Shown here: positions 1 to 64,000 of the stretch, piece after piece
Numbering within the stretch: the stretch's first letter is position 1
Layout: each line of letters begins with the position of its first letter
Origin: Sphingomonas cavernae
GTDB taxonomy: Bacteria > Pseudomonadota > Alphaproteobacteria > Sphingomonadales > Sphingomonadaceae
Assembly: GCF_003590775.1 (NCBI RefSeq)
Contig: NZ_QYUM01000003.1
Location: 374,501 to 438,500 of the forward strand
Length of the DNA stretch: 64,000 nt
Direction of reading: 5' to 3'
The notes under the pieces: generated by a model
Told to the model about the DNA's origin: nothing
The model's database searches: none
The model's input: the letters and a program-made list of their open reading frames with translations, nothing else
Translations under genes and position numbers: made by a program

Positions 1-1208
1 ACCTTCTCGGAGATGCGAATGTCGCTGGTCCTATCGAACATGCGGTTGAGGGCGACGACCGTTTCTGCGCGCGCGAGCGGCGCGCCGGGACAGGCATGGC
101 GGCCGGCGCCGAATGCCACATGCAAGCGGGCGTTCTTCCGGTCCAGCTCGAACTCTCCGGGGTTTTCGAACTTGCGCGAATCCCGGTTGGCGGCGCTGTT
201 GGAGACATACAGGAAGCTACCGGCCGGGATATCGATGCCACCGAGGCTCGTCGGTTTTTTGGCCAGTCGGAAGTCGCCCTTCACCGGGCCCTCGATCCGC
301 AGGCATTCCTCGACGAAATTGGGGATCAGGCTGCGATCCTCGCGAAGACGTTGCTGAATGTCCGGGCGCTCGCCGATCACCTTGAACGCATAGCTCAGCA
401 GCCGCACCGTGGTTTCCTGTCCGGCGGAGAACAGGTTGGCGGCAATCCGGGCGACATCCATCGGCTCCGGCACCGCGCCGCCCGGGAAGGTGGCTTTGGC
501 GAGTCCCGTAAGGACATCCTCCCTGGGATTGCGCCTGCGGTCTTCGATATAGGCCGAGAATTTCTCGTAGAGAAAGACCAGCGGCCCGTGCGTGACCTCG
601 CCGTCCGTGCCGCCGACCACGGCTCCGCCACTCTCCTGCTCCACGCGTATGAGGTGTTTGCGGAACTCTACCCGATCCTCGGGCGGCACGCCCAACAGGT
701 CGGATACGACGAGTACGGCGAAGGGCTGGGCGAAGGCGTCCATGAACTCGCACTCGCCACGGGAAAGGAAGGTGTCGATCTGTTCGTCGGCCAGCTTCCA
801 CATGAAGTCCTCATTTTCCTTGAGGCGCTTCGGGGTGATCAGCGACATCAGCAACGCCCTGTGGGCGGTGTGCTCCGGCGGATCCATGGTCGGGAGCTGA
901 TCGCTGAACGGCGTCTGGTCGCGATACTCTTCGATCAGCTCGGAAATATCTTCGTTTTCGTGCCCCTTCAGAGGAATGGGGCAGCCCGCAAACGGTCCCG
1001 TGGTCGACATGCAGGAAGAAAAGCGCGCGGGATCGTTGTAGACCTCAAGGGCTTCGTCGTAACCCGTTACCATGAAGACGCCCTGATGCGGCTCACGCAC
1101 GACCGGAGACTGGTCTCTCAAATAGTCGAAATAGGGGTACGGATCGTTGACGAACCGGTCGCTGCGGAAGAAATCATGCTCTTCAAACGCGTTGGGCGTA
1201 TCGTTCAT
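1..1208 (-). CDS. Cytochrome P450, C-terminus cut by window edge
   Basis: Heme-thiolate monooxygenase that would insert one oxygen atom into an organic substrate using electrons from a ferredoxin or similar partner; none is encoded nearby. About 402 residues are visible. The I-helix carries AGQETT, the K-helix ExxR appears as ECLR, and the heme loop is FGAGRHACPG with the proximal Cys at about residue 373, so all diagnostic P450 elements are present and only the last few residues lie outside the window. The ATG at 1208 follows a good AAAGGAGAG ribosome binding site. It has no membrane anchor, as expected of a soluble bacterial class I P450. Substrate unknown; bacterial steroid, terpene or aromatic hydroxylases are possible. 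It lies beside the ctrA-tail repeat and catalase and may belong to the same accessory segment. Confidence 0.93.
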   Translation of the reverse strand, partial: MNDTPNAFEEHDFFRSDRFVNDPYPYFDYLRDQSPVVREPHQGVFMVTGYDEALEVYNDPARFSSCMSTTGPFAGCPIPLKGHENEDISELIEEYRDQTPFSDQLPTMDPPEHTAHRALLMSLITPKRLKENEDFMWKLADEQIDTFLSRGECEFMDAFAQPFAVLVVSDLLGVPPEDRVEFRKHLIRVEQESGGAVVGGTDGEVTHGPLVFLYEKFSAYIEDRRRNPREDVLTGLAKATFPGGAVPEPMDVARIAANLFSAGQETTVRLLSYAFKVIGERPDIQQRLREDRSLIPNFVEECLRIEGPVKGDFRLAKKPTSLGGIDIPAGSFLYVSNSAANRDSRKFENPGEFELDRKNARLHVAFGAGRHACPGAPLARAETVVALNRMFDRTSDIRISEK

Positions 1209-1376
1209 GTTCTCTCCTTTGGCACGCCGTCGGCATATTCACGGTTCACAATCGGCTGAAAGCCGACCCGGCGTATAACAATGTCGCTGCACATCGGCCA
1301 CGAGTCCGCTTTGGATACAAATGCTCATCGCCCCGACGATCCACTCTGGTCGCTGACGGTCGCCTGGATGAGGAAG

Positions 1377-1485
1377 AATTTCGTTGTAAGTCAGGCGACT
1401 TGGGTTTCCACATCCAGATCCACACCCTCGTCCTCGGAATCGCGCAGCTCATAGCCGCGGCCCCAGACGGTCTCGACATAATTGT
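1377..1485 (-). pseudogene. Diverged copy of the ctrA 3' end (remnant)
   Basis: This 109-bp stretch aligns without gaps to 3789-3897, the end of the real ctrA, with about seven mismatches (roughly 94 percent identity). It encodes the same last 30 residues apart from two changes, including the same stop codon position (1391-1393), for example VETVWGRGY then [16 protein letters not shown]. Upstream of 1485 the similarity to ctrA stops abruptly. It therefore looks like a leftover or imported ctrA tail, not a second regulator. Most differences are synonymous, so the copy was under protein-level selection, probably in another strain's ctrA, before it was cut off. The rest of the 1209-1601 gap shows no gene; its right part should hold the catalase promoter, which I could not define. 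Confidence 0.85.
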
Positions 1486-1601
1486 GGTGATCAACTCGAG
1501 CATTCAAAACGGAGCTGCGCAGGGAATCAGACGATCCGCGGACCTTTTCGCATCTGTCGCCAGTTGGCTTGAAGCACGGACGGGGCGCAGGAGAGGACGC
1601 G

Positions 1602-3701
1602 ATGGCCAAGAAAGCTCATTATGAAACGCAACCTGGCAACGGCGGCGAGGCACACCAGCAGATTCCGCGAGACGCGTCGCACGACCCGGAAGGTCATCTG
1701 ACGACCAGCCAGGGAATTCGCATTTCGGACAACCAGAATCAGTTGAAGGCAGGGGCGCGTGGGCCCGTGCTGCTGGAAGATTTCGTGCTGCGCGAAAAAA
1801 TCTTCCACTTCGACCATGAGCGCATTCCCGAACGTATCGTTCACGCGCGCGGCAGTGCGGCGCACGGATATTTCGAACTCTATGACTCGCTTGCCGACAT
1901 TACCCGCGCGGACCTGTTCCAGCGGGCAGGCGAGAAAACCCCCGTGTTCACCCGGTTTTCCACGGTCGCAGGGGGCGCTGGCTCGGTCGATACGCCGCGC
2001 GACGTGCGAGGGTTTGCGGTTAAATTCTACACCAAGGAAGGCAATTGGGATCTGGTCGGAAACAATATCCCGGTCTTCTTCATCCAGGATGCCATCAAGT
2101 TTCCCGATCTTGTCCACTCGGTAAAGATGGAAGCGGATCGGGGCTATCCCCAATCCGCCACCGCGCACGACACGTTCTGGGACTTTATCGGGCTCATGCC
2201 GGAGTCGATGCACATGGTCATGTGGATCATGTCGGACAGGACGATCCCGCGCAGTCTGCGCACGATACAGGGCTTCGGCGTCCATACCTTCCGCTTCGTC
2301 AACGCCAGGGGCAAGTCCACCTTCGTCAAGTTTCACTGGAAGCCGAAGCTGGGACTGCGATCGACGATCTGGGATGAAGCCGTGAAAATCGCAGGCGCGG
2401 ATCCTGACTTTCACAGGCGCGATCTGTTCGAAGCGATCGAGAGCGGCGATTTCCCCGAATGGGAACTGGGCATCCAGACGTTTGACGAGGAATTTGCCGA
2501 CGGCCTGCCCTATGATGTGCTCGACGCGACCAAGATCATCCCCGAAGAGATCCTGCCCGTCCAGCCGATCGGCCGGATGGTCCTTGACCGCTGGCCAGAC
2601 AATTTCTTCGCGGAAACCGAACAGGTCGCCTATTGCCCGGCCAACATCGTTCCCGGAATCGATTTCAGCAACGATCCGCTGCTTCAGGGACGGCTGTTCA
2701 GCTATCTCGATACCCAGCTCAAACGGCTCGGATCGGCCAATTTTCACCAGATCCCGATCAATGCGCCCAAATGTCCCGTCATGAACTTCCAGCGCGACGG
2801 CCATATGCAGATGATGCAGCCGCAAGGTCGCGCCAACTACGAACCCAACAGCCTCGCCGAGGCCGGTGAGGAGGCAGGACCCCGCGAATGCCCGGCGACA
2901 GGTTTTACGAGCTTTGCCGGAAGGAACGCGGCCGATGAACAGGGCGACAAGCTTCGCATCCGCGCCGAGAGCTTCGCCGATCACTACAGCCAGGCGCGCA
3001 TGTTCTACCGCTCGCTCGATCCCGCCGAACAAGCGCATCTCGCCTCGGCCTTGGTGTTCGAGCTTTCGAAGGTCGATCTTGAGCATGTTCGTACGCGGAT
3101 GCTCGCCAATCTCGGCAATGTGGATACCGCGTTGTCCGGGCGCGTGGCTCAGGGTCTCGGGATGGAATGCCCTGAGCCATCGGCAACCGCCGCTCCGGTG
3201 CAGGATTTGAAGCAATCGCCCGCGCTGCGGCTGGTCCGCGGAGCACTGGAGCTCGACTCGCTGGAGGGACAGACGGTGGGGATCCTCATCGCCGACGGCT
3301 CCGATGCTGGCGCGCTGAAAAAATTGAAGTCGGAAGTCGAGGCTGCCGGAGCGAGAGCGCTGATCATTGCGCCCAAGGTTGGATCGACGGTGCTGTCCGA
3401 CGGCAAGGCCATTGCCGCCGACGCGCAGCTTGCCGGGTGTCCATCGGTCATGGTCGATGCGATCGCGCTCGTTCTCTCGGAGGATGGTACGCAAGCGCTC
3501 ACGGGTGAAGCCGCTGCGGTTCAGTTCGTGATGGACGCCTTCGGCCATCTGAAGGCAATCGGCCATACGCCCGCTTGCAAGCCGCTTCTGGACAAGGCTG
3601 GCGTCGTCACCGACGAGGGCGTGGTGCCCATCGAACGGTTCGCCGGCATCGCCGGCAAGCGCTTCTGGGACCGCGAACCATCGCTGCGCACACTTGCGTG
3701 A
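1602..3701 (+). CDS. katE: Catalase, large-subunit (HPII/KatE-like)
   Basis: Heme catalase that disproportionates hydrogen peroxide in the cytoplasm. The 699-residue length, N-terminal extension and extra C-terminal domain (about residues 540-699, DJ-1/class I glutamine amidotransferase-like) are those of clade 2 large-subunit catalases such as E. coli HPII. The distal His lies in [11 protein letters not shown] (His88), the conserved [14 protein letters not shown] is present, and RLFSYLDTQ carries the proximal heme Tyr. The ATG at 1602 is chosen because AGGAG precedes it; an upstream in-frame start at 1569 would add 11 unlikely residues. It is convergent with ctrA across a perfect palindromic terminator. 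It sits between two copies of the ctrA 3' end, suggesting acquisition or rearrangement. Confidence 0.96.
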
Positions 3702-3746
3702 CAGCGCATCGCCTTGCGCGCGCGATCGCCTGGCCCGCGCACGAGA

Positions 3747-3776
3747 AAGGCCGGCGAAGCATGCTTCGCCGGCCTT
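3747..3776. terminator. Bidirectional terminator between katE and ctrA
   Basis: A perfect 30-bp palindrome: arms AAGGCCGGCGAAG and CTTCGCCGGCCTT around CATG. It lies between the convergent stops of katE (3701) and ctrA (3803) and should fold into a very stable hairpin on either transcript. Confidence 0.8.
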
Positions 3777-3788
3777 CCACCCTCGGGA

Positions 3789-3897
3789 AATTTCGTTGCA
3801 GGTCAGGCGACCTGGGTTTCCACATCCAGATCCACGCCCTCGTCCTCGGAATCGCGCAGCACGTAGCCGCGGCCCCAGACGGTCTCGATATAATTGT
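3789..3897. repeat. Direct repeat copy within ctrA 3' end
   Basis: The partner of 1377-1485: same orientation, 2412 bp apart, about 94 percent identical. This copy is the true end of ctrA plus about 14 bp beyond the stop codon. The two copies bracket the catalase gene and its terminator. Confidence 0.85.
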
Positions 3898-4519
3898 CGC
3901 CGCTGCACGCGAGGCTCAGCTTCTTGCGCAGCTTGCAGATGAAGACGTCGATGATCTTGAGCTCGGGTTCGTCCATGCCGCCGTAAAGGTGGTTGAGGAA
4001 CATTTCCTTGGTGAGCGTCGTGCCCTTGCGCAGCGAGAGCAGCTCGAGCATCGCATATTCCTTGCCCGTCAGATGCACGCGCGCGCCGTCGACCTCGACG
4101 GTCTTGGCGTCGAGGTTAACGGCAAGCTTGCCCGTGCGGATCACCGACTGGCTGTGGCCCTTGGAACGGCGGACGACCGCGTGAATGCGCGCGATCAGCT
4201 CTTCGCGGTGGAAGGGCTTGGTGACGTAATCGTCGGCGCCGAAGCCGAACGAGCGCACCTTGGAATCCATCTCGGCGACGCCTGAAAGGATGAGCACGGG
4301 CGTTTGCACCTTGGCCGACCGCAGCTTCTTGAGCACGTCATAGCCATGCATGTCGGGCAGGTTGAGGTCGAGCAGGATGATGTCGTAGTCGTACAGCTTG
4401 CCGAGATCGAGGCCCTCTTCGCCCAGATCGGTCGTGTAGACGTTGAAGCCTTCCGTGGAGAGCATCAGTTCGATGGCCTTCGCCGTCGTCGGCTCGTCTT
4501 CGATCAGCAGCACCCGCAT
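3803..4519 (-). CDS. ctrA: Cell-cycle response regulator CtrA
   Basis: OmpR-type response regulator that controls cell-cycle, motility and envelope genes in Alphaproteobacteria. 238 residues: receiver domain 1-120 with the acceptor Asp51 in [14 protein letters not shown], then a winged-helix DNA-binding domain ending in [10 protein letters not shown]. The acidic tail [16 protein letters not shown] is unusual in that it ends in Val-Ala-like residues, as the proteolysis signal of Caulobacter CtrA ends in Ala-Ala. The ATG at 4519 starts the typical MRVLLIEDE; the open frame runs 24 codons further upstream without a plausible start. A perfect CtrA box and two GANTC sites lie upstream, arguing for autoregulation and methylation-sensitive control as in Caulobacter. 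Confidence 0.97.
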
Positions 4520-4612
4520 TGTGGAACCCCCTGTCGCTCGGGATGCGTGCGCCCTCGCGGCGCTGCGTTCCCCGACCCCTTCATTAACCAAACGACATCT
4601 GAACGCAAAAGG

Positions 4613-4679
4613 TTAATTTCAAATTAAGCGGCCTAACTCAACGAGTCGCGAGGGGTTATTGGCGAACGGACTGTGATTC
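4613..4679 (-). promoter_or_regulatory. ctrA promoter: CtrA box plus two GANTC sites
   Basis: TTAA at 4613-4616 and TTAA at 4624-4627 are separated by exactly seven bases, the full CtrA-binding consensus, about 95-108 bp upstream of the ctrA start. GAGTC (4643-4647) and GATTC (4675-4679) are CcrM methylation sites; the second lies in the end of the LysR gene. This layout matches the known logic of ctrA promoters (autoregulation and hemimethylation-dependent firing); the transcription start is inferred, not seen. Confidence 0.75.
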
Positions 4680-5582
4680 GGTGGCGCATAATTTCCGGAA
4701 GCGCGTGCTCAGAAATTCGATCAGCAACTCCACACGCGTCGGACGCGGGCCACTTGGAGGGCTCAGCAGATGGAGCGCGACGGGGGGCATCGCCCAGTTC
4801 CGGAGTATCGGCTCGAGCGTGCCCGCCGCGATGTCGGCGTCGACAATGAAGTCGGGCAGACGCGCGACACCGAGGCCTGCACGGAGTGCCGGCAGCATCG
4901 CCTCGCCGCTGTTGCAGCGCAGCGGGCCGTCCAGCCGAACCGATGCCTCCTCGCCGTCGGGGCCGCGAAAGCGCCAGAGGTCGGGATTGGCGACATTGGT
5001 GTAGGCGATGCACCGGTGCTCGGCGAGCTGCGCCGGATGTGTCGGGCGGCCGTGGCGCTCGAAATAGGCGGGGGCCGCCACGACATGTGCGTCGATCGCG
5101 CCGAGACGGCGGGCGCGCAGCGAACTGTCGGGCAGCGCCGCGATCCTGAGCGCGATATCGAAGCCCATTTCGATGATGTCGACCTTTTCGTCGCTGAAAT
5201 GCAGGTCGACCTTGATCCCCGGATGCTGTGCAAGGAAATCGGCGATCGCGGGCGCGACATGCATCAGTCCGAAGGTCATGGGCGCCGCAACGCGGACGAT
5301 GCCCGCCGGCGCGGTGGCTTCGCCGCGCGCGGCTTCCTCGGCAGCCTCGGCCTCGGCGACGATGCGCTGCGCGTGCGCCGCCAGCGCCTTGCCGCTCTCG
5401 GTCAGCGAAAGCCGGCGCGATGTGCGATGGAACAGCGCTGCGCCCAGATGCTCCTCGAGCCGCGTCACCGCTTTCGAGACCGTGGCCTTGGAAAGGCCCA
5501 GTGAGTCCGCCGCGGCGGTGAACGATCGAAATTCGACGACTTTCGCGAAAATCGCCCAGGCTTCGAAATCGGGAAGGCGCAT
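4656..5582 (-). CDS. LysR-family transcriptional regulator
   Basis: 308-residue LysR regulator: N-terminal winged helix (residues 1-65, with FTAAADSLGLSKATVSKAVTRLEEHLG as the recognition helix region and LFHRTSRRLSLTESG following) and a C-terminal periplasmic-binding-like effector domain. It is divergent from the pirin gene with 108 bp between the starts, the usual arrangement for a LysR protein controlling its neighbour, here the pirin-wrbA pair. An inverted repeat a few bases upstream of its own start is a likely site for autorepression. The effector is unknown; quinone or electrophile stress is a guess from the targets. Confidence 0.93.
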   Translation of the reverse strand: MRLPDFEAWAIFAKVVEFRSFTAAADSLGLSKATVSKAVTRLEEHLGAALFHRTSRRLSLTESGKALAAHAQRIVAEAEAAEEAARGEATAPAGIVRVAAPMTFGLMHVAPAIADFLAQHPGIKVDLHFSDEKVDIIEMGFDIALRIAALPDSSLRARRLGAIDAHVVAAPAYFERHGRPTHPAQLAEHRCIAYTNVANPDLWRFRGPDGEEASVRLDGPLRCNSGEAMLPALRAGLGVARLPDFIVDADIAAGTLEPILRNWAMPPVALHLLSPPSGPRPTRVELLIEFLSTRFRKLCATESQSVRQ

Positions 5583-5587
5583 GATTC

Positions 5588-5629
5588 GAAACGATCTGTT
5601 TCAAAGGTTTCTATTTATGATCTGATCAT
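5588..5629. promoter_or_regulatory. Likely LysR operators in the lysR-pirin gap
   Basis: Two dyads occupy the short divergent region: GAAAC-GATCT-GTTTC at 5588-5602, and ATGATC-T-GATCAT at 5617-5629. The first lies six bases upstream of the lysR start, the second about 60 bp before the pirin start. Paired dyads of this kind are typical LysR binding and activation sites; binding is inferred. Confidence 0.5.
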
Positions 5630-5690
5630 GGCTTCTATCTTCTCCTCAAGCAAGCGGCGCCGAGACAGGCGCCTTCAGTGGAGTTTTGAC

Positions 5691-6389
5691 ATGATCGAGA
5701 AAAGGTCCTTCGAAAGCCTTGGCCATGCTGATCACGGCTGGCTGAACGCCCGGCATCATTTTTCCTTCGCCAACTATTATGACCCGGCGCGCATGGGCTG
5801 GGGTTCGATCCGCGTCTGGAACGACGACGAGATTGGCGCCAACAGCGGCTTCCCGCCGCACCCGCACGCCGACATGGAGATCATCACCTATGTCCGCGAC
5901 GGCGCGATCACGCATCAGGACAGCATGGGCAACCAGGGCCGCACCGAGGCCGGCGACGTCCAGGTGATGAGCGCAGGAACGGGTGTCCGGCATTCCGAAT
6001 ATAATCTGGAGGCCGATACGACGCGGATCTTCCAGATCTGGATCGAACCCAAGCGCCGCGGCGGTGCCCCGAGCTGGGGCGCCAAGCCTTTTCCCAAGGG
6101 GGATCGCTCGGGCAAATTCGTGACGCTCGCCAGCGGTTTCGAGGGCGATGACGGCGCGCTGCCGATCCGCGCCGATGCCCGCGTCCTCGGCGCGACGCTC
6201 AAGGCGGGTGAGAGCCTGATCCACGGCGTCGGCGAGGGCCGTCATGCCTATCTCGTCCCCGCGACGGGCAGGATCACGGTCGACGACACCGAGTTCAAGG
6301 CGCGTGACGGTGCCGCGATCCCGGGTGGCAAGACCGTCACCATCACCGCGATCGAGGACAGCGAAATCGTCCTCGTCGACGCCGAGTAA
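5691..6389 (+). CDS. Pirin family protein (bicupin, quercetinase-like)
   Basis: 232-residue bicupin of the pirin family. The N-terminal cupin holds the metal-binding set HPHADMEI and the downstream [10 protein letters not shown], where His and Glu residues bind iron; bacterial pirins often have quercetin 2,3-dioxygenase activity or bind partner enzymes. The ATG at 5691 ([11 protein letters not shown]) follows GGAG and matches usual pirin starts; the open frame extends 21 codons upstream but that part is divergent regulatory DNA. It is followed after 88 bp by wrbA, so both are probably controlled by the divergent LysR regulator in response to quinone or redox stress. Confidence 0.92.
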
Positions 6390-6477
6390 CAGTTCCCCCC
6401 GGTCGCCCGCGCATCCACCCTCCCAAGGCGCGGGCGGCCACCTTTCTTCCCCGGCTATTCTTCAAGGAGTGATTCCC

Positions 6478-7077
6478 ATGCCCAAAGTACTCGTGCTCTA
6501 TTATTCGACCTATGGTCACATCGAGACGATGGCGAATGCGATTGCCGAAGGTGCGCGGTCGGCAGGCGCCCAGGTCGACGTCAAGCGGGTTCCCGAGACG
6601 GTTCCAGAGGAAATCGCGCGCGCCAACCATTTCAAATATGATCAGGACGCGCCCGTAGCGACGATCGCCGATCTCGAGAATTACGACGCGATCGTCGTCG
6701 GCACGGGCACGCGCTTCGGCCGCATCAGCTCGCAGATGGCGGCGTTCCTCGATCAGGCCGGCGGCCTCTGGATGAAAGGCGCATTGAACGGCAAGGTTGG
6801 TGCAGCATTCACCGCCTCGGGCAGCCAGCATGGCGGGCAGGAGACCACGCTCTTCTCGATCATCACCAACCTGCTTCACTTCGGCATGACGATCGTCGGG
6901 CTCGACTATGGCTTTGCCGGCCAGATGGGCGTCGACGAGGTGAAGGGCGGCGCGCCATATGGCGCGACCACGATTACCGGCGGCGATGGCAGCCGCATGC
7001 CGAGCGAAACCGAACTCGACGGCGCCCGCTACCTCGGCGCGCGCGTCGCCAACACCGCGGCCAAGCTGTTCGGTTGA
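6478..7077 (+). CDS. wrbA: NAD(P)H:quinone oxidoreductase WrbA
   Basis: Flavodoxin-fold FMN protein that reduces quinones by two electrons, avoiding semiquinone radicals. At 199 residues it has the standard WrbA length. The FMN phosphate loop is near the N-terminus ([12 protein letters not shown]), followed by [19 protein letters not shown] and [15 protein letters not shown], all typical WrbA segments. A GGAG ribosome binding site precedes the ATG at 6478. It lies downstream of pirin in the same direction and a strong hairpin terminator follows, closing the unit. Confidence 0.95.
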
Positions 7078-7087
7078 TCGCTCAACC

Positions 7088-7115
7088 GAGGACCCCGGTG
7101 AAGGCCGGGGTCCTC
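7088..7115 (+). terminator. Hairpin terminator after wrbA
   Basis: Eleven-base perfect stem GAGGACCCCGG (7088-7098) with CCGGGGTCCTC (7105-7115) around a six-base loop, followed by a short T-containing stretch, 11 bp after the wrbA stop. Confidence 0.7.
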
Positions 7116-7160
7116 GTAGTTTCGCTGGCATGACGTGGGCGGGAGTGGCATGGCGCGGCT

Positions 7161-7820
7161 ATGCTTACCGACCGCGTTCTTTTCATCGATGGCGAGGCGA
7201 TCATCCTCGACAAGCCGGCGGGGCTTCCCGTCGATGCGCCGCGCGACGGGTCGCTGAGCCTCGAAAACCACCTATCCTCGCTGACCTTCGGCTTCCAGCG
7301 CTGGCCGCTGCCCGTCCATCGGCTCGACCGCGACACAAGCGGCTGCCTGCTGCTTGCGCGCAATCCCAAGGCGCACAAGCGCTTCGCCGCGGCGTTCGAG
7401 GCGGGGACCGTCGAAAAACGCTATCTCGCGGTCGTCGACGGCGTTCCCGAGGCTGAAGATGGGCTCATCGACCTGCCGCTCGGCAAGACCAGCACGCGCG
7501 AGCGCGGCTGGCGAATGGTCGTCGATCCAAAGGGCAAGGCGGCGCGTACGCACTGGCGCCGCGTCCAGGTCGTCGGCGCGCGCGCGCTCATCGCCTTCAC
7601 CCCCGAGACGGGCCGCACGCACCAGATCCGCGCGCACGCGCTCTATGGTCTGGGCATGGGGATCGTCGGTGATCCCGTTTACGGCGCGTCCGATGGCGCG
7701 GGCATGCTGCTTCACAGCTACCGCCTGTCGGTGCCGCGCGAGGGCAAGCCGCCTGCCGAGGCGATCGCGCCGCTACCCGAACGCTTCACCAAATCCGGCT
7801 TTGCCTATGGCGAAGACTGA
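7161..7820 (+). CDS. RluA-family RNA pseudouridine synthase
   Basis: 219-residue pseudouridine synthase that isomerises a uridine in rRNA or tRNA. The catalytic Asp is in VHRLDRDTSGCLLLARN, and the RluA-family block ETGRTHQIRAHALYG and GDPVYG follow. There is no N-terminal S4 domain, so it belongs with the short RluA type that modifies tRNA and/or 23S rRNA; the exact target cannot be assigned. Its stop overlaps the start of the arfB gene by 14 bases, suggesting translational coupling. Confidence 0.92.
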   Translation: MLTDRVLFIDGEAIILDKPAGLPVDAPRDGSLSLENHLSSLTFGFQRWPLPVHRLDRDTSGCLLLARNPKAHKRFAAAFEAGTVEKRYLAVVDGVPEAEDGLIDLPLGKTSTRERGWRMVVDPKGKAARTHWRRVQVVGARALIAFTPETGRTHQIRAHALYGLGMGIVGDPVYGASDGAGMLLHSYRLSVPREGKPPAEAIAPLPERFTKSGFAYGED

Positions 7821-8223
7821 ATATCCGCCGGTTCCCGATGACGCGATCGTTGAGGAGAAATTCCTCGCCGCGACCGGGCCGGGTGGACAGAATGTCAACA
7901 AGGTCGCGACCGCAGTGCAGCTCCGCATCGACGCGTTCCGCCTCGGCATGCCGCCCTGGGCGTGGCAGCAGTTCAAGGAACTGGCGGGAAGCCGGCTGAC
8001 GTCCGCGGGCGAACTCGTCATCACGGCGCGACGTTTCCGCACGCAGGAGGCCAACCGCGCGGATGCGCGCGAACGCGCTGCCGAACTTGTCGCCAAGGCG
8101 CATGAGCGCCAGGCCAAACGCGTCAAGACCAAGCCGAGCCGGGCGGCCAAGGCGCGGCGGCTTGAGTCCAAGACCGCGCGTTCCCAGATCAAGAAGGGCC
8201 GTGGCCGGGTTTCGTGGGATTAG
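7807..8223 (+). CDS. arfB: Peptidyl-tRNA hydrolase ArfB (ribosome rescue)
   Basis: 138-residue stand-alone release-factor-like hydrolase (YaeJ/ICT1 family) that frees peptides from ribosomes stalled at mRNA 3' ends. The catalytic GGQ motif is in TGPGGQNVNKVAT (residues 26-28). The basic C-terminal tail rich in Lys and Arg (KRVKTKPSRAAKARR) is the part that enters the empty mRNA channel in E. coli ArfB. The start at 7807 lies inside the end of the pseudouridine synthase gene. Eight bases after its stop the fRMsr gene begins. Confidence 0.95.
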   Translation: MAKTEYPPVPDDAIVEEKFLAATGPGGQNVNKVATAVQLRIDAFRLGMPPWAWQQFKELAGSRLTSAGELVITARRFRTQEANRADARERAAELVAKAHERQAKRVKTKPSRAAKARRLESKTARSQIKKGRGRVSWD

Positions 8224-8231
8224 GAGCGATC

Positions 8232-8720
8232 ATGTACCAGTTCGATATCAAGACCAGCGGCGCCAAGGCCGAGCTTTATCGCGAGATGCTGGGTGCGCTC
8301 GACGCGCTGACCGCTGACGAGCCCGACACGATCGCGAACATGGCGAATGCCGCTGCGCTGATCTGGGAATATCTACCCGATCTCAACTGGTCGGGCTTCT
8401 ATCGCATGGTCGGCGATGAGCTGGTGCTCGGCCCCTTCCAGGGCAAGGCAGCGTGCATCCGTATCGCGCTGGGCAGCGGCGTCTGCGGCACCGCCGCGGC
8501 AACGCGCGAGACGCAGGTGGTTGCGGATGTGCATGCCTTTCCCGGCCATATCGCGTGCGACGCAGCCAGTGCTTCCGAACTGGTCGTGCCGATCGTCCAT
8601 GACAGCCGCCTGATCGGCGTCCTCGATCTCGACAGCCCGATAGCGGACCGCTTCGACGCCGAGGACGCGGCGGGGTGCGAGGCGCTGGTGACACTGCTCG
8701 CCTCTCGGATTGCGGGCTGA
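8232..8720 (+). CDS. msrC: Free methionine-(R)-sulfoxide reductase (GAF)
   Basis: 162-residue single GAF-domain protein matching fRMsr (MsrC/YebR), which reduces free L-methionine-(R)-sulfoxide using thioredoxin. Conserved family segments are visible: NWSGFYRM, the catalytic region GKAACIRIALGSGVCGTAA, and HIACDAASASELVVPI, giving the three Cys that form the resolving disulfides. TAGGAG precedes the ATG at 8232. It is the third gene of a tight run with the pseudouridine synthase and arfB. Confidence 0.93.
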   Translation: MYQFDIKTSGAKAELYREMLGALDALTADEPDTIANMANAAALIWEYLPDLNWSGFYRMVGDELVLGPFQGKAACIRIALGSGVCGTAAATRETQVVADVHAFPGHIACDAASASELVVPIVHDSRLIGVLDLDSPIADRFDAEDAAGCEALVTLLASRIAG

Positions 8721-8781
8721 CCTGCCCCGAAACGGGACGCGAATTGATGGTTAAATCCATGGCCAAGCTCGCGCCAAGGTG

Positions 8782-8796
8782 TTAAAAAAGCGTTAA
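8782..8796 (+). promoter_or_regulatory. Perfect CtrA box before the secreted protein gene
   Basis: TTAA (8782-8785), seven bases, TTAA (8793-8796): the complete CtrA recognition sequence, 49 bp upstream of the start at 8846. Its placement fits a promoter directly activated or repressed by CtrA. Confidence 0.7.
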
Positions 8797-8845
8797 TAAA
8801 TGCACAGTTCCCGGTCAAATCGGACCGGTCGGGAGATGTTGTTCA

Positions 8846-9217
8846 ATGCGCGCATCGATGATCCTGGGAGTGGCATTGACGCTTGTCGGTACCGCTGGAA
8901 GCGCGCAGGCACGCGACGCGGTCGAGCCGCCCGCAACCATCGCCTATGACTATGATTTCGGGCCGCAGGATGCTGGCCTTGCGGGCGCCGCGGGACGCTG
9001 GTCGGGCAACCGGGACGGCCGCTATGTTGATGGCCGCTATGAAGGAACCTTCCGTGGCACCTATCAGCCCCCGGTCGGTTCGGTTCAGTCAGCCGCGCCA
9101 ACGAACGTCGTTGGGGCTTATCCTGTCGGGACCAACAACGTGCCCGTCGTCATCAGGGTCGAACCCGTCGTCACCAGGACCGTGACCGTCGTTGAGGAGT
9201 TCGTCGAGCCCGAATGA
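8846..9217 (+). CDS. Small secreted protein, probable CtrA target
   Basis: 123 residues with a clear Sec signal peptide (MRASMILGVALTLVGTAGSA, cleavage near AQA-RDA). The mature part is Gly/Tyr/Arg rich in the middle (GRWSGNRDGRYVDGRYEG) and Val/Thr rich at the end (VVIRVEPVVTRTVTVVEEF), suggesting a small envelope protein. I recognise no domain with known function. It stands alone: the upstream gene ends at 8720 and a hairpin terminator follows. The perfect CtrA box just upstream is the best clue, suggesting expression tied to the cell cycle or motility programme. Confidence 0.8.
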   Translation: MRASMILGVALTLVGTAGSAQARDAVEPPATIAYDYDFGPQDAGLAGAAGRWSGNRDGRYVDGRYEGTFRGTYQPPVGSVQSAAPTNVVGAYPVGTNNVPVVIRVEPVVTRTVTVVEEFVEPE

Positions 9218-9252
9218 CGCGTCGATCCCAGGTTCCGCCAGCGGAGGGGCAG

Positions 9253-9282
9253 GAGGTTCGGAGTCGGGGGGCTCCGGACCTC
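9253..9282. terminator. Hairpin between convergent genes
   Basis: Stem GAGGTTCGGAG (9253-9263) with CTCCGGACCTC (9272-9282), one G-T pair, between the convergent secreted-protein and universal stress protein genes. Confidence 0.55.
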
Positions 9283-9313
9283 CTTGCGTTTCATGTAGAG
9301 CCCGCGCGGCGGC

Positions 9314-9769
9314 TCAGCTCAGTCGGTCGATCGCTTCGCGGCTGAGCGAACCCGGGATGACCATGATCGGGCAGGGGAGCTTGCCGGCATCGGCGCCCGC
9401 AAAGTGGGCGACCAGCGGCCCGGGTGCGCCGCTCGCAGCCGCACCGAGAACGAGCGCGGCGATCTGTTCGTTCTCGGCTAGCATCTTTCGCACGACCTGA
9501 ATTGGTTCGCCCTGCAGCACGGTGATTGACGGGCGGACGCCCGATTCCTCGACCAGCGTACCCGCCGCGCCTGCGACGAGCGCTTCGGCGCGCAACCGCG
9601 CCTCCTCTTCGATCGTCGCCTGTACGCCGCCCCATTGGACGAACTCGGACGGCGGTACGAGCGCCAGTATTTCGACGGTTCCGCCGGTCTTGGCGGCACG
9701 CCGCGCCGCGAAACGCAGCGCGATGATCGCTTCTTCGGTCTCGTCGATCACGACCAGATAGGTGCGCAC
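9314..9769 (-). CDS. Universal stress protein (UspA family)
   Basis: 151-residue single Usp domain with an alpha/beta Rossmann-like fold. It starts MRTYLVVIDETEEAIIALRFAARRA, as Usp proteins do, and ends with LVAHFAGADAGKLPCPIMVIPG. The ATP-binding form usually has G-2x-G-9x-G(S/T); here the corresponding region is VLGAAASGAPGPLVAHFAG, loosely compatible with it, so nucleotide binding is possible but not certain. The role is stress tolerance in a general sense. Divergent from pdhC. Confidence 0.9.
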   Translation of the reverse strand: MRTYLVVIDETEEAIIALRFAARRAAKTGGTVEILALVPPSEFVQWGGVQATIEEEARLRAEALVAGAAGTLVEESGVRPSITVLQGEPIQVVRKMLAENEQIAALVLGAAASGAPGPLVAHFAGADAGKLPCPIMVIPGSLSREAIDRLS

Positions 9770-9910
9770 GGCGAAATCCCTCTCCCCAATTAGGGTACGA
9801 GCGTGCGCGAATATTGGCGGCCGCGCAAGCCTGTGGCCTTGACCGGAAGTGGCAAACAGGGTGAGAGGTGCCGCGACCCTACGGAATCAGGAAGAGGTTT
9901 GGCCGTCGAC

Positions 9911-11251
9911 ATGCCCATCGAACTCAAGATGCCCGCGCTGTCCCCGACGATGGAGGAAGGCACGCTTGCCAAATGGCTGGTGAAGGAGGGCGACACCGTC
10001 GCCTCGGGCGATCTGCTGGCGGAGATCGAGACCGACAAGGCGACGATGGAATTCGAGGCGGTCGACGAGGGTGTGGTGGCAAAAATCCTTGTGGCCGCGG
10101 GCACTGAAGGCGTGAAAGTGGGAGAGGTGATCGCGCTGATCGCCGAAGAGGGTGAAGATTCGTCGGCGGCGTCCGCTCCCAAGGCGAAGGCGGAGGCGGC
10201 GTCCCCTCCCAAGGCGAAAGTAGCGGAATCTGAGGCGCCGAAGCAGGTTGCCGCGCCAGCCCCTGCACCCGAGGTGAAGGCAGCCCCCGCAACTCCTGCT
10301 CCCGCCGCGGCTAGCAGCGATGACGGGGATCGCAAGAAGGCGAGCCCGCTTGCGCGCCGCCTCGCCGAGGCGCGCGGTGTCGACGTGGGCAGCGTTGCCG
10401 GAACCGGCCCCGGCGGTCGCGTCGTCAAGGCCGATGTCGAGGCTGCTGCCCCCGGCGCTGCGAAACCCGCTGCACCTGCGCCTGCGCCGACATCGGCACC
10501 AGCACCGGCGGCCAAGCCTGCTTCGGCGGCGGCGCCTGCAGCGGTCCAGCCGGTCGAGGGCATCCCTTCGGAAACCATCAAGCTTTCCATGATGCGCAAG
10601 ACGATTGCGCGCCGCATGGCCGAATCGAAATCGACCGTCCCGCATTTCTATCTGACGCTCGACTGCAATCTCGACGCGCTGCTCAAGCTGCGCACGGATC
10701 TCAATGCGGGGCTCGAGAGCCGCGGCGTCAAGCTTTCGGTCAACGACCTGCTGATCAAGGCGCTCGGCGTTGCGTTGGAGCAGGTGCCTGAGGCCAATGT
10801 CAGCTTCGCGGGCAACGAGCTGATCAAGTATCACCGCGCCGATATCTCGATGGCGGTCGCGATCCCCGGCGGGCTGATCACCCCGATCATCACCGATGCG
10901 GGGGGTAAGGCGGTTTCCAAGATCGCGGTCGAGGCGAAGGATCTGGCTGCGCGCGCGCGCGACGGCAAGCTCCAGCCGCACGAGTTTCAGGGCGGCACCG
11001 CCTCGATCTCCAATCTCGGCATGTTCGGCATCAAGCAATTCGACGCCGTGGTGAACCCGCCCCAGGGGATGATCCTGGCGGTCGGCACCGGCGAAAAGCG
11101 GCCCTATGTCGTCAACGATGCGCTCGCCATCGCCACCGTGATGACCGCGACGGGGAGCTTCGATCACCGCGCGATAGATGGTGCGGTCGGTGCCCAGTTG
11201 ATGGCGGCGTTCAAGGCGCTGGTCGAAAGCCCGCTGGGCATGGTGGCCTGA
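9911..11251 (+). CDS. pdhC: Pyruvate dehydrogenase E2 (dihydrolipoamide acetyltransferase)
   Basis: Core subunit of the pyruvate dehydrogenase complex, transferring acetyl groups from lipoamide to CoA. 446 residues: lipoyl domain 1-78 with the lipoylated Lys43 in [12 protein letters not shown]; Ala/Pro-rich linker; peripheral subunit-binding domain ([28 protein letters not shown]); second Ala/Pro linker; catalytic domain from about 215 to the end with the active-site [13 protein letters not shown]. The ATG at 9911 begins the canonical [14 protein letters not shown]. The E1 genes are not in the window. A small membrane protein gene and then lpdA follow in the same direction. Confidence 0.97.
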
Positions 11252-11252
11252 G

Positions 11253-11465
11253 ATGGCGCTGCTGCGATCGGTCATCTTTGGCGGGATCGTGGCGGTTGCG
11301 GTCCCCACGCTCGCAAAGGGCGTGGGCGGACCGTTCGGCGATTTCATGTGGCGGACGTCGTCGCACATCGAAGTGGGCGACACCTGGATCCGCTTCAACG
11401 CCGGCCTGTTTGCGATCGTGGCGATTCTGACCTTCGGATTTCTGCAGATCTGGCGAAGTCGATAA
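11253..11465 (+). CDS. Small membrane protein between pdhC and lpdA
   Basis: 70 residues starting one base after the pdhC stop, so almost certainly co-translated. An N-terminal hydrophobic stretch (LLRSVIFGGIVAVAVPTLA) and a C-terminal one (FNAGLFAIVAILTFGFLQIW) suggest two membrane segments joined by a short polar loop containing HIEVGDTWIRFN. No known domain is recognised. The location suggests a lineage-specific accessory to the complex or to its membrane surroundings, but this is inference from position only. Confidence 0.75.
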   Translation: MALLRSVIFGGIVAVAVPTLAKGVGGPFGDFMWRTSSHIEVGDTWIRFNAGLFAIVAILTFGFLQIWRSR

Positions 11466-11537
11466 ATTTCCGGCCGCGTAGGTTGGCGCGGCCCGCACAT
11501 TACTGCCGGATCGCCGGCACCATTCAGGAGCAGACTC

Positions 11538-12935
11538 TTGGCTGACAGCTATGACCTCATCGTGCTTGGTTCAGGCCCGGGCGGCTATGTCGCGGCGATC
11601 CGCGCGGCTCAGCTCGGGTTGAAGACCGCCATCATCGAGCGCGAGCGGCTGGGGGGCATTTGCCTCAACTGGGGCTGCATCCCCACCAAGGCGCTGCTGC
11701 GCTCGTCCGAAATCTATCATTATATGACGCATGCCGAAGCCTATGGCCTGTCGGCAGAGAAGCCCGGCTTCGACCTGTCGAAGGTCGTCCAGCGTAGCCG
11801 CAAGGTTGCCGATCAGCTCAACGGCGGCGTCAAGGGATTGATGAAGAAGCACAAGATCGACGTGCATGAGGGTGTCGGCACGCTCACGGGCAAGGGCAAA
11901 CTGGTCGTCGAGAAGGACGGCAAGAAGATTGAACTGGCGGCGAAGAACATCATCATCGCCACGGGTGCGCGCGCACGCGACCTGCCCTTCGCGAAGACCG
12001 ACGGCAAGAAGATCTGGACCTATCGCCATGCGATGGTGCCCGAGGAGATGCCGTCGAAGCTGCTCGTCATCGGCTCTGGCGCGATCGGGATCGAGTTCGC
12101 GAGCTTCTATTCGGATATGGGCGCCGAGGTGACCGTAGTCGAAATGCTCGACCGCATCCTCCCCGTCGAGGACGAGGAAATCAGCGCCTTCATGCACAAG
12201 GCGCTGACCAAGCAGGGCATGAAGATCCATGCTTCGACCGGCGTCCAGAAGCTCGAGGCGACTGCGAAGGGCGTCAAGGCCGAAATCAAGTTCAAGGACG
12301 GCAGGACCGAAACCCAGGAATTCAGCCATGCGATCGTCGCGATCGGGATCGTCCCCAATATCGAGGGGGTCGGGCTCGAGGCGCTCGGCGTGAAGCAGCT
12401 TCCCAACAAGCATATCGAGACCGACCCCTATGGCCGCACCAATGTGGACGGCATCTGGGCGATCGGCGACGTCACCGCCGGCCCGTGGCTTGCGCACAAG
12501 GCGATGCATGAGGCGGTGGTGACGGTGGAAGCTATCGCCGGTCAAAAACCGCATGCGCTCGACAAGGCCAGTATTGCGGGCTGCACCTATTCGCGTCCGC
12601 AGGTCGCTTCCGTCGGGCTCACCGAGGCAAAAGCCAAGGAAGCCGGTTACAAGATCAAGGTCGGGAAATTCCCCTTCATCGGCAATGGCAAGGCAATTGC
12701 GCTGGGCGAGACCGAAGGGTTTGTGAAGACGGTGTTCGACGAGGCGACGGGCGAGCTGCTCGGCGCGCACATGGTCGGCGCAGAGGTGACCGAGCTGATC
12801 CAGGGCTATGTCATCGGCCGCGAACTCGAGACGACCGAAGCCGAATTGATCGGCACCACCTTCCCGCACCCAACCTTGAGCGAAATGATGCACGAGAGCG
12901 TGCTCAGCGCATACGGCCGGCCGCTGCATATTTGA
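11538..12935 (+). CDS. lpdA: Dihydrolipoamide dehydrogenase (E3)
   Basis: FAD disulfide oxidoreductase that reoxidises dihydrolipoamide with NAD+. 465 residues. GSGPGGYVAAIRAAQLG is the FAD Rossmann loop; the redox disulfide is C42-LNWG-C47; the NAD-binding loop is VIGSGAIGIEFASFY; the C-terminal His-Glu pair is in the HPTLSE stretch. The likely start is TTG at 11538, with CAGGAG seven bases upstream, because MADSYDLIVLG is the normal N-terminus and no ATG fits. It is part of the pdhC cluster. The downstream region starts with a dispersed inverted repeat. Confidence 0.97.
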   Translation: MADSYDLIVLGSGPGGYVAAIRAAQLGLKTAIIERERLGGICLNWGCIPTKALLRSSEIYHYMTHAEAYGLSAEKPGFDLSKVVQRSRKVADQLNGGVKGLMKKHKIDVHEGVGTLTGKGKLVVEKDGKKIELAAKNIIIATGARARDLPFAKTDGKKIWTYRHAMVPEEMPSKLLVIGSGAIGIEFASFYSDMGAEVTVVEMLDRILPVEDEEISAFMHKALTKQGMKIHASTGVQKLEATAKGVKAEIKFKDGRTETQEFSHAIVAIGIVPNIEGVGLEALGVKQLPNKHIETDPYGRTNVDGIWAIGDVTAGPWLAHKAMHEAVVTVEAIAGQKPHALDKASIAGCTYSRPQVASVGLTEAKAKEAGYKIKVGKFPFIGNGKAIALGETEGFVKTVFDEATGELLGAHMVGAEVTELIQGYVIGRELETTEAELIGTTFPHPTLSEMMHESVLSAYGRPLHI

Positions 12936-12951
12936 ATGTCAAGGAAGGGCT

Positions 12952-13107
12952 GGGCTTCGACAGGCTCAGCCCCAACGGTGTTAGATAGCAAGGTGAAATG
13001 CCAACACGCGTTGGGGCTGGATGCCAACAGTGTCCGATACCGGGTCCGAACGGTGCCGAGCCTGTGCTCCTCTACCAACACCATTCGGGCTGAGCCTGTC
13101 GAAGCCC
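12952..13107. repeat. Inverted REP-like pair, left of GIY-YIG gene
   Basis: Two 27-bp units in inverted orientation at 12952-12978 and 13081-13107, about 102 bp apart. Each unit can itself fold (GGGCT ... AGCCC). The space between contains degraded pieces of the same motif (CCGAACGG and GAGCCTGT around 13047-13068). The same 27-bp unit recurs on the other side of the nuclease gene, and half of it near 35742. This is the structure called a REPIN when two REPs face each other. Confidence 0.85.
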
Positions 13108-13141
13108 TTTCCTTTTCTATTCAGATACCTAACTTCAGCCC

Positions 13142-13432
13142 ATGGCATTCTGGACCTACATGCTCCACTGCGCCGATCGCAGCTTCTATGTCGGTCACAC
13201 CGACGATCTCGAACGCCGCATTGCGGAGCACGAAAGCGGCATCTTCGTCGGTTATACCCACAGCCGCCGCCCGGTAGCGCTGGTCTGGTCGGAATATTTC
13301 CAGACAAGGCTCGAAGCACTTGAGGCCGAGCACCGCATAAAGGGCTGGACCCGCGCCAAGAAGCTCGCGCTCATTCGCGGCGACTGGGGCGCGATCAGCG
13401 TGCTCGCCCGGAATCGGACTGAAGAAAAATAG
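13142..13432 (+). CDS. GIY-YIG nuclease domain protein
   Basis: 96-residue single-domain GIY-YIG endonuclease. The two signature strands are WTYMLHC and FYVGHT, followed by the catalytic-region Arg in LERRIAEHESG and the Glu-containing helix RLEALEAEHRIKGWTRAKKLALI. It has no DNA-binding extension, like the UPF0213/UvrC-nuclease small proteins. The substrate is unknown. It is bracketed on both sides by inverted pairs of a 27-bp repeat; the right-hand pair begins on the last base of its stop codon and the left-hand pair ends 34 bp before its start. No clear ribosome binding site is visible. The association suggests the nuclease and the repeats move or are maintained together. Confidence 0.88.
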   Translation: MAFWTYMLHCADRSFYVGHTDDLERRIAEHESGIFVGYTHSRRPVALVWSEYFQTRLEALEAEHRIKGWTRAKKLALIRGDWGAISVLARNRTEEK

Positions 13433-13514
13433 GGCTTCGACAGGCTCAGCCCGAACGGATTGGGTATTGAGCCTCGATCTTTCAGAACCGTTCGGGCTGA
13501 GCTTGTCGAAGCCC
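13432..13514. repeat. Inverted REP-like pair, right of GIY-YIG gene
   Basis: Units at 13432-13458 and 13488-13514 in inverted orientation, 29 bp apart, nearly perfect complements (one difference, GCCTGTC versus GCTTGTC). Both right-facing units here and at 13081-13107 are followed by a similar TTTCC(T/G)TTTCT tail, so the repeated unit extends to about 38 bp. The pair could also act as a transcription terminator for the nuclease gene. Confidence 0.85.
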
Positions 13515-13620
13515 TTTCCGTTTCTTCGCCCCACATCAATCGCTTCCACCCTCTGTCCTACATCGCCGGTTTCGGTCATGGTCGCCGCCGAGCCGATTCG
13601 GTCCGATTCCAGCCAATGCC

Positions 13621-13662
13621 GAATCAAGATGGCGTTTTGTGAGAAGTTTGCGAAGTTAAGCG
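13621..13662 (+). repeat. Dispersed 42-bp repeat, copy 1
   Basis: This stretch recurs at 35898-35939 with 40 of 42 bases identical. Read from its ATG (13629) both copies encode MAFCEKFAKLS, then diverge. It is 42 bp upstream of the amidohydrolase start. The two changes leave the short peptide intact, but both copies lie in otherwise gene-free DNA next to other repeats, so it is more likely a mobile or repeated DNA unit than a coding gene. Confidence 0.7.
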
Positions 13663-13703
13663 CATTTGGCGTCCTGTAACGCGCAGAAATCCTTGGGGGA
13701 GCA

Positions 13704-14978
13704 ATGAAGAAAACGATCGTCACCGCGTTGCTTGGCTTCGCAGCCACGGCACCTGTTCACGCCGAAACCGTGGTTATCACCGCCGATCGCATGGTCGACG
13801 TGCTCGCGGGCAAGGCCATCGACCAGCCCGTCATCGTCGTCACCGACGGGCGCATCGTCTCGGTGGGGCGGCAGGGCAGCGTGACGCTCCCCGAGAAGGC
13901 GAAGCGCATCGACCTTGCGGGTAAGACGATCCTGCCCGGGTTGATCGACATGCACGTCCATCTCGACAGCGATCCCAGATATGGCGGCTATAACACACTG
14001 CAGTTCACTGACATGTTCTGGGTCGCCGCGGGTGTCGGCAATGCGCGGTCGATGCTCGATGCGGGCTTCACCACCGTGCGCAACGTCGGTTCGGGCAATT
14101 ATTCGGACGTCGGCTACAAGCAGGCGATAGACGAGGGCGTCATGGTCGGGCCGCGCATTGTGCCCGCGGCGCATGCGCTGGGCGCGACGGGCGGGCACTG
14201 CGACGAGACCTATCTGCCCCCCTCGTTCAAGGCAAAGGGTGAGGCGGTGGGCGATGGTCCGCAAGAGCTGCGCAGGCGTGTGCGCGAGCAGCGCAAATAT
14301 GGCGCAGAGGTGATCAAGGTCTGCGCGACTGGGGGCGTGTTCTCGCGCAATACCGAGCCCGGCCAGCAGCAGCTTTCCGAAGAGGAGCTGCGCGCCATCG
14401 CCGACGAGGCGCATCAATGGGGGCTGAAGGTCGCCGCGCACGCGCATGGCGCCGCGGGGATCAAGGCCGCAATCCGCGGTGGCATCGACACGATCGAGCA
14501 CGCCTCGCTGATCGACGATGAGGGCATCAAGCTCGCCAGGGAGCGTGGCGCTTACCTCTCGATGGACATCTTCAACACCGAATATACGCAAGCCGAGGGC
14601 AAGAAGAACGGCGTGATGGAGGACAATCTCCGCAAGGACCGCGAAGTCGCGCAGGTCCAGCGCGACAATTTCCGCAAGGCGCATGCCGCGGGCGTGAAAA
14701 TGGTCTTCGGGTCGGATGCGGGCGTGATGCCGCATCGCACCGCTGCCGGCCAGTTCCGCTACATGGTGGAATATGGGATGAGCCCGATGGACGCGATCCA
14801 GGCCGCTACGCGCAATGCCGCGCAGGCGCTTGGCCGCGAAAAGGACGTCGGCGCAATCGCGGTCGGCCGTTACGCCGATATCATCGCGGTCGACGGCGAT
14901 CCGCTTACCGACATCCGCCAGCTCGAAGATGTCGATGCCGTCATCAAGGGCGGCGAGATCGTGACGGCCAAGGACTGA
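13704..14978 (+). CDS. Exported metal-dependent amidohydrolase
   Basis: 424 residues with a Sec signal peptide (MKKTIVTALLGFAATAPVHA). The amidohydrolase-superfamily barrel shows the first metal site HVH in LPGLIDMHVHLDSD, the bridging Lys in AEVIKVCATGGV, metal His residues in VAAHAHGAAGI and DTIEHASLID, and the catalytic Asp in VFGSDAGVMPH. The family (imidazolonepropionase-like, prolidase/Xaa-Arg dipeptidase types) often cleaves dipeptides or cyclic amides in the periplasm; substrate unassigned. A PAP2 phosphatase gene begins one base after its stop. Confidence 0.9.
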   Translation: MKKTIVTALLGFAATAPVHAETVVITADRMVDVLAGKAIDQPVIVVTDGRIVSVGRQGSVTLPEKAKRIDLAGKTILPGLIDMHVHLDSDPRYGGYNTLQFTDMFWVAAGVGNARSMLDAGFTTVRNVGSGNYSDVGYKQAIDEGVMVGPRIVPAAHALGATGGHCDETYLPPSFKAKGEAVGDGPQELRRRVREQRKYGAEVIKVCATGGVFSRNTEPGQQQLSEEELRAIADEAHQWGLKVAAHAHGAAGIKAAIRGGIDTIEHASLIDDEGIKLARERGAYLSMDIFNTEYTQAEGKKNGVMEDNLRKDREVAQVQRDNFRKAHAAGVKMVFGSDAGVMPHRTAAGQFRYMVEYGMSPMDAIQAATRNAAQALGREKDVGAIAVGRYADIIAVDGDPLTDIRQLEDVDAVIKGGEIVTAKD

Positions 14979-14979
14979 G

Positions 14980-15633
14980 ATGGACGCCGTCAACGCACGC
15001 TTCCTGAAGATCGGGCTTGCGGCGTGGGTTGCAGCCGCGATCGTCATCGCACTGGTGCTGACGGGGGTGATGCCTCCGCTTGATACCGCGGCGATGTTGG
15101 GCTTGCGCGCGATCACCGAGCCATTTCCCGACTGGACCGACGCGACGATGCGTGGTGCGAGCTGGTTTGGCGACGGCTGGCCACGCTCGCTGATCGCGCT
15201 CGCGTTCATCGGCTATCTGGTCTGGCGCAAGCTCTACCGTGCGGTTTCCTACGTCCTTTATACCGCGCTTGGCATCGCGGCGCTCAACGCCTGGGTGCTG
15301 AAAGCGCTTTTCCACCGTCCGCGCCCCGAGATTGTCGAGCGCCTCACCGATGTCGACGCGACATGGAGCTTGCCGAGCGGGCATGCCGCCAACAGTGCGG
15401 CGGTCTATGGCGCGATGGCGCTGATCGCCACGGTGCTGTGGTGGCGCAAGCGACAGCGCCACGCGATCTGGACGGTCACGGGCCTGCTCGTTTTGGTGAT
15501 CGGGCTTTCGCGCATATGGCTCGGCGTGCATTGGCCAAGCGACGTGGTGGCGGGCTGGCTGGTTGGGGCGGGCTGGGCCTTGCTGCTCGCGGTCGCGCTA
15601 AAGCCCGTGCAGGCCCGGCAAGCCTCAGTCTGA
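14980..15633 (+). CDS. PAP2-family membrane phosphatase
   Basis: 217-residue polytopic phosphatase of the PAP2/undecaprenyl-pyrophosphate type. The three signature motifs are present: KALFHRPRP (C1), SLPSGHAANSAAV (C2) and SRIWLGVHWPSDVVAGW (C3), with the catalytic His residues in C2 and C3. About five or six membrane segments. It acts on lipid phosphates or pyrophosphates at the outer face of the inner membrane. Its start is one base after the amidohydrolase stop, so they are likely co-transcribed; its end overlaps the convergent Crp/Fnr gene by nine bases. Confidence 0.92.
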   Translation: MDAVNARFLKIGLAAWVAAAIVIALVLTGVMPPLDTAAMLGLRAITEPFPDWTDATMRGASWFGDGWPRSLIALAFIGYLVWRKLYRAVSYVLYTALGIAALNAWVLKALFHRPRPEIVERLTDVDATWSLPSGHAANSAAVYGAMALIATVLWWRKRQRHAIWTVTGLLVLVIGLSRIWLGVHWPSDVVAGWLVGAGWALLLAVALKPVQARQASV

Positions 15634-16293
15634 ATCGGCTGCTCCGCGATCCAGCACGCGGATCACTCCATAGCCACGTGTGATCCTGCCCCCGCGCTCC
15701 ATCTGCCCGAGCAGCGTATTCAGATGCTGGCGCGAAAGACCCACGAGCCCCGCCATGTCCTCCTGTGTCATCCGCAATGTCGCCACGCCGTCGTCGCCGG
15801 GGCTGGCCGCGGTGCGGGCAAGCGCGAGGATGCGGTCCTCGGGCGAGGCGGTAAGCAGCGCGCCGATGAAACGCAGCGAGGCACGTTGATGGCGGCATGA
15901 GAGCGTGCCGACATGGCGATAGAAACCAGGCGCCTCGGCAGCGAGCGCGTCTATGTCGGGCGGCGACAGCGAAGCGACCAGCGTTGGCCGTATCGCGATC
16001 GCATCATGGGGTCGTGGTCCGCCATCAAGTACTGACACCTCGCCGAACCAGTTGCCGGGACGCAGGATCATGTTGAGGATCTGCCGGCCCGGCGCGGGAT
16101 AGGCGACCAGCCGCACGTCGCCCTCCACGACCGCATGCAGCCCGTCGGGCGGGTCCCCGATCCGGTAGATCCGGCCGTCCTGCGCGAAGGATCTGAGACG
16201 GACGCGCGCAAGGATGCGCGCGCGCAGCGGAGCCTCGAGGCTCGCGAACCATGGATCGCGCTCGAGCCGTTGGTGATGCGCTGCCATGTCCAT
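15625..16293 (-). CDS. Crp/Fnr-family transcriptional regulator
   Basis: 222 residues: cyclic-nucleotide-binding-like beta barrel (about 20-130; GDPPDGLHAVVEGDVRL, PGNWFGEVSVLDGGPRPHDA) and a C-terminal winged helix (TQEDMAGLVGLSRQHLNTLLGQMERGGRITRGYG). There is no N-terminal Cys cluster, so it is not an oxygen-sensing FNR. The ligand is unknown. It diverges from the class II aldolase gene with about 100 bp between starts and could regulate it. Confidence 0.92.
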   Translation of the reverse strand: MDMAAHHQRLERDPWFASLEAPLRARILARVRLRSFAQDGRIYRIGDPPDGLHAVVEGDVRLVAYPAPGRQILNMILRPGNWFGEVSVLDGGPRPHDAIAIRPTLVASLSPPDIDALAAEAPGFYRHVGTLSCRHQRASLRFIGALLTASPEDRILALARTAASPGDDGVATLRMTQEDMAGLVGLSRQHLNTLLGQMERGGRITRGYGVIRVLDRGAADSD

Positions 16294-16391
16294 CGCGCCA
16301 TTGTGCGCCTATGGCATGAATTGTCAAAAATCCGACAGTCTTCGCTTCGGCGGGCTGATATGTGAATGCCAAAGATATCAGGAGAGAGTCG

Positions 16392-17171
16392 ATGGCCACC
16401 GCAGCGATCCATAGCCCGAGCGTCCGCGATCAGGTTTCGGAAGAGGAATGGAAGATCCGCGTAGACCTCGCCGCCGCCTATCGGCTGGTCGCACTCTATG
16501 GCTGGGACGATCTGATCTTCACGCACCTCTCGGCGCGCGTGCCCGGACCCGAGCATCACTTCCTGATCAACCCCTATCAGTTGATGTTCGAGGAGATCAC
16601 CGCATCGTCGCTGGTCAAGATCGACACCGAGGGACAGCCGGTGATGGAGACGCCTTATATGGTCAACGCCGCGGGCTTCACGATCCATTCGGCGGTGCAC
16701 ATGGCGCGCGAGGATGCCCATTCGGTGATGCATCTCCACACCCCATATGGCCAGGCGGTCTCGGCGATGGAGGAGGGGCTGCTGCCCCACACCCAGACCG
16801 CGATGATCGCGCGGCACGACATCGCCTATCACGACTATGAGGGGATCGCGACCGACCTCGACGAGCGCGAGCGGCTGGTCCAGGACCTCGGAGCCAAGAG
16901 CGCGATGCTGCTCCGCAATCACGGCACGCTGACCGTGGGCGAGACTGTCGGCCGGGCGTTCCTGCGGATGTATTTCCTCGAACGCGCGTGCGAGGCGCAG
17001 GTCCACATGCTCTCGGCCGGACGCGACAAGCTCAACAACCCGCCACAGGGCACGCCCGAGAAGGTCAGGGAACAGACGAGCGGGCCGACCATGGCAATGG
17101 CCGCCGACCTGCTCGCCTGGCCAGCGCTGCTCAGGAAGCTGGACCGGATCGATCCGGCCTTCCGGGACTAA
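16392..17171 (+). CDS. Class II aldolase/adducin family protein
   Basis: 259-residue protein of the class II aldolase/adducin fold. The zinc-binding His pair is in VMHLHTPYGQAVSAM, and the third in LLRNHGTLTVG, so a metal-dependent aldolase or decarboxylase activity is possible. ATG at 16392 follows AGGAGAG; an alternative start 30 bases upstream (16362) has no ribosome binding site. Bacterial members of this longer adducin-like group mostly lack assigned substrates. It is divergent from the Crp/Fnr gene. Confidence 0.88.
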   Translation: MATAAIHSPSVRDQVSEEEWKIRVDLAAAYRLVALYGWDDLIFTHLSARVPGPEHHFLINPYQLMFEEITASSLVKIDTEGQPVMETPYMVNAAGFTIHSAVHMAREDAHSVMHLHTPYGQAVSAMEEGLLPHTQTAMIARHDIAYHDYEGIATDLDERERLVQDLGAKSAMLLRNHGTLTVGETVGRAFLRMYFLERACEAQVHMLSAGRDKLNNPPQGTPEKVREQTSGPTMAMAADLLAWPALLRKLDRIDPAFRD

Positions 17172-17250
17172 CGCCCGTCGCGTAACGATTGCGCGCGTAA
17201 CATGGGGTTGCGCGCGCGTGTGAAAGCCCGCAACACCTCGTCATCATTCG

Positions 17251-19113
17251 ATGCTGGAGGAAAAGTTGCGCCGCAGGACCTTTCTCGCTTCCGTCCCCGC
17301 CGTTGCGCTGGGGGCGCCGCTTCTCGCGCAACAGCCTGAAGGCGCCGCGGGCGGCAAGTCTGCACCCGGTCTGGCCCCTGATCTGGCCGCAAGCTGGAAG
17401 CCCGGCGAGGACCGGTTCATCCGCCCCGATGTCGGCTGCGGCGATCGGCCAGTTGGGGCGAGCTTCGGCTCGCGCACTGCTGCCTATGGCATGTCGGGCG
17501 CGGCTGGCACCGCGCATCCGCTCGCGACGATGGCGGGGATCGACATCCTGAAGCGCGGCGGCTCGGCGGTTGACGCGGCAATTGCGATCAATGCGTGCCT
17601 CGGCTTTCTGGAACCGACCGCCAACGGCATCGGCGGCGACTGCTATGTGATGCTTTGGGACCCCAAGGCCGGCAAGGTGATGGGTCTGGCGGGATCGGGC
17701 AAGTCGCCACGGGGCCTGAGCCTCGACACCGTTCGGAAGCGCGCGAAAAATGGCGTGCTGCCGCCCTATGGCGCGGTCACCGTCTCGGTGCCGGGTACGG
17801 TCGACGCATGGTGGATGCTGCATCAGCGTTACGGCAAATTGAAATGGGCCGAGGTGCTTCAGCCCGCGATCGACCTTGCCGAGAACGGCGCGCCCGTGCC
17901 CGATCTGATCGCCTGGTCGATCCGCCGCAGCCTTGCCAACTTCAAGCGCAATTCGGGTCAGATCGAGGAGTTCGACAATGCGCTCAAGACCTGGGCGCCC
18001 GGCGGCGAAGCGCCGAAAACGGGCGGCGTGTTCCGCAATCCCGATCTTGCGCGGACGCTGCGCCTGATCGCTGAGGGCGGACGCGACGCTTTCTATTCGG
18101 GGCAGATCGCAAAGACGATCGACGCCTATTTCAGGCGCATCGGCGGCTGGTTGCGCCACGAGGATCTGGCGGCGCATCGCGGTGAGTGGATCGAACCGCA
18201 CATGACGAGCTATCGCGGCGTCGGCGTCCATGCGCTCGGCGCGAACACGCAGGGCATCGCGACGCTGCAGATGCTCAACATCCTCGAGAATTTCGACATG
18301 GGGACGGCGGGCTTCCAGTCGCCGCTTTCGATCCACCTCCAGGCCGAGGCCAAGCGCCTCGCCTATGAGGATCGCGCACGCTACTACGCCGATCCGCACT
18401 TTTCGAAAGTGCCTGTCGAGTGGCTGATCTCCAAGGAATACGCAGCCGAGCGCGCGAAACTGATCCGGCCCGACCGCATCCTGACGCCCGTCCATCCGGG
18501 GCAGGCGCCGAGCAAGGGCGACACCACCTATTTCAGCGCCGCCGATAAGGACGGCATGATGGTCTCGATGATCCAGTCCAACTTCCGCGGCATGGGTTCG
18601 GGGCTTGTCGCCGATGGTCTGGGTTTCATGTTCCAGGATCGCGGCCAGCTCTTCTCGATGAAGGACCGCCATCCCAATATCTATGCGCCGGGCAAGCGGC
18701 CTTTCCAGACGATCATCCCTGGCTTCGCGACGAAGGACGGGCAACCGTGGATGGCGTTCGGCGTGATGGGCGGGGACATGCAACCGCAGGGGCAGACGCA
18801 GATCATCGTCAACCGCCAGGATTACGGGCTGGAGATCCAGGCGGCGGGGGATTCGCCGCGCTGGCATCACGAAGGCTCGTCGCAGTCGATGGGCGAGGAC
18901 GATCCGGCGCTGGGGGCGACGGGACTGCTGCGCCTCGAGCGCGGCGTGCCCGCGGCGACGCGCTCGGCGCTCGCGGATATTGGCTGGAAGATCGGCGAAA
19001 GCGATGGTGGCTTTGGCCGCTATGAATGCGTCGAGCTGCGCCACGACGGCAAGGACCGCGTCTATGCGGCGGCGAGCGAGATGCGCGCCGACGGGTGTGC
19101 GCTCGCCTATTGA
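17251..19113 (+). CDS. Gamma-glutamyltransferase family protein, Tat-exported
   Basis: 620-residue Ntn-hydrolase of the gamma-glutamyltransferase family. It begins with a twin-arginine-like signal (RRRTFLASVPAVALGAPLLA). The proenzyme would self-cleave before Thr425 in KGDTTYFSAADKDGMMVSMIQSN, giving large and small subunits; the small subunit carries GSGLV (oxyanion-type GSG) and GGDMQPQGQ. The N-terminal part has the typical HPLATMAGIDILKRGGSAVDAAIAINACLG pattern, written here in part. Substrate may be glutathione or another gamma-glutamyl or acylated compound; distant members include cephalosporin acylases. It stands alone in its direction. Confidence 0.9.
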   Translation: MLEEKLRRRTFLASVPAVALGAPLLAQQPEGAAGGKSAPGLAPDLAASWKPGEDRFIRPDVGCGDRPVGASFGSRTAAYGMSGAAGTAHPLATMAGIDILKRGGSAVDAAIAINACLGFLEPTANGIGGDCYVMLWDPKAGKVMGLAGSGKSPRGLSLDTVRKRAKNGVLPPYGAVTVSVPGTVDAWWMLHQRYGKLKWAEVLQPAIDLAENGAPVPDLIAWSIRRSLANFKRNSGQIEEFDNALKTWAPGGEAPKTGGVFRNPDLARTLRLIAEGGRDAFYSGQIAKTIDAYFRRIGGWLRHEDLAAHRGEWIEPHMTSYRGVGVHALGANTQGIATLQMLNILENFDMGTAGFQSPLSIHLQAEAKRLAYEDRARYYADPHFSKVPVEWLISKEYAAERAKLIRPDRILTPVHPGQAPSKGDTTYFSAADKDGMMVSMIQSNFRGMGSGLVADGLGFMFQDRGQLFSMKDRHPNIYAPGKRPFQTIIPGFATKDGQPWMAFGVMGGDMQPQGQTQIIVNRQDYGLEIQAAGDSPRWHHEGSSQSMGEDDPALGATGLLRLERGVPAATRSALADIGWKIGESDGGFGRYECVELRHDGKDRVYAAASEMRADGCALAY

Positions 19114-19126
19114 TCGCCGCTGCGCC

Positions 19127-19489
19127 TCAATCGGGCGCGGCATGGCAGACGAACTCGATGAGGCGATCATCGGGGTCGCGCAGATAGCCGGCATAATAAT
19201 TGGGGTGGATGTGCGGGGCGAGTGCGGGCGCGCGGTCGAGCGCATGGCCCGCGATGCGGCCAACCTCGTATATGCGGTCCACCGTCGGGCGGTCGGGTGC
19301 ACCGAAGGCATAGTGAACATTGGAGGAGGGCTCGCCTTCGACGAGGAACATGTCGAGCGTGGTGCCATCGCCAAAGCCCTTGGCCGGGCCGTCCACCTCG
19401 AGCCGGTAACCGAGCGGGGCGAGCAGATCGGCATAGAAGCGGACGCTTGCCGCCATGTCGCGCGTGCGGATTTCGAGATGATCGATCAT
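19127..19489 (-). CDS. VOC/glyoxalase-fold protein
   Basis: 120-residue single VOC domain (two beta-alpha-beta-beta-beta units). MIDHLEIRTRDMAASVRFY carries the first metal His, and the C-terminal PHIHPNYYAGYLRDPDDRLIEFVCH the others, including Glu in IEF. Such proteins include glyoxalase I-like lyases, dioxygenases and resistance proteins; no specific function can be given. It starts 12 bases after the stop of the PLP dehydratase gene in the same direction, so it is probably the second gene of that transcript. Confidence 0.88.
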   Translation of the reverse strand: MIDHLEIRTRDMAASVRFYADLLAPLGYRLEVDGPAKGFGDGTTLDMFLVEGEPSSNVHYAFGAPDRPTVDRIYEVGRIAGHALDRAPALAPHIHPNYYAGYLRDPDDRLIEFVCHAAPD

Positions 19490-19500
19490 CGATGATGTCC

Positions 19501-20433
19501 TTATGCTGTGGGATTGTCGAGGTTGCCGCCGCATAGCGGCACGGCAATTCGCTGCCCGCGCCACGGCGCGGGATCGGCGACGATGGCTGCAAGCCCCGCC
19601 GCGCCCGCGGGCTCGACGATGAGGCCGAGATGCTTGTCGAGCAGCGCCATCGCGGCGCGGATCGCGCTGTCCTCGACGAGCAGAACCTGATCGGTCACCC
19701 GGCGCACGGCGTCGACCGCGTAGGGGATAGGCACGCGTACCGCGATGCCGTCTGCGATGGTGTCGACATGCGCTGTCTCGGCTATACGCCCGGTCTCGAC
19801 CGCGCGCGCCATCGCTGGGGCACCCGCAGCGCCGACGGCCACGATGCGGGTTGCGGGTCGTGCGTGCTTCATCCAGGCACCGACGCCGGCGGCGAGCGCT
19901 CCGTTGCCGAGCGGCACAAGTATCGCGTCGGGATGTTCGCCCGCCTCGGTCAGTTCGAGTGCGAGCGTGCCGGCACCCTCTGCAATCGCGGCGTGTGCGC
20001 CATCCTCGACATAACAATAACCCTTGCGCTCTGCGTGCGCCCGCGCAGCCCTTTTGGCGGCATCGAAGTCGTCCCCTTGCAACCGCACGTCGGCGCCCAG
20101 CGCGCGCATCGCGTCGAGCTTGCAGCGCACCGCGTTGTGCGCAGCGAACACGGTGATCGGCAGTTCGCGTCGCCGTGCCGCCCAGGCCAGGCCCTGCCCG
20201 AAATTGCCCGCCGATGCGCAGACCAGCGGCGTCGTCGCGGACAGCCCGGCGATGAAATGGCCGGCACCACGACCTTTGAAGGATCGGATCGGGTTGGCGG
20301 TCTCATCCTTGAAGACAATGCTGGCGTCCAGCGCCTGATCGAGCGCGTCCGAACGACGCATCGGGGTTTCGAGGAATATCGGATCGATATGGCGGAGCGC
20401 GGCGATGACGCCTTCGGGACGGGGATAGTGCAT
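19501..20433 (-). CDS. PLP-dependent threonine/serine dehydratase-like protein
   Basis: 310-residue fold-type II PLP enzyme. The Schiff-base Lys is in NPIRSFKGRGAGHF, the SAGNFGQGLAWAA segment holds the substrate carboxylate loop, and PLGNGALAAGVGAWM is the glycine-rich phosphate-binding loop. It lacks the C-terminal ACT-like regulatory domain of biosynthetic threonine deaminase, so it resembles catabolic dehydratases or serine/threonine racemase-type enzymes. Divergent from an Lrp/AsnC regulator with 95 bp between starts, which fits amino-acid-inducible catabolism. Confidence 0.88.
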   Translation of the reverse strand: MHYPRPEGVIAALRHIDPIFLETPMRRSDALDQALDASIVFKDETANPIRSFKGRGAGHFIAGLSATTPLVCASAGNFGQGLAWAARRRELPITVFAAHNAVRCKLDAMRALGADVRLQGDDFDAAKRAARAHAERKGYCYVEDGAHAAIAEGAGTLALELTEAGEHPDAILVPLGNGALAAGVGAWMKHARPATRIVAVGAAGAPAMARAVETGRIAETAHVDTIADGIAVRVPIPYAVDAVRRVTDQVLLVEDSAIRAAMALLDKHLGLIVEPAGAAGLAAIVADPAPWRGQRIAVPLCGGNLDNPTA

Positions 20434-20499
20434 GCGGTCAGCATAGCGACACAGCGCGCCGTTTTTCGGCGTGATGAGCCACGTACCTGCAGGAAAACG

Positions 20500-20513
20500 G
20501 CAGTTATTTCTGC
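20500..20513. promoter_or_regulatory. Dyad in the dehydratase-lrp gap
   Basis: GCAG-TTATTT-CTGC inverted repeat, 15 bp before the Lrp-type gene and about 67 bp before the divergent dehydratase gene. Position and AT-rich centre fit an Lrp/AsnC binding site. Confidence 0.4.
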
Positions 20514-20528
20514 TATGATGCCGAAATC

Positions 20529-21011
20529 ATGCCCAAGGCCGCACTCGACTCATTCGACCGAAAACTCCTGACCATCGTTCAGCACGATGCCGATCTGACC
20601 GCCGAGGCGCTCGGCGAGCGTGTCGGCCTGTCGGCCTCGGCGGTGCTGCGTCGGCTCAAGCGGCTCAGGGCCGAGGGCGTCATCGTCGCCAGTATCGCGC
20701 TCGTCGATCCCGCCAGGGTCGGCAAACCGACCTCCTTCATCGTGGCGCTCGAGATCGAGCGCGAGCGACCCGAGCTCGTGGCGCGGTTGCGAAAATGGCT
20801 CGCCGAGGAGGCGCAGATCCAGCAGGTTTACTATGTGACGGGGAGCGCCGACTTCATCCTCATCGTCACTGCACCCGATGTCGAAGCCTTTGATGCGTTG
20901 ATGAGCCGACTGATGGTCGACAACCCCAATGTCCGCCGGTTTACCACCAACGTAGCACTCGGCGTTGGCAAGCGCTCACTGTTCGTGCCGATCCCGCGGG
21001 ACGGCACCTGA
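20529..21011 (+). CDS. Lrp/AsnC-family transcriptional regulator
   Basis: 160 residues: N-terminal helix-turn-helix (FDRKLLTIVQHDADLTAEALGERVGLSASAVLRRLKRL, cited in part) and a C-terminal RAM/ACT-like ligand domain (VYYVTGSADFILIVTAPDVEAFD). Typical length for a specific Lrp-like regulator that senses an amino acid. The divergent PLP dehydratase and VOC pair is its most likely target. Confidence 0.93.
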   Translation: MPKAALDSFDRKLLTIVQHDADLTAEALGERVGLSASAVLRRLKRLRAEGVIVASIALVDPARVGKPTSFIVALEIERERPELVARLRKWLAEEAQIQQVYYVTGSADFILIVTAPDVEAFDALMSRLMVDNPNVRRFTTNVALGVGKRSLFVPIPRDGT

Positions 21012-21041
21012 CATTCAGCGCCGGGGATCCTGCGCGCCCGC

Positions 21042-21500
21042 TTAAGCGGCTGGTGCCGCGGAAACGAGTTTGAGCTGGCTTTCATGTTCCGACGTCAGCA
21101 GCGCCGCGCCGCCCCTGACGGTAAAACGGCCCTCGACGACGCCGCCCGTCTCGATCGAGATGCTTTCATAGGCAATGTCGCCCGTCACATGCGCGGTGCG
21201 CGCGATGATCAGCTCGCGCGCGGTGATCGAGCCGTCCACCATTCCCGAAAGCCGTGCGCTGTCAGCAACGATGCTGCCGGTGATGCGGCTGCCCTCGCCC
21301 TGGATGACTGCGGCGCAGGCGATATCCCCTTCGACACTGCCGTCGATATGCAAGTCCACCGTAGCGTTGATGTTCCCCGTGACGACAACGTCCGCACCGA
21401 TCACCGAAAAGGTCGCGGCGCTGCGCGCAGCGCTGCCCTTAGCCACGGGCGACGGGCTTTGCGAACCGCTTTTTGACGCTGTCTTGGACTTTGAGAACAT
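21042..21500 (-). CDS. Bactofilin
   Basis: 152-residue cytoskeletal polymer protein. The central beta-helix domain (about residues 30-130) shows the repeating Gly-Asn/Asp-hydrophobic rungs of bactofilins (IGADVVVTGNINATVDLHIDG, SVEGDIACAAV, GRFTVRGGAAL, quoted in pieces). The N-terminal Ser/Lys-rich tail is disordered. Bactofilins organise cell-wall enzymes at defined sites (stalk, poles, curvature). The gene starts 62 bases inside the end of the upstream M23 peptidase gene, so they are translationally linked, matching known bactofilin-M23 partnerships. Confidence 0.93.
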   Translation of the reverse strand: MFSKSKTASKSGSQSPSPVAKGSAARSAATFSVIGADVVVTGNINATVDLHIDGSVEGDIACAAVIQGEGSRITGSIVADSARLSGMVDGSITARELIIARTAHVTGDIAYESISIETGGVVEGRFTVRGGAALLTSEHESQLKLVSAAPAA

Positions 21501-22602
21501 CGGTATTGGCCTCCAGGAAAGGTCGCGGATTCATCGCCTGTCCGCGCACGCGGACTTCGAAATGGAGGTGGGTGCCCGTCGACCGCCCGGTATTGCCCAT
21601 GCGCGCGACCTGCTCGCCGCGAGCCACGACGTCGCCCACCTTCACGTCAAAACCCGAAAGGTGACCGTAACGCGTTTCGATTCCGTGACCATGATCGATC
21701 GTGACGAGATTGCCATAGCCAGCGGCGGGGCCGGCATGGGTGACACGTCCCGCGGCGGCGGCGGCGATAGGCTGGCCGTTATGGCCTGAAAAATCGAGCC
21801 CGGCATGGAGCGCGCCGCCGCCCGTAAAGGGATCGGCGCGGTAGCCAAAGCCGCTGGTGAGCGCCATCGGCGCGGTCGGCGCCGAATTGGGAATGGCAAG
21901 AAGCGTGCGCTCCATCAGGTCGAGCCGTCTGAGCGACGTGGCAAGGCGCGCGAGCTGCAGGTCCCGGAGCGAACGCGGACCCGCGCCCTTTACCGGGATA
22001 TAGGGGCCGCCCATCGCAATCGGGCGAGCGCCGGAAAGCGCCTTGGGATTGAGGCCATAGCGGCGGATCGCCTGCTCGGCCTGCTGCGCCCGCATCGTGG
22101 CGGCCATGGTCAGCGTTTCGGCAAAGGCCAACTGGCGCTGCTCTATTCGCGCGAGCGGAGCCGCCTCGGGAATCGTCGCACTGATCTTCGCTGCGTCCGC
22201 AGCGGGAGCGGGGGGCGGCGTGGCCGAAGCCTTCACGCTGCCGAAATATCCCTCGACCATCCGGTCGAGCACCTGCTGGCGCTTTTCGAGCCGATCGGCG
22301 ATGCCGTCGACGCTCGATCGATAGGCCTGGACCCGGCTTGCCGATTCGCTCACTGCCTCCTGCTGCGCGCCGATCGCGAGCCGGTCGCGGACGGTCTGGA
22401 TCTGAAGGCCGACCATGACAGCGGTAACCATCAGCCATGCAACAACGCCCAGCAGAGCCATCGACGCCAGCTTCATCTGGAATCCGGTGGTGATCCTGAG
22501 GAATCGCATCTCGCCGCCGGAGCGGACATAGATCTCGTGATCAGGGAAAAACCGGGCCATTCGGGCCTGAAGCCCGGCAAACCCCGCTCGAATTTTCAGC
22601 AC
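21439..22602 (-). CDS. Membrane-anchored M23 peptidase (LytM-type)
   Basis: Zinc endopeptidase that cuts peptidoglycan cross-links. One N-terminal membrane segment (FQMKLASMALLGVVAWLMV, quoted in part), a periplasmic coiled coil (about residues 50-130), and a C-terminal LytM domain with intact zinc ligands: the HAGLDF His and Asp, and HLHFEV. The longest open frame begins with TTG at 22644 and has no ribosome binding site; GTG at 22602 and ATG at 22560 are alternatives, and I favour GTG 22602, keeping MLKIRAGF before the conserved FFPDHEIYVRSGG. It overlaps the bactofilin gene. The upstream gap is packed with GANTC sites. Confidence 0.9.
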   Translation of the reverse strand: MLKIRAGFAGLQARMARFFPDHEIYVRSGGEMRFLRITTGFQMKLASMALLGVVAWLMVTAVMVGLQIQTVRDRLAIGAQQEAVSESASRVQAYRSSVDGIADRLEKRQQVLDRMVEGYFGSVKASATPPPAPAADAAKISATIPEAAPLARIEQRQLAFAETLTMAATMRAQQAEQAIRRYGLNPKALSGARPIAMGGPYIPVKGAGPRSLRDLQLARLATSLRRLDLMERTLLAIPNSAPTAPMALTSGFGYRADPFTGGGALHAGLDFSGHNGQPIAAAAAGRVTHAGPAAGYGNLVTIDHGHGIETRYGHLSGFDVKVGDVVARGEQVARMGNTGRSTGTHLHFEVRVRGQAMNPRPFLEANTDVLKVQDSVKKRFAKPVARG

Positions 22603-22646
22603 TATGCGACCCGCTCTGTTTCGATTGGTGGGGTCACATAGCAAGC

Positions 22647-22780
22647 GAGTCGGCGACTCCCGAGTCGAACCCGCCTGGACTCGTGACGAGTTGCCCGAGT
22701 CCTGCGACGAGGCGATGGAACGGGAGGAAAAACCCTTAGGGGATTTCGTTACAACGCCGAATCGACCTGCGCCGCGAGTC
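22647..22780 (-). promoter_or_regulatory. Cluster of seven GANTC sites upstream of M23-bactofilin
   Basis: GANTC occurs at 22647, 22655, 22662, 22678, 22697, 22759 and 22776 within 134 bp; about one site per 256 bp would be expected by chance. The gap is the promoter region of the M23 peptidase-bactofilin pair. In Alphaproteobacteria GANTC is methylated by CcrM, and methylated sites recruit GcrA, so the pair is a good candidate for cell-cycle control. Confidence 0.65.
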
Positions 22781-22785
22781 GATCG

Positions 22786-23193
22786 TTACGCACCCGCCAT
22801 CTCCATGATGACCTTCCACTCGGCCGGGGAAACAGGCACGACCGAAAGTCGCGACTGGCGGATCATCGGCAAATCGGCAAGCCGCGGCTCGGCCTTGATC
22901 GCCTTGAGGCTGACGGGCTTGGGAAGCGGCTTTACCGGCTTGACGCGCACCGCGACCCAGCGCCCGGTCGCGTCGGTCCGGTCGGGTTCGGCCTCGCCCG
23001 AAACCTCCATGATGCCAACGGCCTCGAGCCCGGTATTGCTGTGATAGAAGAGCACCTGGTCGCCCTGCTTCATCGTGCGCATGTGGAGCGCGGCGGTCGG
23101 GTTGCGCACCCCGTCCCAATAGCCTTCGCCGTCACGCACGAGATCGTCCCAGCCATAGGCATCGGGTTCGGATTTCATCAGCCAGTACGCCAT
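22786..23193 (-). CDS. EVE domain protein
   Basis: 135 residues forming a single EVE domain, a PUA-like fold related to YTH that recognises modified bases. It begins MAYWLMKSEPDAYGWDDL and continues with WDGVRNPTAALHMRTMKQGDQVLFYHSN, both standard family segments (thymocyte nuclear protein 1 type). Many stand-alone bacterial EVE proteins have no assigned role; some are fused to restriction or RNA-related domains elsewhere. It lies directly upstream of the GANTC-rich promoter region of the next operon. Confidence 0.92.
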   Translation of the reverse strand: MAYWLMKSEPDAYGWDDLVRDGEGYWDGVRNPTAALHMRTMKQGDQVLFYHSNTGLEAVGIMEVSGEAEPDRTDATGRWVAVRVKPVKPLPKPVSLKAIKAEPRLADLPMIRQSRLSVVPVSPAEWKVIMEMAGA

Positions 23194-23302
23194 CTGCTTC
23201 TCCCGGTGCTGCGGTAAGTACTGTGTTATGCTTCCCGCGCCCGCTGGCCAAGAGGAGCGTGGCCCGCTTCATCCGGATCACGCTGGAACCTGCGTCGAAG
23301 AC

Positions 23303-24535
23303 CTAGGCCGGATGATGGAACAGCCGTCCCCGTTCGCAGATCAGGATCGCGCCCAAAGCGCCAAGTCCGCACAGGAAGAAGCCTGCATAGAGCGGCACGG
23401 TGCTGCCGTCGAAAAGCTGGCCGATCGTGATCCCGATCAGCGCGCCGCCGATCGTGGAAAAGGCGCCCTGGAGCGAGCTGGCCGTGCCCGCGACTTCACC
23501 CACATGCTCCATGGCTAGCGCGCCGAAATTGGCGGTGGAAAGCCCGAAACAGCCCATCATCAGCGCCTGGAGCAGCGCGAAGGTCCACAATGTCTCATGC
23601 CCGCTCGCGGCGATCAGCATATGGACAAAACCCATCAGCGTGAAGGCGATCAACGCCGCGTGGCCGATGAAGCGCATGCCAACGCGCACTACGATGCGCG
23701 AGTTGAGCAGCGACGCCAGCGCCATGGTGCCTGCAACACAGGCGAATACGGGCGCAAGCAGATGGGGTGCCATGAAAATATCCGCGAAGATCTGCTGGAC
23801 CGAATTGATGAAGCCGTACAGTGCGCCCGTCAGGAAGGCGAGGGCGACGGTGTACCCCGTCGACTGACGATCCCCAAGCACCTTGCCATAGGATATCCGC
23901 AACTGTGTCGGACTGATCGAAACGCGCTGAGCAGGAGGCAATGTCTCCGGAAGTCGCATAGCGACCCAGAGCCACAATCCGACGCCGACAAGGCCAAGCG
24001 CGACGAAGATCCAGCGCCACGGCGCGACCAGCAGAATGAGCTGGCCCACCGACGGCGCGAGAATCGGGGCCGCCATGAAGACGATGAAGGCAAGGCTCAT
24101 CACGCGTGCCATCTGCCGCCCGACATAGCGGTCGCGCACGATCGAGACGACGAGCGTACGTCCGCCCGCGGCCGAGGCGCCCTGCAGCATGCGCGCGATC
24201 AACAGCATCTCGTAGCTCGGCGCAAAGGCCGCAGCGATGCTGAACAGCGTATAGGCGGCGAGCGCTGTCAGCAGCACGGGTCGGCGCCCGAAACGGTCCG
24301 ACAGCGTGCCGACGAACACCTGCGCGACGCCGAAGCCCACCATGAAGGCGGAGATCACATATTGGCGGTGATTGTCCGTATCCACCGCAAACGCCTCGCC
24401 GATCGCGGGGAGCGCGGGCAGCATCGCGTCGATCGCCAACGCCACCATCGCCATGATCGCCGCGATGAGCGCTACGAACTCACGAAAACCGGGGCGCTGT
24501 TCAACGACAGGTTCAAGGCTGGTTGACGCATCCAT
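23303..24535 (-). CDS. MFS multidrug transporter, Bcr/CflA type
   Basis: 410-residue major facilitator with 12 predicted membrane segments and an amphipathic start. Diagnostic pieces are DAMLPALPAIGEAF in the first helix (the Asp and Pro of drug/H+ antiporters), the loop motif GTLSDRFGRRPVLL (motif A) and RMLQGASAAGGRTLVVSIVRDRY, typical of Bcr/CflA proteins. It probably exports drugs or small metabolites such as cysteine in exchange for protons. Confidence 0.92.
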   Translation of the reverse strand: MDASTSLEPVVEQRPGFREFVALIAAIMAMVALAIDAMLPALPAIGEAFAVDTDNHRQYVISAFMVGFGVAQVFVGTLSDRFGRRPVLLTALAAYTLFSIAAAFAPSYEMLLIARMLQGASAAGGRTLVVSIVRDRYVGRQMARVMSLAFIVFMAAPILAPSVGQLILLVAPWRWIFVALGLVGVGLWLWVAMRLPETLPPAQRVSISPTQLRISYGKVLGDRQSTGYTVALAFLTGALYGFINSVQQIFADIFMAPHLLAPVFACVAGTMALASLLNSRIVVRVGMRFIGHAALIAFTLMGFVHMLIAASGHETLWTFALLQALMMGCFGLSTANFGALAMEHVGEVAGTASSLQGAFSTIGGALIGITIGQLFDGSTVPLYAGFFLCGLGALGAILICERGRLFHHPA

Positions 24536-24623
24536 GCGCGAGCCTTTGACGCAAACCGCGCATCAAGGCCAGAGCCGCACCCGCAAAAAATGTTGCAGTG
24601 CAAACAAGTTTTTCACGCCTGCG

Positions 24624-25694
24624 TCAGCCGACAAGCCCCAGCCCGAGCAGCAACAACAGGAAGATGACGATCGTGAAGATGGTAAAGTTGAGCAGCAGGA
24701 AAGTTCGGACCAGCGCCTTTGCCGTGCTTTGCTCATAGGCGCCCTTGAGCTGGACGAACATGTGCGCCGCCGGGAGGAAGACCGCAGCGACCGCCAGCCA
24801 GTTGGTGCTCACGCCGAGCGCGCCGAGCAGCGTCAAGGCGGTGAAAAACAGCGTCATGAAAGCGAGGGAATAGGTCACGAAGACCGCATGGTCGTACATG
24901 TGCCGCTTGCGATGCCAGAAGAAGAGCAGCCATACGAATGGCACCGAAATCGGGATCAGCATCCACGAAAATTTATAGGCGTTGGTCTGGAGCTTGTAGA
25001 GCAGCAGGTTGGGATTCTCGCCCGCCTTGGCGATCCCCTTGTCGAGTCGCGTCCACCCGGTCCTTGCGTTGCCGATGAGCTGGCCGCTCTTGTCGGCGAG
25101 CACCGTCGGACCGCCTTCGACGATCCGGACGACGCCCGAGACCGTAGCCTTTTCGCGCTCGAGGTCCCCGGTGTCCCGGCCCGCTGCCCTGGCATCGGCG
25201 ATCCGGCGGTCTATTTCCGCAAGTTCTGCGGCGATCTCATCGCGCTTCAATTTCACTTCGACTGCGCCTCGCCCGGTCACATCCTTCTGGACGTCCGCGG
25301 GCGCCTCCAGATGGCTGCCGAAAATGCTCAGTACCGCGAACATCAGGAATACGGAGAACAGGAAGAGCGCGAGCGGCGATACGAAGCGTGCGCGTTCGCC
25401 GTGGATATAGCGGCGCGTGAGCTCACCGGGACGTAGCGCGAGAAGCGGCAGCGTGCGCCAGATCTTGCCCTCGAAATGGAGCACCCCGTGCGCAATGTCG
25501 TGCCAGATTGCGCTCAATGATCGGTGAATATGCCCCGATTGCCCGCATGCGTGGCAATGCGATCCCACGAGCTTCGTGCCGCAATTCAGGCAGAAATCGC
25601 CGTGCTCGCCATGCTCGCCGGCATTGCCTTCGATCGCCTTTGCGACCAGTCCGCCAGTGATCGCGTCGCCGGCTGCTTCAATTTCCCCCGTCAT
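24624..25694 (-). CDS. DUF3667 zinc-ribbon membrane protein
   Basis: 356 residues. An N-terminal zinc ribbon (CLNCGTKLVGSHCHACGQ, four Cys) is followed by the family block IWHDIAHGVLHFEGKIWRTLPLL and LRPGELTRRYIHGERARFVSPL, which identify DUF3667. The middle has a membrane segment, a long coiled-coil-like polar domain (about 110-220), and four more C-terminal membrane segments. No function is known to me for this family. The ATG at 25694 begins MTGEIEAAGDA; the longer frame upstream has no homologous look. Divergent from proA. Confidence 0.85.
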   Translation of the reverse strand: MTGEIEAAGDAITGGLVAKAIEGNAGEHGEHGDFCLNCGTKLVGSHCHACGQSGHIHRSLSAIWHDIAHGVLHFEGKIWRTLPLLALRPGELTRRYIHGERARFVSPLALFLFSVFLMFAVLSIFGSHLEAPADVQKDVTGRGAVEVKLKRDEIAAELAEIDRRIADARAAGRDTGDLEREKATVSGVVRIVEGGPTVLADKSGQLIGNARTGWTRLDKGIAKAGENPNLLLYKLQTNAYKFSWMLIPISVPFVWLLFFWHRKRHMYDHAVFVTYSLAFMTLFFTALTLLGALGVSTNWLAVAAVFLPAAHMFVQLKGAYEQSTAKALVRTFLLLNFTIFTIVIFLLLLLGLGLVG

Positions 25695-25769
25695 GTCCCG
25701 GTAATAACAGCGGCTTGCGGGGCTGTGGAGACTATTTCGAAGCCGCGCCGATCGTGCTAGCGGGCAGGC

Positions 25770-27035
25770 ATGATCGAGAAGGGCATCGACTGCGGATCGC
25801 TGATCCGTTCCATGGGCGAAGCCGCGCGCAGCGCGGGGCAAGTGCTTGCCGGCGCCTCAAGCGCGCGCAAGGCGGCAGCGCTCGAGGCCGCAGCGGCGGC
25901 GATTCTGGGTGAGCGCGACGCGATCCTTGCGGCCAATGCCGAGGATATGGCGCGCGCAAGCGCCAATGGCCTTTCTCCCGCGATGCTCGACCGGCTGAGG
26001 CTCGATCTCGCGCGCGTCGAGGCGATGGCCGCGGGCGTTGAGGCGGTGGCGCATCTGCGCGATCCCGTCGGACGGATCATCGACGAGACGCTGCGCCCCA
26101 ATGGACTGATCCTCCAGCGCGTACGCGTACCGCTAGGCGTGATCGGCATCATCTATGAAAGCCGGCCCAATGTAACCGCGGATGCGGGTGCGCTCTGCCT
26201 CAAATCGGGCAATGCTGCGATCCTGCGCGGCGGCTCCGAGGCCATGGCGAGCAACCGCGCGATCCACGCCGCGCTGGTGCGTGGCATTGTTTCGGAAGGG
26301 CTGCCCGAACAGTCGATCCAGCTTGTCGGCGTCACCGACCGTGCCGCAGTGGGCGCGATGCTGACCGCCGCCGGTCTGATCGACATCATCGTGCCGCGCG
26401 GCGGCAAGTCGCTCGTCGCGCGTGTGCAGGAAGAGGCGCGCGTGCCCGTGCTCGCGCATCTCGACGGCATCAACCACGTCTATATCGACGCGGCGGCCGA
26501 TCCCGCCAAGGCGATCGACATCACGGTCAACGCGAAGATGCGCCGGACTGGCGTGTGCGGCGCGATGGAAACGCTGCTGATCGACCGTGCCTATCCCGAT
26601 CCAAAGGCGCTGATCGGCGCGCTGATCGAGACGGGGTGTGTCGTGCGCGGCGATGCCGCGGTGCAGGCGCTGGACGTACGCGTTACCGCGGCGAGTACCG
26701 AGGACTGGGATACCGAATATCTCGACGCGATTGCCTCGGTCGCGATCGTCGACGGCATCGATGGCGCGATGGCGCATATCGCGCGGCACGGATCGCACCA
26801 TACCGACGCGATCGTCACCGAGGACAAGCCAACCGCAGAGCGCTTCCTTGCAGGGGTCGACAGCGCGATCGTCGCGCACAACGCCTCGACCCAGTTCGCC
26901 GACGGGGGCGAATTCGGGATGGGCGCGGAAATCGGCATCTCTACAGGCCGTCTCCACGCGCGGGGACCTGTCGCGCTCGAGGGGCTGACGACCTACAAAT
27001 GGCTCGTCCGGGGAACGGGACAGACGCGGCCCTGA
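25770..27035 (+). CDS. proA: Gamma-glutamyl phosphate reductase
   Basis: Second enzyme of proline biosynthesis: reduces gamma-glutamyl phosphate with NADPH to glutamate semialdehyde. 421 residues, normal for ProA. The aldehyde-dehydrogenase fold shows [29 protein letters not shown] (quoted in part), the catalytic Cys in [15 protein letters not shown], and the C-terminal [15 protein letters not shown] family block. Its TGA overlaps the ATG of nadD, starting a closely spaced run of six genes. Confidence 0.97.
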
Positions 27036-27667
27036 TGACCCGCGTCGGCCTTCTCGGCGGATCCTTCAACCCTGCGCATCGCGGACATCGCAAGATAAGC
27101 CTGTTTGCGATGGAGGCGCTCGGACTCGACGAGGTGTGGTGGCTGGTGTCTCCGGGCAATCCGCTGAAGGACGGTGCGGGCGACATGGCGCCGCTTTCCG
27201 CGCGGCTCGCGTCGGCCCAACAGATGGCGCGCGGCAGCCGGATTCGCGCGACCGCGATCGAGGCGCAACTGGGCACGCGCTACACCGTCGACACGCTCCG
27301 TGCGCTCAGGCGGCGCTATCCCAAGGTTCGCTTCATCTGGTTGATGGGGGCCGATAATCTCGGTCAGTTCCACCGCTGGCGCGACTGGCGGAGAATTGCC
27401 GCTACTGTCCCGATTGCCGTAATCGCGCGTCCGGGTTATGATGGTGCTGCCCGCGCAAGCCCTGCGATGGGTTGGCTAAGGGGGTTCGTCCGCCCCGCAT
27501 GCCACAGAAACCAGTGGACGCAATGGAGTTTGCCGGCGCTCGTGCTGTTGCGCTTTCGCCCCGACCCAACCTCCGCAACCCGTCTGCGACAGGCAGACCC
27601 CCATTGGCACCACGTCTTTGGCCGCAGCGTTCCGCGCGACGGTCTGACACGAGCGCCGATACCCTGA
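27035..27667 (+). CDS. nadD: Nicotinate-nucleotide adenylyltransferase
   Basis: Joins nicotinate mononucleotide and ATP to form deamido-NAD in NAD biosynthesis. 210 residues. The nucleotidyltransferase signature is GGSFNPAHRGHRKIS (HxGH variant HRGH), then FIWLMGADNLGQFHRWRDW; the second signature (usually ISATxIR) appears as DPTSATRLR near the C-terminus. The start overlaps the proA stop (TGATG). The rsfS gene follows after ten bases, a common bacterial pairing. Confidence 0.95.
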   Translation: MTRVGLLGGSFNPAHRGHRKISLFAMEALGLDEVWWLVSPGNPLKDGAGDMAPLSARLASAQQMARGSRIRATAIEAQLGTRYTVDTLRALRRRYPKVRFIWLMGADNLGQFHRWRDWRRIAATVPIAVIARPGYDGAARASPAMGWLRGFVRPACHRNQWTQWSLPALVLLRFRPDPTSATRLRQADPHWHHVFGRSVPRDGLTRAPIP

Positions 27668-27677
27668 AGGAGCAACC

Positions 27678-28064
27678 TTGCCAGCCACCGCTTCCGCAAA
27701 AGTGCCTAGTGACGCCGAAGGCGTCGAGGCGCTTCATCAACTCGTGCTCTCTTCGCTCGAAGACGACCAGGCGGTAGAGACGGTTTCCATCCCGCTAGCC
27801 GGAAAAAGCAGCATCGCCGACCACATGGTGATCGCGAGCGGCCGTTCCACGCGTCAGGTCGCCTCGATGGCACAGAAGCTCGTCGAGAAGATCAAGGCCG
27901 AGTTCCACAAGACCGCGCGTATCGAAGGGCTTCCCAATGCCGATTGGGTGCTGATCGACGCGGGCGATGTGATCGTCCATCTCTTCCGTCCCGAGGTTCG
28001 CAGCTTCTACAACCTCGAGCGGATGTGGAACTTCGGAGACGCGCCCGCCGCCAACGAGGGCTAA
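27678..28064 (+). CDS. rsfS: Ribosome silencing factor RsfS
   Basis: 128-residue protein that binds ribosomal protein uL14 and blocks subunit joining when nutrients are scarce. DUF143 fold: LEDDQAVETVSIPLAGKSSIADHMVIASGRS, then ADWVLIDAGDVIVHLFRPEVRSFYNLERMW (each quoted in part) are canonical. The likely start is TTG at 27678 with AAGGAG five bases before it; no ATG precedes the conserved region. It lies between nadD and rlmH, as in many bacteria. Confidence 0.95.
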   Translation: MPATASAKVPSDAEGVEALHQLVLSSLEDDQAVETVSIPLAGKSSIADHMVIASGRSTRQVASMAQKLVEKIKAEFHKTARIEGLPNADWVLIDAGDVIVHLFRPEVRSFYNLERMWNFGDAPAANEG

Positions 28065-28073
28065 GGCGCGTCA

Positions 28074-28496
28074 ATGCTGCTCCATATCGTCGCCCGCGGG
28101 CGCATCGGCCGCGGGCCCGAGGCGGAGCTCGTTGATCGCTATGTCAAACGGCTGAACTGGCCGTTCAGGATGACCGAGCTGCCGGATGCCGGCGGCAAGA
28201 TGCCTGCGCTCGAGCCTGGCACGGTGACCGTGATGCTCGACGAAAAGGGCGAGCAACTCGGATCGCTGCAATTCGCGAAAAAGCTCGAATCCTGGCGCGA
28301 TCAGGGGCGGCGTGAGGTGCGGTTCCTCATCGGTGCGGCCGACGGCTTCGAGGACGCACAGCGCGCCGACGCCGACCTGCTCATCGCCTTTGGCAAGGCG
28401 ACCTGGCCGCATCTGCTGGCGCGCGCCATGCTTGCTGAACAATTGTGGCGCGCCACCTCGATCCTTGCCAACCACCCCTATCATCGCGAAGGATAG
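28074..28496 (+). CDS. rlmH: 23S rRNA (pseudouridine1915-N3)-methyltransferase
   Basis: 140-residue SPOUT methyltransferase that modifies the intersubunit-bridge helix 69 of 23S rRNA. Family landmarks: VMLDEKGEQLGSLQFAKKL, FLIGAADGFEDAQRADAD (SAM knot; usually GGADG) and LLARAMLAEQLWRATSILANHPYHRE at the end (quoted in part). Full length. It follows rsfS by nine bases and precedes the envC-like gene by five. Confidence 0.95.
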   Translation: MLLHIVARGRIGRGPEAELVDRYVKRLNWPFRMTELPDAGGKMPALEPGTVTVMLDEKGEQLGSLQFAKKLESWRDQGRREVRFLIGAADGFEDAQRADADLLIAFGKATWPHLLARAMLAEQLWRATSILANHPYHREG

Positions 28497-28501
28497 CGCG
28501 C

Positions 28502-29698
28502 ATGAAGCGGGCGGCGATATGGGGAGGGATCGCGGCGCTGGGGCTCGGCCTCGGCGTGGCCACGCTTTCGCCCGCTGCAACGACCCTGAAGGACGAGCAG
28601 CGGGCGCTGATCAAGGCAAAGCAGGATGCGCTGATCGCGCATCAACGGTCGCTCCAGTTCGAACACGACGCCGTCGCCGAGCGTGACGAGGCGATCCGGG
28701 CGCGCCGGCTCGCCGCCGCGGTCGCTGCACGCATCCAGGAGGCCGAAGCCGGAATCGCCGCGGCCGAAGCGCGCATAGCCATCGTTTCACGGCTTCAGGC
28801 TGAGCAGCGTTCGCGTCTTGCCGAAAAGCAGGATGCGATCGTGAAACTTGTTGCAGCGCTCCAGACGATGGCGCGACGTCCGCCCGTGCTGGCGCTCGTT
28901 CGCCCGGGCTCGACGCGCGATGTCGTCCATGTCCGTTCGCTGCTCGCGACCGTCATGCCCGTGGTGGAGGAACGCACCGCGGGGCTGCGCGAGGAGGTCG
29001 CGCGCGGGCGCGCGCTCAGGCGCACCGCCGATCTGGCGGCGGCATCGCTGCGTGAGGGGCGTCAGAAGCTTCAGACCGAAAGGGTGGCGCTGGCCAGAAT
29101 GGAGGCCGAGCATCGTGTGCGCGCGCAGCGTTTTGCCAACAGCGCGATGTTCGAAGCGGATCGCGCGATCGCGCTCGGCGAAGCGGCGCGCGACATCACC
29201 GAGCTGATGGATGAGCTCGAAGACGCAGCGGTAACGCGCGAGACATTGGCGAGTTTGCCGGGGCCGCTGCTCCGACCGCGAGTTCCCGGAAGTGCTGCGC
29301 ACGCGCCCGTCGATCGCCAGCGCGCGGAACCGAGCAATCCGCGCTATCGGTTGCCCGTCGTTGGCGATGTCGTGACCGGTCTGGGCGAGGTTTCGGCGGC
29401 GGGAACGCGTGCCAGGGGTATCACGCTGCAAACCGCGCCGGGCGCGCAGGTCGTGGCGCCGACAAGCGGGCGCATCGCCTTCGCCGCATCCTATCGCGGC
29501 TATGGCCAGATCGTCATCATCGATCACGGCGGCGGAGTGACGACGCTGATCACGGGCATGTCGCGGCTTGGCGTCAAGGTGGGCGATAATGTCGAGCAGG
29601 GCAGCCCTCTCGGTCGCGCCAGGGCGGACCGGCCGATGATCACGGTAGAGCTGCGCCGCGACGGCCAACCCGTCGATATTGCTCCGCTCGTCAGCTAA
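28502..29698 (+). CDS. EnvC-like murein hydrolase activator
   Basis: 398 residues: signal peptide or anchor (MKRAAIWGGIAALGLGLGVA), long periplasmic coiled coil (about 25-240) rich in Ala, Arg and Glu, and a C-terminal LytM domain (300-398). The LytM zinc ligands are missing: the position of the catalytic HxH is occupied by TVELRRDGQ, and the His of the first motif by TLQTAPG. So it is probably not an enzyme but an activator of amidases during division, as EnvC is in E. coli. It ends in a perfect hairpin and precedes ctpA. Confidence 0.9.
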   Translation: MKRAAIWGGIAALGLGLGVATLSPAATTLKDEQRALIKAKQDALIAHQRSLQFEHDAVAERDEAIRARRLAAAVAARIQEAEAGIAAAEARIAIVSRLQAEQRSRLAEKQDAIVKLVAALQTMARRPPVLALVRPGSTRDVVHVRSLLATVMPVVEERTAGLREEVARGRALRRTADLAAASLREGRQKLQTERVALARMEAEHRVRAQRFANSAMFEADRAIALGEAARDITELMDELEDAAVTRETLASLPGPLLRPRVPGSAAHAPVDRQRAEPSNPRYRLPVVGDVVTGLGEVSAAGTRARGITLQTAPGAQVVAPTSGRIAFAASYRGYGQIVIIDHGGGVTTLITGMSRLGVKVGDNVEQGSPLGRARADRPMITVELRRDGQPVDIAPLVS

Positions 29699-29736
29699 GG
29701 TTCATATGGCAGCGATAAGCTGTTCCGGCTCCCTGT

Positions 29737-29768
29737 GGGAAGGGGATGCCGAATATCGTCCCCTTCCC
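29737..29768 (+). terminator. Hairpin between envC-like gene and ctpA
   Basis: Ten-base perfect stem GGGAAGGGGA (29737-29746) with TCCCCTTCCC (29759-29768). No T-run follows, so it may only attenuate transcription into ctpA; ctpA could have its own promoter in the remaining 95 bp. Confidence 0.5.
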
Positions 29769-29863
29769 ATGTTTCGGGGGGCAACTTGCATTTCTCCGGC
29801 GCGTAAAAGCCTGTATGCTGCCCCGCAATTTCTGGGAATCCTTACTGCAGGAACAGTGATTCA

Positions 29864-31198
29864 ATGCCCAAACCGATGATTCGCGCCGCCCTAGCACTGT
29901 CCGCGGTGGCGCTGGTGCCCGCGACCACAGCCAGCATGGCCGCCGTGGATTCGACGACCTGGCGCGAGCTGGACCAGTTTCTCGCGGTGTTCGAGCGCGT
30001 GCGCGCCGACTATGTCGAGAAGGTCGACGACGAAGCGCTCATCAAGGGCGCGATCGACGGCATGCTCTCCAGCTTGGATCCGCACAGCTCCTATCTCGAC
30101 GCGCGCGATTTCGAGAATATGCGCACCCAGACCGATGGCGCTTATGGCGGGCTGGGCCTGACTGTCTCGATGGAAGATGGCGCGGTCAAGGTCATCACCC
30201 CGACCGAGGACACGCCCGCGTACAAGGCGGGGATCAAGGCGGGCGACTATATCACGCATCTCGACGGCACGCTGATTTACGGCGGCACGCTTGATGAGGC
30301 GGTCGACCAGATGCGTGGCAAGCCAGGAACCGCGATCAAGCTGACCATCGTCCGCCCCGGCCGCGACAAGCCTTTCGACGTCACGCTCACGCGCGAGATC
30401 ATCGAGCTGAAGCCCGTCAAGTGGGAGGTGAAGAACCGCGTCGGGATCATCAACATCAACAGCTTCTCGCGCACGACGGCGGAAAGCGTTCGCGCCGCCA
30501 TCGTCGGCATCGAGAAGTCGCTGGGCGGCAAGCCCGCCGGCTATGTGGTCGACCTGCGCTCCAACCCCGGCGGGTTGCTCGACCAGGCGGTCGAGGTCTC
30601 CGACGTCTTCCTCGAACGCGGTGAGGTCGTCTCGCAACGCGGACGTCAGAAGGGCGATATCGAGCGCTTTTATGCGCGTCCTGGCGACATGGCGAAGGGG
30701 CTGCCCATCGTCGTGCTCGTCGATTCGGGGTCGGCCTCCGCCGCGGAGATCGTCGCGGGTGCGATTCAGGATCACCATCGCGGCGTCGTGATGGGCGAAC
30801 GCAGCTTTGGCAAGGGATCGGTGCAGACATTGCTGCCGCTCACCGACACCACCGCGCTTCGCCTCACCACCGCGCGCTACTACACACCCTCGGGCCGCTC
30901 GGTGCAGGAAGGCGGGATCGAGCCCGACATTCAGGTGCCGCAGCTCTCCGACCCCGACTACAAGACGCGCCCGCGCTTCCGTGAGGCCGATCTCAAGCGC
31001 CATCTGATCAACGAGGCCAAGGTCGACAACAGCGTGCTCGAGGAAGACGCCAAGGACGATCCGCGCTTCAAGATGACTGCCGAAGAGCTGAAGAAGAAGG
31101 GCGTCGAGGACTTCCAGCTCACCTATGCGATCGATTCGATTACACGGCTCGCCAAGCCGCTTACGGTCGCCGCGTCGCGCCCTACCGGCAAACGCTAA
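29864..31198 (+). CDS. ctpA: Carboxy-terminal processing protease (S41)
   Basis: 444-residue periplasmic protease. Signal peptide (MPKPMIRAALALSAVALVPA), substrate-capping N-domain, PDZ domain (about 90-170, YGGLGLTVSMEDGAVKV), and the S41 core with the Ser-Lys dyad: Ser in VDSGSASAAEIVAGA and Lys in GERSFGKGSVQTL. It trims C-termini of envelope proteins and wall enzymes. The location after the EnvC-like activator is conserved in many proteobacteria and fits joint control of peptidoglycan hydrolysis. Confidence 0.96.
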   Translation: MPKPMIRAALALSAVALVPATTASMAAVDSTTWRELDQFLAVFERVRADYVEKVDDEALIKGAIDGMLSSLDPHSSYLDARDFENMRTQTDGAYGGLGLTVSMEDGAVKVITPTEDTPAYKAGIKAGDYITHLDGTLIYGGTLDEAVDQMRGKPGTAIKLTIVRPGRDKPFDVTLTREIIELKPVKWEVKNRVGIININSFSRTTAESVRAAIVGIEKSLGGKPAGYVVDLRSNPGGLLDQAVEVSDVFLERGEVVSQRGRQKGDIERFYARPGDMAKGLPIVVLVDSGSASAAEIVAGAIQDHHRGVVMGERSFGKGSVQTLLPLTDTTALRLTTARYYTPSGRSVQEGGIEPDIQVPQLSDPDYKTRPRFREADLKRHLINEAKVDNSVLEEDAKDDPRFKMTAEELKKKGVEDFQLTYAIDSITRLAKPLTVAASRPTGKR

Positions 31199-31214
31199 CG
31201 CGCGCGGGGGGACG

Positions 31215-31697
31215 ATGATGGACGCACTTGGCAAAGCGCGCGCGCTCGCGCTGCTCGCGCCCGCCGTGCTGCTCGGCGGCGCGCTCGGCTCGCAATATCT
31301 CGGCGGGCTCCATCCGTGCGAGATGTGCTACTGGCAGCGCTGGCCACATTGGGCCGCGCTCGCGCTGGCGGTGCTGGCGATCGCGCTCCGGAAAAGCGCA
31401 GCCGGACTCTGGCTGCTCGCGCTTGCCGCGTTCGCGATCTTCGTCAGCGGCGGCATCGGCGTGTTCCATGCGGGTGTCGAATATGGCTGGTGGGAAGGGC
31501 TGACGAGCTGCTCGACAGGCCTTTCGGGCGGAAGCGCAGAGGATATCCTGAATTCGATCATGGCGACCCCTGTGGTGCGCTGCGATCAGGCGCAATGGAC
31601 GTTCGCCGGAATCTCGCTCGCGGGGTTCAACGCGATCTTTTCGATCGGCGTGGCGATCGCCATATGGGGGCTGATGGCAAAGGCGAGGAAGCCATGA
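31215..31697 (+). CDS. dsbB: Disulfide bond formation protein DsbB
   Basis: 160-residue membrane protein that reoxidises DsbA with ubiquinone. The quinone-linked pair is C35-EM-C38 in HPCEMCYWQRWPHW; the second periplasmic pair lies in TSCSTGLSGG and VVRCDQAQW. Four membrane segments. Start is the ATG at 31215 or the next codon but one (31218). Its TGA overlaps the coq7 ATG. The DsbA partners could be one of the two DsbA-like proteins near smc. Confidence 0.93.
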   Translation: MMDALGKARALALLAPAVLLGGALGSQYLGGLHPCEMCYWQRWPHWAALALAVLAIALRKSAAGLWLLALAAFAIFVSGGIGVFHAGVEYGWWEGLTSCSTGLSGGSAEDILNSIMATPVVRCDQAQWTFAGISLAGFNAIFSIGVAIAIWGLMAKARKP

Positions 31698-32230
31698 CTC
31701 CGATCAGGCCCGGCGAACGACGTCCCGACACTGCATCGATGCTGCGCGTCGATCAGGCCGGCGAGTTCGGCGCGACGCGGATTTATGCAGGGCAGCTTGC
31801 GGTGATGGGCGATCGGCAGCCTGCCGCCCGCACGATCGCGGGCATGGCGGCGCAGGAAGACCGCCACCGCAAGCATTTCGATGCGATGATCGCACGCCGC
31901 GGCGTTCGCCCCACGCTGCTCCAGCCTGTCTGGCACGTCGCAGGCTTTGCACTGGGCGCAGTGACCGCGGCGATCGGCCCCGAGGCGGCGATGGCCTGCA
32001 CCGCTGCGATCGAGACCGAAATCGACAAGCACTATGCCGAACAGCTCGAGCAATTGGGGGACAGCGATCCCGAGCTTTCCTCGGCGATCGCCGAGTTCCA
32101 GGCGGAAGAGATTGAGCACCGCGATGCGGCGCTGGCGGCGGGCGCGGAGAATGCGTTCGCCTATCCGCTGCTGAGCGCTGCGATCCGCATGGGCTGTCGC
32201 GCTGCAATCGCCTTGTCCAAGCGGATCTGA
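31694..32230 (+). CDS. coq7: Demethoxyubiquinone hydroxylase
   Basis: 178-residue ferritin-like diiron monooxygenase adding the C6 hydroxyl in ubiquinone synthesis. The four metal-binding repeats are visible: AGEFGATRIY, AAQEDRHRKHF, AIETEIDKHYAEQL and QAEEIEHRDAAL. The start codon overlaps the dsbB stop (ATGA), so the quinone-using DsbB and this quinone-biosynthesis gene are translationally coupled. Confidence 0.95.
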   Translation: MTPIRPGERRPDTASMLRVDQAGEFGATRIYAGQLAVMGDRQPAARTIAGMAAQEDRHRKHFDAMIARRGVRPTLLQPVWHVAGFALGAVTAAIGPEAAMACTAAIETEIDKHYAEQLEQLGDSDPELSSAIAEFQAEEIEHRDAALAAGAENAFAYPLLSAAIRMGCRAAIALSKRI

Positions 32231-32280
32231 AGTGAAGGGGCACCGTGCGTATCAACGGGGTAGCGTAAAGGAATGACCGA

Positions 32281-32673
32281 ATGAAAAGCCCCACCATGAT
32301 CGCGGCGCTGGTCCTTGCGGCAGCCGGCGCAAGCCCGGTGGCTGCGCAGGAAAACCAGCGCATGCTCGTCATCTATGGCGACGACGAATGCCCGCGCGGC
32401 GCGGATGAGGACGAGATCGTCGTCTGCGCGCGCCATCCCGAATCCGAACGCTACCGTATCCCCGAGCGTTTCCGCGAAAAGGAAATCTCGCCGCAGAACG
32501 GCAATGAAAGCTGGGCGGTGCGCGCTGAAGCGCTTGAATATGCAGGAAGAACGGGCATCAATAGCTGCTCGGTCGTGGGCCCTGGCGGCTGGACGGGGTG
32601 CTATGCGGAAATGCTACGCATCGCGCAGGCCGAACGGCGGCAGGCGGCGCGTGAGCGTGCACGCGTTCCGTGA
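32281..32673 (+). CDS. Secreted Cys-containing protein, first of a paralogous pair
   Basis: 130 residues with a signal peptide (MIAALVLAAAGASPVAAQ). The mature protein has YGDDECPRGADEDEIVVCAR, ERYRIPERFREKE, then a C-terminal block with SCSVVGPGGWTGCYAEM: four Cys likely forming two disulfides. It is paralogous to the next gene, sharing YGDD-CP, DEIVVCAR, RIPE, RAE-LEY-GR-GI and SC/GC blocks. Function unknown; such proteins are common in sphingomonads as hypothetical exported proteins. Confidence 0.82.
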   Translation: MKSPTMIAALVLAAAGASPVAAQENQRMLVIYGDDECPRGADEDEIVVCARHPESERYRIPERFREKEISPQNGNESWAVRAEALEYAGRTGINSCSVVGPGGWTGCYAEMLRIAQAERRQAARERARVP

Positions 32674-32712
32674 TAGGCTGATCGCAGGACGGGCAGGGTT
32701 GAGGAGGAAGTT

Positions 32713-33198
32713 ATGATGCGTTTGTTGGTCCCCGCGATCCTGTTGGCGCTTGTTCCATTGGGCGCAGCCCATGCGCAGGAGCGTGAACGGATCAATCAGA
32801 TCGTGGTCTATGGCGACGATCCCTGTCCCCCGAGCACGGGCGACGAAATCGTCGTGTGCGCGCGCAAGAGCGAGAACGAACGCTTTCGCATTCCCGAAAA
32901 TCTGCGCGGCAATCCCACCGATCCCGCGCGCGATAGCTGGGTGAACCGCGCCGAGCGGCTCGAATATGTCGGCCGTTCGGGCATCGGCTCGTGCACGCCC
33001 ACGGGGTCGGGCGGAGCCTCTGGCTGCTTCAACCAGCTCATGCGCCAGGCGCGCGAGGAACTCGCGGTCGGCGACGGGACGAACTGGACCCAGCTCGTCG
33101 AGGCTGCGCGCCAGGAACGGCTGGGCCAGATCGACGAACAGGCCGAGCGCATCGAGGCCCAGATCAAGGCCGAGGAAGAGGCCAAGGCGCCGCAGTAG
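32713..33198 (+). CDS. Secreted Cys-containing protein, second of a paralogous pair
   Basis: 161 residues, signal peptide MRLLVPAILLALVPLGAAHA. The mature part repeats the pattern of the preceding gene: YGDDPCPPSTGDEIVVCAR, ERFRIPENLRG, RAERLEYVGRSGIGSC, GGASGCFNQLM. It adds a C-terminal charged helix (about 120-161, rich in Glu, Gln and Arg) likely to form a coiled coil. The start at 32713 or the following Met follows GAGGAGG. Probably in one transcript with the first copy (39 bp apart). Function unknown. Confidence 0.82.
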   Translation: MMRLLVPAILLALVPLGAAHAQERERINQIVVYGDDPCPPSTGDEIVVCARKSENERFRIPENLRGNPTDPARDSWVNRAERLEYVGRSGIGSCTPTGSGGASGCFNQLMRQAREELAVGDGTNWTQLVEAARQERLGQIDEQAERIEAQIKAEEEAKAPQ

Positions 33199-33313
33199 CG
33201 CGGGAAAAAAGGGGGAGAGTTTCAGCGCTACGCCCGGGTTTCTCCCGATACCCGCGCACCTCAGTTTTGCATAGCGTCACCGTTCAGCGTCATTCGCAAA
33301 CGGAGACACGTTC

Positions 33314-35617
33314 ATGCCTGCGAAACTGCCGGTAGCGGAAACCCCTGAAATCCTTCCCCGTCCCGATTTCCATTTCACAGGACAGGTCGGGCGCACCTTC
33401 AAGGATTCGGACCCGGCGACCTTCCCGCAACCGGTGCAGCCGTCCAAGGGCGCGCCCAACATCGTGCTGATTCTGCTCGACGATGTCGGCTTCGGCCAGT
33501 TCAGCACCTTCGGCGGTGGCGTGCCTTCGCCGACGATGGATCGGCTGGCGAAGGAGGGGCTGCGCTACAATTATTTCCACACGACGGCCTTGTGCAGCCC
33601 GACGCGGGCGGCGATCATCACCGGGCGCAACCATCATTCGGCCTCGTTCGCCGGCATCACGGAAGCAGCCACAGGGTTCGACGGCTATACCTGCATCCTG
33701 CCGAGGAATTGCGGCACAGTGGCGGAAGTGCTGCGCCAGAACGGCTACATGACCGCCTGGATCGGCAAGAACCACAATACGCCCACCTGGGAGACGAGCG
33801 CCGCGGGGCCGTTCGATCGCTGGGCCAATGGCCTGGGCTTCGACTATTTCTATGGCTTCAATTCGGGCGATATGAACCACTGGCACCCGCTGCTGTTCGA
33901 AAACCATAATCTCGTGCCCGCATCGGATGATCCCGACTATCATCTGACCGAGGATCTGGCCGACAAGGCGATCCGCTGGGTCCGTCAGGTCAAGAGCATC
34001 GCGCCCGATAAACCCTATTTCCTCTATGTCGCGCCCGGCGCCACCCACGCCCCGCATCAGGCGCCCCAGAGCTGGATCGACCAGTTCAAGGGCAAGTTCG
34101 ACATGGGCTGGGACGCCTATCGCGAACAGACGCTCGAACGGCAGAAGAAATTGGGCGTGGTGCCGAAGGACACCCTGCTGACCGAGCGGTCAAAGGGGCT
34201 GCCCGCGTGGGATGGGCTGAATGCCGACCAGAAGCGGCTCTATGCCCGGATGATGGAGGTGTTCGCGGCCTATGGCGCGCAGGTCGATGCGGCGATGGGC
34301 CGGGTGATCGACGCGGTGAAGGAACTGCCCGACGCCGACAACACGATCATCATCTATGTCGCCGGCGACAACGGTTCCAGCGCCGAAGGTGGGCTGGAAG
34401 GTTCGCTCAACGAGAATCTGTTCTTCAATGGCTTCCCGGAGAAATGGGAAGATAATCTGAAGGCCATCGACGATCTGGGCGGGCCGAAGCATTTCAACCA
34501 CTTTCCTTCGGCCTGGGCGCACGCGATGAACACGCCCTTCCAGTGGACCAAGCAGGTGGCGAGCCATTTCGGCGGCACGCGCAACCCGATGATCATCTCC
34601 TGGCCGGACAAGATCGAGGACAAGGGCGGCCTGCGCGATCAGTTCCTGCATGTGATCGACATCGTGCCGACGCTCTACGAGGTCTGCGGCATCACCCAGC
34701 CGCGCGAGATCAACGGCGTGCAGCAAAAGCCGATCGAGGGGGTGAGCTTTGCCGCGACCTTCACGGACGGAAAGGTGCAGAGCAAGCGCAAGACCCAATA
34801 TTTCGAGCTCGGCGTCAATCGCGGGCTTTACCACGAAGGCTGGATGGCCTCGGCGCCGTCCTTCATTCCATGGAATCCCAATCGCGACGAGAATTGGGAT
34901 CCCGACCAGCAGGTGTGGGAGCTCTACAAGCTGGACGAGGATTTTTCGCAGGCCAGGGATCTCGCCAGCCTGCATCCCGACAAGCTGCGCGAACTTCAGG
35001 ATTTGTGGTGGGTCGAAGCAGCCAAATATAATGTCCTGCCGCTCGACTGGCGCGGGACGATCCGCATGAATGCAGAGTTGATGGGACGGCCAAGCATGGT
35101 CGGCAAGCGCACCAAGGCGACTTATTATGAAGGCATGGTGGCCTTGCCCGGCGCGGCCTGCCTACCCATGCTCAACAAGAGCTGGACGATCACCGCCGAG
35201 ATCGATGTGCCCGACGACAAGGCAGAGGGGATGATCGTCACGCAGGGCGGATCGGAAGGCGGCTATGGCCTCTATTTGCGCGAGGGCAAGCCGGTCTTCG
35301 TTTACAACTATCTCGGCATGGAGCGGCCGACCTTCACCGCAGACGCGCCGCTGCCGAAGGGCAAGTCGAAGCTGGTCGTCGACTTCAAATATGATGGCGG
35401 CGGCATGGGCAAGGGCGGCGCCGTGACACTGAAGGCGGGCGGCAAGACGATCGCGCAAGGGAGGCTCGAGCGGACCGTCCCGATCCAGTTCGCGATATTC
35501 GAGGGCCTCGACATCGGCATGGACACCGGATCGGCAGTGGATTTCACCTATCCGATGCCGTTCAAGTTCAATGGCAAGATCGAGCGCGTCGAGGTGGAGG
35601 TGAAGCCGGGCAAATGA
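33314..35617 (+). CDS. Type I arylsulfatase
   Basis: 767-residue sulfatase of the alkaline-phosphatase superfamily. Metal ligands start with LLDDVGFGQ (Asp56, Asp57); the active-site Cys94 in LCSPTRAAIITGRN is the CxPxR signature whose Cys is converted to formylglycine; YVAGDNGSSAEGG holds the downstream Asp/Asn ligands. A C-terminal beta-rich domain (about 600-767) is typical of long bacterial arylsulfatases. There is no signal peptide, so it is cytoplasmic unless exported by another route. No maturation enzyme is encoded nearby. Substrate unknown. Confidence 0.94.
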   Translation: MPAKLPVAETPEILPRPDFHFTGQVGRTFKDSDPATFPQPVQPSKGAPNIVLILLDDVGFGQFSTFGGGVPSPTMDRLAKEGLRYNYFHTTALCSPTRAAIITGRNHHSASFAGITEAATGFDGYTCILPRNCGTVAEVLRQNGYMTAWIGKNHNTPTWETSAAGPFDRWANGLGFDYFYGFNSGDMNHWHPLLFENHNLVPASDDPDYHLTEDLADKAIRWVRQVKSIAPDKPYFLYVAPGATHAPHQAPQSWIDQFKGKFDMGWDAYREQTLERQKKLGVVPKDTLLTERSKGLPAWDGLNADQKRLYARMMEVFAAYGAQVDAAMGRVIDAVKELPDADNTIIIYVAGDNGSSAEGGLEGSLNENLFFNGFPEKWEDNLKAIDDLGGPKHFNHFPSAWAHAMNTPFQWTKQVASHFGGTRNPMIISWPDKIEDKGGLRDQFLHVIDIVPTLYEVCGITQPREINGVQQKPIEGVSFAATFTDGKVQSKRKTQYFELGVNRGLYHEGWMASAPSFIPWNPNRDENWDPDQQVWELYKLDEDFSQARDLASLHPDKLRELQDLWWVEAAKYNVLPLDWRGTIRMNAELMGRPSMVGKRTKATYYEGMVALPGAACLPMLNKSWTITAEIDVPDDKAEGMIVTQGGSEGGYGLYLREGKPVFVYNYLGMERPTFTADAPLPKGKSKLVVDFKYDGGGMGKGGAVTLKAGGKTIAQGRLERTVPIQFAIFEGLDIGMDTGSAVDFTYPMPFKFNGKIERVEVEVKPGK

Positions 35618-35640
35618 CCGCGCCTGCCCGCTCGCGCGAC

Positions 35641-35678
35641 AAGGCGGTCCAATGAGATTGACGAAGTGAGGCCGCCTT
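35641..35678 (+). terminator. Possible hairpin after the sulfatase gene
   Basis: Arms AAGGCGG (35641-35647) and CCGCCTT (35672-35678) with a long loop. The rest of 35618-36034 holds no gene; it carries a half REP unit (CCGTTCGGGCTGA at about 35741), the 42-bp dispersed repeat and a three-unit tandem repeat. Confidence 0.4.
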
Positions 35679-35897
35679 CGCCCTAGGACCGATCGACAAC
35701 CAGAGATTGCGACGCTCTTACGTGGATTTTCAATCCGTTCGGGCTGACTGGACCGGGTGTTGAGATGTCGATCCGTCCTAAAGAACAGTCGGTCGTAGCA
35801 CGGCGCGCGAGCACGCGCCCGGGGCGGCCTGTCCTACATGCAATGTTCATGTCATGTTCTCACCGGGGTCGGGCTGTTCACCCGCGAGCGAGAGGGC

Positions 35898-35939
35898 GAA
35901 TCAACATGGCGTTTTGTGAGAAGTTTGCGAAGCTAAGCG
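35898..35939 (+). repeat. Dispersed 42-bp repeat, copy 2
   Basis: Second copy of the sequence at 13621-13662, 40 of 42 bases the same, again encoding MAFCEKFAKLS if read from 35906. It runs straight into the GAAGTTAAGC direct repeats and then a 24-bp tandem array. Confidence 0.7.
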
Positions 35940-35947
35940 AAGTTAAG

Positions 35948-36019
35948 CCTGTGCTGAGCATCGCCGAGGGGCCTGTCCCGAGCATCGCCGAGGGGCCTGT
36001 CCCGAGCATCGTCGAGGGG
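35948..36019 (+). repeat. Three tandem 24-bp repeats
   Basis: Units at 35948-35971, 35972-35995 and 35996-36019, each of the form CCTGT(GCT/CCC)GAGCATCG(C/T)CGAGGGG, with three and one differences between neighbours. They end 16 bp before the stop of the convergent DUF885 gene. Similar short units are widely dispersed in sphingomonads, from general knowledge. Confidence 0.85.
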
Positions 36020-36034
36020 CGAAGGCGGGGGCAT

Positions 36035-37783
36035 TCAGCCCGCCGCCGTCTCCTTGGCGATCCATGCGTCGATCTGCGCCTCGAGCACATCGAGCGGGAC
36101 CGCGCCCTGGACCAGCACTGCGTCGTGGAAATGGCGCAGGTCGAATTTGGGGCCGAGTGCCTTCTCCGCCTTCGTGCGCAACTCGCGGATCTTGAGCTCG
36201 CCGATCTTGTACCCCAGCGCCTGGCCGGGCCAGGTGATGTAGCGATTGACCTCGGCGTCGATATTGGCGGCGCTGAGCGCGCTGTTGTCGGTCATGAAGG
36301 CGACCGCCTGCTCCTTGGTCCAGCCCTTTGCATGGATGCCCGTGTCGACGACGAGGCGGCACGCGCGCCACATCTCGTAACTGAGGCGCCCCATGTCCTT
36401 TTCGGGGGTGTCGTAGAGTCCCATCTCGATGCCCAACCGTTCCGAATAAAGGCCCCACCCCTCGGTATAGGCGGTGAAGAAGGTCGCGTGGCGGCGCCAT
36501 TCGGGTATGTCGAGCTCCTGCTGGAGCGCGATCTGATGATGATGTCCGGGCACCGCTTCATGCACGCTGAGCGCGGGAACCTCCCAGAGCGGACGCTGGT
36601 CGAGCTTCGAGGTGTTGACGTAATAGGTGCCCGCGATCCCCGATTGTGGCGAACCCTGATTGTAATAGGCGGTCGTCGTCCCCTCGGCGATCTCGGCCGG
36701 AATCTCGCGGATGCCATAAGGGAGGCGCGGCAGCTTGCCGAACAGTGTCGGCATCTTGCCGTCGATGGTCTTGTTGATGCGCGCCACCTTCTCCATCAGC
36801 TCTTCGGGCGTCTTCGCATAATATTTGGGATTGGTGCGCAGTTCCTGGATAAAGGCCTCGCGGCTGGCGAAGCCAGCCTTCTTCGCGACCGCCTCCATCT
36901 CGGAACGGATGCGCTTTACCTCGTCGAGCCCGATCTGGTGGATCTGGTCGGCGGTCAGCTCGGTGGTCGTTTCCTGCCGGATGCGGAAGGCATAATATCT
37001 GGCGCCCTGAGGCTGCGCCGACACGCTCGCCGATTTGGCGCACTTCTTGAGATACGTATCCGTGTAGAAGGCATAGTGTTTGCGATAGGCGGGGTTGAGC
37101 ACGTCGGTGATGATCGCCTTCGCCTTCGCCTGCATCGCGCTCCATTCGGCATCGCTGACGTCGAGCGGCCTGGCCTTGAGGAAGGGCGCGTAGAAGCGCG
37201 ACTTGGTCGGATCGTCGACGACGACGCCGATGATTCCCTTCTCCGACCCCTCGATCGCGACGCAGGGCAGCACATAGCCCTTGTCGACGGCGGCTTGCGT
37301 GATTTTCAGCGCCTCGTCGTTGAGCTTGGGATATTGCGCGATGCGCGCCAGATAGCTTTCATAGTCGGCTTTGGTGCGCATCGGCAGATTGTCCGCCATT
37401 CCCGCAAAGCTCTGATGCCAGCCGTCATAGGTGGTGAACAGCATCATGCGCTGGCCAAAACTGTTGGCTTCGATCGCCTCCGAAAGCGTGCGGCGCAGGA
37501 TCGCCTTGTTGGTCTGGTCGGCCGCCGAAAGCTGCGCGGTCGGGATTGCATCGAGCCGTTTGAGGAACGCGGCGGCGTCTGCCGCGCGTCGGTCCGCCGC
37601 CGCCAGGCTGACGTCCTGAATCTGCGCGTCATAGTCACGCACTCCCAGCGCCGTCGCATACACCGGATTCTGCTTCAGCACCCATGCCCAATAGGCGTCG
37701 GTCAGCGTCTTGAAATCGTCAGCAGGAGCGGCGACCGCGGGGCTCGTGGTCGCGAGCAACAGGGGAAGAAGCATTTTTCGCAT
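36035..37783 (-). CDS. Exported DUF885 family protein (putative metallopeptidase)
   Basis: 582 residues with a signal peptide (MRKMLLPLLLATTSPAVAA). The DUF885 signature is SVHEAVPGHHHQIALQQE, a zinc-site-like HEAxPGH, followed by the conserved AYTEGWGLYSERLG. Members of this family resemble M3/M32-like peptidases and some are annotated as dipeptidases or beta-lactam-related hydrolases, without firm assignment. The start at 37783 is chosen for the signal peptide; 39 further upstream codons are open but lack secretory character. Divergent from dodecin. Confidence 0.9.
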   Translation of the reverse strand: MRKMLLPLLLATTSPAVAAPADDFKTLTDAYWAWVLKQNPVYATALGVRDYDAQIQDVSLAAADRRAADAAAFLKRLDAIPTAQLSAADQTNKAILRRTLSEAIEANSFGQRMMLFTTYDGWHQSFAGMADNLPMRTKADYESYLARIAQYPKLNDEALKITQAAVDKGYVLPCVAIEGSEKGIIGVVVDDPTKSRFYAPFLKARPLDVSDAEWSAMQAKAKAIITDVLNPAYRKHYAFYTDTYLKKCAKSASVSAQPQGARYYAFRIRQETTTELTADQIHQIGLDEVKRIRSEMEAVAKKAGFASREAFIQELRTNPKYYAKTPEELMEKVARINKTIDGKMPTLFGKLPRLPYGIREIPAEIAEGTTTAYYNQGSPQSGIAGTYYVNTSKLDQRPLWEVPALSVHEAVPGHHHQIALQQELDIPEWRRHATFFTAYTEGWGLYSERLGIEMGLYDTPEKDMGRLSYEMWRACRLVVDTGIHAKGWTKEQAVAFMTDNSALSAANIDAEVNRYITWPGQALGYKIGELKIRELRTKAEKALGPKFDLRHFHDAVLVQGAVPLDVLEAQIDAWIAKETAAG

Positions 37784-37898
37784 GAAGTCCGGTCCCTTGA
37801 GATGTGCGCGGACGCTAGCGGGGCTTGGCCGTGCTTTCCAGTGCAACGATCGCGAGGCTGCTTCGTTACCCTTGTGAACCGAAGCGAGGAGAGCGGCC

Positions 37899-38108
37899 AT
37901 GAGCGATCATGTCTACAAGATCAGCGAAGTCGTCGGATCGTCCGCAACCAGCATCGAGGACGCGATCGAAAAGGCGATCGCGCGCACCGCAAAATCGGTG
38001 AAGCGGCTCGACTGGTTCGAAGTCGTCAACACGCGCGGCCATATCGTCGACGGCAAGGTCGGTCATTATCAGGTGACGCTCAAGATCGGCTTCACGCTCG
38101 AGGGCTGA
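37899..38108 (+). CDS. Dodecin
   Basis: 69-residue flavin-storage protein forming hollow dodecamers. The sequence [27 protein letters not shown] is typical, and the flavin-stacking Trp is in [29 protein letters not shown] ends the fold. It binds FMN/FAD or lumichrome and protects against flavin phototoxicity. AGGAG precedes the ATG. It is convergent with the Yip1-like gene. Confidence 0.95.
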
Positions 38109-38114
38109 GCGCGA

Positions 38115-39317
38115 TCACCGCGCGGCGCTCTCCAGCTTGGCGAGATCAACGCTCGCGACCGCGGACTTGAGCGCGTCGATCCCCCCGACATTGCTGCCCT
38201 CCGCCTCGACCATGAAGCGATTGGCCACGAGCACGCCGAAGCTGCCCGATCTGGTGTTGTTGTCCCATTTCTCGCTGGTCATGCGGCCGTCGACGGTGCC
38301 CGTCTTTTCGTACCCCGTCTCGGTCTGGCGGCTCGACTGGACGTTGAACGCGGTGCCGAGCGCGGCGAGCCCGCCTGCCGCGGCGAGGTCCGTGACTTTG
38401 AGCGTCATCGTCGCATCGCCCGTGCCGTAACGTGCCTCCGCGCTCGATCCGCCAAGGCCTGCTGCGCTGGCGGACGCGCTCGAAAGCTCGCTACGCGTGA
38501 AGCCGCCGATCGTGGCCGGTAACATGCCCTGAAGCACATTCGGGTCGAGTGCCGCCACGGCTTCGCCATTGGCACCCGCCTGCATCTGCTGCGAAGCAGC
38601 CTCAATCTGTTTGGATGCTGCCTCGAGCTTGCCGAGATCGACCGAGCCGACGCCGGGGACCGATAGCGTGCCAGATACCTCTCCGTCGTTGCTGGCGAGC
38701 GTCGGCGCACCACCGAACATCGCTGCCACGGGTGCGACGACCGCGCCCATCGCGATGAAGGCGAGCACGGCGGCGAGGACCACGACCGCGGTGTAGGGCA
38801 GCGCCTTTTCGGCGGGCGCCTTCATCAGCCTGGGGAGCCCGAGATAGAGAAGATAGAGGCTGTAGAGCCCTCCGATCAGCGCCAGAATGCCAAGCGCCGG
38901 CAACAGGTTGAATATGCCTGCGACCCAGCCCGCGGTTGCCGAATAGGCCGCGACCTTGAACGCCTGGACGCGGTTCGCCGTGGCGCTGAACTGCGGTGCC
39001 AGGAAGTCGATGACCAGCGCTATGACGAAGATCGAGGCCAGCGTCAGGACATATTGCACTACTGCGGTGCTCAGCGCCTCGGTGATCGATGGGCGATATG
39101 TGATCCCGAGCAAAGAGTGCCCGAAGAGGAGTGAACCGATCAAAGTTGCAAGCGCGGGTATCGCCGCGAGTGGCAGGACCCAGCCCTTGAAGAGGTCGGC
39201 TATTGTCGCGGGCTCATCGTCGATCTTCGACCATTCATCCGCGGGCTTGAGCAACAGGTTCTTTGCGCGCGCTATCAGCGCGGCGCGGTCCACACCACCG
39301 ACGGGTAGCTGCTCCAT
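38115..39317 (-). CDS. Yip1-like membrane protein with C-terminal periplasmic part
   Basis: 400 residues. The first 190 form five or so membrane segments with the prokaryotic YIP1 pattern (FKGWVLPLAAIPALATLIGSLLFG; FKVAAYSATAGWVAGIFNLLPALG; YSLYLLYLGLPRLMKAP, quoted in part). The C-terminal half is Ala/Ser-rich and extracytoplasmic, with a repeated beta-like pattern (ADPLGG-free; GTGDATMTLKVTDLAAAGGLAALG). Role unknown. The ATG at 39317 has CAGGAG upstream. Confidence 0.82.
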   Translation of the reverse strand: MEQLPVGGVDRAALIARAKNLLLKPADEWSKIDDEPATIADLFKGWVLPLAAIPALATLIGSLLFGHSLLGITYRPSITEALSTAVVQYVLTLASIFVIALVIDFLAPQFSATANRVQAFKVAAYSATAGWVAGIFNLLPALGILALIGGLYSLYLLYLGLPRLMKAPAEKALPYTAVVVLAAVLAFIAMGAVVAPVAAMFGGAPTLASNDGEVSGTLSVPGVGSVDLGKLEAASKQIEAASQQMQAGANGEAVAALDPNVLQGMLPATIGGFTRSELSSASASAAGLGGSSAEARYGTGDATMTLKVTDLAAAGGLAALGTAFNVQSSRQTETGYEKTGTVDGRMTSEKWDNNTRSGSFGVLVANRFMVEAEGSNVGGIDALKSAVASVDLAKLESAAR

Positions 39318-39519
39318 ATTCTGTCTCCTGCATCGCATGTTTCGAAACCGACCGGCATCAACCGGCGCGACCATGTTCTTGTCAGGAGTTACGCTCTGCG
39401 ATCAGTCGCTTATGTGCGCCCCGTCACAGCCCGCCCCCATTTCCCGCGATGCTAATCACACTATCAGCGGGCTTCAAGCTGCCATTGGTCGCGCAGTTGC
39501 ATCGGTTCGTCGGAACGCG

Positions 39520-39534
39520 TTAACCTTATCTTGT
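39520..39534 (+). promoter_or_regulatory. Imperfect CtrA-like site
   Basis: TTAA (39520-39523), seven bases, TTGT (39531-39534): six of eight consensus bases, about 50 bp before the small membrane protein gene, the same spacing as the perfect box at 8782. Weak on its own. Confidence 0.25.
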
Positions 39535-39584
39535 GAGGCGCGCGGGCAATGGCTTAGTCGTCGATCAAGGGAGAACAGGGCAAT

Positions 39585-39950
39585 ATGGCGTCGGTCCCAA
39601 TGCCGGAATACGGCACTTGGAAGAAACGGATTTCGAACAACGCGGCGGGCGCGCTGCTGCTGTTCACTATGCTGCACGTTACCTGCTTCACCGCGCTTGC
39701 GGGTTATGCCCGGTCCTCGCTCGTCAGCTATCTGGGCATCGCGATCCTCATGGGGCTGGTGATTCCCGCGCTCGCACGCATCGAGGCGCGCTGGCACGGT
39801 GACGCGCTGCGCGGCCTCACCGATGCTGAACTCTCTGTACGCTTCCGCGTCGAGCGCGCCCGCCTGTGGGGCGCGGCGATCGCGTTGCCTTTTGTCTGGA
39901 GCGGGTTGTTTCTCGGCGCGTTCCTGATCTTCACGCGCCTGACGGGATGA
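39585..39950 (+). CDS. Small membrane protein of unknown function
   Basis: 121 residues: short cytoplasmic start (MASVPMPEYGTWKKRISNN), two hydrophobic segments (AAGALLLFTMLHVTCFTALA and LVSYLGIAILMGLVIPALA), a charged middle (HGDALRGLTDAELSVRFRVER) and a last membrane segment (IALPFVWSGLFLGAFLIF). No domain recognised. An imperfect CtrA box lies about 50 bp upstream. The UdgX-like gene follows in the same direction 47 bp later. Confidence 0.78.
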   Translation: MASVPMPEYGTWKKRISNNAAGALLLFTMLHVTCFTALAGYARSSLVSYLGIAILMGLVIPALARIEARWHGDALRGLTDAELSVRFRVERARLWGAAIALPFVWSGLFLGAFLIFTRLTG

Positions 39951-39997
39951 ACCGATAGCACGGCGCGCCCGTTCAACCTCCCGGAGGCGAGCAGGCG

Positions 39998-40636
39998 ATG
40001 GCAGAGCAACAAGATGCGTCCGCGCTCGCGGCAGTCCGCGCCGAGGCACAAGCATGCACGCGCTGCGACCTCTACCGGCACGCCACGCAGATGGTCTTTG
40101 GCGAGGGCCCCGTCGATGCAAGGCTGATGCTGGTCGGCGAGGCGCCCGGCGATCAGGAAGACCTGCAAGGCGGTGTCTTTGTCGGCCCCGCGGGCAGGGT
40201 GCTCGACCGCGCCCTTGCGGATGCGGGTATCGACAGGGCGCGGACCTATCTTTCGAACGCGGTCAAGCATTTCAAGTTCGAGCCGCGCGGGAAATGGCGG
40301 TTGCACGCCAAGCCCGATGCCGGAGAAATTACGGCCTGCCGATGGTGGCTTGATCAGGAGGTCGGGCTCATTCGCCCGGCGATGACCGTTGCCATGGGCG
40401 CCACTGCCGCGCGCGCGCTCTTCGGCCGCGTCATGACCATAGGACGTGAACGCGGGCGCGTGCTCGAACTGCCCGGCGGCGGAGAGGCCTGGATCACGGT
40501 CCACCCCAGCTATGTGCTCAGGATCCAGGACGAAGCGCTCGCCGAAGAGGAATATGCGCGCTTCGTCGATGATCTGAAGAAGGCGGCAGCGCGTAGCGCC
40601 CGGGCCAGCGACAGGCCGTCAGGCCGTCTCCTTTGA
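39998..40636 (+). CDS. UdgX-like uracil-DNA glycosylase/binding protein
   Basis: 212-residue family 4/UdgX Fe-S uracil-DNA protein. Cys20 and Cys23 (CTRC) and the Cys in TACRWW are cluster ligands; the type-4 Cys position is taken by His91 in SNAVKHFKF, as in UdgX. Motif A is GEAPGDQEDL and motif B TVHPSYVLR. The loop GKWRLH (His103) corresponds to the KRRIH loop of mycobacterial UdgX, whose His forms a covalent bond with the DNA sugar after uracil removal. So it may make a suicide-type complex at uracil. It overlaps the convergent DJ-1-like gene by 18 bases. AGGCG-rich leader with GGAGG precedes the ATG. Confidence 0.9.
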   Translation: MAEQQDASALAAVRAEAQACTRCDLYRHATQMVFGEGPVDARLMLVGEAPGDQEDLQGGVFVGPAGRVLDRALADAGIDRARTYLSNAVKHFKFEPRGKWRLHAKPDAGEITACRWWLDQEVGLIRPAMTVAMGATAARALFGRVMTIGRERGRVLELPGGGEAWITVHPSYVLRIQDEALAEEEYARFVDDLKKAAARSARASDRPSGRLL

Positions 40637-41302
40637 CCTCTCGGCCACCGCGCGGATGCGGGCGTCGCGGTCGTTCCCCTGACCCGCGAACAGCGTCGAA
40701 AGGCGTGCGACTGTCTCGGGCGTGGCCTTGTCGGGCGCACCCGAATCGAAAGGCGGGGCTGGATCATATTCAAGCCCGAGCTGGACCATCCTCGCGTGCT
40801 CCTCGCCCGCGATTGTCGCCATCAGCGCAAAGCCGAAGTCGATCCCCGCGGTGACCCCGCCACCCGTGACCCTGCTGCGATCGAACACGACGCGCTGCCG
40901 CACGGGCTCGGCGCCGAAAAGTGCGAGATAGTCGTGCCACGCCCAGTGACAGGTCGCACGATAACCGGTGAGCAAGCCCGCGGCCGCCAGAATGAGTGAT
41001 CCGGTGCAGACGCTCGTCACCCATGTCGAGGCCGCGCCCGTCTCGGCGAGCCAGGCGACGATTTCCTCATCCTCCATGACGTCGGTGCAGCCTATGCCGC
41101 CGGGCACGCAAAGAATGTCGGCGTGCGTGACCTCAGCCAGCGTCGCGGTCGGCAGCACCGAGAAGCCCGAGTCGGTGAGCACGGGTTCGCGTGTCTTCCA
41201 GGCATAGTCGACGCGTGCGTTCGGCAGCCGCGAGAGAACCTGGGCGGGACCGGTGAAATCGAGCTGGGTGACATTAGGGTAGATGAGGAAAACGACGTGC
41301 AT
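40619..41302 (-). CDS. DJ-1/PfpI superfamily protein
   Basis: 227-residue class I glutamine amidotransferase-like protein. The nucleophile elbow is SVCTGSLILAAAGLL, and the acid FLIYPNVTQLDFTGP at the N-terminus is the isonitrile hydratase-like start. No DNA-binding domain. The ATG at 41302 begins MHVVFLIYP; the open frame continues 28 codons upstream through the palindromic operator and is not used. It is divergent from a GlxA-type regulator that shares the same fold, so both may act on related small molecules. Confidence 0.9.
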   Translation of the reverse strand: MHVVFLIYPNVTQLDFTGPAQVLSRLPNARVDYAWKTREPVLTDSGFSVLPTATLAEVTHADILCVPGGIGCTDVMEDEEIVAWLAETGAASTWVTSVCTGSLILAAAGLLTGYRATCHWAWHDYLALFGAEPVRQRVVFDRSRVTGGGVTAGIDFGFALMATIAGEEHARMVQLGLEYDPAPPFDSGAPDKATPETVARLSTLFAGQGNDRDARIRAVAERSKETA

Positions 41303-41347
41303 CGGCTGGCCCTCCGTTGATTTCGGCGAAATGTTAATGCAGCCGGG

Positions 41348-41367
41348 GCTTGTCATAAATGACAAGC
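41348..41367. promoter_or_regulatory. Palindromic operator between divergent DJ-1 genes
   Basis: Nine-base arms GCTTGTCAT and ATGACAAGC separated by AA, in the 82-bp gap between the two divergent starts and 18 bp before the regulator's start. A likely site for the AraC-type neighbour. Confidence 0.6.
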
Positions 41368-41384
41368 TAGTGCATTTTTCTGCC

Positions 41385-42344
41385 ATGCCTGCGCCAACGG
41401 TGTTTCTTGCCTATCACGGCATCCAGATTCTCGACGTGACCGGACCCTGCTCGGTGCTTGGCGGTGCGAACGACCTGCTGGGGCGCCGCGCGTATGAGAT
41501 CGTGGTGACGGGCCCGAAGGCGGGGCGGGTGCGGAGCAATTGCGGAGTCGAGCTCGGCTGCAACGCGCTGGGCGAGATTGCGCCCGACGGCGTCGATATG
41601 TTCTTCATTCCCGGCGGTGAGCGCGAGGGTCTGACAGCTATGATCGCCGACACCGAGGCGCGGGACTGGACGGTGACAGCGAGAGGCGCTGCACGGCGTT
41701 ACGGATCGATCTGCACGGGTAGCGTGGTGCTTGCCGCATGGGGACTGGTCGATGGCCGCCGCTTTGCGAGCCATTGGCAGGCTACCCGCTATTTGCGCCG
41801 CACGCACCCCGCGCTCGATCTCGATGCCGAGGCGATTTTCGTCGAGGACGGGCCGCTATGGACCTCGGCGGGCGTGACGACGGGGATCGACATGATGCTG
41901 GCGATCGTCGAGCGCGACCACGGCGCCGAAGCAGCGCGACATATCGCCCAGCGGCTGGTGCTGAGCGTGCGCCGACCCGGCACCCAGTCGCAGTTCAGCC
42001 CGCTGCTCGCGGCGCAGGCGGGAAGGGAGGGGCGCTATCGCGACCTGATCGGCTGGATCGCGCTCAACCTCGAAAAACCGCTGGGAGTGGAAGCGCTCGC
42101 AGAGCACGCGGGCGAAACGCTGCGCAGCTTTCATCGCAATTTTGTGGAGGCGACGGGTCAATCGCCTGCAGCGTTTGTCACCCAGCTCAGGCTCGATCGC
42201 GCTCGTACGCTGATCGTGGACGGGCATGCGCTCAAGACGGTCGCTGCCCAAGCAGGATTTCCAGACGTCGCGCGGCTGTCGGCGGCATTCCGGCGTCGCT
42301 TCGGCATGACCGCGAACGAATATCGCGTGGTGCACGCCGCCTGA
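41385..42344 (+). CDS. GlxA-type AraC regulator (DJ-1 domain plus HTH)
   Basis: 319 residues: N-terminal DJ-1/PfpI-like domain (1-190, VFLAYHGIQILDVTGPCSVLG, with CTGS elbow in YGSICTGSVVLAAWGL) and a C-terminal AraC double helix-turn-helix (220-319, VEALAEHAGETLRSFHRNFVEATGQSPAAF and FPDVARLSAAFRRRFGMTANEYR, quoted in part). The ATG at 41385 starts MPAPTVFLAYHG. It likely controls itself and the divergent DJ-1 gene through the palindrome between them. Confidence 0.93.
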   Translation: MPAPTVFLAYHGIQILDVTGPCSVLGGANDLLGRRAYEIVVTGPKAGRVRSNCGVELGCNALGEIAPDGVDMFFIPGGEREGLTAMIADTEARDWTVTARGAARRYGSICTGSVVLAAWGLVDGRRFASHWQATRYLRRTHPALDLDAEAIFVEDGPLWTSAGVTTGIDMMLAIVERDHGAEAARHIAQRLVLSVRRPGTQSQFSPLLAAQAGREGRYRDLIGWIALNLEKPLGVEALAEHAGETLRSFHRNFVEATGQSPAAFVTQLRLDRARTLIVDGHALKTVAAQAGFPDVARLSAAFRRRFGMTANEYRVVHAA

Positions 42345-42345
42345 T

Positions 42346-45300
42346 CTATTCCGCAGCGAGCAACTGCTCCGCGCCGCCCAAATCGACCGAGACGAGGCGG
42401 CTGACGCCCTGTTCGATCATCGTCACGCCGAACAGGCGGTGCATGCGGCTCATCGTCACCGCATTGTGCGTGACGATCAGGTAGCGCGTTTCGGTTTCCT
42501 TGGTCATCGCGTCGAGCAGGTCGCAGAAGCGCTCGATATTGGCGTCGTCCAGCGGCGCGTCGACCTCGTCGAGCACGCAGATCGGGGCGGGGTTGGTGAG
42601 GAACAGGCCAAAGATCAGCGCGACCGCGGTCAGCGCCTGCTCGCCGCCCGAGAGCAGCGTCAGCGTCGTCAGCTTCTTGCCCGGCGGCTGCGCCATGATC
42701 TCAAGTCCCGCCTCGAGCGGATCATCCGAATCCACCAGCTCGAGATGCGCCTGACCGCCGTTGAACAGCGTGATGAAGAGCCGCTGGAAATGGCCGTTGA
42801 CCGCTTCGAAGGCGGCAAGCAGCCGCTGGCGGCCCTCGCGATTGAGGTTTCCGATCGACCCGCGCAACCGGTTGATGGCAAGGCCCAGTTCTTCGCGCTC
42901 GGCCGCCGAGGTTTTGTGCTCGGCTTCGATTTCGGCAAGTTCCTGCTCGGCGACGAGATTGACCGGACCGATGCGCTCGCGGTCGACGCTGAGCTTTTCG
43001 AGCCGTGCGGACTCCTCCTCGGACGCGCCAACCTCGGCGCTCGCGAAGCCGACCTTCTGCGGGAGCACCGGGGGAGGGCATTCGAAGCGCTCGCCTGAGA
43101 TGCGGCCCATTTCGATACGACGCGCGTCCTGGTTCTCGGCGCGCGCGACGGCACCCGCGCGTTGCTCGCGCGCTTCGGCCAGCGCTTCGCCTGCCTGCGC
43201 CGCGGCGGTCTCGGTCTTGCGCAACTCGGCCTCGGCTTCGCGTTCGGCGGCGGCGAGCGCCTGCGCTTCGGTCGAGAGCCGCTCGGTTTCCACCTCAAGC
43301 GCGCCGATCCGGCGGTCGAGCGCGGCGGGGGTGTCTGCCAGGGCTTGGGCTTCCTTCTCGGCAGCATCGGCGCGCTTCGCCAGATCCTCGACCCGTTTTG
43401 CCGCCTCACCCGCGCGCGTGCGCCAGCTCCTGGCCTCGGCGATTGCTGCGGCATGGCGCTCGCGATCGGCGGCAATGCTGCGATCGAGCGTGGCGCTTTC
43501 GGCCTTCAGTTGCGCGACCTTTGAGCGGGCGGCTTCATTGCCCGACTGGAGCGAGGCGACGAGCGTTGCGGTCGCACTGCCGTCGGGAAGCGCGGCTACG
43601 GATGCGCTGGCCGATTGGCGCTCGGTATCGGCCTCGCCGCGCTCGGCGTCGGCGCGAGCAGTGCGTTCGGCCATCTCGGCGCGTCGGAACGCGAGCCGCT
43701 CGATCTGGCCATTGGCCTGATCCTCCTCGCGCGCAGCAGCACGAGCGGCCTGTTCGGCGCGCGAGAGTGCGGTGCGTGCGGCGTCGGCGCTCGCGCGCGC
43801 GACATCCATACCGGCCTTCGCGGCTTCGGCGTCGCTGGCGGCACGCGCGACGGTGGCCTGGGCGCCGGGAAGCTGCGCCTCGATTTCGGTCAGGCGATTG
43901 AGGCGGATCAACCGTTCGGCGGCGGCTGCGCCCCCTTCGCGTGCGACATAGCCGTCCCAGCGACGCAGCACGCCACCGCGCGTCACCAGTCGCTGTCCGA
44001 CCGCCAGCGCGATCCCGTCATCAATATCGACGACGCCGATCTGCGCCAGCCTGCGCGCCACCTGAATGGGCGCGTCGACACGACTGGCAAGACATTCCAT
44101 ACCATCGGGCAGGCGCGGATCGTCCTTATTGCCTTCGATCCCCGCCCAGTAGCGCGGACCATCTTCGCCCAGAGCGGCGTCGAGATCGTCGCCGAGAGCG
44201 GCGGCGAGCGCACGCTCATAACCCGGCGCGGCCTTGATCCGATCGAGTAGTCGATTGCCAGTGCCCTGCTGTTCGACCGCGCGGCGCAGCGCCTTTGCTT
44301 CGCCCTCGAGCGCTGACAGCGCCGCCTGTGCGGCAGCAACCGTGCTCTGCGCGGCGTCGCGGCGCTCGGCAGCGGCAACGCGATCCGCCTCCGCCCGCTC
44401 GATGGCGGCGGTGGCGTCTGTTGCTGCAGTTTCAGCAGATTGCCGCGCTGTTGCAGCCGCCTCGCGCGCTGCGACCAGCGGCGCATCCTCGCCAAGCGCG
44501 GCATTTTCACCGGCGAGCCGCTGGCATTCGCGTTCCGCGCGTTCGAGCCGAGTGCTGGCGGTCGTGAGCGCGGCCTGTGCGACGCGCGCCTCAGCCTGTT
44601 CGCTCGCCTGCGCAGCCAGTGCGCGCGCAAGTTCGACCTCGGCATCTCGCGCCGCGGTTTCGGCTTCGATCACCGCGCGTTCGAGCGCCGGACGACCCTT
44701 TTCAGCTTCCGCCGCGCGCCGTTCGAGCGTCTTCGCTTCCTCGCCCAACCGTGCCAGTGCTTCGGCAGCGTCCTTGGCCAACGCGCCTTCGCGGTCGCGG
44801 TCTTCCGTCATGCGCGCCTGCTGCGCGGCGAGTTCGGCGATGCGGCGGTCGAGCGCAGCGCGTTCGGTGCGCAAAGCGGTGAGCTGGTGTCCCGCTTCGC
44901 TCGCCCTTTCGCGCGCGATCTGGGCTGCGGCGCGGCGATCGGCGAGCGCCTTGGTCGTATCGGCCTGCCATGCCGCGGCGGCGCGTTGCGCCTCGGCGGC
45001 GCGCGCGACAAGCGCTTCGGCGGCCTCGGCTTCCTTCTTCGCGGCCTCGGCCGCGGCGGCGGCATCGCGCCAGCGCGCGTAGATCAGCCGTCCCTCGGCG
45101 ACCTTTATTTCAGCGGACAGCCGACGGTAGCGCTCGGCCTGCTTGGCCTGGCGGCGAAGATTTTGCGCGCGGACCTCCATGTCGGCGAGCAGTTCGTCGA
45201 GGCGCGCGAGGTTGGCCTCGGTCGCGCGCAGCTTCTGCTCGGCGTCCTTGCGGCGCACGTGCAGGCCCGCAATGCCCGCGGCTTCCTCGAGCATCTGACG

Positions 45301-45786
45301 GCGTTCGGCGGGCTTGGCGGCGATGACCGCGCTGATCTTTCCCTGGCTGACCAGCGCAGGCGAATGCGCGCCCGTGGCGGCGTCGGCGAAGAGCAGCGCA
45401 ACGTCCTTCGCGCGCACGTCGCGACCGTTGACGCGATAGGCCGAGCCCGCGCCCCGCTCGATCCGGCGGACAACTTCGACATCGCCGTCATTGGCCGCGC
45501 CGATCGGGCCGAGAGCCGCACCAGCCTCGGTTTCGGTCAGGATAGAAACTTCTGCGAAGCTGCGCGCGGGGCGGGTGGTAGTGCCAGCGAAGATGACGTC
45601 TTCCATGCCCGCGCCCCGCATCGAGCGCGCCGAGCTTTCGCCCATCACCCAGCGGATCGCCTCGAGCAGGTTGGATTTTCCGCAGCCATTGGGGCCGACG
45701 ATGCCCGTCAGCCCCTGCTCGATCCTGAGCTCGGCGGGGTCGACAAAGCTCTTGAACCCCGAAAGCTTGAGGCGCCGTATCCTCAT
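42346..45786 (-). CDS. smc: Chromosome segregation protein SMC
   Basis: 1146-residue SMC ATPase of the condensin-like complex. Walker A GPNGCGKSN (residues 31-39) is at the N-terminus, followed by long antiparallel coiled coils rich in Ala, Glu and Arg, a hinge near 510-640 (GRLLDRIKAAPGYERALAAALGDDL region), and at the C-terminus the ABC signature LLSGGEQALTAVALIF and Walker B PAPICVLDEVDAPLDDAN. Complete. The ScpA/ScpB partners are not in the window. Upstream come the DsbA-like pair, DUF721 and mutY, an order kept in many Alphaproteobacteria. Confidence 0.97.
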   Translation of the reverse strand: MRIRRLKLSGFKSFVDPAELRIEQGLTGIVGPNGCGKSNLLEAIRWVMGESSARSMRGAGMEDVIFAGTTTRPARSFAEVSILTETEAGAALGPIGAANDGDVEVVRRIERGAGSAYRVNGRDVRAKDVALLFADAATGAHSPALVSQGKISAVIAAKPAERRQMLEEAAGIAGLHVRRKDAEQKLRATEANLARLDELLADMEVRAQNLRRQAKQAERYRRLSAEIKVAEGRLIYARWRDAAAAAEAAKKEAEAAEALVARAAEAQRAAAAWQADTTKALADRRAAAQIARERASEAGHQLTALRTERAALDRRIAELAAQQARMTEDRDREGALAKDAAEALARLGEEAKTLERRAAEAEKGRPALERAVIEAETAARDAEVELARALAAQASEQAEARVAQAALTTASTRLERAERECQRLAGENAALGEDAPLVAAREAAATARQSAETAATDATAAIERAEADRVAAAERRDAAQSTVAAAQAALSALEGEAKALRRAVEQQGTGNRLLDRIKAAPGYERALAAALGDDLDAALGEDGPRYWAGIEGNKDDPRLPDGMECLASRVDAPIQVARRLAQIGVVDIDDGIALAVGQRLVTRGGVLRRWDGYVAREGGAAAAERLIRLNRLTEIEAQLPGAQATVARAASDAEAAKAGMDVARASADAARTALSRAEQAARAAAREEDQANGQIERLAFRRAEMAERTARADAERGEADTERQSASASVAALPDGSATATLVASLQSGNEAARSKVAQLKAESATLDRSIAADRERHAAAIAEARSWRTRAGEAAKRVEDLAKRADAAEKEAQALADTPAALDRRIGALEVETERLSTEAQALAAAEREAEAELRKTETAAAQAGEALAEAREQRAGAVARAENQDARRIEMGRISGERFECPPPVLPQKVGFASAEVGASEEESARLEKLSVDRERIGPVNLVAEQELAEIEAEHKTSAAEREELGLAINRLRGSIGNLNREGRQRLLAAFEAVNGHFQRLFITLFNGGQAHLELVDSDDPLEAGLEIMAQPPGKKLTTLTLLSGGEQALTAVALIFGLFLTNPAPICVLDEVDAPLDDANIERFCDLLDAMTKETETRYLIVTHNAVTMSRMHRLFGVTMIEQGVSRLVSVDLGGAEQLLAAE

Positions 45787-45819
45787 AGATGCGCCGCCCC
45801 CCGACGCATCATGACCGCC

Positions 45820-46560
45820 TTATGCGCCCGCGGCGCGGAGCTTGGGCTCCAGCGCTTCCCAGGCGGCCGTGTCGGGCACAACCTGGCCATTGATCATGAA
45901 CATCGGCGTGCCGGTGAGGTTATATTCCTCGGTTGCCTTCTTATTCATCGCCACGAGCTTGTCGACCGCCGCCTTGTCGGCGAGGCACTGCGCCGCCTTC
46001 TGGCTCGAGACGCCGCGCTGCTGGACGAACTGGTCAAGCTGGCCCGCTTTCGCGAGTTCGCCGAACTGCTGCGCGGGCGGCAGCGACTGGATGCGCTTGA
46101 AGCCTTCCTCACCCAGCGACTGGAAGCGATTGAGCCATTCGGACTGCGCCGCGAACATCTGCTCGGTGAGCTGGAAATAGGGGCCGGTGCCACCGCAACG
46201 CGAGAGCAAGGCTGCGGTCATGTCGATCGGGTCGCGTACATAATTGCGGAGTTCAAGGCTGACGGTGCCCTTGGAGATATATTTTTCCTTGAGCGCAGCT
46301 ACGCCCTTGTCAGCGAATTCGGCGCAATGCGAACATGTCAGTGAGGCATATTCGACGAGCTTAATCGGCGCGTTGGGGTTGCCCATTACGAAGCCACCCT
46401 CGTCGGTCTGGGTGATTGTATCGACCCAGCTCTGCCCCGCCGGCGCTGCGATGGGTGCCGCCGACGATGTGGCGTCGGCCGTCTTCGCTTCGTCGCTGCT
46501 GCCGCACGCAGCGAGTGCCAGCGTAAGGGGAAGGGCGGTGAGGCCAATAATGCGCTTCAT
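45820..46560 (-). CDS. DsbA-family thioredoxin-fold lipoprotein
   Basis: 246 residues with a lipoprotein signal (LTLALAAC, lipobox Cys18). The thioredoxin-like domain has an inserted helical region and the redox motif CSHC in EYASLTCSHCAEF; the cis-Pro is in LTGTPMFMINGQVV. It would oxidise or isomerise disulfides in the periplasm, anchored to a membrane. It is paralogous to the following upstream gene, 23 bp apart. DsbB at 31215 could recycle it. Confidence 0.92.
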   Translation of the reverse strand: MKRIIGLTALPLTLALAACGSSDEAKTADATSSAAPIAAPAGQSWVDTITQTDEGGFVMGNPNAPIKLVEYASLTCSHCAEFADKGVAALKEKYISKGTVSLELRNYVRDPIDMTAALLSRCGGTGPYFQLTEQMFAAQSEWLNRFQSLGEEGFKRIQSLPPAQQFGELAKAGQLDQFVQQRGVSSQKAAQCLADKAAVDKLVAMNKKATEEYNLTGTPMFMINGQVVPDTAAWEALEPKLRAAGA

Positions 46561-46583
46561 TGTGCTGTACGCTCCTGCTTTGC

Positions 46584-47273
46584 TCATTTGATTGCTGCGT
46601 CGAGTTGCGGCTTCAGCGCCGCCCAGTCCATGGCCCCGGCGACGATCGTTCCGTTGATGAGAAAGGCGGGGGTTCCGGGGATCTTGCGCTGTTGCCAGGC
46701 TTCGCCTGACATCGCGACGAGCTGGTCGGTCGCGGGCTTGCTGGCGAGGCAGGCCTGCGCCTTGGCGGGCGCCATGCCGCGTGCCTGAACCAGAGCGGTC
46801 AGCCCCGAACCGCGCGCAAGTTCTGCCAGCGCCTTTGGCTGCGGCATCCCCTGAAGCCGTTCGGCATTGGCCTTGTGGAACTCAATCCCCTTGCTCATCC
46901 ATTCGCCCTGCTTGGCGAAGATCGCTTCGCTATGCCCCAGGAAGCGCGCAGCGCCGTCGCATCGTGCGAGCAATGCCGCTGCCAGGTCGAGCGGATCGCG
47001 CACCGCGTGGCGCACTTCGATGCTCGTGATCCCCTTGGAGACGTAGTCGCGCTTTAGCGTGGTCGACGCTTCGCCGACGAAGTGCGCGCAATGGGCGCAG
47101 GTATAGCTCAGATATTCGACGAGCTTCGCTTTCGCGGCGGGACTGCCGATGACATAGCTGCCCGCGGATGTTGTCGCGACGGTTGCGACCCAATTGCGCG
47201 TTGCGGGTTGCGCTGCGACGGCCGCGACACCGGCGCCAAGCAGGCCAAAAGCAAGAATGATTCCGGACTTCAC
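46584..47273 (-). CDS. DsbA-family thioredoxin-fold periplasmic protein
   Basis: 229 residues with a Sec signal peptide (MKSGIILAFGLLGAGVAAVAA). Redox site CAHC in EYLSYTCAHCAHF and cis-Pro in IPGTPAFLINGTIV. About the same domain layout as the next gene, but soluble instead of lipid-anchored, indicating a tandem duplication with changed localisation. Its ATG overlaps the TGA of the DUF721 gene. Confidence 0.92.
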   Translation of the reverse strand: MKSGIILAFGLLGAGVAAVAAQPATRNWVATVATTSAGSYVIGSPAAKAKLVEYLSYTCAHCAHFVGEASTTLKRDYVSKGITSIEVRHAVRDPLDLAAALLARCDGAARFLGHSEAIFAKQGEWMSKGIEFHKANAERLQGMPQPKALAELARGSGLTALVQARGMAPAKAQACLASKPATDQLVAMSGEAWQQRKIPGTPAFLINGTIVAGAMDWAALKPQLDAAIK

Positions 47274-47809
47274 GATTTATCCCCATCGATAACGGGCACA
47301 CCCTGCGTTGCAGCCACACCGCGCGCCAGCGATTCGAGCACAGTCTTGAGCTCCGGATCAGCGATCGTCCGCAGGCTGTCGCCGAGTTCGACGGGGATCG
47401 GCTTGAGCGATGGCGGTGTGGGACGTTTGGGCGTCGGCTTGGGTGCGGCGCCATGGCGTATCGCGAGGCGCGCAACCGCTGGATAGCCGAAGAAACGGTT
47501 CACGCGCTCGATGATCTCGGGCGCGACATGCTGCATCATCGGCGCATGCGCGCCGGTGACGGACAGCGTCAGCACACCGTCGGCGCGGCTGCCCTGCGGG
47601 AAGCGGATCGATTCAGGAGCGGAGACGTCGGCATAGCGCGCGCCGACGATTTCAGACCAGCGGCTGACAACCGCGCTCTGGACGAATCCGAATCGGCGAT
47701 AGGCGGCACGGCCAATGTCGGGCAGCATCTCGGATACCGTGCGCGCGCGTCCTCCCCGCGAACGTCCTGCGTCCGTTTGCCCCTTTTTCTGCCCATGTCT
47801 TTCGCTCAT
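47270..47809 (-). CDS. DUF721 family protein (DciA-like)
   Basis: 179 residues. The N-terminal half has the DUF721 pattern (GRAAYRRFGFVQSAVVSRWSEIVG, then LTLSVTGAHAPMMQHVAPEIIERVNRFFG, quoted in part); the C-terminal half is Pro/Lys-rich linker and a short helix. DUF721 includes DciA, the replicative helicase operator of many bacteria, so a role in loading DnaB is possible but not proven for this alphaproteobacterial type. Start at 47809, 26 bp from the divergent mutY start. Confidence 0.85.
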   Translation of the reverse strand: MSERHGQKKGQTDAGRSRGGRARTVSEMLPDIGRAAYRRFGFVQSAVVSRWSEIVGARYADVSAPESIRFPQGSRADGVLTLSVTGAHAPMMQHVAPEIIERVNRFFGYPAVARLAIRHGAAPKPTPKRPTPPSLKPIPVELGDSLRTIADPELKTVLESLARGVAATQGVPVIDGDKS

Positions 47810-47835
47810 TGTCCCCTCCATGCCATAGCCGACCC

Positions 47836-48906
47836 ATGCCAGTCGATATGCCATTGGAGGAACGGGTCGAAATCCCGGCTATGCTGCTGCGCTGGTACGA
47901 TCGGCATGCGCGCGCTTTGCCCTGGCGCAGCCCGCCCGGCGTCCCTGCGCCCTCCCCTTATCGGGTCTGGCTGTCGGAGGTGATGCTCCAGCAGACGACG
48001 GTGGCTGCCGCATGGCGGTATTTCGAGGCATTCACCACGCGCTGGCCGACTGTGGAAGCGCTTGCCGCGGCTGATGACGCTGACATGATGGCTGCCTGGG
48101 CGGGCCTCGGCTATTACGCACGTGCGCGCAACATGCTTGCCTGCGCGCGCACTGTGACCCGCGATCATGGCGGTCGCTTTCCCGACAACGAGGCGGGGCT
48201 GCGCGCGCTGCCGGGGATCGGCGCCTATACTGCGGCCGCGATTGCCGCGATTGCGTTCGACCGCCGCGCAGTGGTGGTCGACGCCAATGTCGAGCGCGTT
48301 GTCGCGCGACTGTTCGCGGTGGAGGAGCCGCTCCCGGCTGCCAAGTCGCTGCTGCATGGGTTTGCGGACAGCATCACGCCGAGCGCGCGGGCGGGCGATT
48401 TTGCGCAGGCGATGATGGATCTGGGCGCGACGCTCTGTTCGCCGCGCAATCCTGCTTGCGCGCTGTGCCCGCTGAACGAACCGTGCGCTGCGCGCAGGGC
48501 GGGAACCCCCGAACGCTTTCCGGCGAAAGCCGCGAAAAAGGCAAGACCGCGCCGTTTCGGCACGATCTTCTGGGTGGAGCAGGACGAGCATGTGCTGCTC
48601 GTCCGCCGCGAGAAGAAGGGACTGCTGGGAGGAATGCGTGCGCTGCCCACCGGCCCCTGGCAGGCCGAGACGCCCGGACTCGCCGAGGCGCCCGTGACGG
48701 GCGAGTGGGGCATTGGCGCCACTGAAGTCTCCCATGTTTTCACGCATTTCGCGCTCGATCTCGCGATAGCGCGGCTGCAGCTTGAAAAGGGTTGCGCTGA
48801 GAAACTCGTCGGGGAATGGTGGCCGATAGACCGGCTCGACACCGCGGGGTTGCCCACGGTGTTCGCGAAGGCGGCGCGCAAGGTTCTGGAGGACAGGAAT
48901 GGCTGA
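47836..48906 (+). CDS. mutY: A/G-specific adenine DNA glycosylase
   Basis: 356 residues removing adenine opposite 8-oxoguanine. Landmarks: SEVMLQQTTVAAAWRYF, the helix-hairpin-helix LPGIGAYTAAAIAAIAF with the following catalytic Asp in VVVDANVERV, the [4Fe-4S] loop CSPRNPACALCPLNEPC (C-x6-C-x2-C-x5-C), and a C-terminal MutT-like domain (from about 235) that recognises 8-oxoG. Start uncertain: ATG 47836 is used; TTG 47809 is an open alternative. It is divergent from DUF721 and overlaps the next gene by eight bases. Confidence 0.95.
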   Translation: MPVDMPLEERVEIPAMLLRWYDRHARALPWRSPPGVPAPSPYRVWLSEVMLQQTTVAAAWRYFEAFTTRWPTVEALAAADDADMMAAWAGLGYYARARNMLACARTVTRDHGGRFPDNEAGLRALPGIGAYTAAAIAAIAFDRRAVVVDANVERVVARLFAVEEPLPAAKSLLHGFADSITPSARAGDFAQAMMDLGATLCSPRNPACALCPLNEPCAARRAGTPERFPAKAAKKARPRRFGTIFWVEQDEHVLLVRREKKGLLGGMRALPTGPWQAETPGLAEAPVTGEWGIGATEVSHVFTHFALDLAIARLQLEKGCAEKLVGEWWPIDRLDTAGLPTVFAKAARKVLEDRNG

Positions 48907-50173
48907 CTTGATGCTCGAACGGCGTGACTTCATCCGCGCTTTGACCGCGATCGGCTTTGCCGCGGCACTCCCTGCGCCGCTGCTTGCGCGCACCCGGGAC
49001 TGGGCGGAGGTTTCCACGCTGTTCGACGGCCTGGTGCCGGACAAGCTTCCGGCGCTTGCCGCGGTCATCGGTCGGGGAACGGACAAGGGGGATTTCCTTG
49101 CGCGCGGACGCCTTGCGCGTGACAGCATGGTTGCGGTGAACCGCGACACGCTGTGGCGGGTCTATTCGATGACCAAGCCGATCACGGGCATGGCCGCGAT
49201 GATGCTGATCGAGGACGGCAAGCTCGGCCTCGACCAGAACATCGCCGATTTCATACCGGGCTTCGCCAATCCGCGGGTGCTGACCGAGCCCGACACGAGC
49301 CTTGCGAGCCGCGCGGCAACGGCGCCGATCACGGTCCGCCACCTGCTGACGCACACCGCGGGGCTCGGCTATTCGATCATAACCAGGGGCCCGCTGCTCA
49401 AGGAATATCTCCGGCTCGGGATCACGCCCGCAGCGCTCAGCCGGACAAAGCAACTCGACGACACCTCGGCACCCCCCGCGCCCAGCCTCAAGGAATTTGC
49501 TGATCGGCTGGCGACGCTGCCGCTGATCACGGATCCGGGATCCAGATGGAGCTATTCGGTAAGCCTCGATCTGCTTGGCCGCGTGATCGAGGTCGCGTCG
49601 GGCAAGTCGTTCGACGGCTTCCTTCAGGAGCGGATGTTCGATCCGCTCGGCATGACGAGCAGCTATTGGCGTGTGCCCAAAAGCGAGGTCGGGCGCTTCG
49701 TGACCAACTATTGGGCCACGCCGCAGGGGCTAACACCCGTCGATCCCGCCGCGAGCAGCATCTATCTCGATCAGCCCGCCTTTCCTTTTGGTGGCGCCGG
49801 GCTTGTGATGAGCGCGCGCGACTATGACCGCTTCCTGCTGATGCTGATGGGATGGGGTGCGATCAAGTCGGTGCGCGTGATGAAGCCCGAGACCGCGCGG
49901 CTCGGCATGTCCAACCTGCTTCCGCAAGGCGTGACGCTTGGCGCAGGGTTTCCGCCGGGCACCGGCTTCGGTGCCGGCGGCCGCGTGGCGACGCGTTCAA
50001 TCGCCGGCGGGAAAGGCGAGGGCGCCTATGGCTGGGAGGGTGCTGCGGGCACGGTCGCATGGGTCGATCCCGCGCGCGGCATCCGCGCCTGCGGCTTTGC
50101 GCAGTTTCTGCCCTTTGGCGCGTTCAGCTTTCAGACCGATTTTCCCAAAGCGGTTTACGCAGGGGTCGCATGA
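48899..50173 (+). CDS. Serine hydrolase (beta-lactamase/esterase class C fold)
   Basis: 424 residues with a Tat-like signal (ERRDFIRALTAIGFAAALP). The beta-lactamase-fold SxxK is S90-MT-K93 in WRVYSMTKPITG; the Tyr of the YxN-like motif is in WSYSVSLDLLGRV; a late GGRVATRSIAGGKGEGAYGWEG may serve as the KTG-like strand. Such proteins are usually esterases or D-amino-acid peptidases. Its TGA overlaps the nudC start (ATGA). Confidence 0.88.
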   Translation: MADLMLERRDFIRALTAIGFAAALPAPLLARTRDWAEVSTLFDGLVPDKLPALAAVIGRGTDKGDFLARGRLARDSMVAVNRDTLWRVYSMTKPITGMAAMMLIEDGKLGLDQNIADFIPGFANPRVLTEPDTSLASRAATAPITVRHLLTHTAGLGYSIITRGPLLKEYLRLGITPAALSRTKQLDDTSAPPAPSLKEFADRLATLPLITDPGSRWSYSVSLDLLGRVIEVASGKSFDGFLQERMFDPLGMTSSYWRVPKSEVGRFVTNYWATPQGLTPVDPAASSIYLDQPAFPFGGAGLVMSARDYDRFLLMLMGWGAIKSVRVMKPETARLGMSNLLPQGVTLGAGFPPGTGFGAGGRVATRSIAGGKGEGAYGWEGAAGTVAWVDPARGIRACGFAQFLPFGAFSFQTDFPKAVYAGVA

Positions 50174-51051
50174 ACCGCTGGGTTCCGGGCTTTACAGGCA
50201 GCACGCTCGACCGCGCCGATCTGGTGCGTACCAATCCCGAACAGCTCGCAGCGCTGACGGGCAGCCTGTCTGCACGGTTGCTCGTGCTCGACGGCATCGA
50301 TCCGGTGCTCGACCAGGACGGGCTGATGGTCTGGAAAAGCCTTGCCGAGGCCGATCCCTCGAGCGAGCTGATCTTTCTCGGCTTTGACGACGGCAAGCCG
50401 CGCTTTGCCGAGGTTCGCCCCGACCTTCCCAGGGGAGCCTCCCGATCGCCGGCGATCTTTCGGATGCTCGACATCATGCCGCCGGGCGAGGCGGGAACCT
50501 ATGCCGCGGCGCGCAGCCTGATCGACTGGCATCTGCGCCACGGCTTCTGTGCGCAATGCGGTACGCGAACTGAAATGTTCCGCGGCGGCTGGGGCCGGAA
50601 GTGCGGCCAGTGCAAGGCCGAGCATTTTCCGCGCGTCGACCCGGTGGTGATCATGCTCGCCGAACATGACGGCAAGGTCCTTATCGGTCGCCAGCCCGCC
50701 TATCCCCCGCGGCGCTATTCGGCGCTCGCGGGATTCCTTGAGCCGGGAGAATCGCTGGAGGAGGCGGTCGCGCGCGAACTGCACGAGGAGGCGGGACTGC
50801 GCGCGTCGAACGTGCGCTATGTCGTCAGCCAGCCCTGGCCGTTTCCGTCATCATTGATGATGGCGTGCATAGCCGACGCCGATCGCGACGAGCTCACCAT
50901 CGACTATACCGAGCTTGAGGACGCGATATGGGTCACGCGCGAGGAGGTGCAGGCTTCGCTGGACGGGGATCCGGACGCACCCTTTCTGCCACCGCCGCCC
51001 TATGCCATCGCACACACATTGTTCAGGCGCTGGCTCGAAGGCGGCGGCTGA
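50170..51051 (+). CDS. nudC: NAD+ diphosphatase (NudC)
   Basis: 293-residue Nudix hydrolase cleaving NADH/NAD+ and, in E. coli, NAD caps from RNA. The zinc ribbon is CAQCG...CGQC in FCAQCGTRTEMF and KCGQCKAEHFPR; the Nudix box is GFLEPGESLEEAVARELHEEAGL (Gly, Glu and REx2EE residues conserved; quoted in words beyond 20 residues), and SQPWPFPSSLMMA is the diagnostic SQPWPFPxS tag. Start overlaps the previous stop. Confidence 0.95.
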   Translation: MNRWVPGFTGSTLDRADLVRTNPEQLAALTGSLSARLLVLDGIDPVLDQDGLMVWKSLAEADPSSELIFLGFDDGKPRFAEVRPDLPRGASRSPAIFRMLDIMPPGEAGTYAAARSLIDWHLRHGFCAQCGTRTEMFRGGWGRKCGQCKAEHFPRVDPVVIMLAEHDGKVLIGRQPAYPPRRYSALAGFLEPGESLEEAVARELHEEAGLRASNVRYVVSQPWPFPSSLMMACIADADRDELTIDYTELEDAIWVTREEVQASLDGDPDAPFLPPPPYAIAHTLFRRWLEGGG

Positions 51052-51069
51052 GCGGCTTTCCAATTCGGC

Positions 51070-51627
51070 TCACCAGCGTGTGACGAGATTATCCAGCGAC
51101 AGCGGACGCTGATAAGAGACGTCGCTCTTGTCGCGTGTGCCCATTGTGTAGCCCTGCTCTGTGAACCTTGGATTGTGGAGGATCGAAGCATCACCCGCGA
51201 TCAGCGTATCGACGGTCGAGCGACGAAGCGCGATCCGCCATTCGCCGTCCCTGCGCTCAACCCGGTCAATGTATCGACCGTTTATGATGCGCGCGGTCTT
51301 GCCGCCACGATCGAGCAACGACACCATCACATAGCTTTCACAATGCGCGACATCGCCGTCAATCTCGCAAAGATGCGTCGTGATGTTGTGCAGATGCTGG
51401 TCCGAACCCGCTGCATGGACCATGTTGGACCATTCGGCATATTTCGGGCCGGGGTTGATCGCATAGCCATGCTCATCCACGCCATCCTCATGATAGGCGC
51501 TCGTGAGCAGATCGACGTCGTGCCGGTCATGGCCGCGGGCATGGCGCGCAACGAGATCGACGATCGCCTGCCGATCCTTCAGATACGCCACGTCCTTGCG
51601 CAACTGTTCCAGTTCATCCGCATTCAT
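51070..51627 (-). CDS. SnoaL/NTF2-like protein
   Basis: 185-residue NTF2-like cone fold (SnoaL_4 type): LKDRQAIVDLVARHARGHDRHD at the start with a typical Asp-His dyad, then THLCEIDGDVAHCESYVMV and NGRYIDRVERRDGEWRIALR. Bacterial members are small dehydratases, isomerases or binding proteins in steroid and aromatic degradation. It lies 42 bp downstream of an SDR gene in the same direction, and the MaoC-like gene is nearby, suggesting one catabolic unit. Confidence 0.88.
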   Translation of the reverse strand: MNADELEQLRKDVAYLKDRQAIVDLVARHARGHDRHDVDLLTSAYHEDGVDEHGYAINPGPKYAEWSNMVHAAGSDQHLHNITTHLCEIDGDVAHCESYVMVSLLDRGGKTARIINGRYIDRVERRDGEWRIALRRSTVDTLIAGDASILHNPRFTEQGYTMGTRDKSDVSYQRPLSLDNLVTRW

Positions 51628-51668
51628 CGTGAGAAACTCCGTGAAGTGACTGATCTTCCAGTGCGCCG

Positions 51669-52535
51669 CTAGCGAAGCACGACCGGATACTGGGCGCGCG
51701 GCGCGACCTTGTGCGTATCGCGGCAGGACCGTGGCTGACGTCCCGGACCGTCGGTAAGACCATATTGAACAGCCATTTCGGCGCCGATCACGGTCTGCCC
51801 GCTCAGCTCCATCAGTCCCGGGTCGTTATACAGCGCCCAGATCACGTGCCCCGTGAATTCGGGTGTTTCGGACGCCGCCTCGAGGTCCCCGTATTTGACC
51901 GGATCGGAGGCGATCACCATCCGCAGCCGGTCGGTCAGCAGCGCCCCCATCCAGATCGACAGGGCTGCCACACCAAAGGGTTTCAGATCGACCGCCATGT
52001 CGGCCGCGAACTTGTCCATGCCCGCCTTGTGCGCGCCATAGGCCGGACCGAAGGAATAGTGCACCGCGCCGGAGGCGGAAGTGAAGATCATCAGGCCATG
52101 GCGGCGGGCGACCATCAGGGGCGCTGCATAATAGCTGGCCATGTAACTGCTGCGCAGGCCGACATCGAGCATGTCGACGATGCCAGCGGGCTTTTCCCAG
52201 AAATTGCCCGGCGCAGTCAGCGCGTCATGCAGCGCACAGGCATTGTTGACCAGAATATCCAGCTTGCCCTGTTCCTGCCCGACCTGCGCGAACAGCGCCT
52301 GCACCTGTTCGTCGTCGGCATGGTCCACACGAACCGCAATCCCTTTGCCTCCGGCTTCGGTCACGGCCTGCGCGGTTTCGTAGATCGTGCCGGGCAGAAC
52401 GTGATCGCCCGCCTTTTCCGAACGGCCGGTGACATAGACGGTGCAGCCATGGCTGCCGAGTGCGATTGCGATGCCGCGTCCGGCACCGCGACTTGCGCCC
52501 GTGATCACGGCGACCGGGCTTCGATCCATCAGCAT
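51669..52535 (-). CDS. Short-chain dehydrogenase/reductase
   Basis: 288-residue NAD(P)-dependent SDR. The cofactor loop is TGASRGAGRGIAIAL, NNACALHD replaces the usual NNAG, and the catalytic YxxxK is YGAHK after the Ser of TSASGAVHYSFG. The closest recognisable type is the DHRS1-like group (about 290 residues). It likely oxidises or reduces a hydroxyl group on a steroid, terpene or acyl substrate, with the SnoaL-like protein downstream. Confidence 0.92.
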   Translation of the reverse strand: MLMDRSPVAVITGASRGAGRGIAIALGSHGCTVYVTGRSEKAGDHVLPGTIYETAQAVTEAGGKGIAVRVDHADDEQVQALFAQVGQEQGKLDILVNNACALHDALTAPGNFWEKPAGIVDMLDVGLRSSYMASYYAAPLMVARRHGLMIFTSASGAVHYSFGPAYGAHKAGMDKFAADMAVDLKPFGVAALSIWMGALLTDRLRMVIASDPVKYGDLEAASETPEFTGHVIWALYNDPGLMELSGQTVIGAEMAVQYGLTDGPGRQPRSCRDTHKVAPRAQYPVVLR

Positions 52536-52584
52536 TCTCCTTTTCGGGCGTGGAGCCTTCGCGAATGACCCGCGCCCGCCATTG

Positions 52585-53034
52585 TCAACGCACAGGCCTG
52601 ATGCCGCGCGCAGCGATCAGCGCGATCGGCAGGCCGACGAGGATGAGGTGACAGAAGAGCTGGCCCGCGATCGCCCTGGGATCGTGCGGCAGCGGCATGG
52701 CCGGCCACCGCAGCGGGCGGACGATCCAGTACATGATGAGCCAGAGCAGCAGGCCGTAGCCAAGCCCCGCCGTCACGGGATTGCGAAGCAGCGCGGGGAT
52801 GCGCGGCGCGATCGTCATATAGGCGAGTACCATGCAACTCATGATCGCGAAATGGACGAGAAAGCCGGCGAGCGCATAAGCGGGATTTGCGAGGGCGGCA
52901 TCGCCGAGCGGCCCGCTGGCGACGAACTGAAGGACGCCGACGGGGCCGGTCCCCGAAAGGCCCGAAAGAATGAACGCTGCAACGAGGTCGAGTGTGCCGG
53001 CGACCGCTATGGCAGTGATGACGGGTTTCCGCAT
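52585..53034 (-). CDS. Small four-helix membrane protein
   Basis: 149 residues with four hydrophobic segments (ITAIAVAGTLDLVAAFILSG; FLVHFAIMSCMVLAYMTIA; AGLGYGLLLWLIMYWIVRPL; FCHLILVGLPIALIAARGI, quoted in part). It begins MRKPVITAIA after GAGGATATA. No function recognised. It is in the same direction as the SDR gene but with a repeat-rich gap behind it. Confidence 0.78.
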   Translation of the reverse strand: MRKPVITAIAVAGTLDLVAAFILSGLSGTGPVGVLQFVASGPLGDAALANPAYALAGFLVHFAIMSCMVLAYMTIAPRIPALLRNPVTAGLGYGLLLWLIMYWIVRPLRWPAMPLPHDPRAIAGQLFCHLILVGLPIALIAARGIRPVR

Positions 53035-53092
53035 TATATCCTCCCCATTTTGGCGGGGAGGTTCGATCGACGCGGTGATCAAGTCAATGGCA

Positions 53093-53121
53093 GCCCTCCC
53101 CCACGCAGGGGCGGGGAGGGC
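53093..53121. terminator. GC-rich hairpin after the MaoC-like gene
   Basis: Arms GCCCTCCCC (53093-53101) and GGGGAGGGC (53113-53121), 27 bp past the end of the minus-strand gene at 53148. A second, smaller hairpin (CTCCCC/GGGGAG, 53041-53060) follows. They look like the same CCTCCCC repeat family as 63355-63483. Confidence 0.6.
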
Positions 53122-53147
53122 GCTCATTGCTCTCACGTCCTCGCGGC

Positions 53148-54323
53148 TCACTTTTTCGGCAGCGCAACCTCGGCCTTTGCGGTGGCCAGGATGGTGCCGA
53201 GCTGGTTGGCCATCTTGCAGTCGATCTGCACCACCTCACGGCCTTCCTCATCGACGAACTTGTCGACGATCGTGCCGGTCATGACGGTGATATCCCCCGT
53301 GAATGCAGGCCCGCGATAGGATGCGACCGAGTGGACGACCATGCCCCATTCGCCCGCCCAGCCGGCGAGATAGTCGAGAATCCACGCACCCATCGAAGCG
53401 CCATAGCCATAAGCACGCGGCATGCCGATGAAGCGTGCCCAGCGCGGGAACAGGTGGCCGCGCGAGGGGCCGAAATAGGCGCCGTCGGTGAACTCGGGAT
53501 TGATCCGCTCCATCACCGGGTCATTCTCATGCCCCGCCATTTCATCGACGAAGCCGAGCGCGGCGAGGTCGAGATCGGTGCGGCGGTGCGTCCCGCCCCA
53601 GATGGTGAAGAGATAGGCGCGCCATTCGGTGGTGAAGCTTGCGATGCTGTGCGGACCGAACACGCGTTCGGGCAGCGCGTCGCCGACATTCACATCGTCC
53701 CAGTAGCGCTTGCCGTGCTCCAGATCGTGGATCATCTGGATCCACTGGAACTTGCGCTCCTCAAGCTCCTTGAGCTCGGTGTCGCTCCATTCCGGGTCTT
53801 CCGTCCCCTCCATGGTCTCGTCGGAGGTTTTTTCGCGGCCAGCCTCCGCCAGGTAGCGGATCGCGGTCGAGCGCTGCTTTGAGATCAGCTCGCCATTCTG
53901 GTTGTAATAGTTGTTGTCGCCGCGCTGGAAGCAGGTCGGGCCGGCGAACTTGGTGTCCTTGACGACATAGTCGAAAGGGATGCGCTCATTGTGCACGACG
54001 TCGCCGCCTACGATGCGGGGGCCGTAGAACCACCATTCGTCGCCGCCAAAGAGCAGGTGCGAATTGGGAATGGCACCGACACAGGCGGGACCCGCGCCAT
54101 GGCCGTCGTCCATGGTCACCGCGAAGCTTTGCGGCGCGACCAGCTTTCCCCAGCGACCCTCCGCCGCATAATCGGCATCATAGTGCAGCCGGTTCGCATA
54201 GTGCATGCCCTGCGCCCAGCGGCGGATATCGTTGTTGTGGATCGGTTCGCGCATGCGCGCGGGCTGCATCGGCTTGCCGAGATACTGATCGATGTCCGAA
54301 CAATCGAAGATGGGCTTGCTCAC
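53148..54323 (-). CDS. MaoC-like (FAS1-type) dehydratase/hydratase
   Basis: 391 residues, two hot-dog regions. The N-terminal part (PIHNNDIRRWAQGMHYANRLHYD; LVAPQSFAVTMDDG, quoted in part) is a FAS1-like dehydratase domain, the C-terminal half a second hot-dog (DVNVGDALPERVFGPHSI; GASMGAWILDYLAGWAGEW). Such double hot-dog proteins are enoyl-CoA hydratases of fatty acid or steroid side-chain degradation. It belongs to the 51-54 kb group with SDR and SnoaL-like proteins. The catalytic Asp/His pair is not certain from sequence alone. The 254-bp gap upstream shows no gene. Confidence 0.85.
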   Translation of the reverse strand: MSKPIFDCSDIDQYLGKPMQPARMREPIHNNDIRRWAQGMHYANRLHYDADYAAEGRWGKLVAPQSFAVTMDDGHGAGPACVGAIPNSHLLFGGDEWWFYGPRIVGGDVVHNERIPFDYVVKDTKFAGPTCFQRGDNNYYNQNGELISKQRSTAIRYLAEAGREKTSDETMEGTEDPEWSDTELKELEERKFQWIQMIHDLEHGKRYWDDVNVGDALPERVFGPHSIASFTTEWRAYLFTIWGGTHRRTDLDLAALGFVDEMAGHENDPVMERINPEFTDGAYFGPSRGHLFPRWARFIGMPRAYGYGASMGAWILDYLAGWAGEWGMVVHSVASYRGPAFTGDITVMTGTIVDKFVDEEGREVVQIDCKMANQLGTILATAKAEVALPKK

Positions 54324-54577
54324 GGGTCGGGTATCCCTTTGGTGGAATCACTGCGCTGAAATGCTCAACCTTCCTTTGATCCGCGTGCCGATGGAGGCAA
54401 CAGCGTGCTTTGGTTGATGCCGCCCCAGCCAAGCGTAAAAGGCGCAGGTCGGACTACCGGGACACGGCGATATCTCGCTATTTTCCGGGACTTTCGCGGT
54501 CCTCGCCCGGTGCTCATCGCCGCACCGATGTTTGGCAGAAAGGGGCCGGATCGCGTCGCCATGCGTGTTGATCGGCT

Positions 54578-55174
54578 TCAGCCGATGCGGCGGATGCTCA
54601 GGATCCTGATCGGCTGCTTGATGTGCTGGCCGATGGTGTTGGTCGAGCGGCCGCCGGGCCAGGTGGGCGCGGCGAGGATGCGGCGGACGATTGGCATGCC
54701 GCTGACCACGCGGCCAAAGGCGGCGTAGCCGGGCTTGCCGGGGCCGGCGTCGAGATAGGCGGCGGGGCCGACGGTGATGAAGAAATCGCCCATTGCGCTG
54801 CCCGGCGCGTTGCGCGCCATCGAGAGCGTGCCGTCGACATGCTTGATGCCCGTCTGGCTGGTCGGTTCATGGTCGATCGGCCAGCGCGCCTTGCGGACCT
54901 TGCTGTCGATGCCACCCTGGACGAGCCCGCGCTTCGGATCGCTCTTGTTGCGCGCGGCGCGGTAGAAGCTGGTGTTGTCGAAGCGCTTTTCCTCGGCATA
55001 GGCGAGGAAGTTCTTCGCGGTGATCGGCGCGCGCCTGAGGTCGAGCTCGGCGACGATCGGGCCGATGCTGGTCTCGATGCGGACGCGTGCGGTCGATTGG
55101 GCGGATGCCGGCGCAGGGAATGCGCCGAAGACCAACAGCAATGCGAGAAATAGCCGGGCAACGGAATGGATCAA
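54578..55174 (-). CDS. Peptidyl-prolyl isomerase, cyclophilin type, exported
   Basis: 198 residues with a Sec signal peptide (ARLFLALLLVFGAFPAPASA). Cyclophilin core: ITAKNFLAYAEEKRFDNTSFYR, LVQGGIDSK, GTLSMARNAPGSAMGDFFITVG, quoted in part; the catalytic Arg of the usual FHR motif appears as FYR. The start is a TTG at 55174 with GGAGGG seven bases upstream; a longer frame from ATG 55309 would run through a repeat. Periplasmic proline isomerase or chaperone. Confidence 0.9.
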   Translation of the reverse strand: MIHSVARLFLALLLVFGAFPAPASAQSTARVRIETSIGPIVAELDLRRAPITAKNFLAYAEEKRFDNTSFYRAARNKSDPKRGLVQGGIDSKVRKARWPIDHEPTSQTGIKHVDGTLSMARNAPGSAMGDFFITVGPAAYLDAGPGKPGYAAFGRVVSGMPIVRRILAAPTWPGGRSTNTIGQHIKQPIRILSIRRIG

Positions 55175-55183
55175 AAGACCCTC

Positions 55184-55280
55184 CGTTCGTGTCGAGCGAA
55201 GTCGAGACACGCCTTCCGGAAAATGCTCGACGTATCCGCCGCATTCGGCATCGTCCCTCGACTTCGCTCGGGACAAACGG
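55184..55280. repeat. Inverted repeat pair between ppi and purL
   Basis: Units at 55184-55211 and 55252-55280 share, in opposite orientation, GAGCGAAGTCGAG / CTCGACTTCGCTC, and each has its own short dyad (CGTGTC..GACACG and GTCCC..GGGAC). This is a second REPIN-like family, different from the one around 13 kb. It may end the purL transcript. Confidence 0.75.
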
Positions 55281-55305
55281 GTTAGGGGTGTTACTCGAAT
55301 GCCCG

Positions 55306-57528
55306 TCAAGCCAGCGCCGCGTCAGCGCCCATCAGATTGGGGAAGAAGTCCTCATGCGCCTTGCGGAGCGTATCGAGCGAGACTTCGTCGCCATTCAGAA
55401 TGCTCACCGCCTGGCCGCCCGTCTCGCCGATCGGGAGCGCGGGGATGCCCAGTGCGTTGGCCGCGGCGCAAAGCGCGGGGGCGTCGCTGGTGGTGACGAG
55501 GTAGCGGCCCTGATCTTCGCCGAAGAGCCATGCCGTCGGCGCAGTACCTTCGGGCAGGCCGATCTCTGCGCCCATGTTTCCAGCGAGTGCCATCTCGGCG
55601 ACCGCGACGAGCAGGCCGCCGTCGGAAATGTCGTGCACCGCACTGAGCGTGCCCGCCTGAACCTGCGCGCGGACGAAATCGCCTGCGGCCTTTTCGGCCG
55701 CCAGATCGACTGGTGGGGGCGCGCCGTCTTCGCTGCCGTGAACCTCACGCAGCCAGATCGACTGGCCGAGATGGCCTTCAGTCTTGCCGATCAGCACGAT
55801 CGCTTCATCCTCCGCCTTGAAGGCGACGGTGGTCATCACGTCGATGTCCTTGAGAAGGCCGATGCCACCGATCGCGGGGGTGGGCAGGATCGCGCTGCCG
55901 CCCCCGGTGGCCTTGGACTCGTTGTAGAGCGAGACGTTGCCCGAGACGATCGGGAAGTCGAGCGCGCGGCAGGCTTCACCCATGCCTTCGAGGCAGCCGG
56001 TGAGCTGCGCCATGATCTCCGGACGCTGCGGGTTGGCGAAGTTGAGGCAGTTGGTCACCGCGAGCGGGGTGGCGCCAACCGTGGTGATGTTGCGATAACA
56101 CTCCGCAATGGCCTGCTTGCCGCCCTCATAGGGATCCGCATAGCAATAGCGCGGCGTGCAGTCGGTGCTGATCGCGATGCCCTTTTGCGTGCCGTGAACA
56201 CGCACCACCGCGGCGTCACCGCCCGGGCGCTGCAGCGTGTCGGCGCCGACCATGTGGTCGTACTGCTCCCAGATCCAGCGCCGCGACGCCACGTCGGGCG
56301 AGCCCATGATCCTGACAAGATCGGCGACGATGTCGGTGCTCTCGGGTACGTCGCCCAGCGGCTTGACGCCCGACCAGGCTTTGTACGCGTCGCGCGGCAT
56401 TGCGGGGCGGTCATAGAGCGGTGCGTCGTCGGCGAGCGGGGCGAGCGGGATGTCGCACACCGTCTCGCCATTGTGGACGAGCACCATATGGCCGGTGTCG
56501 GTGACATGACCGATGACCGCGAAGTCGAGCTCCCATTTGCGGAAGATGGCCTCGGCGAAATCCTCGCGGCCGGGCTTGAGCACCATGAGCATGCGCTCCT
56601 GGCTTTCCGAGAGCATCATCTCATAGGCGGTCATGCCGGTTTCGCGCTGCGGCACCTTGTCCATGTCGAGCTGAATGCCGACGCCGCCCTTCGAGGCCAT
56701 CTCGACCGAGGAGGAGGTGAGACCCGCTGCGCCCATGTCCTGGATCGCGACGATCGCGTCGGAGGCCATGAGTTCGAGGCACGCCTCGATCAGCAGCTTT
56801 TCGGTGAAAGGGTCGCCGACCTGGACGGTGGGGCGCTTTTCTTCGGTGTCCTCGCCGAAGTCCGCCGAGGCCATCGTTGCGCCGTGGATGCCGTCGCGGC
56901 CGGTCTTGGAGCCGACATAGACGATCGGATTGCCGACGCCCGAGGCGGCCGAATAGAAGATCTTGTCGGTGTCCGCGACGCCAACGGTCATCGCGTTGAC
57001 GAGGATATTGCCGTCATAGGCGGGGTGGAAGTTAACCTCACCGCCGACGGTGGGAACGCCCACGCAATTGCCGTAGCCGCCGATGCCGTGGACGACGCCC
57101 GAGATCAGGTGGCGCATCTTCGGATGGTCGGGCCGGCCGAAGCGCAGCGCGTTCATGTTGGCGATCGGACGTGCGCCCATGGTGAAGACGTCGCGGAGGA
57201 TGCCACCCACGCCCGTCGCCGCGCCCTGATAGGGCTCGATATAGGACGGGTGGTTGTGGCTCTCCATCTTGAAGATCGCGGCCTGGCCGTCGCCGATGTC
57301 GACCACGCCCGCATTCTCGCCGGGGCCGCAGATGACCTGCGGACCTTCGGTCGGCAGCTTCTTCAGATGGATGCGCGAGGACTTGTACGAGCAATGCTCG
57401 GACCACATCACCGAAAAGATGCCCAGCTCGGTAAGGTTGGGCTCTCGGCCCAGCGCGTGGAGCACGCGCTCATATTCCTCGGGGGACAGGCCGTGCTCGG
57501 CGACGATCTCGGGGGTGATTCCAGACAT
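55306..57528 (-). CDS. purL: Phosphoribosylformylglycinamidine synthase, small-type PurL
   Basis: 740-residue synthetase subunit of the PurLQS complex in purine synthesis. Start [19 protein letters not shown] at 57528. Motifs: [19 protein letters not shown], the ATP/Mg region [44 protein letters not shown], and [18 protein letters not shown] (quoted in part). Lacks the glutaminase domain, which is PurQ in this lineage and not in the window. No neighbours of the same pathway. Confidence 0.96.
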
Positions 57529-57665
57529 GGCGCAGCCCCTAGCGCCAGTACCGCAAATTGTCAGCAGCAAATGCTCCGGTCGCCGCGCACTGCTTGCGCT
57601 TGTCATCTCCCGGTTCGATCCTGCGCCCAGTTCGACTCGGCCGGGGGGCGAATGAGGAGAGAGCC

Positions 57666-58124
57666 ATGAGCGTTTCACCGATTCCCGAAGGCTATTCCAG
57701 CGTAACGCCCTATCTGACGCTCGACGACGCCAATGCAGCGATCGAATTCTACAAGAAAGCGTTCGGCGCCACCGAGGTGTTCCGGATGCCGATGGGCGAC
57801 AAGATCGCGCATGCCGAGATCAAGATCGGCAATTCGCACGTCATGCTGTCCGACGAATGGCCCGACATGGGCATGCTCAGCCCCAAGGCGCGCGGCGGGA
57901 CGACGGCGAGCCTGATGATCTATCTGGAGGGTATCGACGCGGCCTTCGATCGCGCGATCGCGGCGGGCGCGACTGCCGAGCGGCCGCCCGAGGACCAGTT
58001 CTGGGGTGACCGGATGGGGACGCTGGTCGACCCCTTCGGCCATCGCTGGTCGCTGGCGACGCATTTCGAGGACGTGCCCCCCGACGAAATGGCGCGGCGG
58101 ATGAGCGAGATGGCGCCCGCCTGA
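57666..58124 (+). CDS. PhnB-like VOC protein
   Basis: 152-residue VOC protein of the PhnB/YdcF-like group: [50 protein letters not shown], then [25 protein letters not shown] (quoted in part). The C-terminal DEMARRM tail is typical of this group. Enzymatic role not established for the family. Follows GAGGAGAGAGCC. Confidence 0.88.
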
Positions 58125-58139
58125 CCTGATAATAGAAAA

Positions 58140-58172
58140 GGGCCGGTCGGATTGCTCCGCCGGCCCCTTTTT
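58140..58172 (+). terminator. Rho-independent terminator after VOC gene
   Basis: Stem GGGCCGG-CGGA / TCCG-CCGGCCC (with one bulged T) at 58140-58166 followed by CTTTTT. Good terminator, also serving the convergent lipoprotein gene. Confidence 0.8.
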
Positions 58173-58201
58173 GAATGCTGGTTGGAAGTCGCCGGCCGCG
58201 A

Positions 58202-58588
58202 TCAGGCCTTGCAGCTCTGGCTGCCCTTGCCGGGGAGCGTGATCGTAACGCTGGGGCCGCTGCCTTCAAGCGAATAGCCCTCGGCGATCATCGGCTTGCC
58301 GGCTTCCTCAGCCTTGACCTGCGTCGGCGCGGCGCTCTTGTCGAGGCGGATGTTCGCACTCTTGTCGTCCGACAGGAAGTCGACATAGACGAGCGTGTTG
58401 TCCTTGCAGCGATAGGTCTTGCTTTCCTTCATCGAAGGAGGAAGCTCGACGGGCGCGGCATTGGCGAGTTCTGCGGCCATGTCGTCCTGCGGACCGCCAC
58501 CGGTGACGGTTTCGGGCTCGGTATTGCACGCGGCCAGCGCAAGGAGCGCAGAGGCTGCGGCGACGGGGAGGATTGAGTGCATTTTCAT
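58202..58588 (-). CDS. Small lipoprotein, possibly MliC-like
   Basis: 128 residues with a lipobox (SALLALAAC, acylated Cys21). The mature domain has two Cys (YRCKDNTLVYVDFLSDDKSA and GSQSCKA) and an all-beta look, resembling membrane-bound lysozyme inhibitors (MliC/YfhG-type), but the inhibitor's key Ser/Lys loop cannot be confirmed. Hypothetical otherwise. Confidence 0.8.
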   Translation of the reverse strand: MKMHSILPVAAASALLALAACNTEPETVTGGGPQDDMAAELANAAPVELPPSMKESKTYRCKDNTLVYVDFLSDDKSANIRLDKSAAPTQVKAEEAGKPMIAEGYSLEGSGPSVTITLPGKGSQSCKA

Positions 58589-58702
58589 AACAAGCGAGAC
58601 GCTTTGCCCTTGTGAGGGGCCGCGTCAAGCATGGTTGTGTTACAAACTGAAAATAAACCGTATCTTACAACTTGTCCGGACGTGAAAGCCGGGTGTTGAG
58701 GG

Positions 58703-60004
58703 TCAATCGTGAAATTCGCTGGCCTCGGGAATGCGGCCAAAGGCGATTCGCGTTCCAACCCGATCGGCGCGGCCGCCACTCATCGGGCCGACGCTGACCG
58801 CGTGGCGTCCGAATTTCTCGTTGATCCGGTCCATGGCGCGACTGAGCGAAAGCGTCCGCGTTTCCCGGGCGAGCGGATCATCCGGATCAAGCGCAGCAAA
58901 GAGCGAGTCCTGCTCGCCCTGGACAGGCTCGATCTCGGCGAGCGTCACGCCGATCATGCGCAATCGAAAGCCGCCGGGCCGCGCGCGCCCTTCTGCTGCG
59001 AGCTTCGGCCAGAGCGCGTCGAGCGCCGCGAGGATCGCGAAGCTGTCCTGCGTGGGCGCGAGCTTGCGGCTGATCCTGACCGTGCTCTTGTCGTCCTCGA
59101 ACTTCGCATGGAGGACAAGCAGCCGGCTGCGATAGGCATTGCGGCGCAGCCGGCTCGCGGCCTTGAGCGCCAGCCGTCGCGCGGTCAATCGCGCTGGCTC
59201 GAGCCCGCGTTTCGAGGGGGAGAGTACGTGGCTGTGCCCGATCGTGCGGTGCTGCGTCGGTTTTTCGGGAAGGTCGACGCCGTGGAGCAAATACCAGAGC
59301 CGGTCGCCGTTCACGCCGCCCCATGCTCCCCCCGCATCGCGCGGCCGGCGCGCGCAGAGCTGCGCGATGTCGTTGACGCCGTGCTGCGCCAGATGCTTCT
59401 CCATCTTCGCACCGATCCCCGATATCGCGCGCAGCGGCAGCGGGAACAGCCGCTCCGGCAATTCTTCGGCCCGCAGAATCGTGAGACCGTCGGGCTTCTG
59501 CATGTCCGAAGCGAGCTTGGCGAGGAGCCGGTTGGGCGCGATTCCGATCGATGAGGTGAGGCATTCGCCGATATTGTCGCGGATGCCTGCCTTGATCCTG
59601 AGTGCGAGCGCACGCGCGGCCTCGGCGCTGTTCTCGTTGTCGAGCAACCGGCACGCAACCTCGTCGATCGAACAGACATGCGTGACCGGTATATGCTTCC
59701 ACACCTCTGCGACGATCGCGTCGTGGAACTCGACATAGCGTTGGTGCTCGGGGGCGACGATCAGCAACTCGCGGCACTTGCGCCTGGCCTCCCAGACGGG
59801 CGTCCCCGTGGAGATCCCGTACTTCTTGGCCTCATAGGATGCCGCGATCGCGACAGTGGTGTCGCTGGCGACGGGCGCGACGATGACGGGCTTGCCCCGC
59901 AGCTCCGGATTGAGCTGCTGCTCGACGCTCGCGAAATAGCTGTTCAGGTCGACATAGAGCCAGCGCAACGGCCGTGGCGGAAAGGCGGGGGCGGATTCGG
60001 GCAT
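58703..60004 (-). CDS. Y-family DNA polymerase (DinB/UmuC type)
   Basis: 433-residue translesion polymerase. Palm: YVDLNSYFASVEQQLNPELRGKPVIV (first Asp) and CSIDEVACRLLDN (SIDE with Asp-Glu); fingers, thumb (GIGAKMEKHLAQHGVNDIAQL) and little finger follow. It is closer to DinB/Pol IV than to ImuB because all catalytic acids are present. The ATG at 60004 begins MPESAPAF. A LexA box lies nine bases upstream, so it is probably induced by DNA damage. Confidence 0.93.
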   Translation of the reverse strand: MPESAPAFPPRPLRWLYVDLNSYFASVEQQLNPELRGKPVIVAPVASDTTVAIAASYEAKKYGISTGTPVWEARRKCRELLIVAPEHQRYVEFHDAIVAEVWKHIPVTHVCSIDEVACRLLDNENSAEAARALALRIKAGIRDNIGECLTSSIGIAPNRLLAKLASDMQKPDGLTILRAEELPERLFPLPLRAISGIGAKMEKHLAQHGVNDIAQLCARRPRDAGGAWGGVNGDRLWYLLHGVDLPEKPTQHRTIGHSHVLSPSKRGLEPARLTARRLALKAASRLRRNAYRSRLLVLHAKFEDDKSTVRISRKLAPTQDSFAILAALDALWPKLAAEGRARPGGFRLRMIGVTLAEIEPVQGEQDSLFAALDPDDPLARETRTLSLSRAMDRINEKFGRHAVSVGPMSGGRADRVGTRIAFGRIPEASEFHD

Positions 60005-60012
60005 CGGCTGTA

Positions 60013-60027
60013 GAACATATAATGAAC
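60013..60027 (-). promoter_or_regulatory. LexA (SOS) box
   Basis: GAAC-N7-GAAC at 60013-60016 and 60024-60027, which on the coding strand of the polymerase is GTTC-N7-GTTC, the alphaproteobacterial LexA consensus, with a perfect match in all eight positions. Confidence 0.85.
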
Positions 60028-60125
60028 GCGGGCCGGCGTCCAAGCGAAGTTGGCGATGACCGCCCCGGTTCGCATTTTCCCGCGGATCGTGAAAGAAAGG
60101 TTGGCCAGCGAAGACTCGGGAGACG

Positions 60126-60500
60126 ATGATGCCGGCTCAGCTTAACCACACGATCGTCTGGTGCCACGACAAGATGCAGTCCTCTGCGTTCGTCGCCGAC
60201 ATCCTCGGCCTGCCCGCACCAAGACAATTCATGCATTTCCAGGTCGTCGACCTCGACAACGGCGTCTCGCTCGATTTCATGGAAAAGGAAGGCGATGTCG
60301 CCTTGCAGCGTTACGCCTTCCTGATCGGCGAGGACGAATTCGACACGGTGTTCGAGCGCATCAGCGCCGCGGGTCCCTATTGGGCCGACCCGCCGTGCTC
60401 GAAGCCCGGCGAGATCAACCGGCATGACGGTGGGCGCGGCGTCTATTTCGCGGATCCGAACGGCCATCTGCTCGAGGTCATCACGCGGCCCTATGGGTGA
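60126..60500 (+). CDS. VOC family protein
   Basis: 124-residue VOC domain: HTIVWCHDKMQSSAFVADILGLPAPR, FMHFQVVDLDNGVSLDFME, GRGVYFADPNGHLLEVITRPYG (quoted in part). Metal His in HTIV and Glu in LEVIT suggest a working metal site. Two Met codons at the start (60126/60129). Function not assignable; possibly a dioxygenase or resistance protein. Confidence 0.88.
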   Translation: MMPAQLNHTIVWCHDKMQSSAFVADILGLPAPRQFMHFQVVDLDNGVSLDFMEKEGDVALQRYAFLIGEDEFDTVFERISAAGPYWADPPCSKPGEINRHDGGRGVYFADPNGHLLEVITRPYG

Positions 60501-60558
60501 GAGGCAGGCAGATCGCGCGAACGAGCCAGTGCGTGCAAACTCCGGCTAAACCGGGTTG

Positions 60559-60607
60559 CAAAAAAGCCTTGCTTGGCTGAGGCCCTGTTTACGCTTGGCT
60601 AGGGGCC
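60559..60607. repeat. Diverged copy of the cysK leader
   Basis: 49 bp matching 62223-62270 in about 43 positions (one A longer), in the same orientation and ending at GCTAGGGGCC. In 62223-62270 the sequence lies directly before the cysK ATG, and short similarity even runs a few codons into cysK (GATCATTCC). Here it abuts a chemoreceptor fragment. Confidence 0.8.
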
Positions 60608-60863
60608 AGACAGATCATTCCTGATTTCGGCAGTCAAATCGCCCTCAGCGACCGCAGTAAGTCCGGCGCCGATGCTGCCGACGATCAAATCCACCTGCAC
60701 CTCCTTTGCTGTCTCGGCGGCGCGCAACTGATCGCGAAAGTCAGCCATCGCCTTGGCCATGGTGCTGGCGCGCCGCCCATATGCCCGTGCCGCCGCATAG
60801 CAGCATGAGCGCAACCATAGCGATGCCGGCGACCTGCGCGGCCCGGTTCAGTGAGGTAATCAT
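60599..60863 (-). pseudogene. Truncated, frameshifted chemoreceptor fragment
   Basis: Read from ATG 60863 (GAGG upstream): MITSLNRAAQVAGIAMVALMLL, a membrane start, then a frameshift near 60765, then STMAKAMADFRDQLRAAETA, and DLIVGSIGAGLTAVAEGDLT, ending AEIRNDLSGP at a stop in the cysK-leader copy. The last part matches HAMP linkers of methyl-accepting chemotaxis proteins (LxAVAEGDLTAxI). The signalling domain is absent. So it is a dead remnant; the remaining 60864-61030 gap holds nothing I can name, apart from the porin ribosome binding region. Confidence 0.6.
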
Positions 60864-61030
60864 TTCGTTTCCTCGACAACGAAGAAACCCCTTGGCGTCG
60901 GCAAATACAGGCCGGGCGAAAGAGTCGGGGGAACGCGCGATCTGCAATCTCACGAGCATTATAGGCGGCTGCGACCCGGCCCGGCGTGCGCGACCTATAA
61001 TTGGACGAGAACAGCTCAGGATCGTCCGCC

Positions 61031-62191
61031 ATGAAGATGTCTCGTCTTGCCGCTTGCGCCGCCCCATTGTCGCTCCTGCTGTGTTCGGCACCGGCGATGG
61101 CGGGGGATGCGGTTGAGTTCGACGTCACCTATATTGCCGACCTGATGAGCGTCTCGGGCAACGGTGATGGCGCCCGGTTGAGCTATCTCGACAACCTCGA
61201 CCTCACCGCGACTGCGGATCTGGATGCGTTGCTCGACTGGAATGGCGGTACCGCGCACGTTCATGTGCTCAACAATCTGGGCGGCACGCCCAATGATCGC
61301 GCAGCGACGCTCCAGGGCGTCGACAATATCGAGGTGGGGCACCAGAGGTTGCGCGTGCTGGAGGCATGGATCGAACACGCGCTGGGATCGCGGACAACGG
61401 TGCGCACGGGACTCTACGACCTTAACAGCGAATTTTACGCCAACGATGCCGCGGGGCTGCTGATCGCCCCCGCCTTTGGTGTCGGATCCGAGATCGCCGC
61501 TACCGGGCCCAATGGCCCGTCCATCTTTCCGTCAACCGCTCTTGCACTGCGTGTCGATCAGCGTCTGGGTGAGCAAGGCTTTGTGCGCGCTGCGGTGCTC
61601 AATGCTTCGGCACGGACGCTGGGCGATCCCGACGGCGTCGACCTGAGTTTTGACAATGGCGTCCTGTTGATCGGCGAAACGGGGATCAGCGCGCGGGGCA
61701 AGATCGCGGCGGGAGCATGGACCTACAGCCGTCGCTATGACGATATCCGCGCTATCAATGCGGCGGGCGATCCCGTGCGTCGCCGAGCACATGGCGCCTA
61801 TATCGTTGCCGAGTATCCTCTCGATAATCCCGATGACGTGTTTGCCATGAGCGCGTTTGTCCGTGCGGGCGTGTCGGATGGGCGGACAACGCCGTTTCGC
61901 GGCGGGTGGCAGGCGGGATTGCTCGTCGCGCATCTGTTTGCAAACCGCCCTGACAGCGCTTTTTCAATCGGGGCCAACCAGGCCTATCTGTCGCACGGTT
62001 TTCGTCGAAATTTGCGTGATGAGGGTATCGATGCCGCGGATGCGGAAACCGCATTCGAGGTCACCTATTCCGATCGGATCGCGAACTTCCTGACGCTTCA
62101 GCCCGATTTGCAACTGATACTCGACCCCGGCGGGGATCGCGGTCGTCAGGCCGCGATCGTATCGGCGCTGCGAATGATCGTCGCGTTCTGA
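61031..62191 (+). CDS. OprB-like carbohydrate-selective porin
   Basis: 386 residues with a signal peptide (SRLAACAAPLSLLLCSAPAMA). The mature protein is a beta-barrel with the OprB pattern: FDVTYIADLMSVSGNG, LDWNGGTAHVHVLNNLGGTPND, LEAWIEHALGSRTTVRTGLYDLNSEFYANDAAG, and a terminal Phe (SALRMIVAF), typical for outer-membrane assembly. It would let sugars through the outer membrane. It lies between the chemoreceptor fragment and cysK, in a segment bracketed by the cysK-leader repeat. Confidence 0.9.
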   Translation: MKMSRLAACAAPLSLLLCSAPAMAGDAVEFDVTYIADLMSVSGNGDGARLSYLDNLDLTATADLDALLDWNGGTAHVHVLNNLGGTPNDRAATLQGVDNIEVGHQRLRVLEAWIEHALGSRTTVRTGLYDLNSEFYANDAAGLLIAPAFGVGSEIAATGPNGPSIFPSTALALRVDQRLGEQGFVRAAVLNASARTLGDPDGVDLSFDNGVLLIGETGISARGKIAAGAWTYSRRYDDIRAINAAGDPVRRRAHGAYIVAEYPLDNPDDVFAMSAFVRAGVSDGRTTPFRGGWQAGLLVAHLFANRPDSAFSIGANQAYLSHGFRRNLRDEGIDAADAETAFEVTYSDRIANFLTLQPDLQLILDPGGDRGRQAAIVSALRMIVAF

Positions 62192-62222
62192 GGCGGCCAA
62201 AACCGCGACTACGCCATACCCC

Positions 62223-62270
62223 CAAAAAGCCTTGCTTGGCTGAGGCCTTTTTTGCGCTTAGCTAGGGGCC
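62223..62270 (+). promoter_or_regulatory. cysK leader with hairpin, repeated at 60559
   Basis: A-run, GCCT ... AGGC hairpin, T6, then GCGCTTAGCTAGGGGCC leading straight into the cysK ATG. It resembles a terminator for the porin gene, but being copied along with the cysK edge it may be part of a conserved cysK leader. A diverged copy is at 60559-60607. Confidence 0.6.
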
Positions 62271-63263
62271 ATGACGATCATTCCCGACACGCTCGCGCTC
62301 ATCGGCAACACCCCTCTGGTCCGGCTGAAGGGGCCATCGGCAGATACGGGCTGCGAGATTCTCGCCAAGTGCGAATATGCCAATCCCGGTGCGTCGGTGA
62401 AGGACCGCGCGGCGCTCTACATAGTGCAGGACGCCGAGGAGAAGGGACTGATCGGGCCAGGCGGTACGATCGTCGAGGGGACCGCGGGCAATACGGGCAT
62501 CGGGCTCGCGCTCGTCGCCAATGCCAAGGGCTACAAGACGATCATCGTCATGCCCGAGACACAGAGCCGCGAAAAGATGGACACGCTGCGCGCATTGGGC
62601 GCCGAGCTCGTGCTCGTCCCCGCCGCGCCCTATTCGAACCCCGGCCATTTCGTGCACACGTCCCGGCGTATTGCGGAAGAGACCGAGAACGCGCTCTGGG
62701 CCAACCAGTTCGACAATATCGCCAACCGCAAGGCGCATATCCTGGGCACCGCCGAGGAGATCTGGGCGCAGACCGGCGGCAGGGTCGACGGCTTCACCTG
62801 CACTGCGGGCACGGGCGGCACGATTGCGGGGGTCGGCATGGGGCTCAAGGCCAAGAACGAGGACATCGTCATCGCGCTCACCGATCCATATGGCGCCGCG
62901 CTCTACAGTTATTATGCGTGCGGTGAACTGAAAGCGGAGGGATCTTCGGTCGCGGAAGGCATCGGGCAGGGGCGGATCACCGCCAATCTGGAAGGCGCGC
63001 CGATCGACACGCAGTTCCGAATTTCGGACGCCGAAGGGCTCGAATGGGTGCACCGGCTGCTTGAGGAAGAGGGACTTTGTCTCGGGCTTTCCTCGGGGAT
63101 CAATGTCGCCGGTGCGGTTGCGCTGGCGAAGCAGATGGGACCGGGCAAGACGATCGTGACGATCCTGGCGGACACGGGATTCCGCTATCTTTCGACGCTC
63201 TACAATGCCGATTGGCTCGATGCGAAGGGCCTGAAGGTACCTGCATCGCTGAGGGCGGGATAA
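62271..63263 (+). CDS. cysK: Cysteine synthase A (O-acetylserine sulfhydrylase)
   Basis: 330-residue fold-type II PLP enzyme forming cysteine from O-acetylserine and sulfide. PLP Lys44 in NPGASVKDRAALY, the substrate loop EGTAGNTGIGLALVA, and the phosphate-binding CTAGTGGTIAGVGMGLK. Start at ATG 62271. It lies after a conserved leader. Slightly long for CysK (usually about 310-325). Confidence 0.96.
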   Translation: MTIIPDTLALIGNTPLVRLKGPSADTGCEILAKCEYANPGASVKDRAALYIVQDAEEKGLIGPGGTIVEGTAGNTGIGLALVANAKGYKTIIVMPETQSREKMDTLRALGAELVLVPAAPYSNPGHFVHTSRRIAEETENALWANQFDNIANRKAHILGTAEEIWAQTGGRVDGFTCTAGTGGTIAGVGMGLKAKNEDIVIALTDPYGAALYSYYACGELKAEGSSVAEGIGQGRITANLEGAPIDTQFRISDAEGLEWVHRLLEEEGLCLGLSSGINVAGAVALAKQMGPGKTIVTILADTGFRYLSTLYNADWLDAKGLKVPASLRAG

Positions 63264-63354
63264 GCCTCCCTGCGCGCTGACACGTCCCGCGATCGCCATA
63301 GGGATCGGGCCGAAAGTCGCGAAAGTTGCGCGTGTGGACCCGATGGCGGACGCC

Positions 63355-63483
63355 AGTTCCTCCCCGGTACGGGGAGGTGGCAGCCCGGAGGGCTGACGGA
63401 GGGGCTGCGCCGAATTGTCAGGTTTCGCGCCAGCCCCTCCACCACGCTTCGCGTGGTCCCCCTCCCCGTACCGGGGAGGAACT
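63355..63483. repeat. Long inverted repeat with 23-bp perfect arms
   Basis: Perfect 23-bp arms at 63355-63377 and 63461-63483, with 83 bp between that contain further local dyads (CACGCTTCGCGTG at 63443-63455; AGCCCGGAGGGCT at 63382-63394). It fills the 336-bp cysK-to-63600 gap, in which I see no gene. This looks like a REPIN-type or MITE-like element of the CCTCCCC family. Confidence 0.85.
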
Positions 63484-63599
63484 GAACGGCAGAAAACCAC
63501 GCCATCCCGGACCTCCGCGCTTATCGTTGAACGGCCCGGGCGTACCGACTTTCCTAGCTTTTTCGAAAGGTTCGACAAGCGCCATCACCTTCGTTAATA

Positions 63600-63917
63600 A
63601 TGTCCTCCGTGAACTCGGGTCCGCAAGAGAGTGACAAGCAGGAGCGGCTGCAGCGCGTGCGCATCGGCGTCACGGGGCTGGCGGCGGTGTTCCTTGTCGT
63701 GCTGAGCGCTGGCGCGATCATCAGTTCCGCAAGCGACGAGGCGCCCGTCCAGCAACAAGCCAATGTCGAGGCGCCGATGGGGCTTCCCGACATCGTTGGA
63801 GACAATCTGGCGCAGGAGCCGCTGCCGCAGGAGCCGCTCGCTGAACTGGGCGTTGCGCCCTCCACGGCATCCAACGAAAGCGGCGTCACCGCCGACGCGG
63901 CGGGCAAAGGCCCCTGA
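63600..63917 (+). CDS. Single-pass membrane protein, Ala/Glu-rich
   Basis: 105 residues: cytoplasmic start rich in charged residues (SGPQESDKQERLQRVRIG), one membrane segment (VTGLAAVFLVVLSAGAIISS), then an acidic, Pro/Gln-rich external tail (PLPQEPLPQEPLAELGVAP with an imperfect QEPL repeat). No domain recognised. The likely next gene overlaps its stop. Confidence 0.72.
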   Translation: MSSVNSGPQESDKQERLQRVRIGVTGLAAVFLVVLSAGAIISSASDEAPVQQQANVEAPMGLPDIVGDNLAQEPLPQEPLAELGVAPSTASNESGVTADAAGKGP

Positions 63918-64000
63918 TCGGGCACGCGCTTCCGCGCATTCTGCTATGGGCCGGCCTGCTGGCGCTGGTCGAACTGCTCGTGGGCGCGGTGATGGGACCA
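63914..64000 (+). CDS. Partial hydrophobic protein cut by window edge
   Basis: From about 63914 an open frame reads LIGHALPRILLWAGLLALVE and continues hydrophobically to the edge. It looks like the start of a membrane protein translationally coupled to the preceding gene, but no ATG/GTG/TTG is visible in frame; CTG at 63914 overlaps the stop. Low certainty on start and identity. Confidence 0.35.
   Translation, partial: MIGHALPRILLWAGLLALVELLVGAVMGP

Follow-up and report, generated by a model that had tools for sequence, protein, structure and literature searches.

In the 64-kb stretch of DNA analysed in the current work (referred to below as the window), a gene for a small GIY-YIG nuclease was found to lie between inverted copies of a palindromic repeat, and similar arrangements, mostly with other repeats, surround the remaining small GIY-YIG genes of the same genome and many of their relatives elsewhere. 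Within this genome, and among the close relatives that were sampled, the association of gene and repeats is solid. Judged from sequence, the locus is probably a small mobile-type element in which a GIY-YIG nuclease acts as the partner of its own REPs, in place of a RAYT.

The gene (L001) occupies positions 13142..13432 on the + strand, from an ATG start to a TAG stop codon at 13430-13432, and specifies a protein of 96 aa that was recognized as a UPF0213/YhbQ-like single-domain GIY-YIG endonuclease from the ORF list, a PF01541 match, relatives in the PDB and conserved residues. The initial annotation had described a 96-residue GIY-YIG gene between inverted 27-bp repeats, with the right pair beginning at the final nucleotide of the stop codon; the ORF list, Pfam and a repeat search of the window confirmed the former, and the latter is exact, the third repeat beginning at 13432. 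Four copies of the 27-bp unit are present, namely an outer left REP (12952..12978, +), an inner left REP (13081..13107, -), whose CCGTTC-type head (CCATTC in this copy) points away from the gene as judged against the polarity of 17 pairs in the genome, an inner right REP (13432..13458, +), likewise with its head away from the gene, and an outer right REP (13488..13514, -), recovered by both the direct-repeat and the repeat search. The window holds no fifth copy at up to three mismatches, and 100 dinucleotide shuffles of it yielded no match to the unit. Together with an inner pyrimidine tract, the inner left REP makes up the left arm (13073..13129, +) of a 57-nt imperfect terminal inverted repeat, the right arm of which (13410..13466, +) is 77% complementary to it in the inverted-repeat search. 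The proposed nuclease element would span 13073..13466 (+) in the order head-stem, gene, stem-head, as suggested by this anatomy, by repeat polarity, by the layout of a homologous locus (L209) and by the junction seen in a congener (G139), both described below. The outer left REP may be the right half of an adjacent element that has otherwise disappeared. As the sequence 13478-13525 repeats 13071-13118 at 85%, the outer right REP seems to be the left terminus of a further copy of the element.

The repeat of the window consists of a CCGTTC head, a 5-bp stem and an 11-nt loop. Its earlier description as a hairpin has to be qualified, as the hairpin predicted for a single unit is weak (5-bp stem, -3.3 to -4 kcal/mol, z -0.4 to -0.9), in contrast to one dimer located elsewhere in the genome, whose fold is strong (-43.6 kcal/mol, z -12.6). 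The Rfam matches were microRNA look-alikes that stayed below their thresholds, and PADLOC, PHROGs and NCBIfam assigned no family. The window also contains a dimer of a second repeat class, that of the paralog L002, at 55183-55211 (+) and 55252-55280 (-), with heads outward and the sequences CCGTTCGTGTCGAG and CCGTTTGTCCCGAG.

Outside the locus, the 21-bp core of the window repeat (class 1) occurs at 67 sites in the 4.24-Mb genome with up to two mismatches, as compared with no site for the reversed 21-bp pattern under the same conditions. While 33 of the 67 sites are single, the class-1 repeats also form 17 pairs within 200 bp, 15 of which have their heads outward; the two inward pairs are precisely the two facing pairs of the window locus. 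The facing pairs of the initial annotation are therefore real but unusual, and the pair of usual, outward polarity is the inner one (13081/13432), in whose spacer the nuclease gene sits. In the dimer spacers that were inspected, a pyrimidine tract lies to the left and a purine-rich one to the right, as at the inner ends of the window element; tracts and polarity being common to dimers and element, the nuclease gene occupies the place of the dimer's short spacer. Dispersed pairs of fixed polarity with a short spacer are what defines REPIN-like dimers, and the class-1 repeats conform to this; the class-6 pairs counted by eye among those listed for this genome (12) all face outward as well. A RAYT partner was considered and rejected for this genome: PF01797 (Y1_Tnp) is the domain of RAYTs, and it has no match in the whole genome in a search that was positive in 5 of 14 control genomes, so that the earlier remark that no RAYT is present at the locus can be extended to the genome at large.

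The protein itself matches PF01541 with an E value of 4.9e-18, and its relatives among solved structures are the UPF0213 proteins 1ywl (E 6.2e-14) and 1zg2 (E 6.1e-13) and, weakly, SLX1 (E 0.065). It ends 22 aa past the Pfam match, and the Pfam scan detected no further DNA-binding module in it. Residues Y6, Y16, R26, H30 and E63 are present, each being conserved in 97-99 of 99 flanked loci; Y6, Y16, R26 and E63 are the catalytic Tyr, Tyr, Arg and Glu of GIY-YIG enzymes, and with a Pfam domain over the cut-off they place the protein in the GIY-YIG superfamily. In the flanked paralog L009 a Lys stands at the position aligned with E63, and this protein may be inactive because the otherwise kept catalytic Glu is replaced.

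Twelve PF01541 matches were found in the genome, comprising eleven small genes (L001 to L011) and one match in a 642-aa frame that was taken as UvrC. Inverted-repeat searches revealed palindromic inverted repeats close to both ends of all eleven small genes, and the repeats are mostly of different classes from gene to gene: GGGCT..AGCCC at the window gene, GTCCC..GGGAC at L002, ATCCT..AGGAT at L003, AGGCT..AGCC at L004, the mutually similar CATTCCCGC..GCGGGAATCC at L005 and L009, ACCCCGGC..GCCGGGGT at L006, GCTCCTGC..GCAGGAGC at L007, a CCAGC..GCTGG type at L008, CACCCCGGG..CCCGGGGTCC at L010 and an atypical repeat at L011. Seven of these genes are COG2827-like, and at four of the seven (L005, L008, L009 and L010) a CGTC or TGTC tag was recognized by eye beside the palindromic stem, as in CGTC-REPs; the repeat of L010, the one of the four that was measured, has an 8-bp stem and a 5-nt loop. 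The tag position reads GTAC in L006 and GTGC in L007. To score such flanks, 170 nt upstream of a gene were locally aligned with the reverse complement of the 200 nt downstream, with a threshold of 36, which was reached by 11 of 11 small GIY-YIG genes of this genome versus 2 of 930 placements made at random within these loci (a score of 30 was reached by 4 of the 930). In an earlier version of the test, which started from the called ends of genes, 18 of 49 GIY-YIG entries passed, two genes (that of the window and another) being counted twice, versus 1 of 175 ORF controls.

Relatives in other genomes were scored in several samples. A sample of 40 genomes across the phylum, chosen by the domain alone, gave 38 small GIY-YIG entries from genomes other than this one that could be scored, of which 8 reach 36, 11 reach 30 and 27 remain under 30; only part of the GIY-YIG superfamily is repeat-flanked, and most of the phylum sample is not. 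A second sample, which is close to flanked genes by design, was obtained with L006 and L007 as queries against one genome per species over 84,980 species, and consists of the best 80 of at least 462 confirmed stretches (77 entries were scored, since 4 loci of the 80 were too short and another contributed two). Among these best 80, 55 of 77 entries reach 36 and 64 of 77 reach 30; according to record titles, those over the threshold come from alpha-, beta- and gammaproteobacteria, Patescibacteria, Atribacterota, Armatimonadota, Verrucomicrobia, Planctomycetota and others, many of them being metagenome bins. In genomes of the same family, 19 of 23 entries related to the window protein score at least 36. 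Finally, 12 loci were picked by hand among the 59 matches listed for a plasmid collection and scored with wider flanks, and 7 of the 12 reach 36: Neisseria gonorrhoeae (105), A. lipoferum 4B (84), M. bullatum (70), Sphingobium (63), N. aromaticivorans pNL2 (62), Aeromonas caviae (46) and S. meliloti (36). S. parapaucimobilis and P. agardhii score 33, and R. tumorigenes, S. paeninsulae and Photobacterium, at 15-17, are without such repeats. Homologs elsewhere are often flanked, but usually by a repeat type of their own and not by the 27-bp unit.

By eye, many of the foreign homologs have flanking repeats tagged with CGTC or TGTC. In N. gonorrhoeae (L229, 770-2105), the GIY-YIG gene lies inside an array of 11 dRS3 motifs within 3.3 kb, the motif pattern being taken from PMC3898611, where dRS3 is reported as a target of filamentous phage integration. 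Among COG2827-like loci, 48 of 71 could be scored for polarity (23 were unscored), with 41 outward, 6 inward and 1 tie; two of the six "inward" loci (L010 and L233) begin with CGTC by eye, which makes them outward. As a side observation, a first look at G106, a genome of the same family, gave 15 and 19 GIY-YIG candidates with two queries, the most of 99 genomes.

The match between repeat class and protein was evaluated in 99 loci with a score of at least 36 (11 from this genome, 8 from the phylum sample, 55 from the contigs of the best 80 of at least 462, 18 from the family and 7 from the plasmid collection). Loci centred on a single repeat (L012-L041) and duplicates were left out of both the flank counts and this comparison, which also dropped scores below 36. 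Protein similarity and repeat similarity are correlated with a Mantel r of 0.60, a value attained in 0 of 2000 permutations, the largest of which gave 0.15. Shared host ancestry can add to such a correlation, and the paralogs of one genome therefore weigh more. For five of them (L001, L002, L006, L007 and L010), whose nearest foreign homolog lies above 0.70 in normalised similarity, the repeat of that homolog resembles the cognate repeat at 0.83-1.00 and the other repeats of their own genome at no more than 0.57; repeat similarity as used here includes the loop, so that L001 and its nearest foreign homolog L193 appear alike though their stem ends differ. L004 passes narrowly (0.37 vs 0.33), and L003, with its nearest foreign homolog at 0.70, fails (0.35 for the cognate vs 0.50 for another repeat), as do four further paralogs with a nearest foreign homolog at 0.54-0.64. 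Overall, 6 of 11 paralogs pass and 5 of 11 fail. The pattern is consistent with recognition of each repeat class by its cognate nuclease, which we infer.

Numbers of repeats were then compared across 99 genomes of the family. Class-1 repeats (at most one mismatch) are present in 40 of the 99 and are commoner in genomes with an L001-like gene (11 of 99; p 0.0066), and class-6 repeats are commoner in those with an L006-like gene (6 of 99; p 0.0003); the cross-controls gave p 0.035 for class 6 against L001-like genes and p 0.25 for class 1 against L006-like genes. The highest class-1 counts are those of G057 (52), this genome (G000; 51), G116 (36), G048 (30) and G085 (25). Flanks were inspected for all 13 L001-like matches at E<=1e-36 and for all 14 at E<=1e-12 in 14 repeat-rich genomes, and among these a gene directly between class-1 repeats was seen in this genome, where it is intact, and in G048 (L209), where it is frameshifted; no inspected match in G057, G116 or G085 is so placed. 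The gene of G085, a candidate for flanking by class 1, was rejected as such, given that another repeat class adjoins it and class 1 occurs only outside. Among the six L006-like genes, only that of this genome adjoins class-6 repeats, L251, L253, L254 and L255 having other repeat classes and L252 (G064) being decayed and without a clear pair. A strict copy-number link between gene and repeat is not upheld, as G057 carries 52 repeats with no cognate found vs 51 here; the earlier prediction that repeat number follows the gene agrees with the class-1 statistics and not with this pair of genomes, and holds only loosely. Repeats can remain after the loss of their gene or manage in its absence; REPINs have likewise been reported in E. 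coli genomes that contain no RAYT (PMC8049555). The broader proposal of a REP system tied to a GIY-YIG enzyme is supported well beyond the locus, with a mixed outcome for the two findings named as counting against it, i.e. homologs lacking flanking repeats and equal repeat numbers with and without the gene.

REPs are common intergenic repeats, and they might simply gather beside small dispensable genes while being moved in trans by RAYTs or IS transposases. Of the 99 family genomes, 18 contain Y1_Tnp, including G048, G134 and G079, which are rich in repeats; it shows a weak association with class 6 (p 0.04) and no clear one with class 1 (p 0.10). However, four of the five genomes richest in class-1 repeats (G000, G057, G116 and G085) have no Y1_Tnp, chance placement seldom reproduces the flanks found at all small genes of this genome and at 55 of 77 of the best 80 of at least 462 relatives, and repeat similarity tracks protein similarity, so that such a coincidence is very improbable.

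Comparison of syntenic sites revealed presence and absence of the element. Four congeners have lpd with neither the nuclease gene nor class-1 repeats after it, and in the congener G139 lpd is directly followed by the same amidohydrolase gene, the element being absent. The locus L209, from another genus, encodes a homolog with 66% identity and has the same repeat, tracts, polarity and layout as the window element, with a reading frame broken by a frameshift near its start. Other homologs in decay are L213 and L252, with one in-frame stop each, and Sphingobium TYG73 (L248), with a one-base gap in the gene. The cassette of A. lipoferum separates sufB from sufC, and three related Azospirillum species have neither gene nor repeat there. 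In the Sphingobium plasmids TYG64 and TYG74 the gene is absent, and at the same place stands one palindrome with heads on both ends, CGTCAC(C/G)CCGGGTCAAGCC(C/G)GGGGTGACG; TYG72 has neither gene nor palindrome and carries unrelated sequence at the site. Such a double-headed form is what would remain if, the repeats being palindromic, the DNA between direct half-stems of the two flanking repeats were deleted, and insertion of a cassette into a double-headed palindrome would read the same. The exact pattern occurs in 1 of 249 loci, and neither a target-site duplication nor a precise insertion boundary was found at the loci compared. Separately, the locus L219 of the congener G057 has a class-2 REP dimer after a PAP2-like gene, from about position 704, and the window has none after 15633; dimers, too, hence differ between congeners.

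These sites also bear on a different origin, in which the repeats spread by other means and a selfish GIY-YIG gene cuts REP sites and is copied into them, each paralog having adapted to one class. GIY-YIG enzymes are classical homing nucleases, the lone palindrome of TYG64 and TYG74 lies exactly where relatives have the gene between two repeats, and the repeats are more numerous than the genes and remain in genomes in which no cognate was found. Against such a homing-type parasite, the empty site in the three Azospirillum relatives is free of repeats, the genome has no Y1_Tnp to move the repeats, and the gene lies in the spacer of a pair of ordinary polarity with like inner tracts, which fits an autonomous and a non-autonomous form of one element better. 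This origin is considered unlikely, though it is the most credible of the alternatives.

A domesticated role in upkeep was weighed as well, whereby the nuclease, like SLX1, would process REP cruciforms by trimming or resolution, and its expression would be influenced in cis by the flanking repeats. SLX1-type enzymes act on branched DNA, the nearest solved relatives of the window protein are UPF0213 and, weakly, SLX1, and the active site is conserved. Furthermore, in the lineage of L003 the GIY-YIG sequence lies beside an RNA methyltransferase gene in nine loci, forming one open frame with it in eight (L003, L072, L194, L200, L202, L205, L206 and L211) and being adjacent to it in L235; 4 of the 9 score at least 36, and this lineage looks vertically kept and not mobile, which counts against the mobile-type reading preferred below. 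The fusion in L003 has 376 residues, and in some of the loci the linker is apparently translated from repeat sequence. A role in upkeep leaves unexplained both the presence and absence of the cassette at syntenic sites and the occurrence of 11 paralogs with mostly different repeats in one genome, and is improbable.

For the preferred reading, that of a mobile-type element, the following course of events is envisaged. The element consists of the nuclease gene together with two of its own palindromic repeats, which face outward and have the gene as their spacer, and the scattered REP dimers would be gene-less derivatives of it, as REPINs are to RAYT elements. The nuclease would recognize the folded head-plus-stem of its own repeat class and cut there; GIY-YIG enzymes hydrolyse DNA and do not join it, so that host repair or replication would have to complete the copying or loss of the element. 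Cutting, and spread driven by it, are what we infer from the arrangement. The findings suggest that this enzyme family supplies the partner hitherto missing for a large class of repeats dispersed in bacteria. In its widest form, the proposal makes GIY-YIG proteins the dedicated mobilising enzymes of a bacterium-wide REP superfamily (CGTC-type, CCGTTC-type, relatives and dRS3), with a hydrolytic nuclease and host repair working in parallel to the RAYT/REPIN system and with gene and repeat co-evolving by class; we regard the chances of this as evenly balanced.

Among known systems, UPF0213/YhbQ and SLX1-type proteins belong to the same domain family as the window protein (1ywl, 1zg2). A C-terminal PHD-type domain is given for the SLX1-type family (PMC7017083), for which a protein of 96 aa has no room, and the window gene differs from most small GIY-YIG genes of the phylum sample in being tied to repeats. 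Free-standing GIY-YIG homing endonucleases resemble the present case in the presence or absence of a nuclease gene at syntenic sites; in contrast, the window gene is intergenic, lies between its own inverted repeats and has no extra Pfam DNA-binding module. CGTC-REPs are defined by an unpaired CGTC tag, an 8-9 bp stem, a 4-5 nt loop and a CCA-type tail; they "apparently lack a dedicated transposase", and in the species named by the authors they flank no tyrosine transposase gene (Di Nocera 2013, PMC3733652). GIY-YIG does not occur in the main text of that paper. The repeats at L005, L008, L009 and L010 and at many foreign homologs resemble CGTC-REPs, neisserial dRS3 included, in their CGTC or TGTC tags, whereas the window repeat, with its CCGTTC head, 5-bp stem and 11-nt loop, falls outside the four families of that paper. 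Among the papers listed by full-text searches, from which bioRxiv and most subscription journals are excluded so that a report elsewhere is possible, none was seen to link GIY-YIG genes with REPs. A single small gene beside the repeats, class by class, makes the question of the CGTC-REP partner testable at the bench. The closest parallel is the REPtron of RAYTs, in which a single small gene likewise lies between two inverted REPs, the repeat class is tied to the gene and gene-less REP doublets (REPINs) are dispersed in the genome. It differs in its enzyme, a Y1/HUH tyrosine transposase unrelated to the GIY-YIG protein found here, and in its GTAG-type head, which is replaced by CCGTTC/CCATTC in the window and by CGTC/TGTC and others elsewhere. 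Because the enzyme class differs, the window element is not a member of the RAYT family; it may well work like one, and if the proposal is true, REP systems arose at least twice, with unrelated enzymes.
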